A stretch of DNA of 64,000 nucleotides from Pseudomonas sp. PDM16 (GTDB lineage Bacteria > Pseudomonadota > Gammaproteobacteria > Pseudomonadales > Pseudomonadaceae): the NCBI RefSeq assembly GCF_014851865.1, contig NZ_JACVAM010000003.1:1-64000 (forward strand), in the 5' to 3' direction. Positions 1 to 64,000 of the stretch are shown piece after piece (positions within the stretch are counted from its first letter, which is position 1; every line of letters begins with the position of its first letter). The translations under genes were made by a program, and so were the position numbers. The notes beneath the pieces were generated by a model, which was given only the letters and a program-made list of their open reading frames with translations, did no database searches and was not told the DNA's origin.

Positions 1-129
1 TTCTACGGCGCGAAGCTGGCAACGGCGGACTTCTACTTCCAGCGCCTGCTGCCTCGCATCCTCGGTCTGGAGGCCGCCATCCGCGCCGGCAGCGAGCCTC
101 TGTTCGGCCTGGCGGCCGAGCAGTTCTGA
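1..129 (+). CDS. Acyl-CoA dehydrogenase, C-terminal end (partial, cut by window start)
   Basis: The window opens in frame inside a gene whose last 42 residues are readable. The tail includes GAKLATADFYFQRLLP and ends AAEQF, which resembles the C-terminal extension of the large (about 590-600 residue) acyl-CoA dehydrogenases of the DmdC type, FAD enzymes that make the alpha-beta double bond of acyl-CoAs. A thiolase follows on the same strand, as expected for a beta-oxidation unit, but a terminator separates the two. The assignment rests on the tail and the context only. Confidence 0.6.
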   Translation, partial: FYGAKLATADFYFQRLLPRILGLEAAIRAGSEPLFGLAAEQF

Positions 130-138
130 CGATTGAGC

Positions 139-176
139 GACACGCGGCCCCGATGCTGGGGGCCGTGTCTTTTTCT
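139..176 (+). terminator. Rho-independent terminator after the acyl-CoA dehydrogenase
   Basis: The arms GACACGCGGCCCC (139-151) and GGGGGCCGTGTC (158-169) pair almost fully around a six-base loop and are followed by a run of T. This suggests the downstream thiolase has its own promoter or is reached only by readthrough. Confidence 0.8.
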
Positions 177-219
177 TCACGATCTAGCCCGCCGGGGTGG
201 ATCGGCACCCGGAGTTTCT

Positions 220-1401
220 ATGCGTGATGTTGTGATTGTCGCCGCCACCCGCACAGCCATCGGCTCTTTCCAGGGCAGCCTGAGTCGGGTTCCTGCCGTG
301 GACCTCGGCGCCACGGTGGTCCGCCACCTGCTGGCTCAGGCAACACTAGACGGTGCACTGGTCGACGAGGTGATCCTAGGCCATGTACTCACCGCAGGTG
401 CCGGGCAGAACACGGCCCGGCAGACCGCCATCAGAGCAGGATTACCGCACACCGTACCCGCGCTGACCCTCAACAAGGTCTGTGGCTCGGGTCTCAAGGC
501 GGTACAGCTCGGCTACCAGGCGATTGCCTGTGGCGACGCCGAGGTGATCATCGCCGGTGGCCAGGAGAACATGAGCCTGGCGCCCTATGTCATCCCGCAG
601 GCCCGTACCGGGCTGCGTATGGGCCACCAGCCGCTCGTCGACACGATGATCAGGGATGGCCTGTGGGACGCTTTCAACGACTACCACATGGGCATCACTG
701 CCGAGAACCTGGCCGAACAGTACGGCATCGGCCGCGACGAGCAGGACACCTTCGCCGCGACATCCCAGCAACGCGCCTGTGCCGCCATCGACAACGGTCG
801 CTTCGACGCCGAGATTGCCCCCGTGCACGTTCCCCAGGCCAGGGGCGAAGCCGTCATCTTCGACCGTGACGAGCAGCCCCGCCCTAGCACCACGCAGGAC
901 ACGCTGGGCAAGCTGCGAGCGGCATTCAAGACCGACGGCACGGTAACGGCCGGCAACGCCTCGACGCTGAACGATGGCGCCGCCGCCGTCCTGCTGATGA
1001 GCAGGGAGAAGGCAGCTGAACTGAACCTCCCGGTGCTGGCCCGCATCGTCGCGGCCGCCGGTGCAGGGGTCGACCCGGCAATCATGGGCATCGGCCCGGT
1101 CTTCGCCACCTGCAAGGTGCTCGACAAGGCTGGCTGGCAGCTGGAAGAGGTGGATCTCATCGAGGCCAACGAAGCCTTTGCCGCCCAGGCCCTGGCCGTT
1201 GGTCGCGAGCTGCACTGGGACAGCGCCAAGGTCAACGTCAATGGGGGCGCCATCGCGCTGGGCCACCCCATAGGCGCCTCCGGCTGCCGCATCCTGGTCA
1301 CCCTGCTGCATGAAATGCAGCGTCGTGGCGCCCGCAAGGGTCTCGCCACACTGTGTATCGGCGGCGGCCAGGGCGTCGCACTCGCCGTCCAACGCGACTA
1401 G
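220..1401 (+). CDS. Thiolase (acetyl-CoA C-acyltransferase)
   Basis: The 393-residue product is a full-length thiolase, which condenses or cleaves beta-ketoacyl-CoA in the cytosol. The nucleophilic Cys88 lies in NKVCGSG. The GHPIGASG motif (His near residue 349) and the CIGGGQG motif (second Cys near 379) are both present, so the active site is intact. The start at 220 ([12 protein letters not shown]) matches the family; an upstream in-frame ATG at 133 lies inside the preceding terminator and would add 29 unlike residues. With the acyl-CoA dehydrogenase before it and a porin after it, it probably serves degradation of fatty or aromatic acids. Whether it prefers acetoacetyl-CoA or longer substrates cannot be read from the sequence. 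Confidence 0.93.
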
Positions 1402-1418
1402 TCCCCATCCCCATCTCT

Positions 1419-1441
1419 CACGGGCTGCCCAACAGCCCGTG
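1419..1441 (+). other. Stem-loop between thiolase and porin genes
   Basis: The perfect 9-bp arms CACGGGCTG and CAGCCCGTG flank a five-base loop directly after the thiolase stop codon. No T run follows, so this is either a weak terminator or an RNA-stability element. The porin start lies about 40 bases further on. Confidence 0.45.
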
Positions 1442-1482
1442 CGGGGTTGCTGTACCTCCAATAACAACAAAAGGGCTTCACC

Positions 1483-2757
1483 ATGCACTCTCCAGCACGT
1501 CACTTCCCTCAACTGCTACTGGCCTCCGCTATCGCTGGTATCGGCTTCGGCGCACCAGCCCAAGCAGCCTTTCTCGACGAGAGCAAGGCCAGCCTGGAAC
1601 TGCGCAATTTCTACTTCAATCGCGACTTCAGACAGGAAGGCGCCACGCAGGCCAAGGCCGAAGAATGGGCGCAGGGATTCCTGCTGCGCTACGAATCGGG
1701 CTTCACCGACGGCACAATCGGTGTCGGCGTGGACGCCATCGGCCTGCTCGGACTCAAGCTCGACTCCAGTCCCGACCGCTCGGGAACAGGTCTGTTGCAG
1801 AGGGACCGCGAGGCACCGAGACGCGCACAGGACGAGTACTCGGACCTGGGTGTGACCGCCAAGCTGCGGGCCTCCAATAGCATCCTCAAGGTCGGCACCC
1901 TGATACCGAAGCTTCCCGTACTGATGCCGAACGACTCGCGTCTGCTGCCACAGACATTCCGGGGCGGCCATCTGAACATGCGGGAGATAGAAGGGCTCAA
2001 CCTGGACGCAGGCCGCCTCACCCAGGTCAACCAGCGCGACTCCAGCGACCTTGAAGACATGGCCATCACCACCGCGGTGGGTGTGAAGAATATCCGCACG
2101 CGGCACGCCAGCAGCGACGCCTTCGATTTCGCCAGCCTCAACTATGCCTGGAGCGACAGCCTCAGCACCGGCTACAGCTATGGCGCCCTGGACAACCTCT
2201 ATCGCCAGCATTACCTGACGCTCAACCATGTGCTGCGCCTGGGCGATGGCCAGTCTCTGAAGAGCGATATCCGTTTCGCTCACTCCAGTGACGATGGTGG
2301 CAGCAATGTCGACAACCAGGCCCTGGGAGCCCTGTTCACCTACGGTATCGGCAACCACGCCCTGGGCCTGGGCTACCAGCGGATGAGTGGCGATACCGGC
2401 TTCGCCTACGTCAACGGTACCGATGCCTACCTGGTCAACTTCGTGCAGATCGGTGACTTCGCCAGCAAGGACGAGACCTCCTGGCAGGCCCGCTATGACT
2501 ACAACTTCGCTGGCCTAGGCATTCCCGGCTTGACCTTCATGACCCGCTATCTCAGCGGCCACAACATCGACCTTGGGGCCGGCAAGCCGCGCGGCAGCGA
2601 ATGGGAGCGCGATACCGATATCGCCTACGTGATCCAGGAAGGGCCGCTGAAGAACCTCGGCATCAAATGGCGTAACGCGACTGTCCGTACGACGAACTTC
2701 GGCAGCGACCTGGATGAGAATCGCCTGATCCTGAGCTACAGCATTGCCCTGTGGTAG
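1483..2757 (+). CDS. OprD-family outer-membrane porin
   Basis: This 424-residue protein has a signal peptide (about residues 1-29, ending in AQA) and a pattern of alternating short beta strands. It ends in the aromatic-tipped strand LSYSIALW, as outer-membrane porins do. The mature start FLDESKASLELRNFYFNRDF is characteristic of the OprD/PhaK family of specific porins for amino acids and organic acids in Pseudomonas. The position after a thiolase suggests a carboxylic-acid substrate. An AAGGG ribosome binding site precedes the ATG. The exact substrate is unknown. Confidence 0.92.
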   Translation: MHSPARHFPQLLLASAIAGIGFGAPAQAAFLDESKASLELRNFYFNRDFRQEGATQAKAEEWAQGFLLRYESGFTDGTIGVGVDAIGLLGLKLDSSPDRSGTGLLQRDREAPRRAQDEYSDLGVTAKLRASNSILKVGTLIPKLPVLMPNDSRLLPQTFRGGHLNMREIEGLNLDAGRLTQVNQRDSSDLEDMAITTAVGVKNIRTRHASSDAFDFASLNYAWSDSLSTGYSYGALDNLYRQHYLTLNHVLRLGDGQSLKSDIRFAHSSDDGGSNVDNQALGALFTYGIGNHALGLGYQRMSGDTGFAYVNGTDAYLVNFVQIGDFASKDETSWQARYDYNFAGLGIPGLTFMTRYLSGHNIDLGAGKPRGSEWERDTDIAYVIQEGPLKNLGIKWRNATVRTTNFGSDLDENRLILSYSIALW

Positions 2758-2773
2758 CACCCACCCATGGAGC

Positions 2774-2799
2774 GCGGTACCGGCATTGGCCGGTATCGC
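2774..2799 (+). other. Stem-loop between porin and TPMT genes
   Basis: GCGGTACCGGC and GCCGGTATCGC form an 11-bp stem with one G-T pair and a four-base loop just after the porin stop. There is no T tract, so terminator function is uncertain. Confidence 0.4.
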
Positions 2800-2859
2800 C
2801 CGACATGCACTGCAGATGGGAAGATAGGCAGATCAATCTTCAGCACAGTCGGGGACACC

Positions 2860-3519
2860 ATGCTGGAAGCATTTTGGCAAGAACGATGGCGCAACAACCA
2901 GATTGGCTTTCACCAGGGAGAAGCCAACGCATACCTGACGCGACACTGGCCCTCCCTGGGCCTGGAAACAGGCTCGACAATCCTGGTGCCGCTCTGTGGC
3001 AAGAGCCTGGATATGGATTGGCTGCTCGGGCAGGGCCTGCAGGTCATCGGCGTCGAGCTGGTCGAACAGGCCGTGCGCGACTTCTTCGAGGAACGCCACC
3101 TGGTCCCGGAAATTGTCCAGCACAGGGACTTCCGGATTTATCGGGTCGACGCCCTGGAGATATGGTGCGGCGACTTCTTCGCCCTGACTCCCGCCGATGC
3201 CGTCACCTGCAAGGCCTTCTACGACCGGGCTGCGCTGATCGCTCTGCCGCCGGAAATGCGTGTGCGCTATGTGGAGGCGCTGGAGAGGCTGCTACCGGCC
3301 TCCAGCCTGGGTCTGCTGGTCACGCTCGACTACGAGCAATCGGCCATGCAGGGACCGCCCTTTGCCGTTACCGATGCCGAGGTGCTCGAACGTTTTGGCC
3401 GAACCTGGCATGTGCAGGTGCTGGAGCGCACCGATGTGATGGGCGAGAACTGGAAGTTCGTCCAGCGCGGGCTGAGCAGCCTGGACGAAGTCACCTACCG
3501 CCTCATCAAGCAGCGCTGA
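2860..3519 (+). CDS. tpm: Thiopurine S-methyltransferase (TPMT family)
   Basis: The 219-residue product begins MLEAFWQERWRNNQIGFHQG, the signature N-terminus of bacterial TPMT. This SAM-dependent enzyme methylates thiopurines and, in pseudomonads, tellurium and selenium oxyanions. The SAM-binding segment VPLCGKSLDM and the following GVELVEQAV are intact. The start at 2860 is chosen over an upstream ATG at 2767 because the family begins there and the earlier codons look non-coding. It is a single gene between a porin and convergent minus-strand genes. Confidence 0.94.
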   Translation: MLEAFWQERWRNNQIGFHQGEANAYLTRHWPSLGLETGSTILVPLCGKSLDMDWLLGQGLQVIGVELVEQAVRDFFEERHLVPEIVQHRDFRIYRVDALEIWCGDFFALTPADAVTCKAFYDRAALIALPPEMRVRYVEALERLLPASSLGLLVTLDYEQSAMQGPPFAVTDAEVLERFGRTWHVQVLERTDVMGENWKFVQRGLSSLDEVTYRLIKQR

Positions 3520-3540
3520 GCCCGATAGATATCCACCCTG

Positions 3541-4410
3541 CTAATGCCCCTGCCTGTTCTGGATCATGGGCAGTAGCGGGGCGTACTCGGCGTGGCTGAC
3601 GGGAGCGATGCCCGAAGCATCCTGCGAGGCAAGGAAGGCGGCAAGGCCATCCTGGTTCTCGAGCATGGCACTACGGATCCGCGCCTTGAGTTCGGGACAG
3701 AGGCTACCGCTGAAGACATAGGGATCGTAGTAGATACGCTCCGAGCGCCACAGCACATTGAAGGTTTTCCGACCGATGCGACCACTGTTGAGGTAGGCAT
3801 CGGCACGCACGCTGGCGACGAACGCCGCGTCCACCCTCTCCTCCAGCAGCGCATCCAGCGACTTGTCGTGCGAGCCAGTGTACACCACCGAACCGAAGAA
3901 CTGCGCCAGTGGCATGCCCACCTGAGCCGAGAACTCGGCGTTGGGCACCACGCTGCCCGAGGTACTGGCAGGATCGCTCAGCGCGCCGCGCTTGCCACGC
4001 AGCGCCGCCAGGTCGGGCATGTCACTGCGCGCCAGCAAAAGTGCCTGATAGTGGTGGCCTGCCGGCGTGAAGTAGCCGTTGTTGATGGTCAGGCTGGCGA
4101 ACGGCTCGATGCGCGGGTCGCGCTGGTAGGCCAGTGCATAGGAGGCAGGCCCGAGCCAGGCAACGTCCACTCCGCCGGAGACGATAGCGTCGACCACACT
4201 TTCGTAGGAAGAGGCCGGCACGATCTCCGCCGGCATGCCCAGCACACTGCGGAGGCGCTCTAGCAGCGGTTGATACTCCTGCATCAGCGTACCCATGTTC
4301 TTCTTCGGAATTACCGCGATGCGCAGGCTGTGCTGCGTACACTGAGCATGTGCCGTGCCCGTCAGTATCAGGGCCAGTGTCAGCCCGGCCAGAACGCTCA
4401 TTGCTCGCAT
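3541..4410 (-). CDS. PhnD-like phosphate/phosphonate-type periplasmic binding protein
   Basis: The 289-residue protein has a signal peptide (cleavage near AHA-QC) and the PhnD/PstS-type binding fold: IAVIPKKNMGTLMQEYQPL near the N-terminus, SYESVVDAIVSGGVDVAWLGPASY, and a later VYTGSHDKSLDALLEERVDAAFV. No ABC permease or ATPase is adjacent. Instead its start overlaps the end of the GGDEF-EAL gene by 13 bases, so the two are translationally coupled. I infer that it serves as a periplasmic ligand sensor for that membrane protein rather than as a transporter subunit. The ligand is unknown; phosphonate binding is only a family label. Confidence 0.85.
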   Translation of the reverse strand: MRAMSVLAGLTLALILTGTAHAQCTQHSLRIAVIPKKNMGTLMQEYQPLLERLRSVLGMPAEIVPASSYESVVDAIVSGGVDVAWLGPASYALAYQRDPRIEPFASLTINNGYFTPAGHHYQALLLARSDMPDLAALRGKRGALSDPASTSGSVVPNAEFSAQVGMPLAQFFGSVVYTGSHDKSLDALLEERVDAAFVASVRADAYLNSGRIGRKTFNVLWRSERIYYDPYVFSGSLCPELKARIRSAMLENQDGLAAFLASQDASGIAPVSHAEYAPLLPMIQNRQGH

Positions 4411-6725
4411 GCGACTGCCACCGAATGGAGGAAGGGAGGGTACTCGCCCAACTGCGCCGCCGTCAGCGGCCGACTGAAATGGTAGCCCTGGGCAAAGTCG
4501 CACCCCGCCAAGCGTAAATACACCACCTGCTCGCGAGTCTCGACGCCCTCCGCCACTACTTCCAGCCCCAGGCGCTTGGCGAGAATGATGGTGGACGAGA
4601 CGATGGGGCTGTCGTCATGGCTGTTGGACAGCTGGGCTATCAGCGAGCGGTCTATCTTGAGCCGCGTGAGCGGCAGTGACTGCAGGTGCGAGAAGCCGGC
4701 GTAGCCCTGGCCGAAATCATCGAGGCTGATCTTGATGCCGACGTCGCGCAGCCGGCGCAGATGCTCGATGGCAAGGCCTTCGTGGTCCAGTACCGTGGTC
4801 TCGGTGATCTCCAGCTCCAGGCGCCGAGGGTCGACGCCATGGCGTTCAAGCTCATCGAGCAGGTGATCACTGAAATCCGCCTGGCGCAGCTGCAGCGGCG
4901 ATACGTTGACCGCCAGTCCGGCCTGAACCTCCAGCGCCTGCCAGCGTGCCAGTTCCTCGCAGGCCAGGCGCAACACCTCCCAGCCGAGGGCGATGATGAA
5001 GCCGCTACGCTCGGCCAGGGAGATGAAGCGATCCGGATAGAGCAAACCGAACTCCGGGTGATGCCAGCGCACCAGCGCCTCGTAGCCATCCACCTGCATG
5101 GAATCGAGGCGGGTCTGCGGCTGGTAGTGAAGGACGAACTGGCGCTCCTTCAGGGCGCTACCGAAAGCCTGCTCCAGGGCGAACTCTTCGATATCCACCA
5201 CGTTCAACGAGGGGTCGAAGAAACGATATTGACCGCGCCCCGCCTGCTTGGCCGAGTACATGGCGGCATCGGCACAGCGGATCAGCTCGTCCAGCGCCTG
5301 GCCGTCGCGAGGGCAGATGCTCACGCCGACACTCGGACTGGTGTTCAGCTCATGCTCGTCCAGTGAATAGATAGTCGAGAGCTTCTTCACCAGCTCCCTC
5401 ACCCAGACATCGATCTGCTCCTCGCTGCGGTCACCGGCCAGCAACACGACGAACTCGTCGCCGCCGAAACGGGCCGCCTCGTCTCCTGGCTCCAGTGCCC
5501 GGCTGATGCGACCGGCCACGGCCTGCAGCAGCATGTCGCCCACCTTGTGGCCGAGGGAATCGTTGATCGACTTGAAGCGGTCCATGTCGATGAACAGGAT
5601 GGCCATCAGACGACGGCGACCACGCTGCTCGGCCAATGCCCGCGCCGCCACCTCCATGAACTGACGACGATTGTGCAGGCCGCTGAGATGGTCCGTGGCC
5701 GCCGCATGGCTACTGCGCCGATGCTCCTCTTCCAGGCGGTGGATCAGCTCCTGATTCACCTGTTGTGCCTGCTCCAGGGCCGTGAACGCTTCCTGGCGCT
5801 TGCCCAGTGTCCGCCAGGTCCAGAGGAGCCCTCCGAGGACCAGCAGGGTCATGCTCAGGTTCAGCCACAACTGGCGTGCGTAGGTGAGTTGCGAAGGGGC
5901 CAGGATCTCCCTCTCCCGCTGGCTGACCGTCACACTGAAACCCCGCTGCACCACGCGACGGTAGAGGCTCTGGTACTCCCCATCCGCGGCAAACTGGCTG
6001 AATCGGCCGCTCACCTCTGCGGTGTCCGGAATGTCCGGCCCGAGCGCCGTGCCCGCGAGCACCACGCCACTGCTGCTGATGCGCAAGCGCTCTTGCCCGG
6101 TGCTGTCGAGCAGGCGCATCAGGCCGCTGATACCCAGGTCGATGTTCTGGAACAGCACCGCCAGGTAGCCGATATCGAGCTGCACCAGCAGCACACAGTC
6201 CAGCTCGCCCGTCGCCGCATCCGCCAATGGCAGCAGGAATGGCAGGCGCCAGTTCAGCTGGGCCGCTTCCTCCACGCCCTGGGTCAGGTGTGGCAGGTAG
6301 GGTTTGAATCCGTATCGCTCGATGTGTCTTCCAAGCTGTTGCAACCACACGGCCGGCAGTTGCGAAGGCTCGTCGCTGTGGCTGGCGGAAAGCACCTGGC
6401 CATCGCGCGCATACAGGCTCATCCGTTTGAGTACCGGATCCTCGGCGAGCATACGCACCAGATTCCAGTGCCTTGTCCCCTGGCCACGCAGGTCGACCTG
6501 AGCGGCACGGCCTATGGCCTGAGCCCGGTCCACCAACTGGCTGAGGTTTTCCGCAGTGATGGTGGCGAGATTGAGATGCTCGGCAGCCTTGGCAGCCAGG
6601 GCCTGTTGCTGCGAAGCGGCTTTCTGCTGGAAGTACAGCCCCCACAGGAACACCAGGGTGACCGCGCAAAGGGAGAGAAGGAGAAACTGCAGAAAGCCGA
6701 GCGAGGAGAAGAACCGGCGGATCAC
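4398..6725 (-). CDS. Membrane diguanylate cyclase/phosphodiesterase (GGDEF-EAL)
   Basis: This 775-residue protein starts with a transmembrane helix (about 10-32), then has a periplasmic sensor region of about 230 residues, a second helix near 285-305 (LWLNLSMTLLVLGGLLW), a short coiled coil, a GGDEF domain and a C-terminal EAL domain. The cyclase motif ARFGGDEFVV is intact; the usual upstream RxxD inhibitory site is not visible (PGDE at that place). In the EAL domain YEALVRW, NVSPLQL, ITETT, DDFGQGY, LKIDRS and AEGVET are present, so both making and breaking cyclic-di-GMP are possible. Translation appears to start at a GTG. The overlapping PhnD-like gene downstream is its likely periplasmic partner. 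Confidence 0.93.
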   Translation of the reverse strand: MIRRFFSSLGFLQFLLLSLCAVTLVFLWGLYFQQKAASQQQALAAKAAEHLNLATITAENLSQLVDRAQAIGRAAQVDLRGQGTRHWNLVRMLAEDPVLKRMSLYARDGQVLSASHSDEPSQLPAVWLQQLGRHIERYGFKPYLPHLTQGVEEAAQLNWRLPFLLPLADAATGELDCVLLVQLDIGYLAVLFQNIDLGISGLMRLLDSTGQERLRISSSGVVLAGTALGPDIPDTAEVSGRFSQFAADGEYQSLYRRVVQRGFSVTVSQREREILAPSQLTYARQLWLNLSMTLLVLGGLLWTWRTLGKRQEAFTALEQAQQVNQELIHRLEEEHRRSSHAAATDHLSGLHNRRQFMEVAARALAEQRGRRRLMAILFIDMDRFKSINDSLGHKVGDMLLQAVAGRISRALEPGDEAARFGGDEFVVLLAGDRSEEQIDVWVRELVKKLSTIYSLDEHELNTSPSVGVSICPRDGQALDELIRCADAAMYSAKQAGRGQYRFFDPSLNVVDIEEFALEQAFGSALKERQFVLHYQPQTRLDSMQVDGYEALVRWHHPEFGLLYPDRFISLAERSGFIIALGWEVLRLACEELARWQALEVQAGLAVNVSPLQLRQADFSDHLLDELERHGVDPRRLELEITETTVLDHEGLAIEHLRRLRDVGIKISLDDFGQGYAGFSHLQSLPLTRLKIDRSLIAQLSNSHDDSPIVSSTIILAKRLGLEVVAEGVETREQVVYLRLAGCDFAQGYHFSRPLTAAQLGEYPPFLHSVAVACEQ

Positions 6726-6813
6726 TACGTCAATTTCCAGCCGTTGAGTGGTGGCAAATTACCACCACCGCATGACGTTTACATGACCATTCGGTCAGCA
6801 AGCGGCTGCCCGC

Positions 6814-7203
6814 CTATCTTCTGCGCTGTCTTCCCGACCAGTCCAGGGCGCCAACGGACGCCTCATAGATCAGCCCGACGAAGAGAACGGCCATGAACAG
6901 CGCCGCGCCGGCGAACCCGACCCAGCCACTCTCGCGGACGGAAACGGCCCAGGCCAGCAGGAAGAGCGCCTCGATCTCGAAGATGACGAAGAGTATCGCG
7001 ACCAGGTAGAACTTCACCGAGAAACGCAGGCGGGCATCTCCGACCGGCAGCATGCCCGACTCGAATGGCTCGTTCTTGCTACGCCCCCAGGACCTGCTGC
7101 CCAGCAGGTGCGAGACGCTCAGCATGAGCGCACACAGCCCCGCCACCCCGAGCAGAAACGCCATCAGCGGCAAGTGCTGGGCGAGATCGTTGACAGTGCC
7201 CAT
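6814..7203 (-). CDS. nuoA: Orphan NADH-quinone oxidoreductase subunit A
   Basis: The 129-residue product has three membrane segments and the NuoA hallmarks [21 protein letters not shown] and [22 protein letters not shown], including the conserved acidic residues of the FEIE segment. NuoA is a membrane subunit of respiratory complex I. The ATG at 7203 is preceded by a GGGGGATG ribosome site. No nuoB or other nuo gene is nearby: a GGDEF-EAL gene lies downstream and a TonB receptor upstream. This is therefore a stand-alone copy, either a paralogue or a relocated subunit. I cannot tell from this window whether a complete nuo operon exists elsewhere. Confidence 0.88.
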
Positions 7204-7563
7204 CACATCATCCCCCGGTCCGTGGCCAGATATCCGTGGCGAATTCGTGCAGGCCCGCAGCAGCAGGCGGTCGACAAGCGAACGAGCGAGAAACCATCCA
7301 TCTGGGGCCCGAAAGACCAGGCTCCTACGGAATGGCGGTGCGGAGGGGAGATGCGAGACGTCACCACTACGACTTCCTTGGAAGTGAAGGGTCGTCCCTA
7401 CTGGAAGAAATACAGGACCGAGGTCGTCCCCGGTCAGGGCGGCATGAGCGGGCAGACCATAACACCGGTGCCAGGTACCGGCAACGCAGTCTGCCTGGTG
7501 CTGCTCTCCGGCGAGGCAGATGGCGCACACTACTACAGGCTGCGCCATCTGCCCCATCTAGCG
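7204..7563. other. Gene-free interval between nuoA and the fecA-like gene
   Basis: No convincing gene is present in these 360 bases. Open frames exist on both strands but have no family resemblance and no start signals. The one clear structure is the 13-bp inverted repeat at 7515-7553. The nuoA promoter should lie in the lower half, but I see no strong consensus. Confidence 0.5.
7515..7553 (-). repeat. 13-bp perfect inverted repeat downstream of the fecA-like gene
   Basis: GGCAGATGGCGCA (7515-7527) and TGCGCCATCTGCC (7541-7553) are perfect complements with a 13-base loop. They start 11 bases after the stop of the TonB receptor gene. No T run follows on the minus strand, so this is either a Rho-assisted 3-prime stem or a protective hairpin. 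Confidence 0.6.
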
Positions 7564-9882
7564 CTACAGGTCGTAGCGCACCACCAGCCCGACCGTACGA
7601 GGCGCGCCGACATCGATGATGTCGCCACCCCGGTTGTTGGTGACGAACTCCTTGTCGAACAGGTTCTTCACGTAGCCGGACACGGCAAGCCCCTCGACCA
7701 GCTCGTACTCGGCATTGAGATTGACCAGCACGTGGTCGTCGCTACGACGCGTATGGATCACGTCACCATCGGCATCGAACTCATACGCCGTCGGGCTGCC
7801 CTCCTGGTAGACCACATCACTGGTGACGGCCAGGCCATTGTCGAAGCGATAGCGGCCGCCTACCGAGACCTTGTACTTGGGCGCGTAGACGAAGGACTCG
7901 CCGCTGAGGTCGCCATCACGGGTTTCGAAGTCGCCATAGCGCCCGTCCGTGTAGGCTGCGCCAGCATTCACGGTGAATCGGCGGGTCAGATCGTGCTCGA
8001 CAAACACCTCCAGGCCGCGAATGGTGCTGCTGGCGGCGTTGTACACCTGGAAGTAGTCACCGGTGTTGTCGAGCAGGCTGACCTGCTGATCCTTCCAGTC
8101 GGTGTAGTAGAGATTGGCCCGAGCACGCAGGCTGTCATCCAGCCAGGCGCCACGATAGGAAAGCTCGTAGTTGGTGGTGTACTCCGGATCGTAGTCGGCG
8201 TGGCCGCCGCCTGCCCGAACGTTGACGCCGCCTCCGCGGTAGCCCTTCTGCACCATGAACCCCAGGTACTGCCCATCGGCGAAGTTGTAGTCCACGCCCA
8301 GCTTGGGCAGCAGGGCGTCGAAGGTCTTCTCCACCCGCCCTGGGCCGGACAGGAAGTCCTCCTCGACATCGGTGTCGTTCGTCTCGTGGTCGTAACGCAG
8401 CCCGGTGATCAGGGTCCAGTCGGGGGCGAAGCTCCAGTTCAGCTCCCCGAACAGCGCCTTGTTGTGGATCCGGGTATAGCCCTGGATCGTCCCGATCAGA
8501 GAGCCGTCGAACGCCAGTTCGTCGTGATAGGCGTTACTGGTGCGACCGTAATACACCCCGGCGAACCCCCGCAGGCTGTCCCCCTCGTATGCCAGACGCA
8601 CTTCCTGGCTGAACATGTGGGTTTCCTGGCTGCGGCGAGCCTCTTCGTTGGCCTCGGCAGACTGATCGAAATCCAGCAGAGCCGAGTAGTCGGACTGGGT
8701 AGCAGTGGTCAGGCTGGTAAGCGTCCAGGCATCGCCCAGGCGGTAATCGACCTTGGCGCTGCCGGTGTTCTGCTTGAGCGCATCGAAGGCCCTGGTGTCG
8801 GAAGCCACCTTGTAATAGCGCACCTTGTCGCCCTGGCGCAGGATCGAGTTGTCGCCCTGATGGCTCTCGTGGAACGCATAGGTGAGGAGCACGTCGAGAT
8901 CGTCACTGGGCAGGATCAGCAGCTTGCCACGGGCATTCTTGTTGCGATGAGGATTGGCATCACCGCCGGTGGTGATGTTGTCGATGTAGCCGTCGCCATC
9001 CTCATACTCCACCGCCACCCGCCCGGCCATGACACCGTCCACGAGGGAGCCGCCACCCGCCACTGCAGCGCCGCTTTCCCCATAGTTGCCGACGCGGGTC
9101 TGCGCCGACAGGCTCGGCTCGAAGGTCGGATTGCGCGTCTGAATCACCACCGCGCCTGCCAGGGAGTTGCGCCCCTGGGTGGTGGACTGCGGGCCAAGCA
9201 GTACCTCCACCTGCTCGACATCCCACATCGACATCGGGCTAAGCGTCAGCGCACGGTTGGGCTGCTGCGCACCGTCGACATATACCGACACCGCTCCGTT
9301 GAGGGTCGCCGGTCCCTGGTCGTCGAAACCCGAGACCGGAACACCCCGGATACCCCAGTTCTCGTTGCCGGCCACGGCATATACACCCGGGGTGCGGGCA
9401 AACACATGCTCGATGGTATTGTCGCCGTGCTCCCGCAGGTCTTCGGCGGTATTCACCACCACGCTGGTCTGGGTTTGCATCAGGGTGCGATTGATCTTTT
9501 CCCCGGTGACCATCAGCGGCGCTATTTCGATCGGAAGCGCGGGATCGCCAGTCGTCACGGGAACCACGGCGGCGTTTTCAGGCACCACGATATAGGTGTG
9601 CTCATCCTGTTGCTGCACCGTGAGGCCACTACGGTCGAGCAACTGCTTCAGGGCCGCCACCGTGGTGTAGCGACCGTGCAGCGCTGGCGTACGCTTGCCG
9701 GCGGCGATATCGCTGGAGAACAGGATCTGCACGTTTGACTGGGCGGCCAGTGCGCCCAGGGACTGCTCGAGTGGCGCCGCCGGTAGATCGAAGTCGACTT
9801 CGCTGGCCGCCTGAGCCGTCAACGACAGAGCGAGCAGCAGACTGCTGGCCAGAAGGGTGTGGCGCCACTTAGGAATTCTCAC
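7564..9882 (-). CDS. FecA-like TonB-dependent receptor with signalling (STN) domain
   Basis: The 772-residue receptor has a signal peptide, then an STN signalling domain (about residues 30-100: VDFDLPAAPLEQSLGALAAQ, LKQLLDRSGL), then a TonB plug and a 22-strand barrel. The barrel ends in VGLVVRYDL with the expected aromatic-rich last strand. STN receptors pass the substrate-bound signal to a FecR protein in the periplasm, and fecR and fecI lie directly upstream. A GTG at 9882 with a GGAG site 8 bases before it is preferred to a TTG at 9933. The cargo is probably a ferric siderophore or haem-like ligand; the sequence does not say which. Confidence 0.92.
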   Translation of the reverse strand: MRIPKWRHTLLASSLLLALSLTAQAASEVDFDLPAAPLEQSLGALAAQSNVQILFSSDIAAGKRTPALHGRYTTVAALKQLLDRSGLTVQQQDEHTYIVVPENAAVVPVTTGDPALPIEIAPLMVTGEKINRTLMQTQTSVVVNTAEDLREHGDNTIEHVFARTPGVYAVAGNENWGIRGVPVSGFDDQGPATLNGAVSVYVDGAQQPNRALTLSPMSMWDVEQVEVLLGPQSTTQGRNSLAGAVVIQTRNPTFEPSLSAQTRVGNYGESGAAVAGGGSLVDGVMAGRVAVEYEDGDGYIDNITTGGDANPHRNKNARGKLLILPSDDLDVLLTYAFHESHQGDNSILRQGDKVRYYKVASDTRAFDALKQNTGSAKVDYRLGDAWTLTSLTTATQSDYSALLDFDQSAEANEEARRSQETHMFSQEVRLAYEGDSLRGFAGVYYGRTSNAYHDELAFDGSLIGTIQGYTRIHNKALFGELNWSFAPDWTLITGLRYDHETNDTDVEEDFLSGPGRVEKTFDALLPKLGVDYNFADGQYLGFMVQKGYRGGGVNVRAGGGHADYDPEYTTNYELSYRGAWLDDSLRARANLYYTDWKDQQVSLLDNTGDYFQVYNAASSTIRGLEVFVEHDLTRRFTVNAGAAYTDGRYGDFETRDGDLSGESFVYAPKYKVSVGGRYRFDNGLAVTSDVVYQEGSPTAYEFDADGDVIHTRRSDDHVLVNLNAEYELVEGLAVSGYVKNLFDKEFVTNNRGGDIIDVGAPRTVGLVVRYDL

Positions 9883-9961
9883 GCGTAGGTCTCCGGAAAA
9901 TTGTTGGTTTCCTGGAGTCAGCCGCCGCCACAAGGAGAAAACCCTACCCCCTGATTCGAAT

Positions 9962-10798
9962 TTATTTTCTGGATGCGCGCCGATTCAGATACAACGTGCC
10001 ATCGGCGTCCCTACTCAGCTCCACCGGCAGAATCTTCGGCAGCAGGGTCAACATGCCGTCCAGGCGATCACTGTCGAAGGCGCCCGAAACCGGTAGCTCG
10101 TTCAGGCTCTGATCCTGAATGATCACGCTGCCCGACCGATGGCGCTGTACCACCTCGAGCACTTCGCGCAGGGGCGTTCGATCGAACACCAGGCGCCCAT
10201 TGGTCCAGGCGCTCGAAGCCGAGGCATCTATCCGCACCGGCATGCCGAGCCGACCGTTGCGCACGAGGATCTGGTCGCCGGCGTGCAGGCGAACGTCGGC
10301 TTCGCTGCCACCGACATCCACCCTGCCCTCTTCGACCGTGACCCGAACATCCTGCTGACTGCGATTGACGTTATAGCGGGTGCCCACCACCGTGATCCGG
10401 GTCGCCCCCGCAATGGTCAGGAACGGCCGGTATACCGCCGGGGCCACGCTGAACAGGGCCTGTCCCTGCTGCAGCTCTACCTGCCTGGAGCGCAGGTGCC
10501 AACTGACCCTGATGCGGCTCGCGGCGTCCAGCGTGACGTGGCTGCCGTCCGCCAGCTGGATGCTCTCGTGTTTGCCGATGACACTGCTGAAGTGCTCCGT
10601 CCGATAGGCGGGGTCGAGCCAGATCAGCCCGCAGGCAAAGCCCAACATCGCCATCGCCACACCCAGTCTGGTCCGGCTGCGGGGCTCAGGTTTGCTGGGA
10701 GATGGCATGGGAAACCGTTTCTTTAGCTCCTCGCGATGGCGAGCGATGGCGTCATCTGCCGGAGTGAATGCATCCTCCTGAGGCTCGCGCTGGTTCAT
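9962..10798 (-). CDS. FecR-family anti-sigma regulator
   Basis: The 278-residue product has a cytoplasmic N-terminal region (PADDAIARHREELKKRF), one membrane segment (about residues 46-65, LGVAMAMLGFACGLIWL) and the periplasmic FecR domain (SIQLADGSHVTLDAASRI, VVGTRYNVNRSQQDVRVTVEEGRVDV). FecR relays the signal from the receptor to the sigma factor. The start at 10798 lies 2 bases after the stop of the sigma gene, so the two are coupled; an upstream ATG at 10834 would sit inside the sigma gene and adds nothing family-like. Confidence 0.9.
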   Translation of the reverse strand: MNQREPQEDAFTPADDAIARHREELKKRFPMPSPSKPEPRSRTRLGVAMAMLGFACGLIWLDPAYRTEHFSSVIGKHESIQLADGSHVTLDAASRIRVSWHLRSRQVELQQGQALFSVAPAVYRPFLTIAGATRITVVGTRYNVNRSQQDVRVTVEEGRVDVGGSEADVRLHAGDQILVRNGRLGMPVRIDASASSAWTNGRLVFDRTPLREVLEVVQRHRSGSVIIQDQSLNELPVSGAFDSDRLDGMLTLLPKILPVELSRDADGTLYLNRRASRK

Positions 10799-10800
10799 GG

Positions 10801-11319
10801 CTAGAGCGCCTGATAGCCAAGCAGCTTTCGGCACTGCGCCATGCCAAGCCTGAGGTGTTTCTCCACCGCCTTCAGCGATATGCCCATCTGCACCGCGACC
10901 TCTTTCTGAGTGAGCTCGTGAATCTTGTGCATGACGAATACCTGCTGGCAGCGTGGCGGCAGGGCCTCGATAGCCGCGCTCAGGCGCTCGACCTCGTCGG
11001 CGCTCTCATGATGAAGCTCCGGGCTCGGCGAATCGCAGGCAACCGATGGAATGTCCGCACCCTCCTCGATCCATGCCTGTCTCCTGCGTTCACTCCGGTA
11101 ATGGCTGACGGCGCGATCGTGGGTGATCTTGCGCAACAGGGCCAGCGGCAGGCGGACCCCGTCCTTCTCCGGAGCCTCGAGCAGTTGCACGCACACGTCA
11201 TGGACAACCTCCTGAGCGCCGTGACGATCACCAAAGCGACGGCGCACCGAGTCCACCAGCTCGTCGTAGTGACGAGCCAGAACCGCGACCAGGGATGGCT
11301 TGGGGCTGGCGTGGGACAC
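10801..11319 (-). CDS. FecI-like extracytoplasmic-function sigma factor
   Basis: The 172-residue product has sigma region 2 (LARHYDELVDSVRRRFGDRHGAQEVVHDV) and region 4 (ALPPRCQQVFVMHKIHELTQKEVAVQMGISLKAVEKHL), the FecI layout. It should direct RNA polymerase to the receptor gene promoter. A GTG at 11319 gives the usual family length; the frame stays open to 11445, but those residues do not resemble sigma factors. It heads the fecI-fecR-fecA unit, and a Fur-like site lies about 45-60 bases upstream. Confidence 0.88.
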   Translation of the reverse strand: MSHASPKPSLVAVLARHYDELVDSVRRRFGDRHGAQEVVHDVCVQLLEAPEKDGVRLPLALLRKITHDRAVSHYRSERRRQAWIEEGADIPSVACDSPSPELHHESADEVERLSAAIEALPPRCQQVFVMHKIHELTQKEVAVQMGISLKAVEKHLRLGMAQCRKLLGYQAL

Positions 11320-11362
11320 GAGGGCGCCGCATGAAGAAAGGGATCGGGGCGGCGAATATAAG

Positions 11363-11381
11363 TGAGAATGCTTAGCAATTG
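11363..11381. promoter_or_regulatory. Candidate Fur box before the fecI-like gene
   Basis: By eye, GAGAATGCTTAGCAATTGA (from 11364) agrees at 11 of 19 positions with the Fur consensus GATAATGATAATCATTATC, mainly in the left and central part. It lies in an AT-rich patch 45-60 bases before the sigma-factor start, where an iron-responsive repressor would be expected. Confidence 0.5.
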
Positions 11382-11563
11382 AAAGTCGAATGGCCACTCG
11401 CCGAAGCAGATTGGCAGGCCAGAAGTCCACCCAGGTGCAGCCCACGGCACCGTTGCGCCGACGACGGTAAGCCCCCGGAGCTGGCGCTCCGGGAAAGACG
11501 GGGGTTGGACAGTGCTACCTACCCAGACCAGGCATCGGAGCGCAGTGCCGCTGCGTGTTCCAC

Positions 11564-12172
11564 TCAGGCCGGTGTGCTCTCGACCATCGAAGCACGAGCC
11601 GCGAACGATGCCTGGAAGCTGGCTAGCCCAGGCAGGCCCTTCCGCCAATCCAGCTCGGCGAATCGAAAATCCAGGTATCCCAGCGCACACGCCACGGCTA
11701 TCTGTGCAATATGCAGGGGGCCCTGCAGTTCCTCGACATGCGCTTCGAGCGCCAACAGGGCACGGCGCACCTTGCCCAGCTGGCCCTCGGCCCATTCATT
11801 CCACTGCAGCTCCACCGGGCGCACGGCCCGCTCGTAGCGCACCAGCAGCGCAGCTTCCATCAGTCCGTCCGCCAGGGCGGCCAGGCGCAAGGTGCGCCAG
11901 CGCATGGTCGGCTCTATCGGGAACAGCCGAGGCTGGTCGTGCAGGCTGTCGAGGTACTCGCAGATCACGCGGCTGTCGAACAGCGCTTCGCCATCATCGG
12001 TCAGCAGCACCGGAATCTTGCCAAGTGGATTGAGGGCGTTGACCCGCTCGTTGAGCGTGACCGGCAGCACGGCGGTGTCGACCAGTTCGATTCGGGGGAG
12101 TAGGCCAGTCTCGCTGGCCAGCACACGGACTTTACGGGCGAAGGGGGATGCAGGCGCATGGATGAGTTGCAT
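11564..12172 (-). CDS. Glutathione S-transferase family protein
   Basis: The 202-residue product begins MQLIHAPASPFARKVRVLA, the thioredoxin-fold N-terminus of GSTs with the catalytic Ser in SPFARKV. It continues with NPLGKIPVLLTDDGEALFDS, the glutathione-binding stretch (IPVL and DS). An all-helical C-terminal domain follows. It is transcribed away from a MarR-family gene, a common arrangement in which the regulator senses an electrophile and controls the detoxification enzyme. Substrate unknown. Confidence 0.9.
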   Translation of the reverse strand: MQLIHAPASPFARKVRVLASETGLLPRIELVDTAVLPVTLNERVNALNPLGKIPVLLTDDGEALFDSRVICEYLDSLHDQPRLFPIEPTMRWRTLRLAALADGLMEAALLVRYERAVRPVELQWNEWAEGQLGKVRRALLALEAHVEELQGPLHIAQIAVACALGYLDFRFAELDWRKGLPGLASFQASFAARASMVESTPA

Positions 12173-12262
12173 GTCTGTCGACTCGTGATGGGGGTTGTTC
12201 GGGTTGTTCCGGGCGGGCGGAAGGGCTTAGGCTTCGCCGCAGTTCAGTCGGGCGAGAGCACC

Positions 12263-12730
12263 ATGGTCATAGAGAAGAAGATCAACACGGCTTCCGTCCG
12301 CATGAGGTCGCTGGACCCACTGGATCATTCCCTCGAGCTGCTGCACTTCGGTTTTCGCGGGCTGACGGTCGAAGCCGATCGCTTTCTCGAGACCCAGGGG
12401 CTTTCTCGCGTCCATCACCGCATCCTGTACGTCATCGCGCGCGCCGACGAAATCAACGTCGGCGAGCTGGCTGCCACACTGGGGGTGAGCAAGCAGGCGA
12501 CGCACAGGCCGCTGACGCATCTGTTCGAGCGCGAGCTGGTCTGCTACAGCCGCCAGCCGGAGCGCCATCGCTTCAAGCTGCTGGCGCTCACGGAGCAGGG
12601 ACAGGTGCTGGAGCAGGCCGCCACCGAGCTGGAGCGCCGGTGCCTGCGTGACGCCTTCGCCGCCACCGATGCCGCTGGGCAGGAGGCCTGGATGAAGATA
12701 ATGCTGTCCCTGGCCGAGCGCCTCAACTGA
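12263..12730 (+). CDS. MarR-family transcriptional regulator
   Basis: The 155-residue product carries a winged helix-turn-helix of MarR type: VHHRILYVIARADEINVGEL, ATLGVSKQATHRPLTHLFERELV and the wing region RQPERHRFKLLALTEQG. It is divergent from the GST gene, its most likely target. The ATG at 12263 is chosen because residues upstream of it in the open frame overlap the GST gene start and look non-coding. Confidence 0.88.
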   Translation: MVIEKKINTASVRMRSLDPLDHSLELLHFGFRGLTVEADRFLETQGLSRVHHRILYVIARADEINVGELAATLGVSKQATHRPLTHLFERELVCYSRQPERHRFKLLALTEQGQVLEQAATELERRCLRDAFAATDAAGQEAWMKIMLSLAERLN

Positions 12731-12735
12731 TACCG

Positions 12736-13749
12736 TCACGTGACACGCTCACGCACCATGATGCACTTGGCCAGCGGCTGCACCAGCGCCTCGGTCGCCT
12801 CCTCGCAGGACACTACCGTCGGGCTCACCAGCAACGGGTCGCAGCGTCCGCTGCCGACCAGATCGAATACCTTGGGAATGTGCGGGCGCACGTTGCAGGC
12901 TCCTACCGATAACGTGACGTCGCGCAGGTACATGCCGAACAGGGGAATCTTCGGGTCTTCGAAGATGATGCCGATGCACGAGCAATGCCCACCGGGCGCC
13001 AGCGCGAGAAGTCCGCGGTGCAACGCGTGCGGGTCGCGCGTGGCGGAAATGACCACGTCGTAGCGTTCGTCGAGCACCGGCGCCAGTTCGATGTTGGCAC
13101 CACTGCGCGAAGCCAGGTCGCGGCGGTAATCGTTGTCGTCCAGGTAATCGACACTGGCCGCACCGGCGGCGGCCGCCATCTGCACGGCCAGTACGCCGAG
13201 ACTTTCCGTGCCGCCGACCACCAGCACCCGCGCCTCTTCGCGCACAGCGATGGGGCGACTGGCGGCGACCCAGGCATCGGTCAGGTTGTCGCTGGCGCTA
13301 GCCACTGCCAGGGGGTTCAGGCCAGGCGGCAGCGGTACCAGCATGGCATCGGCGAACGGCACATGAACCACCTCGGAGAACAACCCGCCCCAGTGACCGC
13401 CTGCGGGTACACCATAGGCCGCATGCCGCGGTACCGCCGTACAGGCTGTCGCCCGGCCGGCGCGGCACTGGCGGCATTCGCCGCAGGCAATCTTCCAGGG
13501 CACCGACACCAGGTCGCCGCGGCGGACGGTGGTTACCTCGTCGCCCACTTCCAGCACCTCGGCCACGCATTCGTGCCCCAGGGCAAAGGGCGGCTTGAAG
13601 GGAGTGACGCCAGCGATCAGGCGCCGGTCAAGATCGCAGGATGCCGACGCGATGGGGCGCACCAGTGCGCTGCGCGCGTCGGATAGCGAGGGAGAAGCCG
13701 TCTCGACCCACGCCAGCTGTCCGGCGCCACGCACGATCAGTTCCTTCAT
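12736..13749 (-). CDS. Zinc-dependent alcohol dehydrogenase (MDR family)
   Basis: The 337-residue product is a medium-chain dehydrogenase/reductase. It shows the catalytic zinc site (LGHECVAEVLEVGDEV), the four-cysteine structural zinc loop (CGECRQCRAGRATAC) and a nucleotide-binding region (RVLVVGGTESLGVLAVQMA), in which the usual GxGxxG is changed to GGTESLG. It should oxidise an alcohol or reduce an aldehyde with NAD(P). It is the third gene of an operon with a thioesterase (4 bases apart) and an NTF2-like protein. Confidence 0.9.
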   Translation of the reverse strand: MKELIVRGAGQLAWVETASPSLSDARSALVRPIASASCDLDRRLIAGVTPFKPPFALGHECVAEVLEVGDEVTTVRRGDLVSVPWKIACGECRQCRAGRATACTAVPRHAAYGVPAGGHWGGLFSEVVHVPFADAMLVPLPPGLNPLAVASASDNLTDAWVAASRPIAVREEARVLVVGGTESLGVLAVQMAAAAGAASVDYLDDNDYRRDLASRSGANIELAPVLDERYDVVISATRDPHALHRGLLALAPGGHCSCIGIIFEDPKIPLFGMYLRDVTLSVGACNVRPHIPKVFDLVGSGRCDPLLVSPTVVSCEEATEALVQPLAKCIMVRERVT

Positions 13750-13753
13750 CGCC

Positions 13754-14185
13754 CTAGCCTCGGATGACGAAGGTGGTGGTGGCCTTGGCGCAGAGCTTGC
13801 CGGCGGCGTCCACGACCTGCGCGTCGCAGATCGCCAGACTGCGCGTGCGCTCCACGACCCAACCCTCCACCCGATAGATTTCGCCGGCGTTGAGGGGACG
13901 CACGTACTTGACGTTGAGATCCACGGTGGAGTGGGCGGTGCTGGTCTCCAGTGTCGAGAACAGTGCCAGGGCCGCAGCGCCGTCCAGGCAGGTAGCGGCG
14001 AATCCGCCATGTACTGCGCCGGCCGGATTGAGGTGGCGCCCGTCGGGGCGCGCTTCCAGCGTGATCCGGCCCGACTCCACCTCCACCGCGGTCAGCCCCA
14101 TGGTCTGGCCGATGGAGGGAGCGGGTAGTTCGCCACGGATGAGCGCACGCAGGGCCTGCAGGCCCGAGGTCTGGGAGTCAGTCAT
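13754..14185 (-). CDS. PaaI-type hotdog-fold acyl-CoA thioesterase
   Basis: The 143-residue product has the single hotdog domain of the PaaI family: ARPDGRHLNPAGAVHGGFAATCLDGAAALAL contains the HGG active-site turn with the following acidic residue. Such enzymes release free acids from acyl-CoA or phenylacetyl-CoA-like thioesters. The gene overlaps the upstream SnoaL-like gene by 8 bases and precedes the alcohol dehydrogenase by 4 bases, so all three are one transcript. Confidence 0.9.
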   Translation of the reverse strand: MTDSQTSGLQALRALIRGELPAPSIGQTMGLTAVEVESGRITLEARPDGRHLNPAGAVHGGFAATCLDGAAALALFSTLETSTAHSTVDLNVKYVRPLNAGEIYRVEGWVVERTRSLAICDAQVVDAAGKLCAKATTTFVIRG

Positions 14186-14633
14186 GGTGGTTTTCCTCTG
14201 GAGAGGCGGCGTTCTGCAGGGCCGGGTGGATCGCAGCCAGTTGCGCCGCAGTGTCGGGATACTCGCGAAAGGCCGCGATCAACCCATCGTGCAGGGTGAA
14301 CAGGTGAGCCCAATGGTTGACGTAAAGACGCCCGGTCTCCCTGACCCGGCAGCGCGCCACGCCGAGAGCCATGACCTGGTGCTGCTCGACATCGACGACA
14401 AACGAGCGGACTTCGAACGTGAGAAAGTCGAGGCACTGGTCGAGAATTCCAACGAACTCGAGCACGCCAGCATGGCCGTGATGCTCGCCGGCCCACGGCA
14501 TGAACGCTGGCAGGCCTGGCGCCTGCCAATGGCAGTCGTCGGTACAGAGACGCAGAAGACCTTGCGGATGACGGGCAGCGAAGGCGGCGTAAGCGGCCTC
14601 CACGGTATCTATCAGCGTCTGGCGATCGGGCAT
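14178..14633 (-). CDS. SnoaL/NTF2-like polyketide-cyclase-fold protein
   Basis: The 151-residue product has the cone-shaped NTF2/SnoaL fold pattern (DTVEAAYAAFAARHPQGLLRLCTDDCHWQAPG, FVGILDQCLDFLTFEV, HLFTLHDGLIAAFREYPDT). Members include cyclases, isomerases and hydratases as well as non-catalytic binding proteins, so no reaction can be assigned. It is first in the operon with the thioesterase and dehydrogenase. Confidence 0.8.
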   Translation of the reverse strand: MPDRQTLIDTVEAAYAAFAARHPQGLLRLCTDDCHWQAPGLPAFMPWAGEHHGHAGVLEFVGILDQCLDFLTFEVRSFVVDVEQHQVMALGVARCRVRETGRLYVNHWAHLFTLHDGLIAAFREYPDTAAQLAAIHPALQNAASPEENHHD

Positions 14634-14844
14634 GTCGACCTCATAAGGTAGTGGCGAATCAGCAACGGATGCCGCTAACCTATCGGTGGCGAACCAATCA
14701 AGTAAACACTATTGATTTGACAAAATGGGAGCCATCCTGGCCATGCGAAAATGGCGAGGCCTTACCGGCCGGCATCATGGTTGAACAAGCGCCGTCTGCC
14801 TCCGCTCCAAGATGGAGACATCCTCTATCACCAGCGAGAGCGCC

Positions 14845-15000
14845 ATGAACAGCCGTCGCCCCAATGACCAGACCGACACCCCATCCACAGCAACCACGCA
14901 TGAGCCGCCTGCCGATAACGAACGGCCAGACGAAGACATCTCCGGGGAACAACCCCGTAGCCGATCGAACGAGGGCGACCCGCTGAACTCGCCGGACTGA
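14845..15000 (+). CDS. Small hydrophilic protein, unknown function
   Basis: This 51-codon frame (MNSRRPNDQTDTP...) encodes a very polar, Pro/Asp/Glu-rich and probably disordered peptide. A GAGAGCGCC stretch before the ATG could serve as a ribosome site. It resembles many small uncharacterised Pseudomonas proteins, but I do not recognise a family. It could be non-coding. Confidence 0.4.
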   Translation: MNSRRPNDQTDTPSTATTHEPPADNERPDEDISGEQPRSRSNEGDPLNSPD

Positions 15001-15010
15001 CGTTAGGAGC

Positions 15011-15211
15011 TCAAGCTCGGGCCTGGGCCGCCAGCACGTGGTGGCGCATCTCTTCTTCGATTTCCGTCACCGCCCGTGCCCGCATGGCTACTCCCAGCTC
15101 CTTCTCAGGGGCGTCGATGGGAAACTGCTCCAGCAGGTACCGCTCCAGTTCCGCCTGGGCGGCGTTTCTCTTGTCCCGCAACGCTTCGACAACATGGTTC
15201 GGATGTTCCAT
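15011..15211 (-). CDS. Small coiled-coil-like protein, unknown function
   Basis: The 66-residue product (MEHPNHVVEALRDKRNAAQ...) is highly charged and predicted largely helical. A GGAG site lies 6 bases before the ATG at 15211; an in-frame ATG at 15226 has no such site. The preceding small gene ends 11 bases upstream, so the two probably form a mini-operon. Confidence 0.55.
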   Translation of the reverse strand: MEHPNHVVEALRDKRNAAQAELERYLLEQFPIDAPEKELGVAMRARAVTEIEEEMRHHVLAAQARA

Positions 15212-15222
15212 GGCGCTCTCCT

Positions 15223-15444
15223 TCATTCCGATCGTCCGGCTCGCAGCCGGCGCTGGGCGAGAAGTTCATCGGCGATCTCTGCCGCCAACCCCGACAACGC
15301 GTGTGGCGACAAGGGCTGGCTCAGCACGGGCAGTGCATGCGTTGCCTCTCTGATAGCGGAAGAGGCCTCCACAGAAACGAGGGCAATCAATGCGGAAGAT
15401 GCATATTGGTCCCACGCCGCAAGCTCATGTGGTTCCACACTCAT
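15223..15444 (-). CDS. Small protein, unknown function
   Basis: The 73-residue product (MSVEPHELAAWDQYASSAL...) is acidic, helical and cytoplasmic by appearance. The ATG at 15444 has an AGGAG site 8 bases upstream, which supports it over the longer frame start at 15501. It precedes the other small gene by 11 bases. No family recognised. Confidence 0.5.
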   Translation of the reverse strand: MSVEPHELAAWDQYASSALIALVSVEASSAIREATHALPVLSQPLSPHALSGLAAEIADELLAQRRLRAGRSE

Positions 15445-15542
15445 AGATACGCTCCTGCATGTATGCCTCATGATGTTGGAGCGCAGAGGGCAAGCATCCA
15501 TTCCAGCGGAATGAGGACTGTTCGTCGGGAACGAGAAGTGTC

Positions 15543-17630
15543 CTACTGCCAGCGATACTCAAGAGCGAGCCCGGCCAGCCACTGTCGTCCCGGTGCAGGC
15601 TCGTAGTAGCGTGCCCCCGAAGCATTCACGATCAGCGAACCGACATAGGCACGATCCCCCAGGTTGTCGATCCGTAGGAATGGCTCCAGATCGAGACCTT
15701 CGAGGCTGTACCGATAGCTGGCGCGCCAGTTGACGGCGACGAAGCCCGGGGCCTCGGCCGTGTTCCTGTCATCCGCGAAACGGCTGCTCATGCCCTGTAC
15801 CTCGAGTGCGGTGGCAAAGCCAACCTCCGCGGGGATCCAGGCCAGCTCGGCAAATCCGCTATGCCGTGGAACACCAGGAAGATCATTGCCCGACAGGTCG
15901 ATGCCACCGGAGCCGGTACCGGAGCCGAGATAACTGTCGAAACGCGCCTGCAGGTAGGTATACGCCAGATAGGCACGCAGCCCCATGCCCAGCTCCTGCT
16001 CCACGGACAGCTCCAGACCGCGCCGCCGCGAGCGCCCCGCATTGGCGTAGGTACTGCGGTCCGTGCCGACCTGGCTCTCGCCAGGCACGATCTCGTTGCG
16101 TACCCGGCTCTCGAACAGCGCAATGTCGGCCCACCCGGAATCGTGGCGCCACTTCGCGCCGACCTCCGCATTGCGTGAGAGGCTCGGCTTCAACGCCAGG
16201 TTGAGGCCGCTGCTTTGCGGGCGATAGGCCAGCTCCTGGAAAGTCGGGGTTTCGAAACCCTGCCCGACCGACGCATAGACACTCAGTTCGGGCGCCCACT
16301 GCCAGCTCAGTCCGAACGCCGGGTTGCTGCGCTGATAGCGCACCGAGCCGCTGTCGTCCCGGCCATCGGTGAGAAAATCATCTTCGGAGTCGAAGTGGAT
16401 ACGACTGTGGCGCAGCCCGGCAGTCAGGCTCCATGCCTCGGCCAGCTGCCAGGTGCTGATTGCATAGGCTTCCTGGCTATCCACGGCATTGAATTCATCG
16501 CGCTTCAGTTGCCCCTTGCGCCCACGCTCGTTGACGAAGCCACGGCGACGTTCGCCCTGATAGTCGTAGACCAGACCTAACGCGATCTCCACGGGCAACC
16601 CGAACGCCTCGGACTCCCGAACCCATCCCAATTCGCTGCCGCCAAAATCACGCTCCAGCTCCACCACACCACCGGCGGCATAGGGGTCGGCGCCGGCGAA
16701 CGCCTGGTACTGCTGCACGTACCGCTGACCGCCGTAGGCCATGAGCGTGAGCTTGTCGCGCTCATTGAGCTGCCGTTGATAGTTCATGCCCAACTGATCG
16801 TGCCGCACGCTCTTGCGCGTATCGAAGGTACTGGAAGCCGCCACGGACTGGCGCGGATCGTCACGCCATTGAGCCTCGGTCAGCCCAAGCGGGTCCTGTG
16901 TCTGAGGCTGGTCGAGATGATTGAACAGCAGCGTCAGGCTGGAGTCCGGATCGATGTCCCAGCCCAGGCGCAGGTTGCCAGTGTCGCGACGGGTCTCGCT
17001 GTGATCGCGATAGCCATCGGTTTCCAGCCGGGCGAGATTGGCGCTGATATTGAGCACATCGTATTGCTGGCCGTATCGCAGGCGCGAGCGCCATAGCCCG
17101 TCGCTCCCCACGGCGCTGCGGCTGTTCAGGGTCGGCTCTGCCGCAGCGGGAGCACTGAAGCCCTGAATGATGCCTCCGGAGGCGTTGCCGTAAAGGCTGC
17201 TGAGCGGCCCCCGCAACACTTCGAGGCGATCGAGCCCGTCCAGATCGAACAGGGCGGGTTGCCCCTGGCCGTCGGGCATGGTCAGCGGAATGCCGTCCTG
17301 AACCAGGCGCACACCGCGTACACCGAAGCCGGCACGGGCGCCGAACCCGCGCGACGAAATCTGCAGGTCCTGGGCGTAATTCTGTCGGTTCAGCGCGAGC
17401 AGGCCGGGCACCCGCTGCAACGGCTCGGACAGATTCGCCCCCAGACTCTGCGGTTGCAGCTCACCACCGATCAGCGTGGTGCGAGCCAGAGGCTGGCGCA
17501 GATCCTCGCTGTCGGCCGCGCTGCCGAGAATGACCTGGCTGGGCAGGCTCAACACACCGTTGTCGGAAGCGCCTGCCGGAAGGCAACCGAGGCCGAAGAT
17601 CAGTCCGAAAACCGGAGTCGTTCTAGTCAT
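15543..17630 (-). CDS. TonB-dependent outer-membrane receptor
   Basis: The 695-residue protein has a signal peptide (cleavage near PAGA-SD), a plug domain (LQRVPGLLALNRQNYAQDLQ; RLEVLRGPLSSLYGNASGG) and a beta barrel whose last strand ends LALEYRWQ. There is no STN signalling domain. It lies 146 bases downstream of a YeeE-type sulfur transporter and a periplasmic rhodanese on the same strand, so its cargo may be a sulfur compound; siderophore or vitamin cargo is equally possible from the protein alone. A stem-forming element (17667-17728) lies in its leader. Confidence 0.9.
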   Translation of the reverse strand: MTRTTPVFGLIFGLGCLPAGASDNGVLSLPSQVILGSAADSEDLRQPLARTTLIGGELQPQSLGANLSEPLQRVPGLLALNRQNYAQDLQISSRGFGARAGFGVRGVRLVQDGIPLTMPDGQGQPALFDLDGLDRLEVLRGPLSSLYGNASGGIIQGFSAPAAAEPTLNSRSAVGSDGLWRSRLRYGQQYDVLNISANLARLETDGYRDHSETRRDTGNLRLGWDIDPDSSLTLLFNHLDQPQTQDPLGLTEAQWRDDPRQSVAASSTFDTRKSVRHDQLGMNYQRQLNERDKLTLMAYGGQRYVQQYQAFAGADPYAAGGVVELERDFGGSELGWVRESEAFGLPVEIALGLVYDYQGERRRGFVNERGRKGQLKRDEFNAVDSQEAYAISTWQLAEAWSLTAGLRHSRIHFDSEDDFLTDGRDDSGSVRYQRSNPAFGLSWQWAPELSVYASVGQGFETPTFQELAYRPQSSGLNLALKPSLSRNAEVGAKWRHDSGWADIALFESRVRNEIVPGESQVGTDRSTYANAGRSRRRGLELSVEQELGMGLRAYLAYTYLQARFDSYLGSGTGSGGIDLSGNDLPGVPRHSGFAELAWIPAEVGFATALEVQGMSSRFADDRNTAEAPGFVAVNWRASYRYSLEGLDLEPFLRIDNLGDRAYVGSLIVNASGARYYEPAPGRQWLAGLALEYRWQ

Positions 17631-17666
17631 GTTCGCACCACCACCTGGCATACCTCGCCCCCCAAG

Positions 17667-17728
17667 AGCGGGACTATGCCACCACATCGAGCACCATTCG
17701 GCCATTGGTCGAAGGTGCTAGTCCCGCT
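17667..17728 (-). promoter_or_regulatory. Structured leader element before the TonB receptor
   Basis: On the minus strand AGCGGGACTA and TAGTCCCGCT pair perfectly over 10 bp and enclose an inner hairpin (GCACCTTCG with CGAATGGTGC, one bulge) plus a 14-base single-stranded segment. It lies about 37-98 bases before the ATG. No T run follows, so it is not a plain terminator. It looks like a structured 5-prime UTR, but I recognise no known riboswitch class. Confidence 0.55.
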
Positions 17729-17776
17729 TTTCGGTGTTCGGGAGAACGCTAGCGGCGTATCTGCTCCTCTCGCCCG

Positions 17777-18961
17777 TTATGGCCAGAAGCGCCTGACCAC
17801 CAGACCCAGGCCGATACCTGCCAAACAGAAAAGGCCGAAGAACCATCCCGAGAGCGCCCCGGCCATTACGCCGGACAAGAGCGTGCCAACGGTACAGCCT
17901 AGTGCCAGCATGCTGCCGAAGCCCAGGAGCACCCCACCCACCAGGTTGCGCAGCAGCTCGCTGGCGGCAGGGCGTCGGGGCTGGAAATCTCCGGCGACCA
18001 GTGCGCTGGCGAAGGAGGCCGCCACGAGCCCCAGCACGAACAGTCCGTTGTTCGACAGCAGTGCATCCTTCACCACGGTGGCGCAGCCGGCGAACCCATC
18101 CAGTCCATCCAGGCGCTCGGGTAGCAGCCCGATTCCATCGGCAGCGGTACGCGCCACGCTCCCCAGCTCCGCGGTCACGCCCAGCGGCCCCACGCGAAGG
18201 TAGGCCAGCGTGGCGAGGAAGCCGATCAGCACGCCACCCACCCAGGTCGGCCAGCGCCGACCGAACAACAGCTGCCGCAACCCGCTCGCGGCAGGCTGAT
18301 CAGCGGTTACCTGCCGCCGATGGCCGAGTAGCCACCAAGCCAACGCCCCAAGGACCACGGACTGCAGCAGGAAGGACACACCATAACCATGCCAGGCCGG
18401 CATCCAGACGACGGGGGCGGACTGAATGCTCGCCAGGTAAAGCGGGTTCCAGATCATGAAACCGAGAGCAAAGCCGATCAGCGCACCAGCCAGTGCGAAC
18501 AGCGAGGCGAATGCGCCCTCCCCCAGCCGATACAGATGGGCGCTGATGCAGGAGCCGGAGATCGCCATGCCGATACCGAACAGCGTGGCGGCCAGACCCA
18601 ACACCCAGCTCAGAGGACCGACATGTGCATCCGGGGGCAACCGCCCCACCAGCGGATCGGGCAGAAACGCTCCGAACACCGCGTGATACCCCAGGCTACC
18701 CACGGCGAGCGCGGCGAGTATGCCGAGCAGGCCATCGGGCTTGCGTTGTTCGATGAAGTCGCGGGTGACGCAGAAGAAGCAGAAACGCGAGCGCTGCAAC
18801 AGGAAGCCAAACAAGGTGCCACCTATAAGCGACAAGCTGAGCGCCTGGCTCTCGCTGTCCGCACCGGACAACCACCAGATACTCGCCAGCAGAGCTGCTG
18901 CCACCGCCAGCGACACGCCCAGAGCGAGCGGCGCCGGCGAATGCACGGGAGTCAGAGACAT
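17777..18961 (-). CDS. YeeE/YedE-family sulfur-compound transporter
   Basis: The 394-residue membrane protein has about ten hydrophobic helices and the conserved cysteine-containing loops of YeeE/YedE proteins (RSRFCFFCVTRDFIEQ, SGSCISAHLYRLGEG, LALGCTVGTLLSG). The family imports thiosulfate or related sulfur species. The start at 18961 has an AGGAA site 6 bases upstream. The gene follows an exported rhodanese by 120 bases, which fits handling of thiosulfate or sulfane sulfur at the membrane. Confidence 0.9.
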   Translation of the reverse strand: MSLTPVHSPAPLALGVSLAVAAALLASIWWLSGADSESQALSLSLIGGTLFGFLLQRSRFCFFCVTRDFIEQRKPDGLLGILAALAVGSLGYHAVFGAFLPDPLVGRLPPDAHVGPLSWVLGLAATLFGIGMAISGSCISAHLYRLGEGAFASLFALAGALIGFALGFMIWNPLYLASIQSAPVVWMPAWHGYGVSFLLQSVVLGALAWWLLGHRRQVTADQPAASGLRQLLFGRRWPTWVGGVLIGFLATLAYLRVGPLGVTAELGSVARTAADGIGLLPERLDGLDGFAGCATVVKDALLSNNGLFVLGLVAASFASALVAGDFQPRRPAASELLRNLVGGVLLGFGSMLALGCTVGTLLSGVMAGALSGWFFGLFCLAGIGLGLVVRRFWP

Positions 18962-19081
18962 GGAAGATTCCTGAACAGATGGCTCGTCCAACGACGTCCA
19001 TTGGGCACAAGCGTCGGGGCGTTGGGCGCCCCGCCTGAACGGTGGATACCCCTTCGGACATCCACCCGGATCGACCCGCAG

Positions 19082-20008
19082 CTACTTGCCGCCCCACACG
19101 GTACCGGCCACGTTGACCACTGGGACGCCGACGGCATTGCCATACTCGGTCCAGGAGCCGTCGTAGTTGCGCACGTCGTATCCGAGGATCTTCTTCAGTG
19201 CGAACCAGGTGTGGCTGGAGCGCTCACCGATACGGCAGTAGGTGATGATCGGCTTGCTGCCGTCGATACCCACCGCGCCGTAGACCTTCTTCAGCTCATC
19301 GGCTGACTTGAAGGTACCGTCGGCGGCCACGGCCTGGCCCCACGGCACGTTGACCGCACCGGGAACATGACCGGCGCGAACCGACAGCTCCTGCACCCCC
19401 TGGGGCGCGAACACCTTGCCGCTGTACTCATCCGCGGAGCGAATGTCCACCAGCTGCACATCGCTGCGCTTCTCCGCGGCGGCAACCACGTCCGGCAGGA
19501 AGGCTCGCAGATCCTTGTTCGCCGCCTTCACCACGACATTACCGGCAGCCGGCACCTTCGCACGGTTGTCCAGCGGACGTTTCTCGGCCTCCCACTTGAC
19601 CCGTCCGCCATCCAGCAGCTTCACGTTCTCCACGCCATAGACGTCGAAGACCCAGGCTCCCCAAGCGGCGAACCAGTTGTTGCTGTCGCCGTACAGCACC
19701 GTGGTGGTGTCGGAGGAGACTCCTGCCTTGCGCAGCAGCGCCTGGAAGTTTTCCTGGCTGGCGATATCACGCCGCACCGGGTCTACCAGGTCGGAATGCC
19801 AGACGAAATTCACCGCCCCCGGGATGTGCCCGCGCTCGTACACACCCGGCACGACACTCACCTCGACCACCCGCACTTTCGGATTGCTCAGGTTGTTTTC
19901 CAGCCAGTCGGTCGTCACCAGTACATCGCTCGCAGCGCTCGCAGGTCCCACTTGCAGCAGCCAGCCAAGCAGCAGTGCACCAGCGCCGATCAGAGTTTTC
20001 AACTTCAT
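19082..20008 (-). CDS. Periplasmic rhodanese-type sulfurtransferase (two domains)
   Basis: The 308-residue product has a signal peptide (MKLKTLIGAGALLLGWL..., cleavage after ASA) and two rhodanese domains. The N-terminal domain (VRVVEVSVVPGVYERGHIPGAVNF) lacks a catalytic Cys; the C-terminal domain carries it in TYCRIGERSSHTW. It should transfer sulfane sulfur from thiosulfate to a thiol acceptor in the periplasm. It is the first gene of the transporter/receptor operon. The ATG at 20008 has a GAGGGAC site. Confidence 0.92.
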   Translation of the reverse strand: MKLKTLIGAGALLLGWLLQVGPASAASDVLVTTDWLENNLSNPKVRVVEVSVVPGVYERGHIPGAVNFVWHSDLVDPVRRDIASQENFQALLRKAGVSSDTTTVLYGDSNNWFAAWGAWVFDVYGVENVKLLDGGRVKWEAEKRPLDNRAKVPAAGNVVVKAANKDLRAFLPDVVAAAEKRSDVQLVDIRSADEYSGKVFAPQGVQELSVRAGHVPGAVNVPWGQAVAADGTFKSADELKKVYGAVGIDGSKPIITYCRIGERSSHTWFALKKILGYDVRNYDGSWTEYGNAVGVPVVNVAGTVWGGK

Positions 20009-20232
20009 TGCAAAGTCCCTCGTAGAGTTCATCGAACAAGGCTCCCCGCCTTGCGGTATCGGGGGCGCGTTTCCCCTTCAGGCGAGGTCTCGGAGTGCCA
20101 GATCACCTGGCAAGCGGCTGGTCCAGACTCGCCCGTAGCGAACGCTCGGAGCGCACGACGGGATGATCGAAAAGGACATGAAGCGCGTGGGCATGGCAGA
20201 CCTCGTGGGCACGTGTCGGCCATCATGGCGGG

Positions 20233-20280
20233 CCGGATCACGGACAACTTCAGGGTTGAGTTGAATGTCCGGTGATCCGG
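20233..20280. repeat. Inverted repeat upstream of the rhodanese operon
   Basis: CCGGATCACGGACA (20233-20246) pairs with TGTCCGGTGATCCGG (20266-20280) with a single bulged base and a 19-base loop. It lies about 225 bases before the rhodanese start, in the expected long leader, and could be an RNA hairpin. Confidence 0.55.
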
Positions 20281-20297
20281 TAAGGGCAAAGCTAGGA

Positions 20298-20350
20298 GAT
20301 ATAAAAAAACTAAAACAAATAACCTTTAGGAACTAGCTTATACGCCCCCT
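20298..20350 (-). promoter_or_regulatory. AT-rich promoter/activator region of the sulfur operon
   Basis: On the minus strand the patch contains AGTTCCTAAAGGTTAT followed by a run of T and TATAT. This resembles the AT-rich, TTCC-N-GTTAT-like sites at which the sulfur regulator CysB acts in pseudomonads. The match is loose, and the claim rests on base composition and gene context. Confidence 0.35.
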
Positions 20351-20496
20351 ATAGTGTCTCCCCCGGCGGAGGCCCTGGAGGCAATCGCAACGGACACCCG
20401 AGCCGCACCATCCCTGGACTCGCGGCCAGGTAACGCCAGCGCAGACCTGACCGCTTCGCCGGCACGGGCGCGCCTCTCGATAACATGGAGAAACAA

Positions 20497-20946
20497 ATGA
20501 GCGCATCGCTGAGAGCGGCGACCGAAGCCGACATCGACACCCTGTTCGACATCCGCACGAGCGTCATTCAGAACCATCTGTCGATGCAGCAACTGAGCGA
20601 CCTGGGCATCACTGCAGCCACGCTGGCGGAGGCCGTGCGCTCCGGTACCTCCGCCTGGATAGCGGAACTCGGCGGTACCGCCGCTGGCTTCGCCATGGTA
20701 GATACCGACGCGGGTGAGGTATTCGCCCTGTTCGTTCGCCCCGAGTTCGAGGGCAGGGGGCTGGGTCGCCTGCTACTGAACGAAGCGGAGAAGGCGCTGT
20801 TCCGCCATCACGACAGGATCTGGCTGGTGACCGATGGCCACGCGCACATCAGGGCGAACGGCTTCTACCTTCATCTGGGCTGGTCGTTCGCCTGCCGCGT
20901 GGATGAGCGGGACGTTCGCTACGAGAAGGCCCTTCCCCGCCACTGA
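20497..20946 (+). CDS. GNAT-family N-acetyltransferase
   Basis: The 149-residue product has the acetyl-CoA-binding motif VRPEFEGRGLGRLLLNEAE of GNAT enzymes and the preceding beta strands (GFAMVDTDAGEVFALFV). The start at 20497 is chosen because GGAG lies 8 bases before it; an in-frame ATG at 20485 lacks a site. Substrate unknown. It faces away from the sulfur operon. Confidence 0.88.
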   Translation: MSASLRAATEADIDTLFDIRTSVIQNHLSMQQLSDLGITAATLAEAVRSGTSAWIAELGGTAAGFAMVDTDAGEVFALFVRPEFEGRGLGRLLLNEAEKALFRHHDRIWLVTDGHAHIRANGFYLHLGWSFACRVDERDVRYEKALPRH

Positions 20947-20990
20947 GCCGCCACTGACCAAGGCTCACCGGGGGTCGAACCCAGCCCCGG

Positions 20991-22373
20991 TCAGTCACGA
21001 TCATCTTGCGGGCGCATTGCGACGAACAACGTCCGATAGTCCGCTCGGGACTCCAGGCGGGACACGAAGTCCAGCACTGCATCCTGAGCGAGTCGCCCCA
21101 GATGTGGGGATGCCATCCGGCGAAACTTGCGCTCGAAATCCACATCCTCCATCGGCGTCTCCAGTGAGCCGGGGCCACTGATTCTTTCGCAGGTGACCAT
21201 CTCGCCCGTGGCCAGCTTCACCGTCACCCGATTGGCCAGGTGCCGTGGAAACAGTCTCGTCAGCGACGGGTCTTCGCTGACAGTGGTGCGGCTCATCAGG
21301 GCGATGGCGCGCGGGTCGGCGATCTGCTCCGGCGCGTAGGAATCCAGGGTGATGTCGCCATCCATCAGCGCCCGCGCGACGTTGTAGGGCAGGCTGTGAT
21401 CGGCGGTTTCGCGCGTGCGCGGCCGCCACTTCTCCGGGTCGGCGAGCACCCGGCGGTTGAACTCCGAGGTTTCGATGTGGATGGTCTCGATTGCGTCGAG
21501 GTCGGCGACCCGCGCGCGCAGGTCGATGCCAGCCCATACCGCCGTGTGCAGTTCGCCATTGGTGGGGAAGGTTTTGGTCAGCGAGCGCAGGATGGCGAAG
21601 TCGCCGTTGGCCCGATTGCCGAAGCGCTCGACATCCAGACCGAACTCACCCGTCACCTGGCGGAAGAAGCCCATGTCGCCCTCGAACACCGGCGCCGGCC
21701 CGGTCATCCCGTGGCGCGCCAGGTTGGCGGCGAAGATGGCATTGCGCGCCGCGTTCGCCGCCGCGCAGCCCTTCCAGTCGGACAGCGAGCCCGAACGTAC
21801 CTGACGCATCGTAAGGTGCGCGCAGAGGGCGATGTTGATCGCCTGCTCGGCCTGCTCCTCGTCCAGCCGCATCAGTCGCGCAGCCGCGGCAGCCATCGCC
21901 ACGTTGATGTAGTTGACGTGGTCCCAGCCGCGCTTGTTCAGGCTGGCGGCATCCTGCAGGCGCATCTGGATTTCGTAGGCGATGACGATGGCCACGATCA
22001 GCTCGCTGCCCGTGGCAGCTTCGGCCTCGGCCAGGGCCAGGCAGGCGGGAATGCTGTCGCTGGGGTGGCCGGGCTCGAGGCCCATGTAGCCGTCGTTATA
22101 GTCGAGGAAGCGGACCATGATGCCGTTGGTGAAGGCAGCCAGTTCCGGCGTGGTACGCAGGTCGGTGCCGAATACGCTGGACGCCGGCTGGTGCACCTGC
22201 GTGGCCACAGCGATGGCCGCCTCCACCGGTTTCGCGCCATAGGCGCCGAGGATGCAGGCCAGGCTGTCGACGAAGCGCCGGCGTACGCAGGCGGTTACCG
22301 TTTCGGGCAGATCATCGATGGATAGATTGCAGGCATAGCTGGCCAGGCGCCGCGCCAATGTGGGTTCGGACAT
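20991..22373 (-). CDS. MmgE/PrpD-family dehydratase
   Basis: The 460-residue product is full length for the MmgE/PrpD family, whose known members dehydrate 2-methylcitrate or isomerise cis-aconitate. Family landmarks include FVDSLACILGAYGAKPVEAA, FTNGIMVRFLDYNDGY and GHPSDSIPACLALAEA. It is the last gene of the minus-strand operon, 22 bases after the LeuD-like gene. Next to an aconitase-type hydro-lyase it most likely handles a citrate-like tricarboxylate: one enzyme removes water and the other adds it back. Its exact substrate is not known. Confidence 0.92.
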   Translation of the reverse strand: MSEPTLARRLASYACNLSIDDLPETVTACVRRRFVDSLACILGAYGAKPVEAAIAVATQVHQPASSVFGTDLRTTPELAAFTNGIMVRFLDYNDGYMGLEPGHPSDSIPACLALAEAEAATGSELIVAIVIAYEIQMRLQDAASLNKRGWDHVNYINVAMAAAAARLMRLDEEQAEQAINIALCAHLTMRQVRSGSLSDWKGCAAANAARNAIFAANLARHGMTGPAPVFEGDMGFFRQVTGEFGLDVERFGNRANGDFAILRSLTKTFPTNGELHTAVWAGIDLRARVADLDAIETIHIETSEFNRRVLADPEKWRPRTRETADHSLPYNVARALMDGDITLDSYAPEQIADPRAIALMSRTTVSEDPSLTRLFPRHLANRVTVKLATGEMVTCERISGPGSLETPMEDVDFERKFRRMASPHLGRLAQDAVLDFVSRLESRADYRTLFVAMRPQDDRD

Positions 22374-22395
22374 GAAGATTCTCCAGTATGCCGGC

Positions 22396-23004
22396 TCAGG
22401 CCAGCCAGGGATTGGCGCGCAGGTGCGACGCCTCGAATGCGCGGATCTGCTCGGTGCGCCGCAGGGTGCTGCCGATGGCGTCCAGCCCCAGCAGCAGGGC
22501 CTGCTTGCGCAGCGGGTCGATGTCGAAATGGATGATCGCGCCGTCGCCGAGCAGCACCTGCTGCGCCTGCAGATCGACGCTGATCGCCGCGTTGGCCGGG
22601 TCGCTGACGATGCGCCCGAGGTGCTGCAACTCCGCCTCTCGCAGCTGGATCAGCAACACGCCGTTGCGCTGGCAGTTGTCGAAGAAGATGCCGGCGAAGC
22701 TGGTGCCGATCAGCGCGCGAAAGCCCAGCTGCTTCAGGCCCCACACCGCGTGCTCGCGGCTGGAGCCGCAGCCGAAGTTTGGCCCGACCACCAGGAAGCT
22801 GGCACGATTCCACGGTGTTTGGTTGAGCACGAAGTCGAGGTTGGCGCTGCCGTTCTCGAGGAAGCGCAGATTGAAGAACAGGCCACGATCCAGACCATTG
22901 CGATCGATGCCCTTGAGGAACTGCTTGGGCATGATCACGTCGGTGTCGACGTTGGCCGCGAGCATCGGCGCGGCAATGCCGCTGACATGGGTGAATGGCT
23001 GCAT
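22396..23004 (-). CDS. LeuD-like small subunit of a 3-isopropylmalate dehydratase-family hydro-lyase
   Basis: The 202-residue product carries the swivelling domain of the aconitase superfamily: NVDTDVIMPKQFLK and GPNFGCGSSREHAVWGL, the substrate-binding SSREHA motif. The start at 23004 lies 1 base after the stop of the LeuC-like gene, so the subunits are coupled. No leuA or leuB is present, and the neighbours are catabolic, so I infer a dedicated paralogue and not the leucine biosynthetic enzyme. Confidence 0.9.
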   Translation of the reverse strand: MQPFTHVSGIAAPMLAANVDTDVIMPKQFLKGIDRNGLDRGLFFNLRFLENGSANLDFVLNQTPWNRASFLVVGPNFGCGSSREHAVWGLKQLGFRALIGTSFAGIFFDNCQRNGVLLIQLREAELQHLGRIVSDPANAAISVDLQAQQVLLGDGAIIHFDIDPLRKQALLLGLDAIGSTLRRTEQIRAFEASHLRANPWLA

Positions 23005-23005
23005 C

Positions 23006-24427
23006 TCAGCTCTCCAGGGGCAGGCTGCGGACATCGGTGAGATGGCCGCTGATGGCGGCGGCCACAACCATCGCCGGACTCATCAGGTGGGTCCGCGCAC
23101 CAGCGCCCTGGCGGCCCTCGAAATTGCGGTTGGTGCTGGACGCGCAGCGGTCGCCCGGCGCCAGCACGTCATCGTTCATCGCCAGGCACATCGAGCAGCC
23201 GGACTGGCGCCACTCGAAGCCGGCCTGGCGGAAGATCTGCGCCAGCCCTTCGGCTTCGGCCTGTTCGCGCACCAGGGTCGAGCCGGGCACGATCATCGCC
23301 CGCACATGGCTGGCCACGCTGCGCCCGCGCACGACTCGTGCGGCGTCGCGCAGGTCCTCGATGCGCGCATTGGTACAGGAGCCGATGAAGGCGTGGCTGA
23401 TGCGGATCGCCGCCAGCCGTTCGCCGGGCTGCAGACCCATGTAGCGCAGGGCGCGCTGCAGGTCCTGGCGGCGGATCGGGTCGCCCTCCTCCTGCGGATC
23501 CGGCACGCACGCGCCGATGGGTGCCGCCTGGTCCGGGCTGGTGCCCCAGGTGACCATCGGCTGCAGCGCGGCGGCGTCCAGTTCTACCTCCGCGTCGTAG
23601 TGCGCGCCGGGGTCGCTGCGCAGCTCGCGCCAGCTGGCCATGGCTTGCTCCCAGAGCAGGCCATGCGGCACGCGCGGCTTGTCCTTGAGGTAGGCGAAGA
23701 CCTTGTCGTCGGGGGCCATGAAGGCGCCGCGGGCGCCGGCCTCCACCGCCATGTTGCAGATGGTCATGCGCGCCTCGACGCTCAGCGCCTCGATGGTCTC
23801 GCCGCAGAACTCGATGGCGTAGCCGGTGGCGCCGGCCGCGCCGATGCGCTGGATCAACGCCATGATGATGTCCTTGGACGTCACCCCGGCGCCCAGCTCG
23901 CCACGCACCGTCACGCGCATGCTGCGCAGCTTCTTGTAGACCAGGGTCTGGGTGGCCAGCAGATGCTCGATTTCCGAGGTGCCGATGCCGAAGCCGAAGG
24001 CGCCCAGCGCGCCGTAGGTGGTGGTGTGGCTGTCGCCGGCGGCAACCATCATGCCGGGCAGGATGAAGCCCTGCTCCGGCGCCACCACGTGCTCGATGCC
24101 CTGGCGCTTGTCCAGCACATCGAACAGCTCCAGGCCGAAATCGCGGCAGTTCTGCTCGAAGTAGGAGACCTGCCGCGCGCCACCGGCATCCGGCATGGTG
24201 GCGATGCGCTCAGGCGTAGTGGGGTTCACATGATCGACCACGCACAGCGTGGCGGCCGGGCGCCACACGGTGCGTCCGGCTTCGCGCAGGCCGCTGAAGG
24301 CCTGCGGGCTGGTGTATTCGTTGGCGACCTGGCGGTCGATGTACAGCAGCACATGGCCGTGGTCGTCGAGGGTGCAGACGGTGTGGGCATCGATGTGCTT
24401 GTCGTAGAGCGTTCGGGGGCGGTTCAT
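23006..24427 (-). CDS. LeuC-like large subunit of a 3-isopropylmalate dehydratase-family hydro-lyase
   Basis: The 473-residue product is an aconitase-superfamily large subunit. The 4Fe-4S ligands are visible as one Cys in FIGSCTNARIEDL and two in SGCSMCLAMNDD; VAAGDSHTTTYGALGAFGFG and CASSTNRNFEGRQG are also intact. It should interconvert a hydroxy tri- or dicarboxylate by loss and re-addition of water. Start at 24427 (MNRPRTLYDKHIDAHTV); upstream codons do not match the family. It follows DUF4387 and AtuA genes. Confidence 0.92.
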   Translation of the reverse strand: MNRPRTLYDKHIDAHTVCTLDDHGHVLLYIDRQVANEYTSPQAFSGLREAGRTVWRPAATLCVVDHVNPTTPERIATMPDAGGARQVSYFEQNCRDFGLELFDVLDKRQGIEHVVAPEQGFILPGMMVAAGDSHTTTYGALGAFGFGIGTSEIEHLLATQTLVYKKLRSMRVTVRGELGAGVTSKDIIMALIQRIGAAGATGYAIEFCGETIEALSVEARMTICNMAVEAGARGAFMAPDDKVFAYLKDKPRVPHGLLWEQAMASWRELRSDPGAHYDAEVELDAAALQPMVTWGTSPDQAAPIGACVPDPQEEGDPIRRQDLQRALRYMGLQPGERLAAIRISHAFIGSCTNARIEDLRDAARVVRGRSVASHVRAMIVPGSTLVREQAEAEGLAQIFRQAGFEWRQSGCSMCLAMNDDVLAPGDRCASSTNRNFEGRQGAGARTHLMSPAMVVAAAISGHLTDVRSLPLES

Positions 24428-24516
24428 CACGGCTCTCGCACGGGTCGTTGGGAATCGCGGGCGTCTACCCGCTGTCGCCATGGCCGCGGGTGGCGGCCTT
24501 GGCGACACGAGGACGA

Positions 24517-24828
24517 TCAGGCCGCCGTGCGGGCAAGTTCCTCGGCCAGCACATAGCCCCACTGCGCGCCGTGCATGTCGCGGTCGGCCAGCGAGCCCTG
24601 TACCACCGGGCGCGGCAGGCTGATCTTGATGACGTTGAGCGGGGCCAGGTGGAAGGTGCGAACCTGGCTAGCGTCGCTGTGGAAAATCGCCGCCATCGAC
24701 TCGGCGCCCAGCAGCGGCTCGGCGCAGAGGCGGCTGTAGGTTTCGCCGTCGGCGCAGAAGATGTCGAAGGTCAGCCAGAATGGGCCGGCGCTTTTCGAGC
24801 GGATTTCGTATCCCTGAGACTGGATCAT
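24517..24828 (-). CDS. DUF4387-family protein
   Basis: The 103-residue product (MIQSQGYEIRSKSAGPFWLT..., SLPRPVVQGSLADRDMHGAQ) matches my recollection of DUF4387, a small family of unknown function that accompanies AtuA/DUF1446 proteins. It starts 2 bases after the AtuA-like stop codon, so the pair is translationally coupled and probably forms a complex. No catalytic motif is recognised. Confidence 0.8.
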   Translation of the reverse strand: MIQSQGYEIRSKSAGPFWLTFDIFCADGETYSRLCAEPLLGAESMAAIFHSDASQVRTFHLAPLNVIKISLPRPVVQGSLADRDMHGAQWGYVLAEELARTAA

Positions 24829-24830
24829 GG

Positions 24831-26198
24831 TCAGGCTCCTGTAACGGTGAAGTCGAAACGGTACGGCGCCAGCGGGTTGCCGATTACCATCACGTGGTTG
24901 AGGACGAATTCGTAGACCAGACCGCGATCCATCGAGGCCGGCGACAGCGGGAAGGCGTGGGTCGGCAGGTCTTTGTCGTCGGGTAGCGGGAAATGCAGCA
25001 TGTACGGGTTGAGCAGGGCCAGGATGTCCTGGGTGTGCGATGCGTCCGGGCAGGTGGCGATGGCCAGCACGCCGATTTCCGTCGGGGCGCTGGCTTGCGG
25101 CTCCAGATCACCGAGGGCGGAGTTCTTGCCGATGGCGCGGAACTGCAGGTCGTACTGCGCCGGGCCGATGCCAAGATTCTTCTCGATGCGCTTGCGCATG
25201 GCGCCGTCCAGCATCTGCAGCCACTCGTCGAAGCGGGCGATGTACTCCGGCCCCCGCACCACACTGAGCAGCACCGACTGATGGCCAGCCGGGGCCGCAC
25301 CTTCGAGCTTGACGGTGTAGCGTTCGTGCGGCTCCCACACGGAACCCTCGACACGCACGCGGCGCTCGTCCAGCGCGTGGTAGCGCGCTGCTTCGACGTT
25401 GAGCGCACCACCCGGCTCGGTCAGCAGGTTGGGGTTGCTGTTCTCGTAGAGCATGTGCGCCATCACCGATTGCGGGGTCAGGCGCGCCTGCGGGCCGATG
25501 GCGGTGATGGTGAAACCGGAGGCGTCGATTTCGGCCATGACCATCGCATCGAGCGGTGTGGTGGTGCACTGCGCGCCGCACTCCATGGTCTTGCCTGCGT
25601 GCCAGGATGGCCCGGCCGGTGCGCCGCGCATGATCGGCAGGCAGGCCAGCACGGCAGTATCGGTGGCACGCCCGGCGACGATGATGTCCGCACCCTGCTC
25701 CAGCGCATGGATGAACGGCTCTACCCCCATCACCGCGACGATGTGCGAGCAGCGCTCGACCAGCGTCTCGTCGATCGGGCGCACGGGGTTGAGCGGCAGC
25801 ACGCGGCCATCGGCCAGCGCCTGCACCACCGTGGCGTGTTGCTGCTCACCATAGATGGCGGCGACCTTGACGTTCTGCCCCAGCTCGGCGGCCACCTCCA
25901 GGCAGACGCTGCGCAGCAGATCGACGCCCGAGTCGGAGCCGCAGGTGCCGCTGCTGCCGACGATCAGTGGAATGCCCAACTCGGCGCGGGCCTTCATGTA
26001 GACACGCAGCTCGTCCCGCAGCACGGCTGCTGAGCCCTTGGTGCTGCCGGTGCCGAGGTAGTGCGGGCCGGAGTCGGTCGAACCGCCGTCCATCGCGATC
26101 ACGTCCGGCTTTTCCAGCAGGGCCCGCTCGAAGAGGTCCAGTCGTACCCCGGAGCCGATGCAGCCGGTGGGGACGAGCACTTTTATACTTTTTTCCAT
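24831..26198 (-). CDS. AtuA-like (DUF1446) acyclic terpene utilisation family protein
   Basis: The 455-residue product is full length for the DUF1446 family, with the N-terminal VLVPTGCIGSGVRLDLFERAL and AMDGGSTDSGPHYLGTGS and the middle GVEPFIHALEQGADIIVAGRATD. AtuA is needed for growth on citronellol and geraniol in Pseudomonas, but its reaction is not established. Here there is no geranyl-CoA carboxylase; the partners are hydro-lyases and a citrate-type carrier, so another substrate is likely. Start at 26198 has AGGA with 6-base spacing and overlaps the preceding gene end. Confidence 0.9.
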   Translation of the reverse strand: MEKSIKVLVPTGCIGSGVRLDLFERALLEKPDVIAMDGGSTDSGPHYLGTGSTKGSAAVLRDELRVYMKARAELGIPLIVGSSGTCGSDSGVDLLRSVCLEVAAELGQNVKVAAIYGEQQHATVVQALADGRVLPLNPVRPIDETLVERCSHIVAVMGVEPFIHALEQGADIIVAGRATDTAVLACLPIMRGAPAGPSWHAGKTMECGAQCTTTPLDAMVMAEIDASGFTITAIGPQARLTPQSVMAHMLYENSNPNLLTEPGGALNVEAARYHALDERRVRVEGSVWEPHERYTVKLEGAAPAGHQSVLLSVVRGPEYIARFDEWLQMLDGAMRKRIEKNLGIGPAQYDLQFRAIGKNSALGDLEPQASAPTEIGVLAIATCPDASHTQDILALLNPYMLHFPLPDDKDLPTHAFPLSPASMDRGLVYEFVLNHVMVIGNPLAPYRFDFTVTGA

Positions 26199-26200
26199 GG

Positions 26201-27220
26201 TCATTCCTCGGTTGGAAGTGCGCCGCGTCCGTCGGCGATAACGCAGGACGCTGGCGGCGTGTCGCCATTCAGCACTGCGACTACGCACTGCGCGGCGATC
26301 AGGTTGGTGCGCTGCAACCCTTCATGGGTCGAGGCACCGCTGTGCGGAGTGGCCACCACGTTCGGCAAGGCGAGCAGCGCCTCGGTGGTGGCGCGGTAGG
26401 TTGGATCGGTCTCGCTGAGAAACACGTCCAGGCCGGCGCCGGCGATGGCGCCATCGAGCAGTGCCTCGAGCAGCGCGCGGTCATCGACCAGGCCGCCACG
26501 GGCGGTATTGATCAGCACGGCGCTGGGCTTCATGCGGTTGAGTGCTGGGGCGTCGATGAGCAGGCGCGTGTCCTCGTTCAACGGCGCGTGCAGGCTCACG
26601 TAGTCGCTCTCGGCCAGCAGGGTGTCGAGGTCGACGTACTGCACGCCGGCCTCGCGGCCGTAGCTCCAGTCCGGGTTCGGCGAATAGGCTAGTACCTTCG
26701 CCTCGAAGCCGGCCAGGCGCTTGACCACGCCACGGCCGATGCGCCCCAGGCCGACGATGCCCACCGTCTTGCGATACAGGTCGCGGCCGAGGGCAATGCC
26801 CCAGTCGCCCTGGAGCATGCGCGCCTTGGCTTCACCCAGACGTCCCAGGGCCAGCATCATGGCGATGGCGTGGTCGGCGACGCTGGCATCGTTGCCGCCG
26901 ACCGCGATGGTCGCGACCTTGCCGCTGGCCTGTACGGCATCGACGCTCACCCGCTCATAGCCGACGCCACGCCGGGCAATCACCTGCAGGCGCGGCAACT
27001 GCTCCAGCAGCTGCGCCGTGACCCAGGCGTGGCCGACGATCCAGGCATCGGCATCGGCCAGCAGCGCCAGCAGTTGCGCCTCGTCGAGGTCACCATCGCC
27101 CTGCCCCTGGGCCAGCTCTGCGATGCTCACCTCGCAGCCCTGGCCCTGCAGGTAGGCGATGCTCTCGGGGTCGAAGAAGCGCTGGGTCACCAGCACCTTG
27201 CGTGGGAGTTGTGTGTTCAT
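26201..27220 (-). CDS. D-isomer-specific 2-hydroxyacid dehydrogenase
   Basis: The 339-residue product has the two-domain fold of NAD(P)-dependent D-2-hydroxyacid dehydrogenases. GIVGLGRIGRGVV binds the cofactor; the catalytic Arg is in NTARGGLVDD, the acid in LSETDP and the His in TPHSGAST. It would oxidise a 2-hydroxy acid to the 2-oxo acid, or the reverse. An upstream start at 27328 is possible but would add 36 non-family residues; AGGAGG lies before the chosen ATG. It is second in the operon after the carrier. Confidence 0.9.
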   Translation of the reverse strand: MNTQLPRKVLVTQRFFDPESIAYLQGQGCEVSIAELAQGQGDGDLDEAQLLALLADADAWIVGHAWVTAQLLEQLPRLQVIARRGVGYERVSVDAVQASGKVATIAVGGNDASVADHAIAMMLALGRLGEAKARMLQGDWGIALGRDLYRKTVGIVGLGRIGRGVVKRLAGFEAKVLAYSPNPDWSYGREAGVQYVDLDTLLAESDYVSLHAPLNEDTRLLIDAPALNRMKPSAVLINTARGGLVDDRALLEALLDGAIAGAGLDVFLSETDPTYRATTEALLALPNVVATPHSGASTHEGLQRTNLIAAQCVVAVLNGDTPPASCVIADGRGALPTEE

Positions 27221-27346
27221 GCCGTCTCTCTCACCTCCTGCTGCGCGGCCCAGTTGCACCGAGCGCCACTGTTCTTGCGGCAAGCCGCTGCCCTTCCCCC
27301 TGATCGTGATGATCGGAGGCGTGGTCATTCCTGGAGTCGGGGCTCG

Positions 27347-28630
27347 CTAGATGATCGCGCCGGTCGCCAGCGCCGACAGGATCAGCACCACCGAGCAGCC
27401 CAGCGCCCAGGCCAGGCCATAGCGCTGCAGCTCACCCATGTCGCGCTTGAGTAACCCGGCCAGCAGGTAGGGCGCGGCGATCAGCGGGCTCAGCGCATGC
27501 ACCGGCTGGCCCAGCACCGAGGCGCGGGCGATGTGCAGCGGGTCCACGCCGTATTGCCCGGCGGCGCCATTGAGGATCGGCAGGATGCCGTAGAAGAAGG
27601 CGTCGTTGGACATGAAGAAAGTGAAGGGAATCGCCGCCAGCGAGGTGATCACGCTCATGTACGGCCCGGAGTTCTCCGGCACCACGTCGAGGAAGGCCTG
27701 GGACATAGCGTCGACCATACCCGAGCCGGTGAGAATGCCGGTGAAGGCGCCGGCGGCGAAGATCAGCGCCACCACGTTGAGTACGTTCTCCGAGTGCGCG
27801 GCGATGCGCTCCTTCTGCTCCGCCAGGCGCGGGTAGTTGATCACCAGGGCCAGGGCCAGCGCGATCATCATCAGCACCGGCAGCGGACCGAGCCCCATGC
27901 CCATGCTCGCCACCAGGCCCAGGGTCAGCGCCAGGTTGACCCAGAACAGGTGCGGGCGGTGGCTGTCCCTGGCCTTGCGCTCCAGTTCGGGCGCCGCCGT
28001 GTCGGCCTGCCCCGGCACCCAGCCGAGGCGCCGGCGCTCGCGCTGGCCCAGCCACCAGGCTGCGGCAAAGGCGTAGACCAGGCCGATCAGCATGGCCGGA
28101 ATCAGGCCGACGAACACATCCATGGCATCCACGTGCAGCGCACTGGCGGCCCGTGCGGTTGGTCCACCCCAGGGCACGATGTTGATCACTGTATTGGTCA
28201 GCAGCAGCATCACTGCCAGGATCAGCGGGTTCATGCCCAGGCGCAGGTAAACCGGCAGGAAGGCGGTGACCACCACCAACACGGTGGTCGCGCCATCGCC
28301 ATCCAGCGAGATGACGGTAGACAGCGCGGCGGTGCCGAGGGTGATGCGCAGCGGATCATTGCCGACCCAGCGGATGATGCGCCTCACCGCCGGCTCGAAC
28401 AGGCCGGCGTCGAACATCACCGCGAAGTACAGCAGCGCGAACATCAGCATCATCGCCGTCGGCGTGACCTTGATGACACCGTCCAGCACCATTTCGCCCA
28501 TCTGCGAACCAAGGCCCAGCGCCAGCGCGAACGCCACCGGCACCAGGATCAGCGCGACGATGGCCGACAAGCGCCGCGTCATGATCAGCAACATGAACAC
28601 CGAGACCATCGCGAATCCAACCCAAGCCAT
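27347..28630 (-). CDS. CitMHS-family citrate/tricarboxylate symporter
   Basis: The 427-residue membrane protein has about twelve helices and CitMHS features (GEMVLDGVIKVTPTAMMLMFALLYF, NIVPWGGPTARAASALHVD, SNDAFFYGILPIL). The family brings in citrate with a divalent metal and protons. It opens the minus-strand operon, so it sets the likely substrate class: a citrate-like tricarboxylate or its metal complex. A GTACAGATTTAC-type site lies about 110 bases upstream. No ribosome site stands out. Confidence 0.92.
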   Translation of the reverse strand: MAWVGFAMVSVFMLLIMTRRLSAIVALILVPVAFALALGLGSQMGEMVLDGVIKVTPTAMMLMFALLYFAVMFDAGLFEPAVRRIIRWVGNDPLRITLGTAALSTVISLDGDGATTVLVVVTAFLPVYLRLGMNPLILAVMLLLTNTVINIVPWGGPTARAASALHVDAMDVFVGLIPAMLIGLVYAFAAAWWLGQRERRRLGWVPGQADTAAPELERKARDSHRPHLFWVNLALTLGLVASMGMGLGPLPVLMMIALALALVINYPRLAEQKERIAAHSENVLNVVALIFAAGAFTGILTGSGMVDAMSQAFLDVVPENSGPYMSVITSLAAIPFTFFMSNDAFFYGILPILNGAAGQYGVDPLHIARASVLGQPVHALSPLIAAPYLLAGLLKRDMGELQRYGLAWALGCSVVLILSALATGAII

Positions 28631-28738
28631 TCTGTTGTCCTTGTTGTTAAAAGAATCAGGTAGGAGTGCAGCCTTCAGCCGGTCGAGATACCGCCACAGG
28701 TGCACGATGGACGCAAAGTACACATTGATTTTTTAAAC

Positions 28739-28750
28739 GTAAATCTGTAT
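28739..28750 (-). promoter_or_regulatory. Shared regulatory element, copy 1 (before the CitMHS operon)
   Basis: The minus strand reads TACAGATTTAC (28749 down to 28739), an 11-base match to the two other copies at 29642 and 30973. It lies 109-119 bases before the carrier start, with TGTAC a further 8 bases upstream in an AT-rich region. The same orientation relative to transcription is seen at MipA and DUF1302. Confidence 0.65.
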
Positions 28751-28767
28751 TTTTTTTGTACATCAAT

Positions 28768-29541
28768 TCAATCGAACAACCAGGAAATGCCGACCTTCAC
28801 CCCGAGCTGACCGGCATCGCCCTCCGCCAGCGGGCTGTCGGTAAGACGACCCGGCAGGTGCCGGTAGCTGGCCTCACCGATTAGCAGCCAGCGTTCGCCA
28901 GCCGGCCTGGACACTCCCAGCGCCAGCTCCTGCACCACCGCGCTGCCCGGACGATAGCGTGCCACGCCGCGCGCCTCCTCATCGCTCAGGGTGCCGTAGT
29001 AATAGTCGGCCAGCTTGTCCGACAGATAGCTGACCTTCAGTGCCGGCGTCACCTTCGCCCCGGCCACGTCCATCGGATAGCCATACTCCAGGGCCAGCTC
29101 GTAACCCTCGCTGGCGCCACTGACATCGGCCGTGGCCTGCAGCTCGCCGAAGGCAAACTCCCAGCTGGCGCGCAGGCCAAGGTCGATGCCGTCGTCACGA
29201 TCCTCCAGGAGATCGCGATCGATACCGTTCTCGGCCAGCTCGGCGCGGCCGAAGTCGTCGGCATCGATGCCATCGAAGCGCCCTGAGACGATTGCATCCA
29301 GGCCGAAACCATCGCGCTCGATCAGGTGCACACCGCCGGTCAGCCCCTGCAGGAACAGGCGCTCGCCCTGGTAACGCACCAGCGGCACCGGCGACACGGA
29401 GCTATCCGCCCCCGCATAGGGGCTCTGCGAGTAGGACAGCCCCAGGCCGATGGACTGCAGCCCCGGGGCGGAATCCGCCTGGGCGACATGGGGCAACAGA
29501 GCGGCAGGCAACACGGACACGGCAAGACACAGCGATTTCAT
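28768..29541 (-). CDS. MipA/OmpV-family outer-membrane protein
   Basis: The 257-residue product has a signal peptide (MKSLCLAVSVLPAALLPHVAQA) and a small beta barrel ending GVKVGISWLFD. Motifs such as GLSYSQSPYAGADSSVSPVPLVRYQGERLFL are typical of MipA/OmpV proteins, which act as scaffolds or simple porins. It lies between the carrier operon and the HTH-citrate synthase gene and carries a copy of the shared element about 100 bases upstream, so I infer an uptake role in the same pathway. Confidence 0.88.
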   Translation of the reverse strand: MKSLCLAVSVLPAALLPHVAQADSAPGLQSIGLGLSYSQSPYAGADSSVSPVPLVRYQGERLFLQGLTGGVHLIERDGFGLDAIVSGRFDGIDADDFGRAELAENGIDRDLLEDRDDGIDLGLRASWEFAFGELQATADVSGASEGYELALEYGYPMDVAGAKVTPALKVSYLSDKLADYYYGTLSDEEARGVARYRPGSAVVQELALGVSRPAGERWLLIGEASYRHLPGRLTDSPLAEGDAGQLGVKVGISWLFD

Positions 29542-29609
29542 GGAAAAGCCTCTGACATGGAAGTGGAGCACGAGCTGAAAGCGCCTACATAGACGCTTTC
29601 CACCAATGA

Positions 29610-29625
29610 TTTACAGGAATGTAAA
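29610..29625. promoter_or_regulatory. Dyad in the MipA/citrate-synthase-like intergenic region
   Basis: TTTACAGGAATGTAAA is a dyad with 5-bp arms (TTTAC and GTAAA) and a 6-base centre, lying between the two divergent starts. It shares the TTTACA half with the 12-bp element 17 bases away and may be a second contact site for the same regulator. Confidence 0.45.
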
Positions 29626-29641
29626 CAGTCGACTAACATCG

Positions 29642-29653
29642 GTAAATCTGTAC
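29642..29653. promoter_or_regulatory. Shared regulatory element, copy 2 (MipA / HTH-citrate synthase)
   Basis: GTAAATCTGTAC, identical in reverse complement to the copy at 30973, lies 101-112 bases before the MipA start and only 13 bases before the ATG of the HTH-citrate synthase gene. Binding there would be expected to block the latter, which fits negative autoregulation. Confidence 0.65.
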
Positions 29654-29666
29654 TCAAAACGTCCAC

Positions 29667-30869
29667 ATGAAGGCCGCCATGCCCAACCAAGATGAGCTGT
29701 ACCTCTCCGCCGAGGAAGCCGCCGGGCTGCTCGGCGTCAACCTGCCGACCCTGTATGCCTACGTGGGGCGCAAGAACATCCGCTCGGTGAAGATCGAGGG
29801 CTCGCGCAAGCGCCGCTACTGGGCGGCCGACATCCAGCGCCTGGTCAAGGGCAGCAAGGGCGGCGACGCCACGACGAGCAAGCGCGGCAATCCGGACTCG
29901 CACAGCTCGCTGACCCTGCTCACCGAGGACGGCCTGTACTACCGCGGCCGAGACATCCACGAGCTGGTGGAGAAGGCCTCGGTGGAGGAAGTGGCGGAGA
30001 TGTTCTGGCAGGTGCCAGGAGCCTTCGGCGATTCGCTGCCGCACATGCCGCCCGGCGTGCCGCAACTGCTGGAGCTGTTCGGCCACACCACGGTGATCGA
30101 GAAGGCCATCGCCCTGTTCCCGCTAGTGGAGCGGGAGAACCCCAAGGCCTTCGACCTCTCGCCCGAGGGCTATGCGCGTACCGGTGCCGACGTGGTGCGC
30201 TGGTTCGCCGCGCTGGTGGTCGGCGCCACCGCGCCGGACCCGCGCCCGCTGCACGAATTCATCGCAGCCTCCTGCGGCATGGACCAGCGCTTCGCCGACC
30301 TGATCCGGCGCATGCTGATCCTGAGCATCGACCATGAGCTGGACCACTCCACCTACAGCGTGCGCGCCGCAGCGAACACCGGCGTCACGCCCTACTACGC
30401 TGCCATCACTGGCCTGGCCACGGCCCGTGGCCGGCGCATCGCCTACGGCCGCAACGAGACGGTCAGCCACCTGCTGGACGACATCTGCAACGCCAAGGAC
30501 CCGGCCGAACCGATCCTCCAGCACTACAGCCAGGGCGGCGACATCCCCGGCTTCTGCGCCAACGTGCACAGCGTCGCCGACCCGCGCGCCCTCAGCCTCA
30601 AGGCCACGCTGGACAGCATGTTCGCCGACGACCCGGAGTACCTGCGCCTGCTCAAGGCCATGAAGGTGGCCGAGGAACTGGTGCAGCGGCCGGTGGAGTT
30701 CATCCTGCTGGTCAGCTTCGTCGGCCGCAAACTCAACCTGGGCGGCCAGGAACTGGCGCTCGCCGCCGTCGCCCGCCTGATCGGCTGGATCGCCCACGCC
30801 AGCGAGCAGTACAACCAGCAGCCGCTGGTTCGCCACCGCGCCCGCTACACCGGCGCCCTGCCCGGCTGA
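29667..30869 (+). CDS. HTH-citrate synthase fusion, probably a pseudoenzyme regulator
   Basis: This 400-residue protein joins a MerR/excisionase-like helix-turn-helix (about residues 11-60: YLSAEEAAGLLGVNLPTLYA) to a citrate synthase fold (about 75-400). The first catalytic His is kept (H223 in SIDHELDHSTY) and the Asp of VADPRA (D305) is present. The loop normally reading LHGGAN, which holds the second catalytic His, is RIAYGRN here (257-263), so citrate synthase activity looks unlikely. The C-terminal RHRARYTG resembles the CoA/carboxylate-binding end of the family. I infer a DNA-binding protein that senses a citrate-like ligand. The start may be at 29679, which has AAGG close by. Confidence 0.85.
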   Translation: MKAAMPNQDELYLSAEEAAGLLGVNLPTLYAYVGRKNIRSVKIEGSRKRRYWAADIQRLVKGSKGGDATTSKRGNPDSHSSLTLLTEDGLYYRGRDIHELVEKASVEEVAEMFWQVPGAFGDSLPHMPPGVPQLLELFGHTTVIEKAIALFPLVERENPKAFDLSPEGYARTGADVVRWFAALVVGATAPDPRPLHEFIAASCGMDQRFADLIRRMLILSIDHELDHSTYSVRAAANTGVTPYYAAITGLATARGRRIAYGRNETVSHLLDDICNAKDPAEPILQHYSQGGDIPGFCANVHSVADPRALSLKATLDSMFADDPEYLRLLKAMKVAEELVQRPVEFILLVSFVGRKLNLGGQELALAAVARLIGWIAHASEQYNQQPLVRHRARYTGALPG

Positions 30870-31132
30870 CCCCGCGCTGGCGCGCCGCAAGGGCCGCCAG
30901 CCACCATCCTCCCTCTTCCCCCGCCGAGCCGTGCCCTTTCGGGCATGGCCGCATCACGCATGCACAAAAATCGTACAGATTTACATGTCAACCACACATG
31001 TATAGCGTCTTATTGAGCTCAATTCATACATATGTACATAAATAATACATATGCCCTTGAGCCCAGAGCCTAGGGATGCCGGGAACAGCGCTCGCTGCCG
31101 CCCTCATCGAAAACAAGAAAAGGTGAAGAGAC
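30870..31132. other. Control region before the DUF1302 gene
   Basis: The interval holds a stem GCCGTGCCC/GGGCATGGC (30928-30949) that may end the citrate-synthase-like transcript, then an AT-rich control region with the shared element at 30973. It also has two ACATGT repeats (30983 and 30996) and the palindrome TACATATGTA at 31027-31036 with a second TACATATG at 31046. Confidence 0.6.
30973..30984 (+). promoter_or_regulatory. Shared regulatory element, copy 3 (before DUF1302)
   Basis: GTACAGATTTAC lies 149-160 bases upstream of the DUF1302 start. Like copy 1 it is preceded by a TGNAC half (TGCAC) 7 bases upstream. The three copies are the only ones I noticed in the window. Confidence 0.65.
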
Positions 31133-32911
31133 GTGAAACGAACCATCAAGCGGCCCGGCATACCCGGCGCAGCCGTTCTGGCAATGGCGACGGCGGGCTA
31201 CATGGCCGGCGCTCAAGCAGTGAACTTCAACATCGGCGAAGTGGAAGGTCAGCTCGACTCGGCGCTTTCCATCGGTGCCAGCTGGGCGGTGCGCGCGCCG
31301 GACCCGGACTTCATCGCCCAGGGCAACGGCGGCAAGGGTGACTCGCGCACCTCCGACGACTCACGGCTGAACTTCAAGAAGGGCGAGACCTTCTCGAAGA
31401 TCTTCAAGGGCATCCACGACCTCGAGCTGAAGTACCGCAACTCCGGCGTGTTCCTGCGCGGCAAGTACTGGTATGACTTCGAGCTGAAGGACGAAAGCCG
31501 CCTGCTCTACGACATCCGCGACGACAACCGCAAACGCGGCGCCCAGTCGTCCGGCGTGGAGCTGCTCGATGCCTTCGCCTACCACAACTACGACCTCGCC
31601 GAACTGCCCGGTTCGGTGCGCGTCGGCAAGCAGGTGGTGAGCTGGGGCGGCAGTACCTTCATCAGCGGCGGCATCAACAGCATCAACCCGCTGGACGCCA
31701 ACGCCCTGCGTCGCCCGGGCTCGGAGCTGAAGGAGGGCCTACTGCCGGTCAACATGATCTACCTGCAGCAGGCGCTGGCCGAAGACGTCAGCCTGGAAAC
31801 CTTCTACCAGCTGGAGTGGGACCAGACCGTCGCCGACAACTGCGGCACCTTCTTTGCCAGCTCGGACATCGTCGCCGACGGCTGCGACGACCGCTACGTG
31901 GTGCGCGGCGCGGACATCGAACCCGGTCAGTCCGACAACAGTGGCCTCAATGGCAATACCATCTATCTGCCTCGCGGTGGCGATCGCGATGCACGCGACA
32001 GCGGCCAGTTCGGCGTCGCCCTGCGCTGGTTCGTTCCCGAGCTGAACGATACGGAAATCAGCGCCTACTACCTGAACTACCACAGCCGCACCCCGGTGGG
32101 CAGTTCGGTGATCAGCAGCGCCCCCAACCCGTTCACCGCGCCGGGCTTCGGTGCGGCATACGCCCAGTACTTCCTCGAATACCCGGAAGACATTCGCCTG
32201 TACGGCCTGAGCTTCAACACCACCATCGGCACCGCGTCGGTGGAAGGCGAGCTGAGCTACAGGCCGAACATGCCGCTGGCCATCGACGACCTGACCTACG
32301 CCACCCTGCGCCTGGCCCCGGTAGTGCCGAGCGTGATCCCGAACTCGGGCATCCCCGGCGACGAGATCCACGGCTACACCCGTGTGCCCATGACCCAGGG
32401 GCAGATGAGCGTGGTGCAGACCTTCGACCAGGTGCTCGGCGCCAGTCGCCTGAACCTGATCGGCGAGGTCGGCTTCACCCACCTCAACGGCATCAACGAG
32501 GGTGACTACGGTGAGTACCGCTTCGGCCGGGCGAGCCACTTCGGCCCAGGCGAATACTTCGACAACGACGGCAACGACCTGTGCAGCACGCTGCTCAGCG
32601 GCCGCCCGGAGTACTGCAACGACGACGGCTTCTTCACCCGCAACTCCTGGGGTTATCGCCTGCGCGCCGGCCTCACCTACAACGGCGTGATCGGCGGCCT
32701 GGACCTCAGCCCGAGCCTGGCTTGGTCGCATGACGTGGACGGCTACGGCCCGACCTTCACCGAGGGCAGCAAGGCCGTGAGCATCGGTCTCAGCGCCAAA
32801 TACCTGTCCAATTACGAAGCCAGCATCAGTTACACCGACTACTTCGGCGGCGACTACACCACCAACGGTGACCGCGACTTCATCAGCGCCAGCATCGGCG
32901 TGACGTTCTGA
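31133..32911 (+). CDS. DUF1302-family outer-membrane protein
   Basis: The 592-residue product has an N-terminal export signal (cleavage near AQA-VN) and a beta-rich body ending ISASIGVTF, the terminal strand of an outer-membrane protein. FNIGEVEGQLDSALSIGASWAVR is the typical DUF1302 start. It begins at a GTG preceded by AAAAGGTGAAG. The family forms operons with DUF1329 proteins in pseudomonads and is linked to handling of lipidic or hydrophobic substrates at the cell surface; its exact role is not settled. DUF1329 follows 11 bases later. Confidence 0.9.
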   Translation: MKRTIKRPGIPGAAVLAMATAGYMAGAQAVNFNIGEVEGQLDSALSIGASWAVRAPDPDFIAQGNGGKGDSRTSDDSRLNFKKGETFSKIFKGIHDLELKYRNSGVFLRGKYWYDFELKDESRLLYDIRDDNRKRGAQSSGVELLDAFAYHNYDLAELPGSVRVGKQVVSWGGSTFISGGINSINPLDANALRRPGSELKEGLLPVNMIYLQQALAEDVSLETFYQLEWDQTVADNCGTFFASSDIVADGCDDRYVVRGADIEPGQSDNSGLNGNTIYLPRGGDRDARDSGQFGVALRWFVPELNDTEISAYYLNYHSRTPVGSSVISSAPNPFTAPGFGAAYAQYFLEYPEDIRLYGLSFNTTIGTASVEGELSYRPNMPLAIDDLTYATLRLAPVVPSVIPNSGIPGDEIHGYTRVPMTQGQMSVVQTFDQVLGASRLNLIGEVGFTHLNGINEGDYGEYRFGRASHFGPGEYFDNDGNDLCSTLLSGRPEYCNDDGFFTRNSWGYRLRAGLTYNGVIGGLDLSPSLAWSHDVDGYGPTFTEGSKAVSIGLSAKYLSNYEASISYTDYFGGDYTTNGDRDFISASIGVTF

Positions 32912-32922
32912 GGATGCACCAC

Positions 32923-34284
32923 ATGAACCGACCCACCCTCTTCTCGCGCTGCGCGCTGTCGCTGTGCCTGCCGCTACTGCTCAACACCGCCCATGCCGCC
33001 GTGGACGCGGCGCAGGCCGCCAAGCTGGGCGCCGATCTCACTCCGGTTGGCGCCGAGCGCGCCGGCAACGCCGCCGGCAGCATTCCCGAATGGACCGGCG
33101 GCCTGCCCAAGGATGCCGGCAAGGTCACCAATGGCTTCCGCGCCGACCCCTTCGCCAGCGAAGCGCCGCTGTTCACCATCACCGCGCAGAACCTCGATCA
33201 GTACCGGGAGCACCTGAGTCCGGGGCAGCAGGCGCTGTTCGCCCGCTACGCCAGCACCTACAAGATTCCCGTGTACCCCACCCATCGCAGTGTCGCCTGG
33301 CCGCAGAAGGCCTACGAAGTGGCGCACCGCAACGCCACCACCACGCAGACGGTGGAAGGCGGCAACGGCCTGGAGAAATACGCCAGCCCACTGGCCTTCC
33401 CCATTCCACAGAACGGCCTGGAAGTGCTGTGGAACCACATCACCCGCTACCGCGGCGGCAGCTTCACCCGCGAGACCACGGCCTTCATGACCACTCCGGG
33501 CGGCGACTACTCGTGGAAGACCGAGCGCGACCGCCTGGCCTACAGCGAGGAACTGCTGGACTACGACCCAAGCAAGTCGAAGAACATCCTCTACTACTTC
33601 ACCTCCGAGAACATCGCACCGGCGCGCGACGTGGGCGGCGTGCTGCTGGTCCACGAGACCCTCAACCAGGTGAAGGAACCGCGCATGGCCTGGCAGTACA
33701 ACTCCGGTCAGCGCAGGGTACGCCGTGCACCACAGGTCGCCTATGACAGCCCCGGTCCGGGCAACCTGCGTACCACCGACCAGACCGACATGTTCAATGG
33801 CTCGCCGGATCGATATGACTGGCAACTGGTCGGCAAGCGCGAGATGTACGTGCCCTACAACAGCTTCCGCCTGGCTGACCCGGCCAACAGCTACGACGAA
33901 CTGATCACCCCGGGCCACCTCAACCAGGACAAGACCCGCTACGAGCTGCACCGGGTCTGGGAAATCATCGGCACGCTGAAGGAAGGCCAGCGCCATGTCT
34001 ATTCCAAGCGCCACCTGTTCATCGACGAAGACAGCTGGACCATCGTCGAGGCCGACCACTACGACGCCCGTGGCAACCTGTGGCGCGTCTCGGAGAACCA
34101 CATCCTGCCGCTGTACGACGAGCAGACGCAGATCTCCGCGGGCGAGCTGACCTACGACCTGATCTCCGGCCGCTACCTGGCGAACTACATGTTCAACAAG
34201 GTGAACAACGCCTACCAGTTCGGCCTCAAGGCCAAGACCGGCGACTTCACCCCCGCCGCCCTGCGCGCCATCGGCATTCGCTGA
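32923..34284 (+). CDS. DUF1329-family exported protein
   Basis: The 453-residue product has a signal peptide (MNRPTLFSRCALSLCLPLLL..., cleavage near AHA) and the DUF1329 fold, related to LolA/LolB-like lipid carriers (EIIGTLKEGQRHVYSKRHLFIDEDSWTI is diagnostic). It is co-transcribed with DUF1302. The ATG at 32923 has AGGA 8 bases upstream; the frame also has an ATG at 32914 directly after the previous stop. It probably works in the periplasm with the DUF1302 barrel. Confidence 0.9.
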   Translation: MNRPTLFSRCALSLCLPLLLNTAHAAVDAAQAAKLGADLTPVGAERAGNAAGSIPEWTGGLPKDAGKVTNGFRADPFASEAPLFTITAQNLDQYREHLSPGQQALFARYASTYKIPVYPTHRSVAWPQKAYEVAHRNATTTQTVEGGNGLEKYASPLAFPIPQNGLEVLWNHITRYRGGSFTRETTAFMTTPGGDYSWKTERDRLAYSEELLDYDPSKSKNILYYFTSENIAPARDVGGVLLVHETLNQVKEPRMAWQYNSGQRRVRRAPQVAYDSPGPGNLRTTDQTDMFNGSPDRYDWQLVGKREMYVPYNSFRLADPANSYDELITPGHLNQDKTRYELHRVWEIIGTLKEGQRHVYSKRHLFIDEDSWTIVEADHYDARGNLWRVSENHILPLYDEQTQISAGELTYDLISGRYLANYMFNKVNNAYQFGLKAKTGDFTPAALRAIGIR

Positions 34285-34626
34285 CGGGGCCTTCGAACGC
34301 CACATTGCCTCCAGCACTCCTGTCATCGAAATCTGCTGGAGACCCTGCCGCCCTCATGGGCGGCTTTTTTTGGGCGATTGATGTCAGGGGCGCACCCATG
34401 AGCATCAGCTGCCTGCTTGAGTCAATCGACAGAAACCGGCCAGAGGGCGACGCTCGCCCCACCAAACAACGTCGTATCGGCACACGAATCCGCCTTTCCA
34501 AGCGACCCGTGTCGGCCCGCTGACGCGCATCCCGAGGGGGCCGGACCATCAACTTCTCAGGTAAATGGCACCGCCTCGCTTCCACTGCTACGTTGCTTGA
34601 GGCAGGCACGTGTCATGGAGGCTGGA
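34285..34626. other. Non-coding interval between DUF1329 and DUF3302 genes
   Basis: This stretch contains the terminator at 34347-34371 and then about 250 bases without a convincing gene. A 41-codon frame at 34398 has no family resemblance or ribosome site. The promoter of the DUF3302 operon is expected here, but I see no clear consensus. Confidence 0.5.
34347..34371 (+). terminator. Rho-independent terminator after DUF1302/DUF1329
   Basis: GCCGCCC and GGGCGGC form a perfect 7-bp stem with a TCAT loop and are followed by seven T residues, closing the outer-membrane pair transcript. Confidence 0.92.
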
Positions 34627-35019
34627 ATGCTGGACTATGTCGCTTTGGGAATTCTGATTTTTGTTGGAGTCGTGCTGTTCTACGGCGTTATTGCGATTCA
34701 CGATATCCCGTATGAAATCGCGGTTCATCGCAAGCATCCGCAGCAGGATGCCATTCATGTCGCGGGGTGGGTCAGTCTGTTCACCCTGCATGCCATCTGG
34801 CCCTTCCTGTGGATCTGGGCAACCCTGTACCGCGCCGACCGGGGCTGGGGCTTCTCGACCAACGTACCGGCCCCCGTGGACGATGCACGCGTGCTGACTC
34901 TAGAGAAGCAACTCGAAGAGCTGCAGGCGCGCCTGGCCTCGCTGGAGGCAGCCGAGGCCGCCACACCGCCCGAAGCCCTGCTGGTGACGCCGGCAGAGCA
35001 GCCGCGGCAGGAGGGCTGA
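34627..35019 (+). CDS. DUF3302-family inner-membrane protein (YiaW-like)
   Basis: The 130-residue product has two membrane helices (MLDYVALGILIFVGVVLFYG; VAGWVSLFTLHAIWPFLWIW) with DIPYEIAVHRKHPQ between them, then a coiled-coil tail (LEKQLEELQARLASLE). It matches YiaW/DUF3302, small proteins found before HlyD-type fusion proteins such as YiaV. A GGAG site precedes the ATG at 34627. The HlyD gene starts 3 bases after its stop. Confidence 0.85.
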   Translation: MLDYVALGILIFVGVVLFYGVIAIHDIPYEIAVHRKHPQQDAIHVAGWVSLFTLHAIWPFLWIWATLYRADRGWGFSTNVPAPVDDARVLTLEKQLEELQARLASLEAAEAATPPEALLVTPAEQPRQEG

Positions 35020-35022
35020 GCC

Positions 35023-35982
35023 ATGGATCTATTGCTTATTCTCACCTACACCGCCATCTGCGTGGCGATCTTCAAGATATTCAAGATTCCGCTGAACAAG
35101 TGGACCGTGCCCACCGCCGTACTTGGCGGCATAGTCCTCATCGGCGCACTGATCTTCCTGATGAATTACAACCATCCTTACTCCGAGGTATCGCGCAGCT
35201 ACTTCGTCAGCACACCGATCGTGCCCGCGGTCAGCGGGCAGGTGATCGAGGTGCCGGTCAAGGGTCACCAGATGCTGAAAAAGGGTGATGTGCTATTCCG
35301 CATAGACCCGACGCCCTTCGAGAATCGGGTCAAGTCGCTGAAGGCTCAGCTGGTTTCGGCGCGCGCAGACCTGGCGCGGGCCAGCGAACTGGCACGTCGC
35401 AATGTCGGCAACCGGCGCGACGTGGACATCACCTCGGCGAACGTGCAGGACCTGCAGGCGCAACTCAACATCGCCCAGTTCGAACTGGACAACACCACTG
35501 TACGGGCCCCCTCCAACGGCTATGTCACCCAGGTTTCACTGCGCCCAGGCATCTATGCAGTGAAGATGCCGTTGCGCCCGGCCATGGTGTTCATCCCCCA
35601 GGAGGACTATGCCTATGTGGCCTGGATGCGGCAGAACAGCCAGTTGCGCCTGAGCATTGGCGACGAGGCCGAGATCGCCTTCGACGGCATCCCCGGAGAA
35701 GTGTTCGAGGCCAAGGTGAGGATGGTCCTGCCGGTAATCGCTGAAGGCCAGGTGCAGCCGAGCGGCAACCTTATAGGCTTCACCGGCTCGCCTCCGCCGG
35801 GACGGGTGCCGGTAATGCTCGAAGTGACCGACCCGGAATTCGCCGAATATCGGGACCTGATGCCGGGCGGCGCCTATGGACAGGCCGCGCTGTACTCCGA
35901 GCACTTCCACCACGTTGCCATCATGCGCAAGATTCTCCTGCGCATGGCGGCCTGGATGAACTACATCTTCCCTTTCCACTGA
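35023..35982 (+). CDS. HlyD-family membrane fusion protein (YiaV-like)
   Basis: The 319-residue product has two N-terminal membrane segments, then a biotinyl-lipoyl-like domain (VPAVSGQVIEVPVKGHQMLKKGDVLFRIDP), a short coiled coil and a beta-barrel domain. This is the layout of periplasmic adaptor proteins of the YiaV/EmrA kind. No outer-membrane channel or pump gene is adjacent, as is usual for yiaWV. The polyphosphate kinase gene starts 13 bases after it, so the three may be co-transcribed. Confidence 0.9.
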   Translation: MDLLLILTYTAICVAIFKIFKIPLNKWTVPTAVLGGIVLIGALIFLMNYNHPYSEVSRSYFVSTPIVPAVSGQVIEVPVKGHQMLKKGDVLFRIDPTPFENRVKSLKAQLVSARADLARASELARRNVGNRRDVDITSANVQDLQAQLNIAQFELDNTTVRAPSNGYVTQVSLRPGIYAVKMPLRPAMVFIPQEDYAYVAWMRQNSQLRLSIGDEAEIAFDGIPGEVFEAKVRMVLPVIAEGQVQPSGNLIGFTGSPPPGRVPVMLEVTDPEFAEYRDLMPGGAYGQAALYSEHFHHVAIMRKILLRMAAWMNYIFPFH

Positions 35983-35995
35983 CGGAGCACGGGAC

Positions 35996-36799
35996 ATGGC
36001 CAAGAAGAAGGAAAAGGTCGAGGAAAAACTGGGTCGCAAGGAATACGAGCAGGAGCTAAAGCGCCTGCACGTCGAGCTGGTCAAGCTCCAGCAGTGGGTG
36101 GTTGCCAAGGGGCTGAAGGTCTGCGTGATATTCGAGGGGCGTGATGGCGCCGGCAAGGGCGGCACTATCAAGGCCATTACCGAGCGGGTCAGCCCGCGGG
36201 TATTCCGCGTCGTGGCGCTCCCGGCGCCCACCGAGCGGGAGAAGACGCAGATGTACGGCCAACGCTACCTGCAGCACATGCCGGCAGCTGGCGAGATCGT
36301 GATCTTCGACCGCAGCTGGTACAACCGCGCGGGGGTCGAACGGGTAATGGGATTCTGCTCCGAAGAGCAGGCGCACAAGTTTCTCAACGTCGTGCCGTTG
36401 TTCGAGAAGATGATCGTCGAGTCCGGTGTCATCCTTATCAAGTACTGGCTGGAAGTCAGTGCCCAGGAGCAGCAGCGCCGTCTGGAAGAACGCATTCACG
36501 ACGGGCGCAAGATCTGGAAGCTGTCGCCCATGGACCTCAAGTCCTTCACTCGCTGGGACGACTACACCCGCGCCCGCGACGACATGTTCGCCGCGTCCGA
36601 TTCCTCCTGGGCACCCTGGTACATGGCTCGCTCCGAGGACAAGCGACGGGTACGTCTGAATATCATCAGCCATCTGCTGGCGCAGGTGCCCTACGACGAC
36701 ATCACCAAGGACCAGAAGATAGAGCTGCCCAAGCGCGGCAAGATCGGCCGCTACAAGGCGGCGCCCTACCCCTTCCGCATGGTCGAAGAGCGTTTCTGA
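35996..36799 (+). CDS. ppk2: Polyphosphate kinase 2
   Basis: The 267-residue product is a single-domain PPK2. The Walker A motif EGRDGAGKGG, the lid-region Arg residues and the Walker B-type DRSWYNRAGVERVMGF are intact. PPK2 enzymes move phosphate between polyphosphate and nucleotides; the single-domain class usually phosphorylates ADP or GDP. The lysine-rich N-terminus (MAKKKEKVEEK) is common in the family. It sits directly behind a membrane fusion protein gene. Confidence 0.93.
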   Translation: MAKKKEKVEEKLGRKEYEQELKRLHVELVKLQQWVVAKGLKVCVIFEGRDGAGKGGTIKAITERVSPRVFRVVALPAPTEREKTQMYGQRYLQHMPAAGEIVIFDRSWYNRAGVERVMGFCSEEQAHKFLNVVPLFEKMIVESGVILIKYWLEVSAQEQQRRLEERIHDGRKIWKLSPMDLKSFTRWDDYTRARDDMFAASDSSWAPWYMARSEDKRRVRLNIISHLLAQVPYDDITKDQKIELPKRGKIGRYKAAPYPFRMVEERF

Positions 36800-37035
36800 T
36801 CCATGAACACCAACGACTCGCTGACGGCCTCGATCACCGGGCGGGATATCGCATCACTCGGCGACCATTGGCGACGATGCGCCAGCAGCCTCTCGCCGAC
36901 ATGGCGCGGGTTCTAGGCGACTGAGAAAACAGCCAAGAACGAGCATTCGTCCTCGAAACGCCAACGGCCGGCGCACTAGAACGGCCACCTCGTTACACCG
37001 ACCTCCGCTCGCGCGCTCGCGCAAGGAGAATCATC

Positions 37036-38379
37036 ATGCGAATCGACCTAGGCCTCGGCCTCCTCGCCCTGCTGCTGGTGCTGGCCTCAGCCCCCGTCAC
37101 GGTCCTTGCCGAGGATCCGGCTAAGGCGAATGTGGCGAGCGATCCGGTATTCACTACCGAAGAGCTCGACCAGATGCTGGCGCCCCTGGCCCTATATCCC
37201 GACGCACTACTGGCACAGGTATTGATGGCATCCACCTATCCAGGCGACGTGGCCGACGCGGTGACCTGGTCCACCAATCATCCTGATGCAACGGGCGACG
37301 ACGCAGTGCGCCAGGTCTCCGACCAGTCCTGGGACCCTAGCGTGCAGTCGCTGGTCGCCTTCCCCGCGGTGCTGATCACCCTGGGACAGGACCCTGCCTG
37401 GGTGCAACGGGTGGGCGACGCCTTCCTGGCGCAGCCCGACGCAATCATGGACTCGGTACAACGCCTGAGGCGACAGGCCAAAGCGGCCGGCAATCTCAAA
37501 TCCAACGAGCAGCAGAAGGTCAGCGAGCAGGCACCCGCGCCTGCTCAGGCAACCAGCACTGGCGGCAGCAACCAGCAGACCATCATCATCGAGTCGGCCG
37601 ACCCGCAGGTGGTCTACGTACCAAGCTACAACCCCACGGTGGTGTATGGCACCTGGCCCTATCCCTCCTATCCGCCGGTTTACTACCCACCACCCCCGGG
37701 CTACTACTTCGGCACGGCAATCGCCACCGGCATCGGCTTCGCCGCCGGGGTGGCGATCATCGACTCGCTATGGGGCGACTGCAACTGGGGGCACGGCGAC
37801 ATAGACATCGATGTGAACCGCTACAACAACATCAACGACAATCGTCGACTCGACGTCAATCAGAGCACCTGGAAGCACAACGCAGTCAACCGCGATGGAG
37901 TGCCCTATCGTGATCGCGCCAGCCGCGAGCAGTACGGCCAGCGCCTGGCCAACGGCGAGCAACGCAACGCGTTACGCGGCCGTGATACGGCACGCACCGC
38001 CAACCGCGAGCGGGCCCGTCAGAGCCTGCAGCAGCGAGGTTTCGAGAGCCCTGCCACAAACAACCGCCAGGCTCTGGAGCGGGCGCAGAGCGCCAATCGC
38101 GAGATGCGCAGCTCCGATCAGCTACGCCAGCGTGCCCAATCCCGTGAGCGCAACACCGCCCAGAGCCGCCAGCAGGCCCGCCAGCAGTACTCCACCTCTC
38201 GCAGCGCACGCGACAACGCCTTCGCCGGGGCTCGCTCCCCCAGTCGGGATCGTGCCTACCAGGAGCGCGGCCAGATCAGCCGCACGGCAGCCAGCCGGCC
38301 ACAGTCGGCCCGAGCCAGCGGCCGGGCGGTAAGTCGCCCGGCCATGTCCTCATCCCGCGGAGGCGCCCGGCGGCGCTGA
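37036..38379 (+). CDS. DUF3300-family exported protein
   Basis: The 447-residue product has a signal peptide, the DUF3300 domain (about 40-160: LDQMLAPLALYPDALLAQVLMAS, FPAVLITLGQDPAWVQRVGDAF), a Tyr/Pro-rich linker (YVPSYNPTVVYGTWPYPSYP) and a long disordered Arg/Gln/Ala-rich tail. A strong AAGGAG site precedes the ATG. It forms a pair with the DUF2950 gene 12 bases downstream, a recurrent association; function unknown, probably envelope-related. Confidence 0.88.
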   Translation: MRIDLGLGLLALLLVLASAPVTVLAEDPAKANVASDPVFTTEELDQMLAPLALYPDALLAQVLMASTYPGDVADAVTWSTNHPDATGDDAVRQVSDQSWDPSVQSLVAFPAVLITLGQDPAWVQRVGDAFLAQPDAIMDSVQRLRRQAKAAGNLKSNEQQKVSEQAPAPAQATSTGGSNQQTIIIESADPQVVYVPSYNPTVVYGTWPYPSYPPVYYPPPPGYYFGTAIATGIGFAAGVAIIDSLWGDCNWGHGDIDIDVNRYNNINDNRRLDVNQSTWKHNAVNRDGVPYRDRASREQYGQRLANGEQRNALRGRDTARTANRERARQSLQQRGFESPATNNRQALERAQSANREMRSSDQLRQRAQSRERNTAQSRQQARQQYSTSRSARDNAFAGARSPSRDRAYQERGQISRTAASRPQSARASGRAVSRPAMSSSRGGARRR

Positions 38380-38391
38380 AGGAGTTCCGTC

Positions 38392-39288
38392 ATGAAAGCA
38401 GCTCTCATCCTGTCACTCCTCACCACAATCGCCTTGCCCGCTCAGGCACAGCAGGCCTTCTCCACCCCTGACCAGGCCGCCGAGGCCTTCGTCATCGCCC
38501 TCGGTACCGACCACGCCAATGCCAGGCGCATGGCGGCACTGCTCGGCGAGAACTGGCGGGATTACATTCCTCTGGACGGCATAGAGCGAGATGACGTCGA
38601 GGCCTTTCTCTCCCTCTATCGAGAGAAACACGAGATCCGCGCCGAGGCTCGTGACCGGGCGCGTCTGGTGGTGGGCAACAGCGCCTGGGAGCTGCCTCTG
38701 CCGATAGTGCAAGGCCGCAACGGCTGGTTCTTCGATACCCGTGCCGGTGGTGAAACCATTCGACTACGCCGCATCGGTCGCAACGAGCTGGCCACTCTGC
38801 AGGCCGTGCGCGCCTATCATGATGCGCAGATGGACTACGCCGAAGTCGACCGGGACGGTGACGGCGCCCTGGAGTACGCGCAGAAATTCGTCAGCAGCGA
38901 GGGCAAGCACGACGGCCTGTACTGGGCCGAACAACCTGGTGAAGAGCCAAGCCCGCTGGGTCCGCTGTTCGGCGATGAGCTGCCGGATGGTGACTGGCAT
39001 GGCTACCACTACCGCATCCTCGATGCCCAGGGGCCTTCGGCGCCGGGAGGCGCCTACGGATATCGCCTGGGCGACAACATGAGCCGGGGCTTTGCCCTGA
39101 TCGCCTGGCCCTCCGCCTACGGCAACTCAGGAGTGATGAGCTTCATGATCAGCCACGATGGCGAGGTGTTCGAGAAGGACCTCGGTCCGGAAGGCGGCAA
39201 ACAGGCTCTGGCGATGACCCGGTTCGACCCTGACAGCAGCTGGCAGGAAGTCACGGACGACGAGGCATCACCAGCATCCCCGGATTGA
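38392..39288 (+). CDS. DUF2950-family exported protein
   Basis: The 298-residue product has a signal peptide (MKAALILSLLTTIALPAQA) and a DUF2950 body, with FSTPDQAAEAFVIALGTDH at the start and YHYRILDAQGPSAPGGAYGY and YGNSGVMSFMISHDG later. An AAGGAG site lies before the ATG. It is translated together with DUF3300; the role is unknown. Confidence 0.88.
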   Translation: MKAALILSLLTTIALPAQAQQAFSTPDQAAEAFVIALGTDHANARRMAALLGENWRDYIPLDGIERDDVEAFLSLYREKHEIRAEARDRARLVVGNSAWELPLPIVQGRNGWFFDTRAGGETIRLRRIGRNELATLQAVRAYHDAQMDYAEVDRDGDGALEYAQKFVSSEGKHDGLYWAEQPGEEPSPLGPLFGDELPDGDWHGYHYRILDAQGPSAPGGAYGYRLGDNMSRGFALIAWPSAYGNSGVMSFMISHDGEVFEKDLGPEGGKQALAMTRFDPDSSWQEVTDDEASPASPD

Positions 39289-39326
39289 ACCCGGGGCCTG
39301 GACAGCCACAGCCCTGGCGACGACGG

Positions 39327-40103
39327 CTACGCCAGCGCCAGAACCTGACCATCGGCCGGAATCAGCAGCCGATGAGCGATGCCGGCGTCGACCGCAGCAC
39401 TCGTCAGTCCTTCGCGGGTGACGGGACAGTGATTGATGGCTTCCAGATGATTGGCGATGACGATGCCCGAGCAGAAGCGGGAAAACTCAAGGACATCCTC
39501 CAGGCCCATGATGATGTCATCCCCCACATCGAAGCGTGCCCCGCCAGCGGGCACCACACTCACCCGCGGCTGATGCTGCAGCACGAAGTCGCGGACGGTC
39601 CGTGTCAGCACCGTATCGCCAGCCAGGTACAGGCTGGGCTCGCCAGGAAGCTCGATCAAGTAGCCGACGCCATGCTCCATCAGGCGCCCGACCAGACCCT
39701 CGCCATGGGTGCAGCGCACCGTACGGATCCGGCCTCCCAGGAAAGGGGTTGGTCTCTCGTGATCCGCCGGCAATGGCTGCACGTTCAGGCCCAGCCTGAC
39801 CAGATGAGGTGCGTCATGCGGTGTGCAGATTACCGGGGTCTGTCGCTCTCGCAACCAGCGTGCACCCGCTCGATCCAGATGATCGAAGTGTCCTTTCTGG
39901 CAGTGAGTGATCAGGCAATGGGTAACGGCCTCGAGCGCCTCGTTCGCCGACTCCGGCAACTCGACGGTGGGGTTTCTCTGCCTCCCCGAGAAAATGCGCA
40001 GCGATGGGAGTGCCCCCTTGCGCGCCAGCATCGGATCGACCAGCACTCGGTGCCTGCCTGATTCGATGATGATCGTGGAGTTGCGGATCTGCTGAATGTT
40101 CAT
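39327..40103 (-). CDS. MBL-fold metallo-hydrolase (UlaG-like)
   Basis: The 258-residue product has the metallo-beta-lactamase fold: ITHCQKGHFDHLD supplies metal ligands H67, H72, D74 and H75, with three extra residues between the first two His compared with the usual HxHxDH. Later ligands are probably in YLAGDTV and IANHLEAI. It may be a lactonase or phosphodiesterase. The ATG at 40103 has AGGAGG 7 bases upstream; an adjacent ATG at 40106 is an alternative. It is divergent from a DJ-1/AraC regulator. Confidence 0.86.
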   Translation of the reverse strand: MNIQQIRNSTIIIESGRHRVLVDPMLARKGALPSLRIFSGRQRNPTVELPESANEALEAVTHCLITHCQKGHFDHLDRAGARWLRERQTPVICTPHDAPHLVRLGLNVQPLPADHERPTPFLGGRIRTVRCTHGEGLVGRLMEHGVGYLIELPGEPSLYLAGDTVLTRTVRDFVLQHQPRVSVVPAGGARFDVGDDIIMGLEDVLEFSRFCSGIVIANHLEAINHCPVTREGLTSAAVDAGIAHRLLIPADGQVLALA

Positions 40104-40192
40104 CATGAGCCCTCCTCGGTGTGAGCTCATGGTGCCGGGACGCAACGTCGCCCATAATGGCAGAACATGACACAATCCATTCATTTACAGCC

Positions 40193-41161
40193 ATGCCCAC
40201 TCCCCTAAGAATCGGTCTCCTGCTTTACCCCGGCTGCATGCCGGCAGGATTGCTGGCCTTCTCGGACATGCTCCATGCCGCCAACCGACGCACCGGACAA
40301 GCGCTGTTCGACATGCACTTCGTGGCCGAGCGAAGCGGGCCGGTCCAATGCGCCCACGGCTTGGTGATGACGGCCAGCCATGGCCTCGCTGATCTCTCGC
40401 TGACGGCAGTCCTGATACCCGGTTTCTGGGCGGAGTCCCAGCAGCAGGTCGAAGCAACCCTGCGTGACAGCGCCCCGCTCCTCGAGGCCGTGACCAGGCT
40501 CGGCAGGCGCTGCCGCGTGTGGAGCTACTGCACAGGAGTCGCCCTGGCGGCCGCCAGCGGCCGCCTAGACGGCCAGAGCGCGACGGCGACCTGGTGGCTG
40601 GCAGACACTCTTCTCCAGCGCTACCCCAGGGTGCATTGGCAATACGAGCAGAACTGCATCCTCAATGACGCCACGGGTACCGCCAGTGGCGTCAGCGGCT
40701 ACCTGCCACTCGCTCAAGCGCTGGTCGAGCGAGAGGTCAGCACGACAGTCTTCAACGATCTCAATCGGATAATGGTGCTACCGCGCCCTACTCGATCGCA
40801 CGATGCCTTCCGGGCAATCGGCCTCATCGAACAACCCACTCAACTGCTGCGGCGGCTGCATGACCTGGTGCAGGCACTGCCGGCCGAACGAATCACCGTG
40901 CGAGCCCTGGCAGATGAGATGGGCATGACCGAGCGCACGCTAGCCCGCAAGGTTCGGGAAGAAACGGGCACGGCGGTCGCCAGCTATGCGCGCCGCATCA
41001 AGCTCGGGCAGGTCAGCGAGCGCCTGACCCTGACCTCGGCCCCGATCAAGACCATCAGCGATGACCTGGGCTTCAGCAGCGACTCGAACCTGAGGCGAAT
41101 GTTCAAGGAGCTGACCGAGCTGACGCCTGCGCAGTACCGGCAGCGGTTCGCCCGTTTCTGA
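40193..41161 (+). CDS. GlxA-type transcriptional regulator (DJ-1/PfpI plus AraC domains)
   Basis: The 322-residue product has an N-terminal DJ-1/PfpI amidotransferase-like domain (about 5-175; IGLLLYPGCMPAGLLAFSDMLHAA, the nucleophile-elbow-like VWSYCTGVALAAASG) and a C-terminal AraC helix-turn-helix (ADEMGMTERTLARKVREETG; IKTISDDLGFSSDSNLRRMFKE). Such regulators sense small nitrogen compounds. It is divergent from the MBL hydrolase, with about 90 bases between starts, and may control it. Confidence 0.9.
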   Translation: MPTPLRIGLLLYPGCMPAGLLAFSDMLHAANRRTGQALFDMHFVAERSGPVQCAHGLVMTASHGLADLSLTAVLIPGFWAESQQQVEATLRDSAPLLEAVTRLGRRCRVWSYCTGVALAAASGRLDGQSATATWWLADTLLQRYPRVHWQYEQNCILNDATGTASGVSGYLPLAQALVEREVSTTVFNDLNRIMVLPRPTRSHDAFRAIGLIEQPTQLLRRLHDLVQALPAERITVRALADEMGMTERTLARKVREETGTAVASYARRIKLGQVSERLTLTSAPIKTISDDLGFSSDSNLRRMFKELTELTPAQYRQRFARF

Positions 41162-41184
41162 TGCGAGGACCGTCTGGATCAGAC

Positions 41185-41212
41185 TACTCGCTACTCGCTA
41201 CTCGCTACTCGC
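41185..41212. repeat. Four tandem copies of a 7-bp unit at the end of the DUF2834-like gene
   Basis: TACTCGC is repeated four times in a row. On the minus strand the repeat encodes the last residues and supplies the stop codon of the membrane protein gene. A 7-bp unit shifts frame when copies are gained or lost. Confidence 0.9.
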
Positions 41213-41515
41213 TTCCGCAGATAACCCGTTGATGACGATGTACAGCAGCGGGCCGATCGACACGAAAACCACCGTGATCAGCATGTAAGGGAGGACCTTC
41301 GACGCAGCGAGGCCCCTGGCGCGGGCATCCCGGTACATCCACACACTGGCAAGCGCAGCCATCAGGTAGAGGTCGATGACTACCTGCGCCGTGTCGGGCC
41401 GGGACATCAACTGGATACCGAACGCGAGGAGCGTCTGGTCCGCAACGACCAAAGTCCAGCAGGTGTAGAGCGAAAAGGGCAGCAGTACAGCGAACGCGAT
41501 GCGTGAACCGCTCAT
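41198..41515 (-). CDS. Small DUF2834-like membrane protein
   Basis: The 105-residue product has three hydrophobic helices (IAFAVLLPFSLYTCWTLVVA, VVIDLYLMAALASVWMYRDARA, VLPYMLITVVFVSIGPLLYIVI). The SIGPLLYIV end and the DARARG loop resemble DUF2834 proteins of unknown role. The start at 41515 (MSGSRIAF) is chosen because earlier codons run into the operator. It is divergent from an XRE/MmyB regulator, with a palindrome between them, and its end is encoded by a tandem heptamer. Confidence 0.75.
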   Translation of the reverse strand: MSGSRIAFAVLLPFSLYTCWTLVVADQTLLAFGIQLMSRPDTAQVVIDLYLMAALASVWMYRDARARGLAASKVLPYMLITVVFVSIGPLLYIVINGLSAEASSE

Positions 41516-41571
41516 GTCCATCTCCTGGCAAGTCATGTCGGCAAGGTAGTGGTATGGTCTTCCGCCGCTCA

Positions 41572-41588
41572 ATGACCTGTCAGGTCAT
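41572..41588. promoter_or_regulatory. Palindromic operator ATGACCTG-T-CAGGTCAT
   Basis: A perfect palindrome with 8-bp arms and a one-base centre lies between the divergent DUF2834-like and XRE/MmyB genes. The same sequence, with the centre base changed to A, occurs at 51406-51422 before the MAPEG gene. It is the likely binding site of the adjacent XRE regulator. Confidence 0.8.
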
Positions 41589-41623
41589 CGACGCCGCTTC
41601 GCATGGGCAGCCAGAGTTGACGC

Positions 41624-42439
41624 ATGAGCAGTCGCTACTTTCATCGTACCGGTTCCACCACCATATCGGCAGGAGAGCACCTTCGCCGCCTGCGCCACCA
41701 GGCGGGGCTTAGCCAGCTCGACCTTTCGCTCATCGCCGGCATTTCGCAACGTCACCTCAGCTGTGTCGAGACGGGGCGCGCCAAGGTGGGTCCCAGCACC
41801 CTGCATGCCATCCTGTCGGCGCTCGACGTACCACTGGAGCGGTGCAACGAGGTATTCCTCGCTGCGGGTTTCGCCCCTCGCTATGTGGCTTCCTCGCTGG
41901 ACGCGCAGCCAATGGAGATGGTGCATGGCGCAATCAATCACATCCTGCATGCCCACAATCCCGCACCGGCAATCGTCCTCGCCAGCAACTGGGACATCCT
42001 CGGGGCGAACGCCAGCGCCAGCGTGCTTTTCGGGATACTCGGGTTGCCCGAGGGAAGCGAATCGGGCTTCAACCTGCTGGCCACGCTACTCGCGCCAGGA
42101 GGATTGGGCGACCACCTGATCAATGCGGCGGAAGTTCGGATGGTTGCCTGGCAAAGGGCCTCCAGGGAAGCGAACGCCAATGCCGATCTCGCCCATCGAC
42201 TGCAAGGTCTTCCCTGCCCGTCTGGCCAATCGGTAGACATCGACTCATCACCGGTCGTGCTCACACGCGTCCGCTCCGTTCAGGGCGAACTGAAGTTCCT
42301 CTCGACCTTCACCACGTTTGGCATGCCACTCGACATCACCGTGGAATCGTTGCGCATCGAACACCTGATTCCCGCAGATGCCCACACCTGGCAGACGATG
42401 ACCAAAGCCTACGAGCGGTCTATGAGCGCACAGGCTTGA
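41624..42439 (+). CDS. XRE-family regulator with MmyB-like ligand-binding domain
   Basis: The 271-residue product has an N-terminal XRE helix-turn-helix (about 15-75; LRRLRHQAGLSQLDLSLIAG, ISQRHLSCVETGRAK) and the MmyB-like PAS-type domain (IVLASNWDILGANASASVLF; GTFTTFG-like FLSTFTTFGMPLDITVESLRIE). MmyB-type domains are thought to bind small hydrophobic ligands such as fatty acids. The operator 36 bases upstream suggests autoregulation and control of the divergent gene. Confidence 0.92.
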   Translation: MSSRYFHRTGSTTISAGEHLRRLRHQAGLSQLDLSLIAGISQRHLSCVETGRAKVGPSTLHAILSALDVPLERCNEVFLAAGFAPRYVASSLDAQPMEMVHGAINHILHAHNPAPAIVLASNWDILGANASASVLFGILGLPEGSESGFNLLATLLAPGGLGDHLINAAEVRMVAWQRASREANANADLAHRLQGLPCPSGQSVDIDSSPVVLTRVRSVQGELKFLSTFTTFGMPLDITVESLRIEHLIPADAHTWQTMTKAYERSMSAQA

Positions 42440-42467
42440 GTCCGATCCGCCCTGCGGAACGAAGGCG

Positions 42468-43241
42468 TCACTTGAAGAACTGGCTGGGGGTCGTTCCGAA
42501 CTGCTTCTTGAACATGGTGCTGAAGGCGCTCGGGCTCTCATAACCCAGCTCCCCGGCCACGTTGATGACTTTCTCCCCCATGGCGATGCGCTCCAGCGCC
42601 AGCAGCAACCGCGCCTGCTGGCGCCACTGGCCGAAGGTCATTCCGCTACCCTTCTGAAACAACCGCTGGATCGTCTTCTCGTCGAGGCTCAGTCGACCGC
42701 TCCAGTCCGCCAGCGTCGACCCATCGCCGGGGTCCTGCTGAAGCGTGGCGCAGATGACCTGAATCCGCGGGTCGGCTGGTTGGGGCAAGTGCAGGGGCAG
42801 GGTCGGGAGAACCTTGAGCTCGTCCAGAATCAGCCCCATTACCCTCGCCGACCGGGTATCTGACCCATAAGGTTCGGTGATGGCGATGGAGGTCTGGATC
42901 AGCTCGCGCAGCAGAGGAGAGATGCTGACCGCTCTGCACTCGACAGGCATATCCGGGGCGGCATCCGTGCTCACGAATACGCTGCGCATCTTCACCGGAC
43001 CCACACAGCGAATCGAGTGCACCTGCCCGCTAGGCATCCAGATGCCTCGGCTGGGCGGCACGGTCCACTGGCTCATCGCCGAGTGAACGACCATCACTCC
43101 CTGAATGGCATAGATCAGCTGATGCTTCTTGTGGGCATGGGGCTCGATCGACCAGTCCGCTGGATAGTCTGTGGCACTGCTGATGACGCTCCAGGCGGCC
43201 TCATCAATCCTGAGCAGAATTTCGTTCAGTGGCTTGGTCAT
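42468..43241 (-). CDS. AraC-family regulator with N-terminal cupin-like domain
   Basis: The 257-residue product has a cupin-like sensing domain (SIEPHAHKKHQLIYAIQGVMVV; RGIWMPSGQVHSI) and a C-terminal AraC DNA-binding domain (GRLSLDEKTIQRLFQKGSGM; VINVAGELGYESPSAFSTMFKK). It is divergent from the Fsr-type exporter, the expected target. Its stop lies 28 bases from the end of the XRE gene, which is convergent. Confidence 0.9.
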   Translation of the reverse strand: MTKPLNEILLRIDEAAWSVISSATDYPADWSIEPHAHKKHQLIYAIQGVMVVHSAMSQWTVPPSRGIWMPSGQVHSIRCVGPVKMRSVFVSTDAAPDMPVECRAVSISPLLRELIQTSIAITEPYGSDTRSARVMGLILDELKVLPTLPLHLPQPADPRIQVICATLQQDPGDGSTLADWSGRLSLDEKTIQRLFQKGSGMTFGQWRQQARLLLALERIAMGEKVINVAGELGYESPSAFSTMFKKQFGTTPSQFFK

Positions 43242-43367
43242 GACGCCCTTTTTACGACAGGTTTTGCCCGAATTTCGCGAGACAGGCGATTTTACCAGAC
43301 TCTAGGATAGCCACGTCCCGCAACTCGACTGCGGGCAACCGTGCCACTCCTGCCTGGAAAATCCGCG

Positions 43368-44582
43368 ATGTCTGTCAGCTCGACCGCCTCAACCCTGGCC
43401 TCCTCCACGACCAATCAAGCCAGCCCGCTGGTCCTGCGTGTAATCGGTGCCTGTGCGCTGGCCCACCTGATCAACGATCTGATTCAGGCGGTACTGCCGT
43501 CCATTTACCCGGTGCTCAAAGCCAACTATGGCCTGACCTTCACCCAGATCGGCCTGATCACCCTGACGTTCCAACTCACTGCCTCCCTACTCCAGCCCTG
43601 GGTCGGCTACCACACCGATCGTCATCCGAATCCCTGGCTGCTGCCTGCTGGCTCTCTCTGCACACTGGTCGGCATCCTGCTGCTGGCCTTCGTCGGCTCC
43701 TTCCCGGCTATCCTGGGGGCCTCGGCACTGGTCGGCATCGGTTCGTCGACCTTCCATCCGGAGGCATCGCGCATCGCGCGCCTGGCCTCTGGCGGCCGCT
43801 ACGGACTGGCACAGTCCACTTTCCAGGTCGGAGGCAACGCCGGCAGCGCCTTCGGCCCGCTGCTCGCCGCGGCCATCATCATTCCCTATGGCCAGGGCCA
43901 TGTGGCCTGGTTCGGGCTGTTCGCGGCATTCTCAATTCTGGTGCTCTACGGGCTGAGCCGCTGGTATCGCAACCACCTGAATCTCTTCCGCCTCAAGCAG
44001 GGCGGAGTAGCCACGCACGGGCTATCCAGGCGTCGGGTAACGATGGCGCTGGTGATCCTGGCAGTGCTGGTGTTCTCCAAGTACTTCTACATGGCCGGCC
44101 TGACCAGCTATTTCACCTTCTACCTGATCGAGAAGTTCGACCTGTCGGTGGCCAGCTCCCAGCTCTACCTGTTCCTGTTCCTGGGTGCAGTAGCGGCCGG
44201 TACCTTCTTCGGCGGCCCGATCGGCGACAGGATCGGGCGCAAGGCGGTGATCTGGTTCTCCATACTCGGCGCAGCACCGTTCACCCTGGCCCTGCCCTAT
44301 GTGGATCTGTTCTGGACCGGCGTGCTGAGCATGATCATCGGCTTCATCCTGGCTTCGGCCTTCTCCGCCATCGTCGTCTTCGCGCAGGAGCTGGTGCCGG
44401 GCAACGTGGGCATGATCGCCGGCGTGTTCTTCGGCCTGATGTTCGGCTTCGGCGGCATAGGTGGGGCTCTGCTCGGGTACCTGGCAGATATCCATGGCAT
44501 CGAACAGGTGTTCCTGCTGTGCTCCTACCTTCCACTGCTCGGGATACTGACGATCCTGCTGCCCTCAACCGGCAGGAAGTAG
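43368..44582 (+). CDS. fsr: MFS exporter of the fosmidomycin-resistance (Fsr) family
   Basis: The 404-residue membrane protein has twelve helices and Fsr features (ALAHLINDLIQAVLPSIYPVLK, QPWVGYHTDRHPNPWLLPAG, GIGSSTFHPEASRIARLASG). Fsr proteins export fosmidomycin and other small compounds. The ATG at 43368 is taken; a GTG at 43341 is less likely. It is divergent from the AraC regulator. Confidence 0.92.
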   Translation: MSVSSTASTLASSTTNQASPLVLRVIGACALAHLINDLIQAVLPSIYPVLKANYGLTFTQIGLITLTFQLTASLLQPWVGYHTDRHPNPWLLPAGSLCTLVGILLLAFVGSFPAILGASALVGIGSSTFHPEASRIARLASGGRYGLAQSTFQVGGNAGSAFGPLLAAAIIIPYGQGHVAWFGLFAAFSILVLYGLSRWYRNHLNLFRLKQGGVATHGLSRRRVTMALVILAVLVFSKYFYMAGLTSYFTFYLIEKFDLSVASSQLYLFLFLGAVAAGTFFGGPIGDRIGRKAVIWFSILGAAPFTLALPYVDLFWTGVLSMIIGFILASAFSAIVVFAQELVPGNVGMIAGVFFGLMFGFGGIGGALLGYLADIHGIEQVFLLCSYLPLLGILTILLPSTGRK

Positions 44583-44706
44583 CATGCCCCGTCGCCTGCA
44601 GGCGCAATACCGGTCGTGGATGCTCGTTGACGGTACGTCACTGCGTTGCCCCAAGCCCCATTGGCAGGCTAGCCTGCCGCCTCGGTGACGCCTGCCAGGA
44701 GATTGC

Positions 44707-45205
44707 ATGATTTCGATCCGCTCGGTAGCTGCCCATGAGTGGCGGGAATACCGCCAGATCCGGCTGCGCGCGCTTCGCGACTCGCCAGACGCTTTCGGCA
44801 GCACCTACGACGCAGAAGTGGGTAGACCCGACGAGGCCTGGGCATCCCGGGTCGAAGCCGCCAGCTCGTCGGGAAGGGACCGACTCCTGTTCGCCTTCGA
44901 CAGAGACGAACTCTGCGGCCTGGTCTGGGGCAAGCTTGCAGCCTCCGAGCCCGGGCGGGCCGATGTATTCCAGATGTGGGTTGCCCCCGCTTCGCGGGGA
45001 AAGGGAGCAGGCCGTGCGCTACTGGGCGGCAACACTCGCATGGGCCTCGGGCGTCGGCGTGCATCGCATCCGCCTGGGCGTCACCACCGGCGATAGCCCG
45101 GCGACGCGCCTCTACGCCGCCAGTGGCTTTCGCCCCACTGGCGAGCCGGAGCCGTTGCGAACCGGGTCCGCTTTGCTGGCACAGAACCTGGAGCTACTGC
45201 TCTGA
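44707..45205 (+). pseudogene. GNAT-family acetyltransferase with a frameshift
   Basis: From 44707 the frame reads a normal GNAT N-terminus (MISIRSVAAHEWREYRQIRL) up to the acetyl-CoA loop VAPASRGKGAGRALL. Then it runs into unrelated Arg-rich codons and stops at 45096. The +1 shifted frame continues the family exactly (ATLAWASGVGVHRIRLGVTT, TRLYAASGFRPTGEPE) to 45205. One extra base near 45020-45035, in a CTGGGCGGC context, would explain it. This is either a recent inactivating mutation or a sequencing error. Confidence 0.85.
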
Positions 45206-45312
45206 TTTGGCTCCTCCCCCATTAGCCGCAAACCCAAAAAGAGAACCAAGGGGCCTAGCCCCCTGGCCTCGGAACGGCCCATCGAGCCGGGGAAACGCCC
45301 AGAGATGCGGGA

Positions 45313-46320
45313 TCAATCACCGTCCGGCATCGATGCCAATGGGGCAGGTGCATACAGGGCGCTCTGGAACTCGGGCACGTATTCGTACTTCATCATCTCA
45401 CCCAGATCCAACGACTTGATGTAGGTCGACAGGCTGCCGTCGCCCAGGGTCAGCTTGACCGTGTCCTCGCTGGTACTGGAGGCATGGCGCATCTGGCGAG
45501 AAATAGCGTAGCCATAGTTCAGCTCACCGCTGTGACCAATATTGGTGAAGCTGTTGGTGATCAGATCGACCTCGCTGGAGAGATCGCCCAGCTTATCGGT
45601 CTCCAGGGTGACGTCGACTTTCCCGGTCTGGCTGTCGAGGATCTCGAAGACCACCGACTTGTCGGTTTCCCTGAGGTTGATACCGGTCAGCCACTTGGGC
45701 AGGTTATATCCAACCACACCCCGGACCCTGGCAAGCTCGGTGTTGACCGGCAGCTTGAGCACATAGCCCCAGAAGTCCTTCGACATCGATTGGCCAACCA
45801 GGGAGATGGGCCCAAGGTTGGACTTTCCTGGTTTGTTGGTGACGATGGACAGCGCGATCTCGTTGTAGCTGTCGTTGTCGCAGTACTCGTAGGCGTAAGC
45901 GGTCAAGGCAACCAGTCCTCTGCCTGGCCATACCTGGAGCGGCTGGACCTGCTCCAGCACCTCGGCAGGCATCAACTGCTTCAGCCTGTCCAGGTCCGCC
46001 GTGAAGACCGCCGTGACCCGGCTGTTCCTGTAGTAGAAGTTCGGCGAGTAGGACTCGAAGCCCATGTCAACCTTGGTCTTGTGGAGCCCCTCGAACCAGC
46101 TCAGGTCGATATCCGGCGCTTCGGCCGCGATGACTGAAAGCGGCGGGTTGGAGTGGTAGCGTTCGTACAGCCCGCCGGCCACCACGGGGATGTCCTGACC
46201 CGCGATGCGGGTAGTAGCGATGCCTGCCTGCCCAGGCGCGGGCATGCCCGCGGCCCATGAAGAAAGGACCACGGCATTCAGGAGCACACCTGCCAGTACC
46301 GCAACGTTGCTGAGTTTCAT
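45313..46320 (-). CDS. Exported acetoacetate decarboxylase-like protein
   Basis: The 335-residue product has a signal peptide (MKLSNVAVLAGVLLNAVVLSSWAAG) and an acetoacetate-decarboxylase-fold body (YYRNSRVTAVFTADLDRLKQLMPAEVLE, GLVALTAYAYEYCDNDSYNEIAL). The catalytic Lys of true decarboxylases is not obvious, so another reaction or a binding role is possible. Export is unusual for this fold. The promoter has the geometry of MerR-regulated promoters. Confidence 0.8.
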   Translation of the reverse strand: MKLSNVAVLAGVLLNAVVLSSWAAGMPAPGQAGIATTRIAGQDIPVVAGGLYERYHSNPPLSVIAAEAPDIDLSWFEGLHKTKVDMGFESYSPNFYYRNSRVTAVFTADLDRLKQLMPAEVLEQVQPLQVWPGRGLVALTAYAYEYCDNDSYNEIALSIVTNKPGKSNLGPISLVGQSMSKDFWGYVLKLPVNTELARVRGVVGYNLPKWLTGINLRETDKSVVFEILDSQTGKVDVTLETDKLGDLSSEVDLITNSFTNIGHSGELNYGYAISRQMRHASSTSEDTVKLTLGDGSLSTYIKSLDLGEMMKYEYVPEFQSALYAPAPLASMPDGD

Positions 46321-46712
46321 GTCTGTTCGTTCTCCGCGTTTTGAAGAGTCCCGCCCGGGGAACTCGTGTCTGCGCCACCCCAGATCGTGGGCTGGAGAGG
46401 TCGGGCGCGAAGACCGTAACGTTTAACTTAACTTTAAGGTCAAGCCTCCAGATGTAACTTATTTATCCTCTGCCGCCCAGGTTGGGGCGGGAAGAAACCA
46501 GGTGGGATAAACCGTGAGAGCTCCGCGCTGGAGCGCCTCAGAAATGCAGAGCCCGTTAGGAAAAGCACCGGTGCCAAAGGTCCCGGCCACGAAGCTCCTG
46601 TGCCATTGTTCGGAGAGGAAAGGCCGGTATGGCTTGGATACGGGTAATTTTGCTGTTCGTTGTGGAGTGACTGTGTAGAATCCCGCGCCCCGAAAATGCA
46701 GGAGACAACACG
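46321..46712. other. Intergenic control region between the decarboxylase-like and TTG-start genes
   Basis: No gene is supported. The region holds the MerR-type promoter (46413-46443) facing left. Near the right end TAGAAT at 46676-46681 is a plausible -10 box for the gene starting at 46713. The rest shows short GC-rich repeats without clear meaning. Confidence 0.5.
46413..46443 (-). promoter_or_regulatory. MerR-type promoter/operator
   Basis: On the minus strand TTGACC (46443-46438) and TACGGT (46418-46413) are separated by 19 bases rather than 17. The spacer carries a dyad, ACCTTAAAGTT on the left and AACGTTACGGT on the right (9 of 11 positions symmetric). The long spacer with an internal dyad is the hallmark of promoters opened by MerR-family activators. 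No MerR gene is in the window. Confidence 0.65.
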
Positions 46713-47045
46713 TTGGTCATTCACTACCTCACTTCACCGGAGAATGTTGCCTGCGGGCGAGCGGGATCGAGTCTGAACGGCTCCCAGGAACTGGCCCAGG
46801 TTTCGTGCAAGCTCTGCTTGCGCACCGTCGAGAAAAAGTCTGCAGAGCCCGCGCGCAAGACACCCACCCTCGCCGAGCTGCGCGCCGCAGCAAAAGCCAC
46901 CAAGGCTGTGGTTGCCGCCGTCGAGGTAGCCGAGCCGAAGCCAGCTTCCGTCATGACCGCCCGTACCGAATGGCAGCAGCGCCTGGAGCGCCTCCCAGGT
47001 CGAAACCGCCTGCCGCGCGGCGTATCGCGCCAAGCCTTCATCTAG
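46713..47045 (+). CDS. Small protein with cysteine motif, unknown function
   Basis: The 110-residue product starts at TTG, supported by AGGAG 9 bases upstream (46700-46704). The N-terminal half has ENVACGR and SCKLCLRTVEK, a cysteine arrangement that could bind zinc; the second half is Ala/Lys/Glu-rich and helical. It resembles small conserved Pseudomonas proteins, but I cannot name the family. Confidence 0.65.
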   Translation: MVIHYLTSPENVACGRAGSSLNGSQELAQVSCKLCLRTVEKKSAEPARKTPTLAELRAAAKATKAVVAAVEVAEPKPASVMTARTEWQQRLERLPGRNRLPRGVSRQAFI

Positions 47046-47212
47046 CGGTGACGGCGAGCATCCACTTCACCCCAAAGCGGATGCTCATGTACCGAACCGT
47101 GCCCCATGCTCGGCCAGCGAAAAATGGCATCGACAGCTGACTCTCTGGCAGTACCCGCGGTCTGACAGGCAATAGCCAAGCTGGCCACCAGCGCTTTGAA
47201 GGAGTGCCGCCG

Positions 47213-47635
47213 ATGTTCAAGCCCCATACCTTACTGTCCATCTTTCTCAGCGCGGCGCTGGCCAGCGCGGCTCCAGCCTTGCTGGCCGAACCCGGCCACG
47301 GCAAAGGCAACAAGCATGGGGCACAACAGCACCAAGGTAGTGGCAGCAGCAGTTGGCAGAGCGGTCCTGAGATCGATATCGGCGGTGTACGCGTCATTCT
47401 CGATGACAGCCGCGACTACTGGAATCCCGGAACGGCGCTGCCACCGGGCATCCAGAAGAACCTTGCACGAGGAAAACCACTGCCGCCCGGCATCGCCAGG
47501 AAGCTCGACAGTCGGTTGCTAGGTCGCCTCCCTCACTACGACGGCTACGAATGGCAGCAAGCCGGAACTGACCTACTGCTGGTGGCCATCGCCACCGGTG
47601 TGATCCAGGAAGTGCTGCATGACGTATTGAACTGA
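47213..47635 (+). CDS. CigR/RcnB-like exported protein
   Basis: The 140-residue product has a signal peptide (cleavage near LLA-EP), a Gly/His/Lys-rich spacer (EPGHGKGNKHGAQ) and the repeated LPPGI segments (GTALPPGIQKNLARGKPLPPGIARKL) typical of CigR-like anti-virulence or RcnB-like periplasmic proteins. It ends in a hydrophobic helix (GTDLLLVAIATGVIQEVL). Role here unknown. Confidence 0.8.
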   Translation: MFKPHTLLSIFLSAALASAAPALLAEPGHGKGNKHGAQQHQGSGSSSWQSGPEIDIGGVRVILDDSRDYWNPGTALPPGIQKNLARGKPLPPGIARKLDSRLLGRLPHYDGYEWQQAGTDLLLVAIATGVIQEVLHDVLN

Positions 47636-47649
47636 GGACGGTACGCGAC

Positions 47650-48270
47650 CTACTCTTTGAAGCCCTTCCCAACCAGATAGACCTCTCGCGAGCGTGGGCG
47701 CGAGGCTTCGGGTTTGCGGATCATCACTTTCTCGAACGAGCTGCGTACGTCCTTGAGGAAGGCTTCGGAGCCCTCGCCCTGGAACACCTTGACCGCATAG
47801 TTGCCCCCGGGCTTGAGCACCTGGCGGACCATGTCGAGGGTCAGCTCGACCAGGTACATTGAGGCGGCCTGGTCAGCCACGGCCACGCCGCTGATGTTCG
47901 GCGCGATGTCGGAGATGATCAGGTCGGGCTGACGGCTGTCGAGCTTGGCGAGGATCTGCTGGAACACGGCATCCTCGGTGAAGTCGCCCTGGATGAAGTC
48001 GACGTTGTCCAACGGGTCCATCGGCAGGATATCGCTGGCGATCACGCGGCCGTTCTCACCGACGATCTTGCCGGCCACCTGCGACCAGCCGCCTGGGGCC
48101 GAGCCCAGGTCCATGACCAGCATGCCGGGGCGGATCAGCTTGTCCTTCTCGTTCAGTTCGAGCAGCTTGTAGCTGGCACGCGAGCGGTAGCCGTCCTTCT
48201 GCGCGCGTTTGACGTAAGGATCGTTGACGTGTTCGTTCAGCCAGCGGCTGCTGCTTTTGGAGCGTTTCAT
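47650..48270 (-). CDS. rlmE: 23S rRNA 2-prime-O-methyltransferase RlmE (FtsJ)
   Basis: The 206-residue product is a full-length Rlm[12 protein letters not shown], the SAM motif [14 protein letters not shown], the catalytic-tetrad Asp in [10 protein letters not shown] and Lys in [10 protein letters not shown] are all present. It methylates U2552 of 23S rRNA. The start at 48270 matches family length. In most proteobacteria the gene is followed by ftsH; here it is convergent with a CigR-like gene and divergent from an FAD enzyme, so the usual context is missing. Confidence 0.9.
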
Positions 48271-48490
48271 GAGGGGCCAGGCACGGAAAATCAGGTGGGG
48301 TGCGGGCCGGTGCGTGGGCAGCGAGCCGCAAAGTGGCGGCAATTATAAGCCGATAGTGCGCCGCAGGTTAAATCCACGGGGCGTGCGGCCCAGCTGGCGG
48401 CCTGACAGGGCCGGGTGGGCGCGGCTACAATTGGCACCTTACCCCTCTTCTTTGCTTCCTTTGCCGGGTCGACCGGCCAGGATTACCGCC

Positions 48491-50104
48491 ATGATTCGCA
48501 TCAACGAACTGTCTCTGCCCCTCGATCACTCCGCTGATGAACTGCGCCAGGCCATCGTCAGACGCCTGGGTATCGCCGACGCCGACCTGCTGAACTTCAC
48601 CGTTTTCAAGCGCAGCTACGATGCGCGCAAGAAGAACAGCGTCATTCTGTTCATCTACATCATCGACCTGGAAGTGCGTGACGAGGCGGCGATCCTGGCG
48701 CGCTTCGCCGACGATCACCATATCCGCCCGGCGCCGGACACCCACTACTACCCGGTTGGCCAGGCGCCGGCCGACCTCGGCGAGCGGCCGCTGGTGGTGG
48801 GTTTCGGCCCCTGCGGCCTGTTCGCCGCGTTACTGCTGGCGCAGATGGGTTTCAAGCCGATCGTGCTGGAGCGCGGCAAGGATGTGCGCGCCCGCACCAA
48901 GGACACCTGGGCGCTGTGGCGCAAGAAGGTCCTGACCCCCGAATCCAACGTGCAGTTCGGCGAAGGCGGTGCCGGTCTGTTCTCCGACGGCAAGTTGTAC
49001 AGCCAGATCAAGGACCCCAAGTTCTACGCGCGCAAGGTGATGCACGAGTTCGTCCGCGCCGGCGCGCCGGACGAGATCATGTACGTCAGCAAACCGCACA
49101 TCGGCACCTTCCGCCTCACCGGCGTGGTGGCGGCCATGCGCGAGGAGATCATCGCCCTGGGCGGCGAGGTGCGCTTCGAGAGCAAGGTCACCGATCTGGT
49201 GATCGATGATGGTCAATTGGAAGGCGTGGTGCTGGCCAATGGCGAGACCATTCGCAGCCGTCACGTGGTGCTGGCGCTGGGCCACAGCTCGCGCGACACG
49301 TTCCGCATGCTGCATCGGCAGAACGTGTTCATCGAGGCCAAGCCCTTCGCCGTGGGCTTCCGCATCGAGCACCCGCAGTCGATGATCGACCAGGCGCGCC
49401 TGGGCAAATACGCCGGTCACCCTGAGCTGGGCGCCGCCGACTACAAGCTGGTGCACCACGCCAAGAACGGCCGTGCCGTGTACAGCTTCTGCATGTGCCC
49501 GGGCGGTACCGTGGTGGCGGCCACCTCTGAGCCGGAGCGCGTGGTCACCAACGGCATGAGCCAGTACTCGCGAAACGAGCGCAACGCCAACGCCGGCATC
49601 GTCGTCGGTATCAACCCTGAGCAGGACTTCCCTGGCGGGCCGCTGGCCGGCGTGGAATTCCAGGAACGCCTGGAGTCGCGTGCCTATGAGCTGGGTGGTC
49701 GTGACTACTGCGCCCCGGCGCAGCTGGTTGGCGACTTCATTCGCGGCACGCCATCGAGCGAATTCGGCGAGGTCGAGCCTTCCTACAAGCCCGGCGTACG
49801 CCTGGGCGACCTGGCGCCGTCGCTGCCGGAGTACGCCATCGAGGCCATCCGCGAGGCGCTGCCGGCCTTCGGCAAGCAGATCCGTGGTTTCGACCGCGAC
49901 GACGCGATCCTCACCGGTATCGAGACCCGTACTTCGTCGCCGGTGCGCATCACCCGTGACAACGAGAGCCTGCAGAGCCTCAATCTCAAGGGCCTGTATC
50001 CGGCCGGCGAGGGTGCCGGTTATGCCGGCGGCATCCTCTCGGCCGGCGTGGACGGCATCAAGGTCGCCGAGGCGGTGGCCAAGTCGCTGCTGGCGAGCCA
50101 CTGA
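48491..50104 (+). CDS. FAD-dependent dehydrogenase-like protein (COG2509 type)
   Basis: The 537-residue product has an N-terminal region of about 95 residues (FKRSYDARKKNSVILFIYII) and an FAD-binding domain with RPLVVGFGPCGLFAALLLAQMG, VLERGKDV and a C-terminal GLYPAGEGAGYAGGILSAGVDG. This is the uncharacterised FAD-dependent dehydrogenase family found in many bacteria. The TrmH gene starts on the last base of its stop codon, so the two are coupled. Substrate unknown; a link to RNA modification is only suggested by the neighbours. Confidence 0.88.
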   Translation: MIRINELSLPLDHSADELRQAIVRRLGIADADLLNFTVFKRSYDARKKNSVILFIYIIDLEVRDEAAILARFADDHHIRPAPDTHYYPVGQAPADLGERPLVVGFGPCGLFAALLLAQMGFKPIVLERGKDVRARTKDTWALWRKKVLTPESNVQFGEGGAGLFSDGKLYSQIKDPKFYARKVMHEFVRAGAPDEIMYVSKPHIGTFRLTGVVAAMREEIIALGGEVRFESKVTDLVIDDGQLEGVVLANGETIRSRHVVLALGHSSRDTFRMLHRQNVFIEAKPFAVGFRIEHPQSMIDQARLGKYAGHPELGAADYKLVHHAKNGRAVYSFCMCPGGTVVAATSEPERVVTNGMSQYSRNERNANAGIVVGINPEQDFPGGPLAGVEFQERLESRAYELGGRDYCAPAQLVGDFIRGTPSSEFGEVEPSYKPGVRLGDLAPSLPEYAIEAIREALPAFGKQIRGFDRDDAILTGIETRTSSPVRITRDNESLQSLNLKGLYPAGEGAGYAGGILSAGVDGIKVAEAVAKSLLASH

Positions 50105-50826
50105 TGAAACTCGACGACATCAAGAAGCTGCAGCAGAAGAAGTATCGCGCCGAGTTCGGCCACTTTCTGGTGGAGGGTGAGCACCTGGTGCTGGAGCTGC
50201 AGAAGGCCGCCGTGCACAACCCGCTGCTGCAGCGCAGTCAGTTGTATGTGACCGCCGCCCACGAGCACTGGCAGAGCCCGTTCAACACCCATGTGATCAG
50301 CGAGCGGCAGATGGCTCAGGTGTCCGACACCAAGACGCCGCAGGGTATCGTCGCGGTGGTACCGATGCCGCAGGGTGCGGTGCCGGTGGTCGCCGGCGAG
50401 CGCGTCATCTACCTGCACGAGATCCAGGACCCGGGCAACCTCGGCACCATCCTGCGCACCCTGGCCTGGTTCGGTGGCTTCCGTTGCCTGCTCAGTCCCG
50501 GTAGCGTCGACCCGTACAACCCCAAGGTGGTGCGCTCGAGCATGGGGGCGATCTTCCATGTACCTCTGGAGCTGGATGTGCAGCTGGACTCCCTGGCCGA
50601 GCGTTTCCCGCGCATCGCCTGCTTGGATATGCAGGGCGAAAGCCTGCAAGCCGCCAGCTTCAAGAGCTTCGACTGTTACCTGTTCGGCAACGAGGCTCGT
50701 GGCGTGCCGCGCGAGCAGCTCAGCGCACTCGGCGCCCAGCCGTTCACCATTGCCGGCTGCGGCGCCATCGAGTCGTTGAACCTGGCCACGACGGTCAACA
50801 TGTGCGCGTACGAGCTGCACAGATAG
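50104..50826 (+). CDS. TrmH/SpoU-family RNA 2-prime-O-ribose methyltransferase
   Basis: The 240-residue product has a substrate-recognition domain (LQQKKYRAEFGHFLVEGEHLV) and a SPOUT knot: EIQDPGNLGTILRTLAWFG, KVVRSSMGAIFHVPL, LFGNEARGVP and GAIESLNLATTVNMCAYEL. All three SpoU motifs are intact. It should methylate a ribose in tRNA or rRNA, but which site is not evident. Overlaps the FAD gene stop by one base. Confidence 0.92.
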   Translation: MKLDDIKKLQQKKYRAEFGHFLVEGEHLVLELQKAAVHNPLLQRSQLYVTAAHEHWQSPFNTHVISERQMAQVSDTKTPQGIVAVVPMPQGAVPVVAGERVIYLHEIQDPGNLGTILRTLAWFGGFRCLLSPGSVDPYNPKVVRSSMGAIFHVPLELDVQLDSLAERFPRIACLDMQGESLQAASFKSFDCYLFGNEARGVPREQLSALGAQPFTIAGCGAIESLNLATTVNMCAYELHR

Positions 50827-50828
50827 CG

Positions 50829-50854
50829 ACCAAAGAGCCGATCTCGCTCTTGGT
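50829..50854. terminator. Stem-loop between convergent TrmH and MAPEG genes
   Basis: ACCAAAGAGC and GCTCTTGGT pair with one bulged base around a seven-base loop directly after the TrmH stop. The T run is poor, so this is a weak bidirectional terminator. Confidence 0.5.
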
Positions 50855-50892
50855 AGCGAGTCGGTCTCCGAATTGCCATCAGGTTCCACCGA

Positions 50893-51330
50893 TCATGGAA
50901 CCCACGCAGCCGTCACGACCATGACGATGTTGCCGGCCAGTCCAAGCAGGCTGAACACGCCTATGCCGTAGCTGATCGTCCGCCAAGGCTGGATGCGAGC
51001 CAGGTAGGTGGCCGAGTGCAGAACCCTGGCCGTTGTGAATATGCCGCTCAACCAGATCGTAGCGATCGCGGAGGCGTCCAAGGCCACAGCCAGCCCGCCC
51101 AGTGCAAAGAAGACAGGGATGTTCTCCAGATCGTTGGCCCAGGCCTTGGCGCCGCGACGGACCGCCGGAAGCTCCTGCTGACTTTCCGGGCGATTGAATA
51201 CCGCGGCATCTTCAGCGTTAGTGAAGGCCTGGAACCGGAGACGGAAGTAACCCTGGTAGCAGGAAATGGCGAACATCTTCAGGAACAGTATGACCACGCA
51301 CAGGGCGTATACGGACAAGGCGTTGCTCAT
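50893..51330 (-). CDS. MAPEG-family membrane protein
   Basis: The 145-residue product has four membrane helices and the MAPEG signature region (VFNRPESQQELPAVRRGAKAWANDLENIPVFFALGG), with the glutathione-binding R and E/N residues. MAPEG proteins include glutathione-dependent transferases and peroxidases. The ATG at 51330 has an AAAGGAAT site. A 33-bp perfect palindrome lies about 70-100 bases upstream, matching the operator next to the XRE regulator. Confidence 0.88.
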   Translation of the reverse strand: MSNALSVYALCVVILFLKMFAISCYQGYFRLRFQAFTNAEDAAVFNRPESQQELPAVRRGAKAWANDLENIPVFFALGGLAVALDASAIATIWLSGIFTTARVLHSATYLARIQPWRTISYGIGVFSLLGLAGNIVMVVTAAWVP

Positions 51331-51397
51331 ATTCCTTTCTCCCCCAGGGAAGTCACAGTCAACGGGCTGGATAAAGGAAACTAGTGATATCACCTGC

Positions 51398-51430
51398 CTA
51401 CGCCAATGACCTGACAGGTCATTGGCGTAG
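51398..51430. promoter_or_regulatory. 33-bp perfect palindrome before the MAPEG gene
   Basis: Two 16-bp arms, CTACGCCAATGACCTG and its exact complement CAGGTCATTGGCGTAG, flank a single A. The core ATGACCTGACAGGTCAT is shared with the site at 41572-41588. It lies between the MAPEG gene and the divergent MaoC-like gene. Confidence 0.85.
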
Positions 51431-51588
51431 CGCGCATGGGGTAGTCCGCACAGGTGCAATGCATCACTCTCTACCCGCAATCATGGCGTTCGATACCCCA
51501 TCATCACGCCCTCGGATAGATACGGCCGGGCTGGATGTTTTCCACGAAAGTAGAACCACCGGAGCCCCCTTCCATCAGGAGAACTGCT

Positions 51589-52053
51589 GTGTCGCAGACC
51601 CAACCTCAAAGAAAGCTGTACCTGGAAGACCTGTCGGTGGGTGACACGTTTTCAAGCCGGCATTACGAGATGACGACCGAACGAGTCATCTCCTTTGCCG
51701 GTGAATTCGACCCGCAGCCATTCCATGTTGACCCTGAAGCAGCCAAGCAGTCGTTCTTCAGCGGGCTGGCTGCCAGCGGGTGGCATACATCGGCCGTGAT
51801 CATGCGCCTGTTCGCTGAGAGCGTCCCGCTAGCCGACGGAATAATCGGGGCAGGTTGCAATGTAGAGTGGCTCAGCATCGTCAGGCCTGGAGATACTCTC
51901 CACGTCATCAGCACGATCAAGAACATAACGCCATCGAAGTCGAAGCCGGATCGGGGGATCGTCATCGTGGAGAACCTTGCCATCAATCAAGACGGCGCCA
52001 TCTGCCAGCGAAACACCGCAACGCTGGTGGTTTTCCGTCGTGTGGACTCCTGA
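51589..52053 (+). CDS. MaoC-type hotdog dehydratase
   Basis: The 154-residue product has a MaoC-like domain: YLEDLSVGDTFSSRHYEMTT, FAGEFDPQPFHVDPEAAKQSFF (the hydratase Asp-His motif) and GLAASGWHTSAVIMRLF. It should hydrate an enoyl-CoA or an unsaturated acid. It starts at GTG with an AGGAG site. The frame extends upstream to 51535 but without family resemblance. Confidence 0.9.
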   Translation: MSQTQPQRKLYLEDLSVGDTFSSRHYEMTTERVISFAGEFDPQPFHVDPEAAKQSFFSGLAASGWHTSAVIMRLFAESVPLADGIIGAGCNVEWLSIVRPGDTLHVISTIKNITPSKSKPDRGIVIVENLAINQDGAICQRNTATLVVFRRVDS

Positions 52054-52098
52054 GAAAGCACCCTCAGATAGAGGTGGCATCCACCGTCCAGACGATCC

Positions 52099-52797
52099 TC
52101 ACTCTTTGCGCTCGCACGACCAGCCGTGCATCAACCCGGCCTGATAGAACTGCACCGGCGCCTCGAAACCAGCAGCCTCGATGAGCCCGGCCACCTGCAC
52201 CGGTGGCAGGATGGCCACATCCCTTGCATAGGCGGCTCTGGCTTTTCCCAGCATCTCCGGCTTTACGCCAGCCGAGGACATCAGTGTCATCCAGCTACGT
52301 AACAGCGCTTCATAGGCTGGCGAACCGGTGTCGGACGCAAGATCGGCGTTCGCCAGAATCCCACGCGGCTTGAGTCGGAGCCCAATCTCATGGAAGAACG
52401 CCGTTCGGGCATCGGGGTCGAGCTGGAATTGAGACACCAGAAAGCAGGTGGCTCCGTCGTAACCGGGCCCGGAGGGAAGGGTTTCGAGATAGCCCTTATG
52501 AAAACGGCAGCGCGACAGGAAGCCCCCTTGCTCCGCCCGCTGGCGACAGACATCGAGCATCGCGCCCGAAGGATCGACCGCGGTGAAATGCCAGCCTGGG
52601 AATCGTTCGGCCAGGTGAGCTATCTCCGCACCGGTACCAGCGCCGACGCAGAGTATCCGGGCAGTTGCCGGCAGATCGGCGAAAAGTGAACCCAGCATGA
52701 AATACAAGCCGTCCCGGATGGGCGCCATCCCAGCCCATTGCTTGTCATAGCCGGCCGCCTGCTGGTCGAACAACGCCTTGAGCTCTTCGTTGTGCAT
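52099..52797 (-). CDS. Class I SAM-dependent methyltransferase
   Basis: The 232-residue product starts FDQQAAGYDKQWAGMAPIRD and has the SAM-binding motif ILCVGAGTGAEIAHLAE with the acidic GWHFTAVDPSGAMLDV. It is a typical small-molecule methyltransferase; the substrate is unknown. It is convergent with the MaoC gene. Confidence 0.88.
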   Translation of the reverse strand: MHNEELKALFDQQAAGYDKQWAGMAPIRDGLYFMLGSLFADLPATARILCVGAGTGAEIAHLAERFPGWHFTAVDPSGAMLDVCRQRAEQGGFLSRCRFHKGYLETLPSGPGYDGATCFLVSQFQLDPDARTAFFHEIGLRLKPRGILANADLASDTGSPAYEALLRSWMTLMSSAGVKPEMLGKARAAYARDVAILPPVQVAGLIEAAGFEAPVQFYQAGLMHGWSCERKE

Positions 52798-52978
52798 GGA
52801 ACACCTTCCTCTCGGTCATAGCGGAAATGCCGCATCGTCGACGGCACTCCTTCCAGTATCCCAGAGCTGTCAAGCCCTCCCCTTACGAGCCGGCCAATCT
52901 GACCATCGGCGATCTCTTGCCCCCCTTTTTGGCTATCTGACACAGGAAGCCGCTCACCCTCTCCGTCGTTTGTAGGCC

Positions 52979-53016
52979 TTGACGCACAAACAATATGATT
53001 TATATATAATTCATAT
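52979..53016 (+). promoter_or_regulatory. Promoter with overlapping dyad operator before the ParD-like gene
   Basis: TTGACG at 52979-52984 and TATATA at 53003-53008 form a promoter with 18-base spacing. A 24-bp dyad (52993-53016) overlaps the -10 box: its ends are ATATGA and TCATAT, and 11 of 12 base pairs are symmetric. This is the layout of self-repressed toxin-antitoxin promoters. The patch is sharply AT-rich against the GC-rich surroundings. Confidence 0.7.
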
Positions 53017-53039
53017 ATGGAACACATGAGGCATTCTCG

Positions 53040-53252
53040 ATGGGCATTCTCAACATAGAAGATGAACTACACGATCAGCTGCGCAGGGCGACCAAGGTGT
53101 CCTGCCGCTCGATCAACGCTCAGGCCGCCTACTGGATCAGGATCGGTATGCTGTGCGAGACCAGCCCGACACTCAGTTTCAATGAGATCATCCTGCGTGA
53201 ACTCACTGCCGCAGGTGTATCGGTCCAGCCGGCAAGCGTGGAAGAGGCATGA
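53040..53252 (+). CDS. ParD-like antitoxin-family protein
   Basis: The 70-residue product (MGILNIEDELHDQLRRATKV, SINAQAAYWIRIGMLCETSP) resembles the ParD-like family, with a ribbon-helix-helix N-terminus for DNA binding. No ParE toxin follows. Instead the gene overlaps a methionine aminopeptidase gene by four bases (ATGA). It probably represses its own promoter through the dyad upstream. Its partner in function is unclear. Confidence 0.8.
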   Translation: MGILNIEDELHDQLRRATKVSCRSINAQAAYWIRIGMLCETSPTLSFNEIILRELTAAGVSVQPASVEEA

Positions 53253-54037
53253 TCAAGCGCCCCGAGGAACTGGCGCTGATGGCCGAATCCGGACGACTGC
53301 TGTCTTCCGTCTTCCGGCTGCTGGATCGAACCCCTCTCGAGGGGATGTCGACGCTTCAGGTCGACACGCTGGTCGAGCGTTTCATCGTCCATGACCTTCA
53401 GGCACGCCCCGCCAGCAAGGGTCAGTATGGATATAAATTTGCCCTCAACGCCTCAGTGAATCAGGTGGTCTGCCACGGCGTTCCATCGGCGGAAGCCGTG
53501 CTTCGCAACGGCGATATCGTCAACCTCGACATCACGCTGGAGAAGAACGGCTATATCGCGGACTCCAGCAAGACCTATCTCATAGGCCAGGTAGATGCGG
53601 CGGCCAGGCAACTGGTCCAGGTCACCTACGAGGCGATGTGGAAGGGCATTCGAATGGTTCGCCCTGGCGCACGGCTCGGTGACATCGGCTCGGCCATCGA
53701 ACGCCATGCCAAGCGAAATGGCTATTCGATAGTGCGGGAGTACTGCGGCCATGGTATCGGCCGCGAGATGCACGAGGAGCCTCAGATACTGCATTTCGGC
53801 AGGCCAGGAACAGGGCTCCTGCTGCGCGAGGGCATGGTGTTCACCATTGAGCCCATGCTCAATCAGGGGACAGGAGGCGTGAGAACCGAGGATGACGGCT
53901 GGACGGTCGTCACTCGGGACGGAGCCCTTTCCGCCCAGTTCGAGCACACCGTCGCCGTTACCGCCTCCGGCGTTTCAGTACTGACTCTGCGTGATGAGGA
54001 GCGGGGGATGGTCGGAGAGGCGACAGGGTCGGCCTGA
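53249..54037 (+). CDS. map: Type I methionine aminopeptidase
   Basis: The 262-residue product is a full-length MetAP. Metal ligands D94, D105, H168, E201 and E232 are present (VNLDITLEKNGYIADSSK, EYCGHGIGREMHEEP, VFTIEPM, AQFEHTV), along with the substrate His76 in VVCHGVP. It removes the initiator Met from new proteins. It lies away from rpsB/tsf, where the housekeeping map usually lies in pseudomonads, so this is probably a second copy tied to the ParD-like gene. Confidence 0.93.
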   Translation: MIKRPEELALMAESGRLLSSVFRLLDRTPLEGMSTLQVDTLVERFIVHDLQARPASKGQYGYKFALNASVNQVVCHGVPSAEAVLRNGDIVNLDITLEKNGYIADSSKTYLIGQVDAAARQLVQVTYEAMWKGIRMVRPGARLGDIGSAIERHAKRNGYSIVREYCGHGIGREMHEEPQILHFGRPGTGLLLREGMVFTIEPMLNQGTGGVRTEDDGWTVVTRDGALSAQFEHTVAVTASGVSVLTLRDEERGMVGEATGSA

Positions 54038-54121
54038 ATCCCTCCTCCGGCGGCGAGCGCGATGGCTGGCGCAGCCTTCCAGGCCACAGGTCGATCCGCG
54101 TTGCTCCACCAGAGTTCATGC

Positions 54122-54457
54122 TCAAGATGCAGCTTGCCTGGATGCTTCCGCCCATCGATCGGCGAACTGGTACAGGGGAAGAAATGCGCCCTGAAGTTCC
54201 ATACCCAGTTCGGTCAGCGAATAGCCCTCACTGCCGAGCGAGATCAGACCCGCATTGCGCAGCTCATTGACCCTTGCCTGCAGCACGGTGGGCGAGATGT
54301 CTCCCGCAGCCGCGCGCAGGGCTCTTGAGCTGAGCCCTCCACTCCTGAGCTCCCAGAGGATCCGCAAGGCCCACTTCTGACCGAGCAGATCCAGGAGCAC
54401 CATGATGGGACGGCGGCCATCCATCATCAACGGGGGTTGCTGCGTGTCATCAGCCAT
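54122..54457 (-). CDS. HxlR-family transcriptional regulator
   Basis: The 111-residue product has the HxlR winged helix (VLLDLLGQKWALRILWELRS, LRAAAGDISPTVLQARVNELRNAGLI, YSLTELG). It is divergent from the carboxymuconolactone-decarboxylase-like gene, and two dyad sites lie between them. The start at 54457 gives the normal family length. No cysteine is present, so a thiol redox switch like that of some HxlR members is unlikely. Confidence 0.88.
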   Translation of the reverse strand: MADDTQQPPLMMDGRRPIMVLLDLLGQKWALRILWELRSGGLSSRALRAAAGDISPTVLQARVNELRNAGLISLGSEGYSLTELGMELQGAFLPLYQFADRWAEASRQAAS

Positions 54458-54475
54458 GCCAATTCGCCTTGTTTC

Positions 54476-54520
54476 GCTACTGATTTTGTAGCAAGAATGA
54501 ATTGCTACTAATTTAATAGC
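54476..54520. promoter_or_regulatory. Twin dyad operators between HxlR and CMD-like genes
   Basis: Site one is GCTAC-N7-GTAGC (54476-54492) and site two is GCTACTAATTTAATAGC (54504-54520). Their centres are 28 bases apart. The second lies 10 bases before the CMD-like ATG, overlapping its likely promoter. Both fit dimer sites of the adjacent HxlR protein. Confidence 0.75.
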
Positions 54521-54530
54521 GGAGAATAGC

Positions 54531-55085
54531 ATGGCTAGAATCGATCCACTCACCCCACCCTACCCCGGCGAAACACAGGCGATCTTCGACAAGCTCATGG
54601 GCCCGGGCGTCCCGCCGCTACTCCTGTTCACCACCGTCGCGAGCAGTGATCGCGCATGGCGCAAGTTCAGGGGAGGATCGTTGCTCGACGAGAGCAGCCC
54701 GCTGACGCTTCGCCAGCGAGAGCTGGCAATCAATAGAGTCTGCGCACGAACAGGATGTGAATATGAGTGGGGCGTACATGTTCGGGTATTCGGCCAGGCT
54801 GCCGGGCTTGATCGGGACGAGATCGCAGGCACTCTGGCAGTGCCATTGCGCCCCGAGCAATGGAGAGACGACGAAGCCGCGCTACTCGAGGCCATCGACG
54901 CCCTCCATGATCGAGCGACACTGAACGCGGAAGAGTTCGCGAGTCTCGGCAAGCACTTCGATTCGAGCCAGATACTGGAAATCATGATGCTCGCAGGCTT
55001 CTATCGTACGGTCTCCTACCTAGCCAACGGACTCGCGCTTTCCCTGGAGCCCAACGCAGCCAGATTCAGCGAGTATCGGAACTAG
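54531..55085 (+). CDS. Carboxymuconolactone decarboxylase (CMD)-like protein
   Basis: The 184-residue product has the helical AhpD/CMD fold. RELAINRVCARTGCEYEWGVHVRVFGQAAGL resembles the redox helix of AhpD-type proteins, though the two cysteines are four residues apart (CARTGC) instead of the CxxC of true peroxidases. HDRATLNAEEF and MLAGFYRTVSYLANGL support the family. The role is likely redox or ring-compound related, under HxlR control. Confidence 0.87.
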   Translation: MARIDPLTPPYPGETQAIFDKLMGPGVPPLLLFTTVASSDRAWRKFRGGSLLDESSPLTLRQRELAINRVCARTGCEYEWGVHVRVFGQAAGLDRDEIAGTLAVPLRPEQWRDDEAALLEAIDALHDRATLNAEEFASLGKHFDSSQILEIMMLAGFYRTVSYLANGLALSLEPNAARFSEYRN

Positions 55086-55154
55086 CGCGTCACAAGTCCG
55101 ACGACTTATAGCGAAAGGCTTACACGCCCTGGCTACGATATCTCCTATTAACGC

Positions 55155-55291
55155 TTCTCTGCTGCCCTTAATCTCACTCCATCAACTGAGTGCAGGATGT
55201 ACTCAGGATCAAGGATGATCGACCATGGCCTCGGAGGCTCCTGACAGGGTGTTGGAATGGTCTTGAAAAAACCCGCTTCGGCGGGTTTTTT
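55155..55291 (+). ncRNA. Rsm/Csr-type small RNA candidate (GGA-rich)
   Basis: Between 55186 and 55260 five GGA triplets are spaced 7-21 bases apart, with three in hairpin loops. CTGAGT/ACTCAG (6 bp) encloses GCAGGATGT, GATC/GATC encloses AAGGAT, and GCC/GGC encloses TCGGA. A strong terminator follows (stem AACCCGC/GCGGGTT). No gene overlaps. This is the architecture of RsmX/Y/Z RNAs that sequester the translational repressor RsmA/CsrA. The 5-prime end is only estimated. A CTTACA half-site upstream (55119) is a weak hint of a GacA site. Confidence 0.65.
55266..55291. terminator. Strong Rho-independent terminator
   Basis: AACCCGC and GCGGGTT pair with a TTCG loop, flanked by A and T runs on both sides, so it can act in both directions. 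It closes the small-RNA candidate and perhaps the CMD-like transcript, and may also stop the oxidoreductase operon from the other side. Confidence 0.93.
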
Positions 55292-55377
55292 GTTGCCTGA
55301 TCGAAAGCCGGACTGCCTATTCAATCCCCGTCCGCGCGCAGCCGATCACCCTGCCCGCTGGCTTGTGACGCAGATAC

Positions 55378-55590
55378 TCACCAATCACCTCGCCACCACA
55401 GCGAAGCTGCCCATGCCCATCTAACCGAGCTGCCAGCGGAGCGCTCCACGGGAAACAGCAGTTGGGGCAACAAGTATCCGGCCTCCCGCTCGATTCCATC
55501 GCAAGGTGATGTGAAATCCAGCCCGCTCACCCTCTCGGAGGCAAAACCTGGGCTCTGGTCTACCCAGACCACCGTCTGCTCGGCAGCCAT
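55378..55590 (-). CDS. Small protein downstream of the flavin-ferredoxin oxidoreductase
   Basis: This 70-codon frame starts 12 bases after the oxidoreductase stop with an excellent AGGAGG site 6 bases before the ATG. It encodes MAAEQTVVWVDQSPGFASERV... and ends in a Trp-rich tail. An overlapping 60-codon frame (55317-55499) with several Cys is an alternative continuation if there is a frameshift. No family recognised. Confidence 0.4.
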   Translation of the reverse strand: MAAEQTVVWVDQSPGFASERVSGLDFTSPCDGIEREAGYLLPQLLFPVERSAGSSVRWAWAASLWWRGDW

Positions 55591-55601
55591 GTCACACCTC
55601 C

Positions 55602-57662
55602 TCAGAGATCGAGCACCAGGGGCTGGATGCCTGTCTCGCTGGCAGCCGGCACGGCGCAGCAGATCAGCACCGCGTCCGCCTCCGGTAGCTCCGCGGGCGG
55701 GTTCGGGTAATGCACCTGGCCGCTGACCAGCCGAGTCTTGCAGGTGCCGCAGGAACCACCCCGGCAACTGAACTCGGGGGTCAACCCTCGGGCCTCTGCA
55801 AGCTCCAGCAGGCTGCCACTCTGCGGTGTCCAGCGAGCTTCCTTGGCCGAGCCCGAGAAGTACACCGGTACCGGTTCGGTAGCGGCCGGTGGCTGGACCA
55901 GCACTGCCGCCTGACCATCACCCTGACGGCGCAGGGTGGAAGGACCGAACGCTTCGGCATGGATGCGCCCATCGGCGATGTTCAACCCGCGCAGACCGTC
56001 GTACAGCGACTGGGTAAACGCCGCCGGGCCGCACAGATAGAAGTCGTAGTCATCGAACGGCAGAGCGGCCTGCACCTGCGCCAGCTCAAGACGCCCCTGG
56101 GACTCGTAGTCGCGCCCCTGCATGGCCTCTTCACCCGGCGCACTGAGCGCACGATGCACGTGCAGCCTGCCAGCAGCGCCCTGCACCAGCGCCTGCAACT
56201 CGGCCTGGAACGGCAGATCATGCAGCGCCCTGGCGCCCTGGAAGAAATGGATGCGTCGGCCTGGCGCCTGACCTGCATTGGCGGCAACCAGCTCACGCAG
56301 CATGGACAGCAACGGCGTGATGCCGACACCCGCCCCAATCAACACCACCGGCCGAGAGCTGTCGGTCTTCAGGGTGAAACCACCGAGTGGCTGGCGCACC
56401 TCCAGCAGATCGCCAACCCGCACCTGTTCATGCAGATGGCGCGACCCCTTGCCCTGCGCCTTGACGCTGATCCGCAAGAAGCCGTCAGACGGTGCACTGG
56501 ACAAGCTGTAAGTGCGCACAAGCACTTCGCCCTGCGCGGTGGTGATGCGCACGGGCAGGTGCTGGCCCGGCGCGAAGCTCACTGCCCCGCCATCCTCCGG
56601 CGCCAACAGCAGCGAGCGGATGTCGCGGCTCTCCTGTCGTTGCTCAAGCACGCGCCAGTGCTGCCACTGCTGGCGCCGTTCGCGCTCGCGCAGACGTTCA
56701 TCCGCCTCGGCCCAGGTACCGGTCATCAGGCTAGTCGGTGCGTATTCGTCAAACGCCCAGCGCAACGACAGGGCTGCGGGGCGCAGCACCACCTGCTCCA
56801 CATCGAAGGTCCACAGCCGCTCGGCGCCCTCGAAGGCGGTGATCAGCGGGCTGTCCAGAACCACCTCCGGGCGGCCGTAGAGCTGCAGCACGCCGCCTGA
56901 GTTGAAGTCGACGAACAGCAGACCGGCGCGCGGGTTGACGGTGAAATTGCCCAAGGTGTTGAAGTGCAGGTTGCCGGCATAGTCCGGGATGGTCAGGCGA
57001 TTGCCCTCCACCCGTACGAAACCGGCACGTCCGCCCCGGTGGGAGACGTCCACCGAGCGCTGGCCATCCTCGTGCTCCACATAGCTGGCGACGAAGAACG
57101 TGTCGGCATCGCGGATCATCGTCACCGTGCGCTCGTCCAGCATCGTCGCATCCTGGCGCAGGGTGCCCCGGCCCTCGGGCGCGCGGCGGTAGCCACGGAG
57201 CTGGATGTACTGAGGGCAGTTTCCGAACGAATGCTCGACACTCACCTCCAGGTGCTCGACCGAAGCCTGGACGAGCGCGCCGTTGATGCGGTTGCGCCTC
57301 CGCGTATGCAGCTCGATGCCGAGCAGACCAACGGCTGCACCAGCGTGCAGCCCTGATGTGGCCGGGTCCAGCGAGTCCAGGGGCATGGCGGCGAGATCGA
57401 ATGCCAGGCGGCGCGGATCCGACGAGGTGACGAAACCCTCCTCACCCTCGATCAGCGTGGCCCAGGGCCGACCCTCGGCATCCACCGCACCGGCGATCAT
57501 GAACGGCAACTGGTGGTAGAACTCGCGGTGCTGGTCAGGCATATAGTCGCGAATGACCTTCTGCCCGAGCACTTCCATGCGCTCGGACACACCGATCTTC
57601 TCCTGCATGATTCTTTCGCCGGCATGCCAGGGCGAGCGGCGGTGGCTGGGAAGCTGGTCCAT
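55602..57662 (-). CDS. Three-part oxidoreductase: PNPOx-like, FAD/NAD reductase and 2Fe-2S ferredoxin domains
   Basis: The 686-residue fusion has a flavin-binding PNPOx-like split barrel (about 35-300; HQLPFMIAGAVDAEGRPWAT), an FNR-type FAD domain (RTYSLSSAPSDGFLRISVK), an NAD-binding domain (VVLIGAGVGITPLLSMLRE) and a plant-type ferredoxin (SCRGGSCGTCKTRL with a distant Cys in LICCAVP). Electrons should pass from NAD(P)H through FAD and the iron-sulfur centre. It follows a GST by 59 bases. The ATG at 57662 has an AGAGGAC site. The substrate is unknown. Confidence 0.9.
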   Translation of the reverse strand: MDQLPSHRRSPWHAGERIMQEKIGVSERMEVLGQKVIRDYMPDQHREFYHQLPFMIAGAVDAEGRPWATLIEGEEGFVTSSDPRRLAFDLAAMPLDSLDPATSGLHAGAAVGLLGIELHTRRRNRINGALVQASVEHLEVSVEHSFGNCPQYIQLRGYRRAPEGRGTLRQDATMLDERTVTMIRDADTFFVASYVEHEDGQRSVDVSHRGGRAGFVRVEGNRLTIPDYAGNLHFNTLGNFTVNPRAGLLFVDFNSGGVLQLYGRPEVVLDSPLITAFEGAERLWTFDVEQVVLRPAALSLRWAFDEYAPTSLMTGTWAEADERLRERERRQQWQHWRVLEQRQESRDIRSLLLAPEDGGAVSFAPGQHLPVRITTAQGEVLVRTYSLSSAPSDGFLRISVKAQGKGSRHLHEQVRVGDLLEVRQPLGGFTLKTDSSRPVVLIGAGVGITPLLSMLRELVAANAGQAPGRRIHFFQGARALHDLPFQAELQALVQGAAGRLHVHRALSAPGEEAMQGRDYESQGRLELAQVQAALPFDDYDFYLCGPAAFTQSLYDGLRGLNIADGRIHAEAFGPSTLRRQGDGQAAVLVQPPAATEPVPVYFSGSAKEARWTPQSGSLLELAEARGLTPEFSCRGGSCGTCKTRLVSGQVHYPNPPAELPEADAVLICCAVPAASETGIQPLVLDL

Positions 57663-57721
57663 GGTCTGTCCTCTGAAAAGGATGCTGCCGGGCAAGCCCG
57701 GCAGTGAAGAGAAACGATGTC

Positions 57722-58351
57722 TCAGGCTGCCTGCAGGCCGGCGGCGGTACGCTGCATGGGCACGAAGCCAGGCAAAGCCTCGATGCGGGCCAGCCAGGCA
57801 CGCACGTTAGGGTATGCCTGCAGCGACACGTTGCCTTCAGGTGCATGGGCGATATAGGCGTAGTTGGCTACATCGGCGATGGTCGGCGCCGCGCCGGCCA
57901 GGAACGGTACGGCACTGAGCTCGCCCTCCATCACCGTGAACAACCCATGGGCACGGTTGATCACCTCCTCGGCATTGAACGAAGCACCGAACACGGTGAT
58001 CAGGCGCGCCGCCGCTGGGCCGTAGGCCACCTGGCCGGCGGCCACCGACAGCCAGCGCTGCACACGGGCCGCGGCAAGCGGATCTTCCGGCAGCCAGCGG
58101 CCATTGCCATAGCGCTTGGCCAGGTAAACCAAGATGGCATTGGAGTCACTCAGTACGGTGCCGGCATCGTCGATCACCGGCACCTGACCGAAAGGGTTGA
58201 GGGCGAGAAAGTCGGCGTGCTTGTGCGCACCGTTGGCCAGGTCGACGGACACCAGCTCGGTAGGCAGATCGAGCAGCGACAGCAACAGCTCCACGCGGTG
58301 GGCGTGGCCAGACAGCGGGTGACGGTACAGTTTGATGGCGGGGCGAGACAT
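57722..58351 (-). CDS. Glutathione S-transferase family protein
   Basis: The 209-residue product has a GST N-terminal domain ([44 protein letters not shown]) and a helical C-terminal domain ([18 protein letters not shown]). Ser in PLSGHAHR is the likely catalytic residue. It is downstream of three LysR genes and upstream of the flavin-ferredoxin fusion, all on one strand. The start at 58351 is the family start. Confidence 0.9.
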
Positions 58352-58528
58352 GACGGTGGCTCCATGGCAAGGGTCGATTGGGTTCGTCGCGAGTCGACCC
58401 ACTGGGCTTTCACGACGATGGAGCCATGCTGCGCCCTTGCAGCCACGAGCAGAATCACCAGGTTTGACAATCCACCATTTCAGTTTCTGCAATAACGCCA
58501 GGCCTATCGACGACTGCGGCGCGCGGAA

Positions 58529-59419
58529 TCAGTTGGCGAAAGCCGGGTGAGCACGCAGCCGCGGTACGGCAAAGTCGAGAAAGCTGCGCACGCGCCCTGC
58601 AGCACGTCGTCCCTCTCGGTAAAGCAACTGCACCGGCAACGGCGCGGGTGCGAAATCCTCCAGCACGACCTCGAGCCGGTCGCTGCGCAGCTCCTCGTAG
58701 GCCTCGTAAGCCAGGCAACGGGTCAGCCCCAGTCCGGCGGAGGCAGCGCGGATGGCCGCCTGTGTCGTGCTGCAGATCAGGCGTGGCGCAACCCGCAACG
58801 TGCCATTGGCGAAGAGCCAGTCGCCGGTATGACCGGTCGACGAAACGACGATGGTGCGCTCAGCATGCAATGCCGCAGGGCTGCCGGGCCGTCCCCAACG
58901 CTGCAGGTAAGCCGGCGCCGCACAAACCACCTGCTGCACCTGCCCCACCGGCACGGCGAAGCCGGAAGAGTCCGGCAGATGACCGACCACCAGGGCCACG
59001 TCGATACCCTCCTCCAGCAGCCTTGGCACACTCTCGCGGGCCTGGGTGACCAGATGTACCTCAGGGAAGGCTGCCAGGTAGTCGAGCGCGATGGGGACCA
59101 GCACCTGGTGCTCCATCAACAACGGCAGGGCCAGGTTCAGTTGCCCGGCGGAAGAGGAATGCAGGCCTGCCACGGATCGCTCCGCCGTCTCCAGCCCCGC
59201 CAGGATGCGCTGGCAGCTCTCGGCAAAACGCTCACCCGCGGGGGTCAAGCTCACGCCACGCGGCCCACGCGATAACAGTGCGTTGTCCAGCCGCGCCTCC
59301 AATGACGCGACGGTACGCATCACCGTGGCTTGTGACAGTGTCAGATCTCGCGCCGCCGCAGCCAGGCTGCCGGCCTGCGCCACCGCCTGGAACACCTGCA
59401 TCTCGCGATGGCGGCTCAT
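58529..59419 (-). CDS. LysR-family regulator 1
   Basis: The 296-residue product has the LysR winged helix (REMQVFQAVAQAGSLAAAARDLTLSQATVMRTVASLEARL) and an inducer-binding domain. Its ATG overlaps the stop of the next LysR gene (ATGA), so the two are translationally coupled. It resembles its neighbour strongly in the recognition and binding domains, suggesting an old tandem duplication. It is nearest the GST gene, its likely target. Confidence 0.9.
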   Translation of the reverse strand: MSRHREMQVFQAVAQAGSLAAAARDLTLSQATVMRTVASLEARLDNALLSRGPRGVSLTPAGERFAESCQRILAGLETAERSVAGLHSSSAGQLNLALPLLMEHQVLVPIALDYLAAFPEVHLVTQARESVPRLLEEGIDVALVVGHLPDSSGFAVPVGQVQQVVCAAPAYLQRWGRPGSPAALHAERTIVVSSTGHTGDWLFANGTLRVAPRLICSTTQAAIRAASAGLGLTRCLAYEAYEELRSDRLEVVLEDFAPAPLPVQLLYREGRRAAGRVRSFLDFAVPRLRAHPAFAN

Positions 59420-60339
59420 GCCCTTGTCTGCGCCCCCGCCGCTCGCAATGCCGGATCGGCCTGAAAGCGCGCGGCGCAGTGATCGACGAAGGTCCGCACT
59501 TTGGCGGAGACCCTCCGCCCACCCTGGTGGACGATGTGCACCGGTATCGCCTCCGTGGCGTAAGCATCGAGCACTGTCTCCAGTTCCCCACGCGCCACTG
59601 CCTCGGCAACCTGATACGACAGCACCCGGGTGAAGCCCCAGCCCAGGCGTGCCGCGTTGATCGCCGCCTGGTTGGAGCTGACCAGCAAGCGTGGGGACGG
59701 CGTGAACGCGAAGGTGCCCTCCGCCCCGGCGAATTGCCACTGGGTGAGCAGCGTGCTGGCGGAGGACATCACCACCGGCATCTCACGCAGCTCTTCAGGA
59801 TGAGTGGGGCGCCCAACACGGTCGAGGAACGCGGGAGACGCACACACCACCGGGCGAATCTGCCCGACCTGTAGCGCCGGGTGATCCCCCTCGGGCAGGC
59901 GGCCGATACGCACGGCCACGTCCACGCCCTCCTCGACCATGTTCACCAGACGGTCGACCAGCAGTGCGTTGATCTCCACGTCAGGTTGCGCATCAAGGTA
60001 CTCGGCAATCAGCGGCACCAGGAACAGCTCACCGAACATGACTGGCGCCGTCACCGTCAGCCGGCCACGTGGGCGCACGCCGCCACCCGCGGCGAGCTCC
60101 TCCGCTTCCTCCAGCTCCAGCAGGATACGCCGGCAGTCCTCCACGTAACGGCGTCCGGCCTCGGTGAGGCGCAGGCTGCGCGTGTTGCGCGCCAGCAACA
60201 GGGTACCGAGGCGTGCCTCCAGGGCGGCGATGGCCCGCGTCACGCTGGGCGGCGACATGCCCAGCAGCCTGGCGCCACCGGCGAAACTCTCCGCTTCGGT
60301 CACCGCCAGCAGCACCTTCATTTCCTGAAACCTGTCCAC
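59416..60339 (-). CDS. LysR-family regulator 2
   Basis: The product is about 307 residues and has a LysR helix-turn-helix (MKVLLAVTEAESFAGGARLLGMSPPSVTRAIAALEARL) and an inducer domain. The start is uncertain: GTG at 60339 with AGGTGG upstream is preferred, GTG at 60348 and ATG at 60312 are alternatives. It lies between two other LysR genes on the same strand. Confidence 0.87.
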   Translation of the reverse strand: MDRFQEMKVLLAVTEAESFAGGARLLGMSPPSVTRAIAALEARLGTLLLARNTRSLRLTEAGRRYVEDCRRILLELEEAEELAAGGGVRPRGRLTVTAPVMFGELFLVPLIAEYLDAQPDVEINALLVDRLVNMVEEGVDVAVRIGRLPEGDHPALQVGQIRPVVCASPAFLDRVGRPTHPEELREMPVVMSSASTLLTQWQFAGAEGTFAFTPSPRLLVSSNQAAINAARLGWGFTRVLSYQVAEAVARGELETVLDAYATEAIPVHIVHQGGRRVSAKVRTFVDHCAARFQADPALRAAGAQTRA

Positions 60340-60405
60340 CCGTACCACCTAGTGTTGAGCCCTTCAGTGGCCAGCAGATTAGCCTGTGGCGCAGGGCAAA
60401 GACGA

Positions 60406-61320
60406 TCACTGTTCGAAGGGAAAGAACTCCGGCGCGGAGAAGCTCGCCAGCAGATGATCGAACACCACCCGCACGCGTCTGGGCACCGGGCCGGACTGGG
60501 TGCGATAGACGATCAGCTCGAACGGCGATGGCGCCTGTTCCACCAGCACCTCGACCAGTTGCCCGCTGGCCAGATAAGGCGCGGCCAGGTAATGCGGAAC
60601 CTGTGCAAAGACCATCCCGGCCAGCGTCATCTCCAGCTCGGTCTCGGCGTCATCGCAGGTCAGGGTGGATGTGGCCGGAATGAAGTTCGTCTCGCCCCGG
60701 AACATCCACGGCCACGGCCGACCACTGTTGCGGTCGATAAGTGTGGACAGCGGTAGGCGCTTCAACTCATCAAGATCAGTCGGCACCCCGACAGCCTCGA
60801 CAAGGGACGGAGCCACCACGACCCGCACCGGCACGCCACCGGCCGTTCTGGCGATGTAGCGCCTGTCTCGCACGGCCCCAATCCGGATACCGATATCGAT
60901 ACGCGAAGCCACCGCGTCCGTCAGTTCGTCATCCAGGCAGAGCTCGATGCTCAGCCCCGGATGCAGCCTCATCAGCGTGGCCACATAACCCGCCAGATAG
61001 CGTCTGCCGATGGCCCGCGGCGCCGTGACGCCTACCCGCCCGGCCACGGTGTCGGCGCGCTGCCGCCCGTTCGCGATGAACAGTTGATCGAAGCTCTCCA
61101 GCGCATCGCGCGCCTGGCGTGCCACCTCGGCACCGAAGGCCGTGATGTGGGTCTGCCGGGTGCTGCGATGGAACAACGGCTCGCCGAGCACACGCTCGAA
61201 CTCCTGGATCGCGCGGGTCACCTTTTGCGGGGACGTACCGAGCTGGTGCGCAGCCTCGCGAAAGGTCGCCGCATCCGCTGCAGCCAGGAAGATCCGGGTC
61301 ATTTCCATGCGATTGAGCAT
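60406..61320 (-). CDS. LysR-family regulator 3
   Basis: The 304-residue product has a LysR N-terminus (RIFLAAADAATFREAAHQLGTSPQKVTRAIQEFERVL) with GTSPQKVTR in the recognition helix and a less similar inducer domain. It is divergent from the SDR gene at 61434, with about 110 bases between them, so the SDR is a direct candidate target. Confidence 0.9.
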   Translation of the reverse strand: MLNRMEMTRIFLAAADAATFREAAHQLGTSPQKVTRAIQEFERVLGEPLFHRSTRQTHITAFGAEVARQARDALESFDQLFIANGRQRADTVAGRVGVTAPRAIGRRYLAGYVATLMRLHPGLSIELCLDDELTDAVASRIDIGIRIGAVRDRRYIARTAGGVPVRVVVAPSLVEAVGVPTDLDELKRLPLSTLIDRNSGRPWPWMFRGETNFIPATSTLTCDDAETELEMTLAGMVFAQVPHYLAAPYLASGQLVEVLVEQAPSPFELIVYRTQSGPVPRRVRVVFDHLLASFSAPEFFPFEQ

Positions 61321-61433
61321 GTCTTGGTTCCACTATTTGGAATTCTTAAATCCTAACTCTTCAATTTTCTGAGACGAAGAGCAAGCACACACTGCGCATC
61401 ACCCCCCACCACGCAACCCGAGAGGTTCGAGAG

Positions 61434-62177
61434 ATGAGCAACGGAATCGAAGGCAAAGTCGTCGTTATCACAGGTGCCAGCAGTGGCCTTGGCGAGGCCA
61501 CCGCCCGCCACCTGGCCAGCCTCGGCGCCGCGGTCGTGCTCGGCGCACGTCGCCTGGAACGCATGAACGCCATCGTGCAGGACATTCGCAATAGTGGCGG
61601 ACAGGCCAGTGCCCTCGCCGTCGATGTCACCCGTCGCAACGATCTGGAAGCATTGATCGCGCATGCCGTCGAAGCCTTCGGGCGAGTCGACGTCATGATC
61701 AACAACGCCGGCCTGATGGCCATCTCTCCCATCTCCGAACGCCGCATCGACGAGTGGGACAACATGATCGACATCAACATCAAGGGCGTGCTCTATGGCA
61801 TCGCCGCCGCCCTGCCGTTGTTCGAGCAGCAGGGCTTCGGCCATTTCATCAACGTCTCGTCGGTTGCCGGCATCAAGGTCTTCAGCCCGGGTGGCTCGGT
61901 GTACAGCGGCACCAAGTACGCGGTACGGGCGATCTCCGACGGCCTGCGCCATGAAGTGGGCGGCAAGATCCGCACCACCACCATCGAACCGGGTGCGGTC
62001 GACTCCGAACTCAAGTTCGGCAGCGGCCACAAGGCCAGCGCGGAGGTCGTTCTCGACTTCTACAAGCAGGCCATTCCTGCTGCCTCGGTCGCCAAGGCCA
62101 TCGCCTACGCCATCGAGCAACCTGCGGACGTGGACATCAACGAAATCGTGCTGCGCCCGACCGCGCAGGACTTCTAG
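61434..62177 (+). CDS. Short-chain dehydrogenase/reductase (SDR)
   Basis: The 247-residue product is a classical SDR: VVITGASSGLGEATARHLA binds the cofactor, NNAGLM follows, and the catalytic triad is Ser in FINVSSVAG with YxxxK in YSGTKYAV. VVLGARRLERM has an Arg after the second strand, which favours NADP. It is divergent from LysR 3. The substrate is unknown. Confidence 0.93.
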   Translation: MSNGIEGKVVVITGASSGLGEATARHLASLGAAVVLGARRLERMNAIVQDIRNSGGQASALAVDVTRRNDLEALIAHAVEAFGRVDVMINNAGLMAISPISERRIDEWDNMIDINIKGVLYGIAAALPLFEQQGFGHFINVSSVAGIKVFSPGGSVYSGTKYAVRAISDGLRHEVGGKIRTTTIEPGAVDSELKFGSGHKASAEVVLDFYKQAIPAASVAKAIAYAIEQPADVDINEIVLRPTAQDF

Positions 62178-62191
62178 CCACGGAGCCGCCC

Positions 62192-62218
62192 CCCGTGAGC
62201 GCGCAATACGCTCACGGG
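62192..62218. terminator. Hairpin between convergent SDR and HMG-CoA reductase genes
   Basis: CCCGTGAGCG and CGCTCACGGG are perfect 10-bp arms with a seven-base loop. The T run is short (TTCCTCT), so termination may be modest, but the site is where a shared terminator is expected. Confidence 0.6.
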
Positions 62219-62255
62219 TTCCTCTATGCTAGCCATCAATCTGATGGCCGGCACC

Positions 62256-63428
62256 TCAGCGATTGCGCCCCAGAGCCTCGTGGCTGCTGACCCAGTCCCC
62301 AGCAAGTATTGCCGATGTCAGGGACACGTCACCTGCCAGCACCACCGCCGCGATGATCTCCGCCAGCTTGTCCGCCTTTCCTGCGCCATAGCACCCCAGC
62401 AGCTCCAGGCACTCGCGCTGGGTCGGCAGACTCGTGCCACCTCCATGGGTTGCGCAGATCACTGCGGGCAAGGTCACCGACCAGTAGTAGTCCCCGTTAT
62501 CCAGCAGCTGCCCATAGGTGATGCCGCCGTGAGATTCAGCCACGTTCGCCGCGTCCTGCCCGGTGGAGATATACACCGCGGCCAAGCCGTTTGCCGAATG
62601 CGCACCACTGTATGCCGAGCCGGCCTGAAACGCGCCTACCGCGGCTATCTGCCGGTAGCGGTAGAGGTTGACGGGGTCCACACGAAGCAGATCGTGAGCG
62701 ATGTCACGCCTGAGAGTGAATTCGGCGATTACCCGCTTGCCGCGGGTCTGGATCATGTTCATCGCCGAATGCTTCTTGTCGGTATCGATGGCCCCGGAAA
62801 GGATGTAACGCGGCTGTAATGGATGATTCGCTTTGATCCACTCACACGCAGCATACGTCGCCTTGCTGGTCATGTTCTGCCCGGCGGCATCACCCGTGGT
62901 GTAGCAGAAGCGCGTGTAAAGCATGTTGGCCACCGGATACTGCTCGATCTCGAACAGCTTGCCGCTACGGGTAGTGGTTTCGCTCACCGCCTTGATCGTC
63001 TCGAACTCGCGGACCAGCCAGGCGCCGAACTCCCGAGCCTGCAATGCATCATCAAACATGAAGACCGGTGCACGCTGCATGGAATGCTTGACCACGGTGG
63101 TCTTCACTCCACCCGACGCGCTGATGGCACGCATGCCTCGGCTGTAACTGGCCAATAGAGTGCCTTCGGTGGTGGCCATCGGCACATAGAAGTCGCCACG
63201 CGCATGTTCGCCCTCTATCCGCAGAGGGCCGGCCAGTCCCAGTGGCATCTGCACGGCGCCTATGAAGTTCTCGATATTGCCGCGCGTAACCTCTGGATCG
63301 ATGGCGTATTTGCCAACCGCATCCAGCAGGGCACCGGTTTGTGCCTCGACAAAGTCGCGGCGCACTCTGGCCTGCTCGTGGGAGTAATCGTTGTCGGAAT
63401 GACGGGGAATGGGGGCGCCTCGGGACAT
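62256..63428 (-). CDS. Hydroxymethylglutaryl-CoA reductase
   Basis: The 390-residue product is a full HMG-CoA reductase: NIENFIGAVQMPLGLAGPLRI, MATTEGTLLASYSRGMRAI, NVAESHGGITYG and CATHGGGTSL are present, with the catalytic Glu, Lys and Asp regions. The class (biosynthetic or mevalonate-degrading) cannot be fixed by eye. No other mevalonate gene is adjacent. The start at 63428 has AGGAG 6 bases upstream; an ATG two codons earlier overlaps that site. A 12-bp palindrome is 42 bases upstream. Confidence 0.92.
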   Translation of the reverse strand: MSRGAPIPRHSDNDYSHEQARVRRDFVEAQTGALLDAVGKYAIDPEVTRGNIENFIGAVQMPLGLAGPLRIEGEHARGDFYVPMATTEGTLLASYSRGMRAISASGGVKTTVVKHSMQRAPVFMFDDALQAREFGAWLVREFETIKAVSETTTRSGKLFEIEQYPVANMLYTRFCYTTGDAAGQNMTSKATYAACEWIKANHPLQPRYILSGAIDTDKKHSAMNMIQTRGKRVIAEFTLRRDIAHDLLRVDPVNLYRYRQIAAVGAFQAGSAYSGAHSANGLAAVYISTGQDAANVAESHGGITYGQLLDNGDYYWSVTLPAVICATHGGGTSLPTQRECLELLGCYGAGKADKLAEIIAAVVLAGDVSLTSAILAGDWVSSHEALGRNR

Positions 63429-63469
63429 GGACATCTCCTGTGCATCGGCGAATTAGCCGAGGTAAAAGG

Positions 63470-63481
63470 TCGTGATCACGA
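63470..63481. promoter_or_regulatory. Palindrome TCGTGATCACGA before HMG-CoA reductase
   Basis: A perfect 12-bp palindrome 42 bases upstream of the reductase ATG is a candidate repressor site. Confidence 0.45.
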
Positions 63482-63724
63482 GTGTGCCCGTAGGCAAGCG
63501 TGCCGGCATGTCCGACTGCGCCAATCAGATGTCCCAGCACGTCGATGTCAAGGACGTCAGCCGTTACGACCGGCCAGCAACTGTCCCCCTACCGGTAGCA
63601 ACGAGAGCTGCTGGCCGCCTAGGGCAAAGCTACATATCGGTCGGTCTCCCATGCCGAGCCCCTCTGAACACGAGTTCCAGCCACCAACGCAGCCGCTTCC
63701 TGCCTGGTAGCCAGGCTTGCCATT

Positions 63725-63742
63725 TACATTAGCGCTAATGTA
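63725..63742. promoter_or_regulatory. Palindrome TACATTAGCGCTAATGTA before the MarR gene
   Basis: A perfect 18-bp palindrome lies 31 bases before the MarR ATG, the right size and place for an autorepression site of a MarR-type dimer. Confidence 0.7.
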
Positions 63743-63772
63743 GTTTGGAACCGAGAGTTGGAGATGCCTGCC

Positions 63773-64000
63773 ATGAGTAGAAAAATTGAGCCCGGACTGG
63801 GCGAGCTACTGCGTTACGTGTCGGAGCTGGTGGAGTCGGGAGCCGAGGAACACTATCAGCAGATGGGACTGAAGTACCGAGCGCGGTACACCCCGGTGCT
63901 GCGTGCGATTCGGTCTGGCGCCCAGACGGTTACCGAGATCACCTCGCGAACCCACCTGACCCAGGGAGCCATCAGCCAGACCATCAGCCAAATGGAGACT
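63773..64000 (+). CDS. MarR-family regulator (partial, cut by window end)
   Basis: The first 76 residues are visible: MSRKIEPGLGELLRYVSELV, then RARYTPVLRAIRSGAQTVTE and LTQGAISQTISQMET, a MarR-type recognition helix. GGAG lies 9 bases before the ATG. A perfect palindrome 31 bases upstream suggests self-regulation. It faces away from the HMG-CoA reductase gene, which it may also control. Confidence 0.8.
   Translation, partial: MSRKIEPGLGELLRYVSELVESGAEEHYQQMGLKYRARYTPVLRAIRSGAQTVTEITSRTHLTQGAISQTISQMET

Follow-up and report, generated by a model that had tools for sequence, protein, structure and literature searches.

In the window (the whole stretch of 64,000 nucleotides from Pseudomonas sp. 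PDM16 that was analysed here), we found what appears to be a gene switch built from citrate synthase (CS), which has lost the working histidines of the enzyme, kept the pocket that holds the acid, and gained a DNA-binding head. The protein is probably a one-component transcription regulator derived from CS, and its dead CS domain would sense a citrate-like acid. The gene, its domains, the neighboring genes and the operator-like sites are collected in Table 1.

Table 1. Features of the HTH-CS locus (positions in the window)
Feature	Position	Strand	Basis or remark
LeuD-like hydratase small subunit (Aconitase_C)	22396..23025	-	family scan
LeuC-like aconitase-family hydratase large subunit	23006..24415	-	family models
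MmgE/PrpD-family protein	20991..22373	-	family scan
DUF4387 protein	24517..24828	-	family scan
AtuA-family protein	24831..26204	-	family scan
D-2-hydroxyacid dehydrogenase	26201..27226	-	family models
CitMHS citrate-type proton symporter	27347..28633	-	family models
Operator-like site 1, upstream of citMHS	28719..28763	+	core 28739-28749
MipA/OmpV outer membrane protein	28768..29541	-	Pfam-type family scan
Operator-like site 2, between HTH-CS and mipA	29622..29666	+	core GTAAATCTGTA at 29642-29652
HTH-citrate synthase (CS) fusion	29679..30869	+	conserved start; 396 aa
HTH_17 (excisionase-type helix-turn-helix) domain	29700..29846	+	Pfam; residues 12-60 of 400-aa ORF
Citrate synthase domain, best Pfam stretch	30231..30836	+	residues 189-390 of 400-aa ORF
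I258, column of first catalytic His (LHGGAN loop)	30438..30440	+	alignments
A298, column of second catalytic His (GFGH)	30558..30560	+	alignments; window reads GFCA
Operator-like site 3, upstream of DUF1302 gene	30960..31004	-	core 30974-30984
DUF1302 protein	31133..32911	+	family scan
DUF1329 protein	32914..34284	+	family scan

Gene, domains and predicted fold

The ORF at 29667-30869 on the plus strand encodes 400 residues, and the start found in the relatives matches an inner ATG at 29679, which gives an HTH-CS protein of 396 residues. The dN/dS ratios of seven pairs were 0.04-0.28 and the gene occurs across genera, so a chance or non-coding ORF was rejected. Purifying selection acts on the HTH-CS ORF, which is a genuine Pseudomonas gene.

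A helix-turn-helix (HTH) fused to a CS fold had been claimed for this ORF in the preliminary description, and the Pfam scan confirmed both parts. The window protein scored 116.5 bits with Citrate_synt (PF00285), and 26.3-26.4 bits with HTH_17 against a cut-off of 27, a shortfall of 0.6-0.7 that we count against the reading we prefer. In alignment A2, which contained the window protein and the loci of 25 relatives (26 members), each of the 26 matched both HTH_17 and Citrate_synt (E <= 0.001), so that a DNA-binding HTH domain is joined to a domain of the ligand-binding type in every member. MerR_1 was matched at the same threshold by four of the 26, the window protein not being among these. Membership of the excisionase family (TIGR01764) was rejected, since the score was 25.6 bits and the curated cut-off is 28.8. 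None of the NCBIfam CS models gave the window protein a score above its cut-off.

An AlphaFold2 model generated from A2 had a mean pLDDT of 78.2 and a pTM of 0.73. In the numbering from the inner start, the weak stretches were 59-77 (linker), 251-256 (catalytic loop) and 383-396, and the pLDDT of the loop 251-256 was below 50, which counts against our preferred reading. The structural matches listed were overwhelmingly citrate synthases. The top match listed, a solved CS, was aligned over 311 residues with a Z of 28.0 and an rmsd of 3.5, and this superposition, which had been proposed earlier as a check, bore out the modelled fold. The CS fold began near residue 75 (400-aa ORF numbering) and is full in the model, with the HTH joined to a complete CS domain.

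Catalytic and substrate-binding residues

In the alignment used to compare the residues, 29 rows came from the clade of the window protein, 27 were HTH-CS fusions from other Pseudomonadota and 17 were citrate synthases. The 29 rows were the window protein, the 25 relatives and three further family members; 11 other family matches were left out of this set. The first catalytic His, in the LHGGAN loop, is H264 of E. coli CS, and the second, in GFGH, is H305. The loop reads RIAYGRN in the window protein, as had been reported; it had been described as the site of the second catalytic His, but it is the place of the first. None of the 29 clade rows had the first catalytic His, compared to 27 of 27 other HTH-CS fusions and 17 of 17 citrate synthases. 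The second was found in 6 of 29 clade rows, compared to 25 of 27 and 17 of 17, respectively. The six clade rows form the GFNHS subgroup and were counted against our reading. In the window protein the second His is gone as well (A298), a loss beyond the earlier claim of a catalytically dead protein. With both histidines absent from its sequence, the enzyme is very probably dead.

H223 and D305 had been put forward as retained catalytic residues. Both are present, but the alignments rejected a catalytic role: H223 is the substrate His of the DHE motif, and D305 is the DPR Asp rather than the catalytic one. The state of the catalytic Asp itself is ambiguous, because its column pairs with E344 in the profile alignment to true CS, whereas E344 is off by one in the profile alignment to the intact HTH-CS proteins. 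The column also differs by aligner, and in MAFFT it was I, L or V in the clade rows. In P. gingeri (L064), the position of E344 is occupied by Ala. In L049 and L051-L057, a six-residue insert bearing His (e.g., AHTAHH) was observed in the loop that follows the missing second catalytic His.

It is very unlikely that the protein is still an enzyme with a changed chemistry, e.g., a lyase or a synthase in which H301 or another residue acts as the base, whether or not it binds DNA. H301, which follows the lost second His by three residues, does not vary in A2; in the alignment to true CS, E344 may take the place of the Asp; and the intact HTH-CS relatives mostly keep both histidines, as counted above. 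However, the first catalytic His is gone from every clade row, and its loop is longer by one inserted residue and conserves other residues, with G255 and R262 invariant in A2 (400-aa numbering). Moreover, H301 aligns with a Tyr of CS and not with the catalytic His.

All 29 clade rows retain the oxaloacetate-binding His and three Arg, and these substrate-carboxylate residues are H223, R307, R370 and R389 in the window protein. They bear on another reading, in which the protein is a DNA-binding regulator and the CS domain is a dimer scaffold or interaction platform that does not sense an acid, the signal coming from elsewhere or the control being constitutive. The rebuilt catalytic loop with its low confidence in the model would fit such a scaffold, and ligand sensing is only what we infer. 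A pure scaffold would not need the carboxylate-binding residues, so the invariance of all four in the 29 rows despite the lost catalytic His makes this reading unlikely, although we give it some weight.

The window protein thus has the fold, a full CS domain, the oxaloacetate-binding His and the three Arg in common with CS and 2-methylcitrate synthase (PF00285). It differs from them in the absence of both catalytic His, in the added HTH and in scores below the NCBIfam CS cut-offs. We did not place it with the active citrate synthases because both catalytic His, two defining features, are missing.

Gene neighborhood and operator-like motif

The block from mipA to the PrpD gene is divergent from the fusion in the window, and the DUF1302 and DUF1329 genes follow the fusion in that order. 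The genes of the region 20991-28633 (CitMHS, 2-hydroxyacid dehydrogenase, AtuA, DUF4387, LeuCD, and PrpD) probably form a catabolic cluster of the tricarboxylate type. The AtuA family is the same as DUF1446. One paper describes, downstream of methylaspartate ammonia-lyase, a gene of the DUF1446 type whose function is unknown (PMC4682846). The fusion and its nearest recognized upstream gene were divergent at each of 14 other loci. AtuA was found in all 14 of these, CitMHS and DUF4387 in 13 each, PrpD in 12 and the hydroxyacid dehydrogenase in 10, on sides that varied. Extra genes were scanned in 12 of these loci (10 of 13 listed ORFs), which gave OprD porins in four, one MFS transporter, one TauD-type protein, one LysR regulator (L041) and three without a family. 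On the downstream side of the fusion, L043 and L044 each carry a DUF1302/DUF1329 pair in opposite orientation; a second such pair is present in L044.

A motif was then traced through the promoter regions of the cluster. The pattern TGTAAATCTNTA with at most one mismatch had three matches in the 64-kb window against 0.13 expected, and 0 of 100 shuffles reached three. The exact 11-mer GTAAATCTGTA occurred three times in the 5.09-Mb genome, at the places of these three matches and each time in a promoter region of the HTH-CS cluster, compared to about 0.38 expected from base composition and one occurrence of the reversed 11-mer. The fusion and its neighbors therefore share a conserved candidate site in their promoter regions. 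The DUF1302/DUF1329 pair (30960-34284), with an operator-like core upstream, may belong to the same regulon. The wider consensus of 51 sites, one of which (L072:7046) looks off-consensus, was A...TAnACA, 14 bases, GTAAATCTKKA, then GTnCA at +19. The TA steps about 20 bases apart may form a repeat.

The 24-base form of the citMHS site, a pattern derived partly from the very sequences tested, was present in 10 of the 15 fusion-carrying genomes and in 0 of the 283 that lack the fusion (Fisher p 2.3e-15). It occurred as one copy per genome in 10 of the 298 family genomes, and the reversed control gave zero throughout the 298. The form as written was absent from 5 of the 15 fusion genomes, a point against our reading. 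Since the motif and the gene cluster travel together, this cross-tabulation cannot tell which protein of the cluster binds the motif.

A different protein might thus bind the GTAAATCTGTA sites, the HTH-CS protein not being the local regulator. The co-occurrence of motif and cluster holds whatever the binder, and a LysR regulator gene was found in the cluster of one relative (L041:14015-14938), which counts against the reading we prefer. But no other DNA-binding family was detected among the 16 window proteins scanned (19.1-36.8 kb), the fusion has the core GTAAATCT no more than about 255 bases upstream in the window and in 25 of 25 relatives' loci, and HTH_17 is present throughout A2. We therefore consider another binder quite improbable.

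The palindrome TTTACA-4-TGTAAA at 29610-29625 was rejected as a clade-wide operator, being perfect only in the window and some of the 25 relatives. A promoter-like match (one found, 0.5 in shuffles) overlaps this palindrome and ends at 29639, just ahead of the core at 29642, a position that is weakly suggestive of auto-repression.

The role of the HTH-CS protein as a regulator is, on this sequence evidence, well supported. The preliminary description had proposed that a dead CS was reused as a ligand-sensing regulator of the neighboring catabolic genes, and the proposal was strengthened, because both His are lost, the carboxylate residues are kept, the gene arrangement is divergent in 14 of 14 loci, and the motif is limited to the promoters of the cluster.

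Relatives, proposed mechanism and meaning

The distribution of the fusion was examined in three samples. In the family sample, the window-type fusion was present in 15 of 298 genomes; the remaining genomes had CS-level matches at best, and two had none. The carriers identified by name belong to Pseudomonas, Phytopseudomonas, Aquipseudomonas, Stutzerimonas and Alloalcanivorax. In the class-wide sample, only 4 of 369 genomes, the own genome included, matched alignment A1 at E <= 1e-25, so the fusion is rare in that sample. In the phylum sample of 398 Pseudomonadota genomes, which included eight genomes of the same class from outside the family, 44 matched A1 at E <= 1e-20, including three from the genus of the window. 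Proteins were examined from 27 of the 41 matches outside the genus (those given as loci). These HTH-CS proteins of other Pseudomonadota matched the profile of the window group over the full length, HTH included (probability 100, E 5.6e-70). In the tree, the 29 rows formed one clade (support 100/100) that is nested in the HTH-CS family on a long stem, and nine rows of one other genus adjoin it (99/89). The order of the deeper HTH-CS groups is weak in places, and long branches meet.

Twenty neighborhoods of the 41 were read, only for the genes of the window, GltA, PrpC and HTH-CS. The intact HTH-CS genes often stand divergent beside genes of acid metabolism. Unlike the window clade, these proteins mostly keep the catalytic residues, and a CS or prpC gene was nearby in 15 of the 20 loci: a CS-like gene adjoined the fusion divergently in 12, and a gene 85-86% identical to prpC was close by on the opposite strand in three. 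One locus had an aconitase-family match only, and four had neither kind. GTAAATCT was absent in 19 of the 20 loci and had one distant match in L114, so the motif supports only the Pseudomonas-type clade.

Two further observations were made in these neighborhoods. The divergent CS-like gene beside HTH-CS in L103-L105, L107, L108 and L116-L122 is distinct and carries a GPLHGGAP motif; 12 rows show Glu at the column of the catalytic Asp, and the gene of L105 exceeds the NCBIfam PRK12350 cut-off. In L109, L110 and L112, HTH-CS lies near 8000-9260 and the prpC-like gene between 10215 and 12791 on the opposite strand, and these intact-looking HTH-CS proteins may control the methylcitrate cycle.

We lean towards the view that these proteins make up an undescribed family of CS-fold regulators in Pseudomonadota. 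The family would range from catalytic-looking members, often near CS or prpC and possibly trigger enzymes that sense oxaloacetate, citrate or methylcitrate, to a Pseudomonas/Stutzerimonas/Alloalcanivorax branch that lost the catalytic His and was re-tuned to control the uptake and breakdown of a citrate-like acid. In the open-licence PMC literature, no description was found of an HTH-citrate synthase regulator, nor of the intact HTH-CS fusions of other Pseudomonadota. A table line in a Streptomyces paper names a 'citrate synthase-like protein' (PMC7324645).

In the mechanism that we propose for the window protein, the N-terminal HTH would bind an operator of about 45 bp in three promoter regions, those of citMHS, of the divergent region shared by mipA and the fusion itself, and of the DUF1302 gene. 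The CS domain would hold the subunits together as a dimer, like CS. Its pocket keeps the residues that grip the carboxylates of oxaloacetate or citrate in the absence of the catalytic His, and we propose therefore that it reads the level of a citrate-like acid imported and broken down by the cluster. The ligand would alter the CS domain and with it the spacing of the HTH heads, by which the cluster would be switched on. The DNA binding, the dimer, the identity of the ligand and the direction of control are what we infer here.

The reuse of enzyme folds as sensors is a known theme. MocR/GabR regulators combine an HTH with an aminotransferase fold, and their plan, an HTH followed by an enzyme fold that has become a sensor, is the one proposed for HTH-CS, but the fold, the type of HTH, the cofactor and the ligand differ. 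BirA and PutA are active enzymes that also regulate transcription; as is predicted for HTH-CS, a single chain combines the enzyme fold with DNA binding, whereas the HTH-CS protein of the window has lost its catalytic histidines. CS in such a role was not found in the open-licence papers.

The predicted operator has three sites in one genome, and the claim of a regulator is therefore readily testable. If it is true, it would provide a handle on the acid-degradation cluster (CitMHS, AtuA, DUF4387, LeuCD, and PrpD) and possibly a genetically encoded sensor for a citrate-type acid. Furthermore, since a single tree contains catalytic-looking and apparently dead members, the change from enzyme to regulator may be traced residue by residue.
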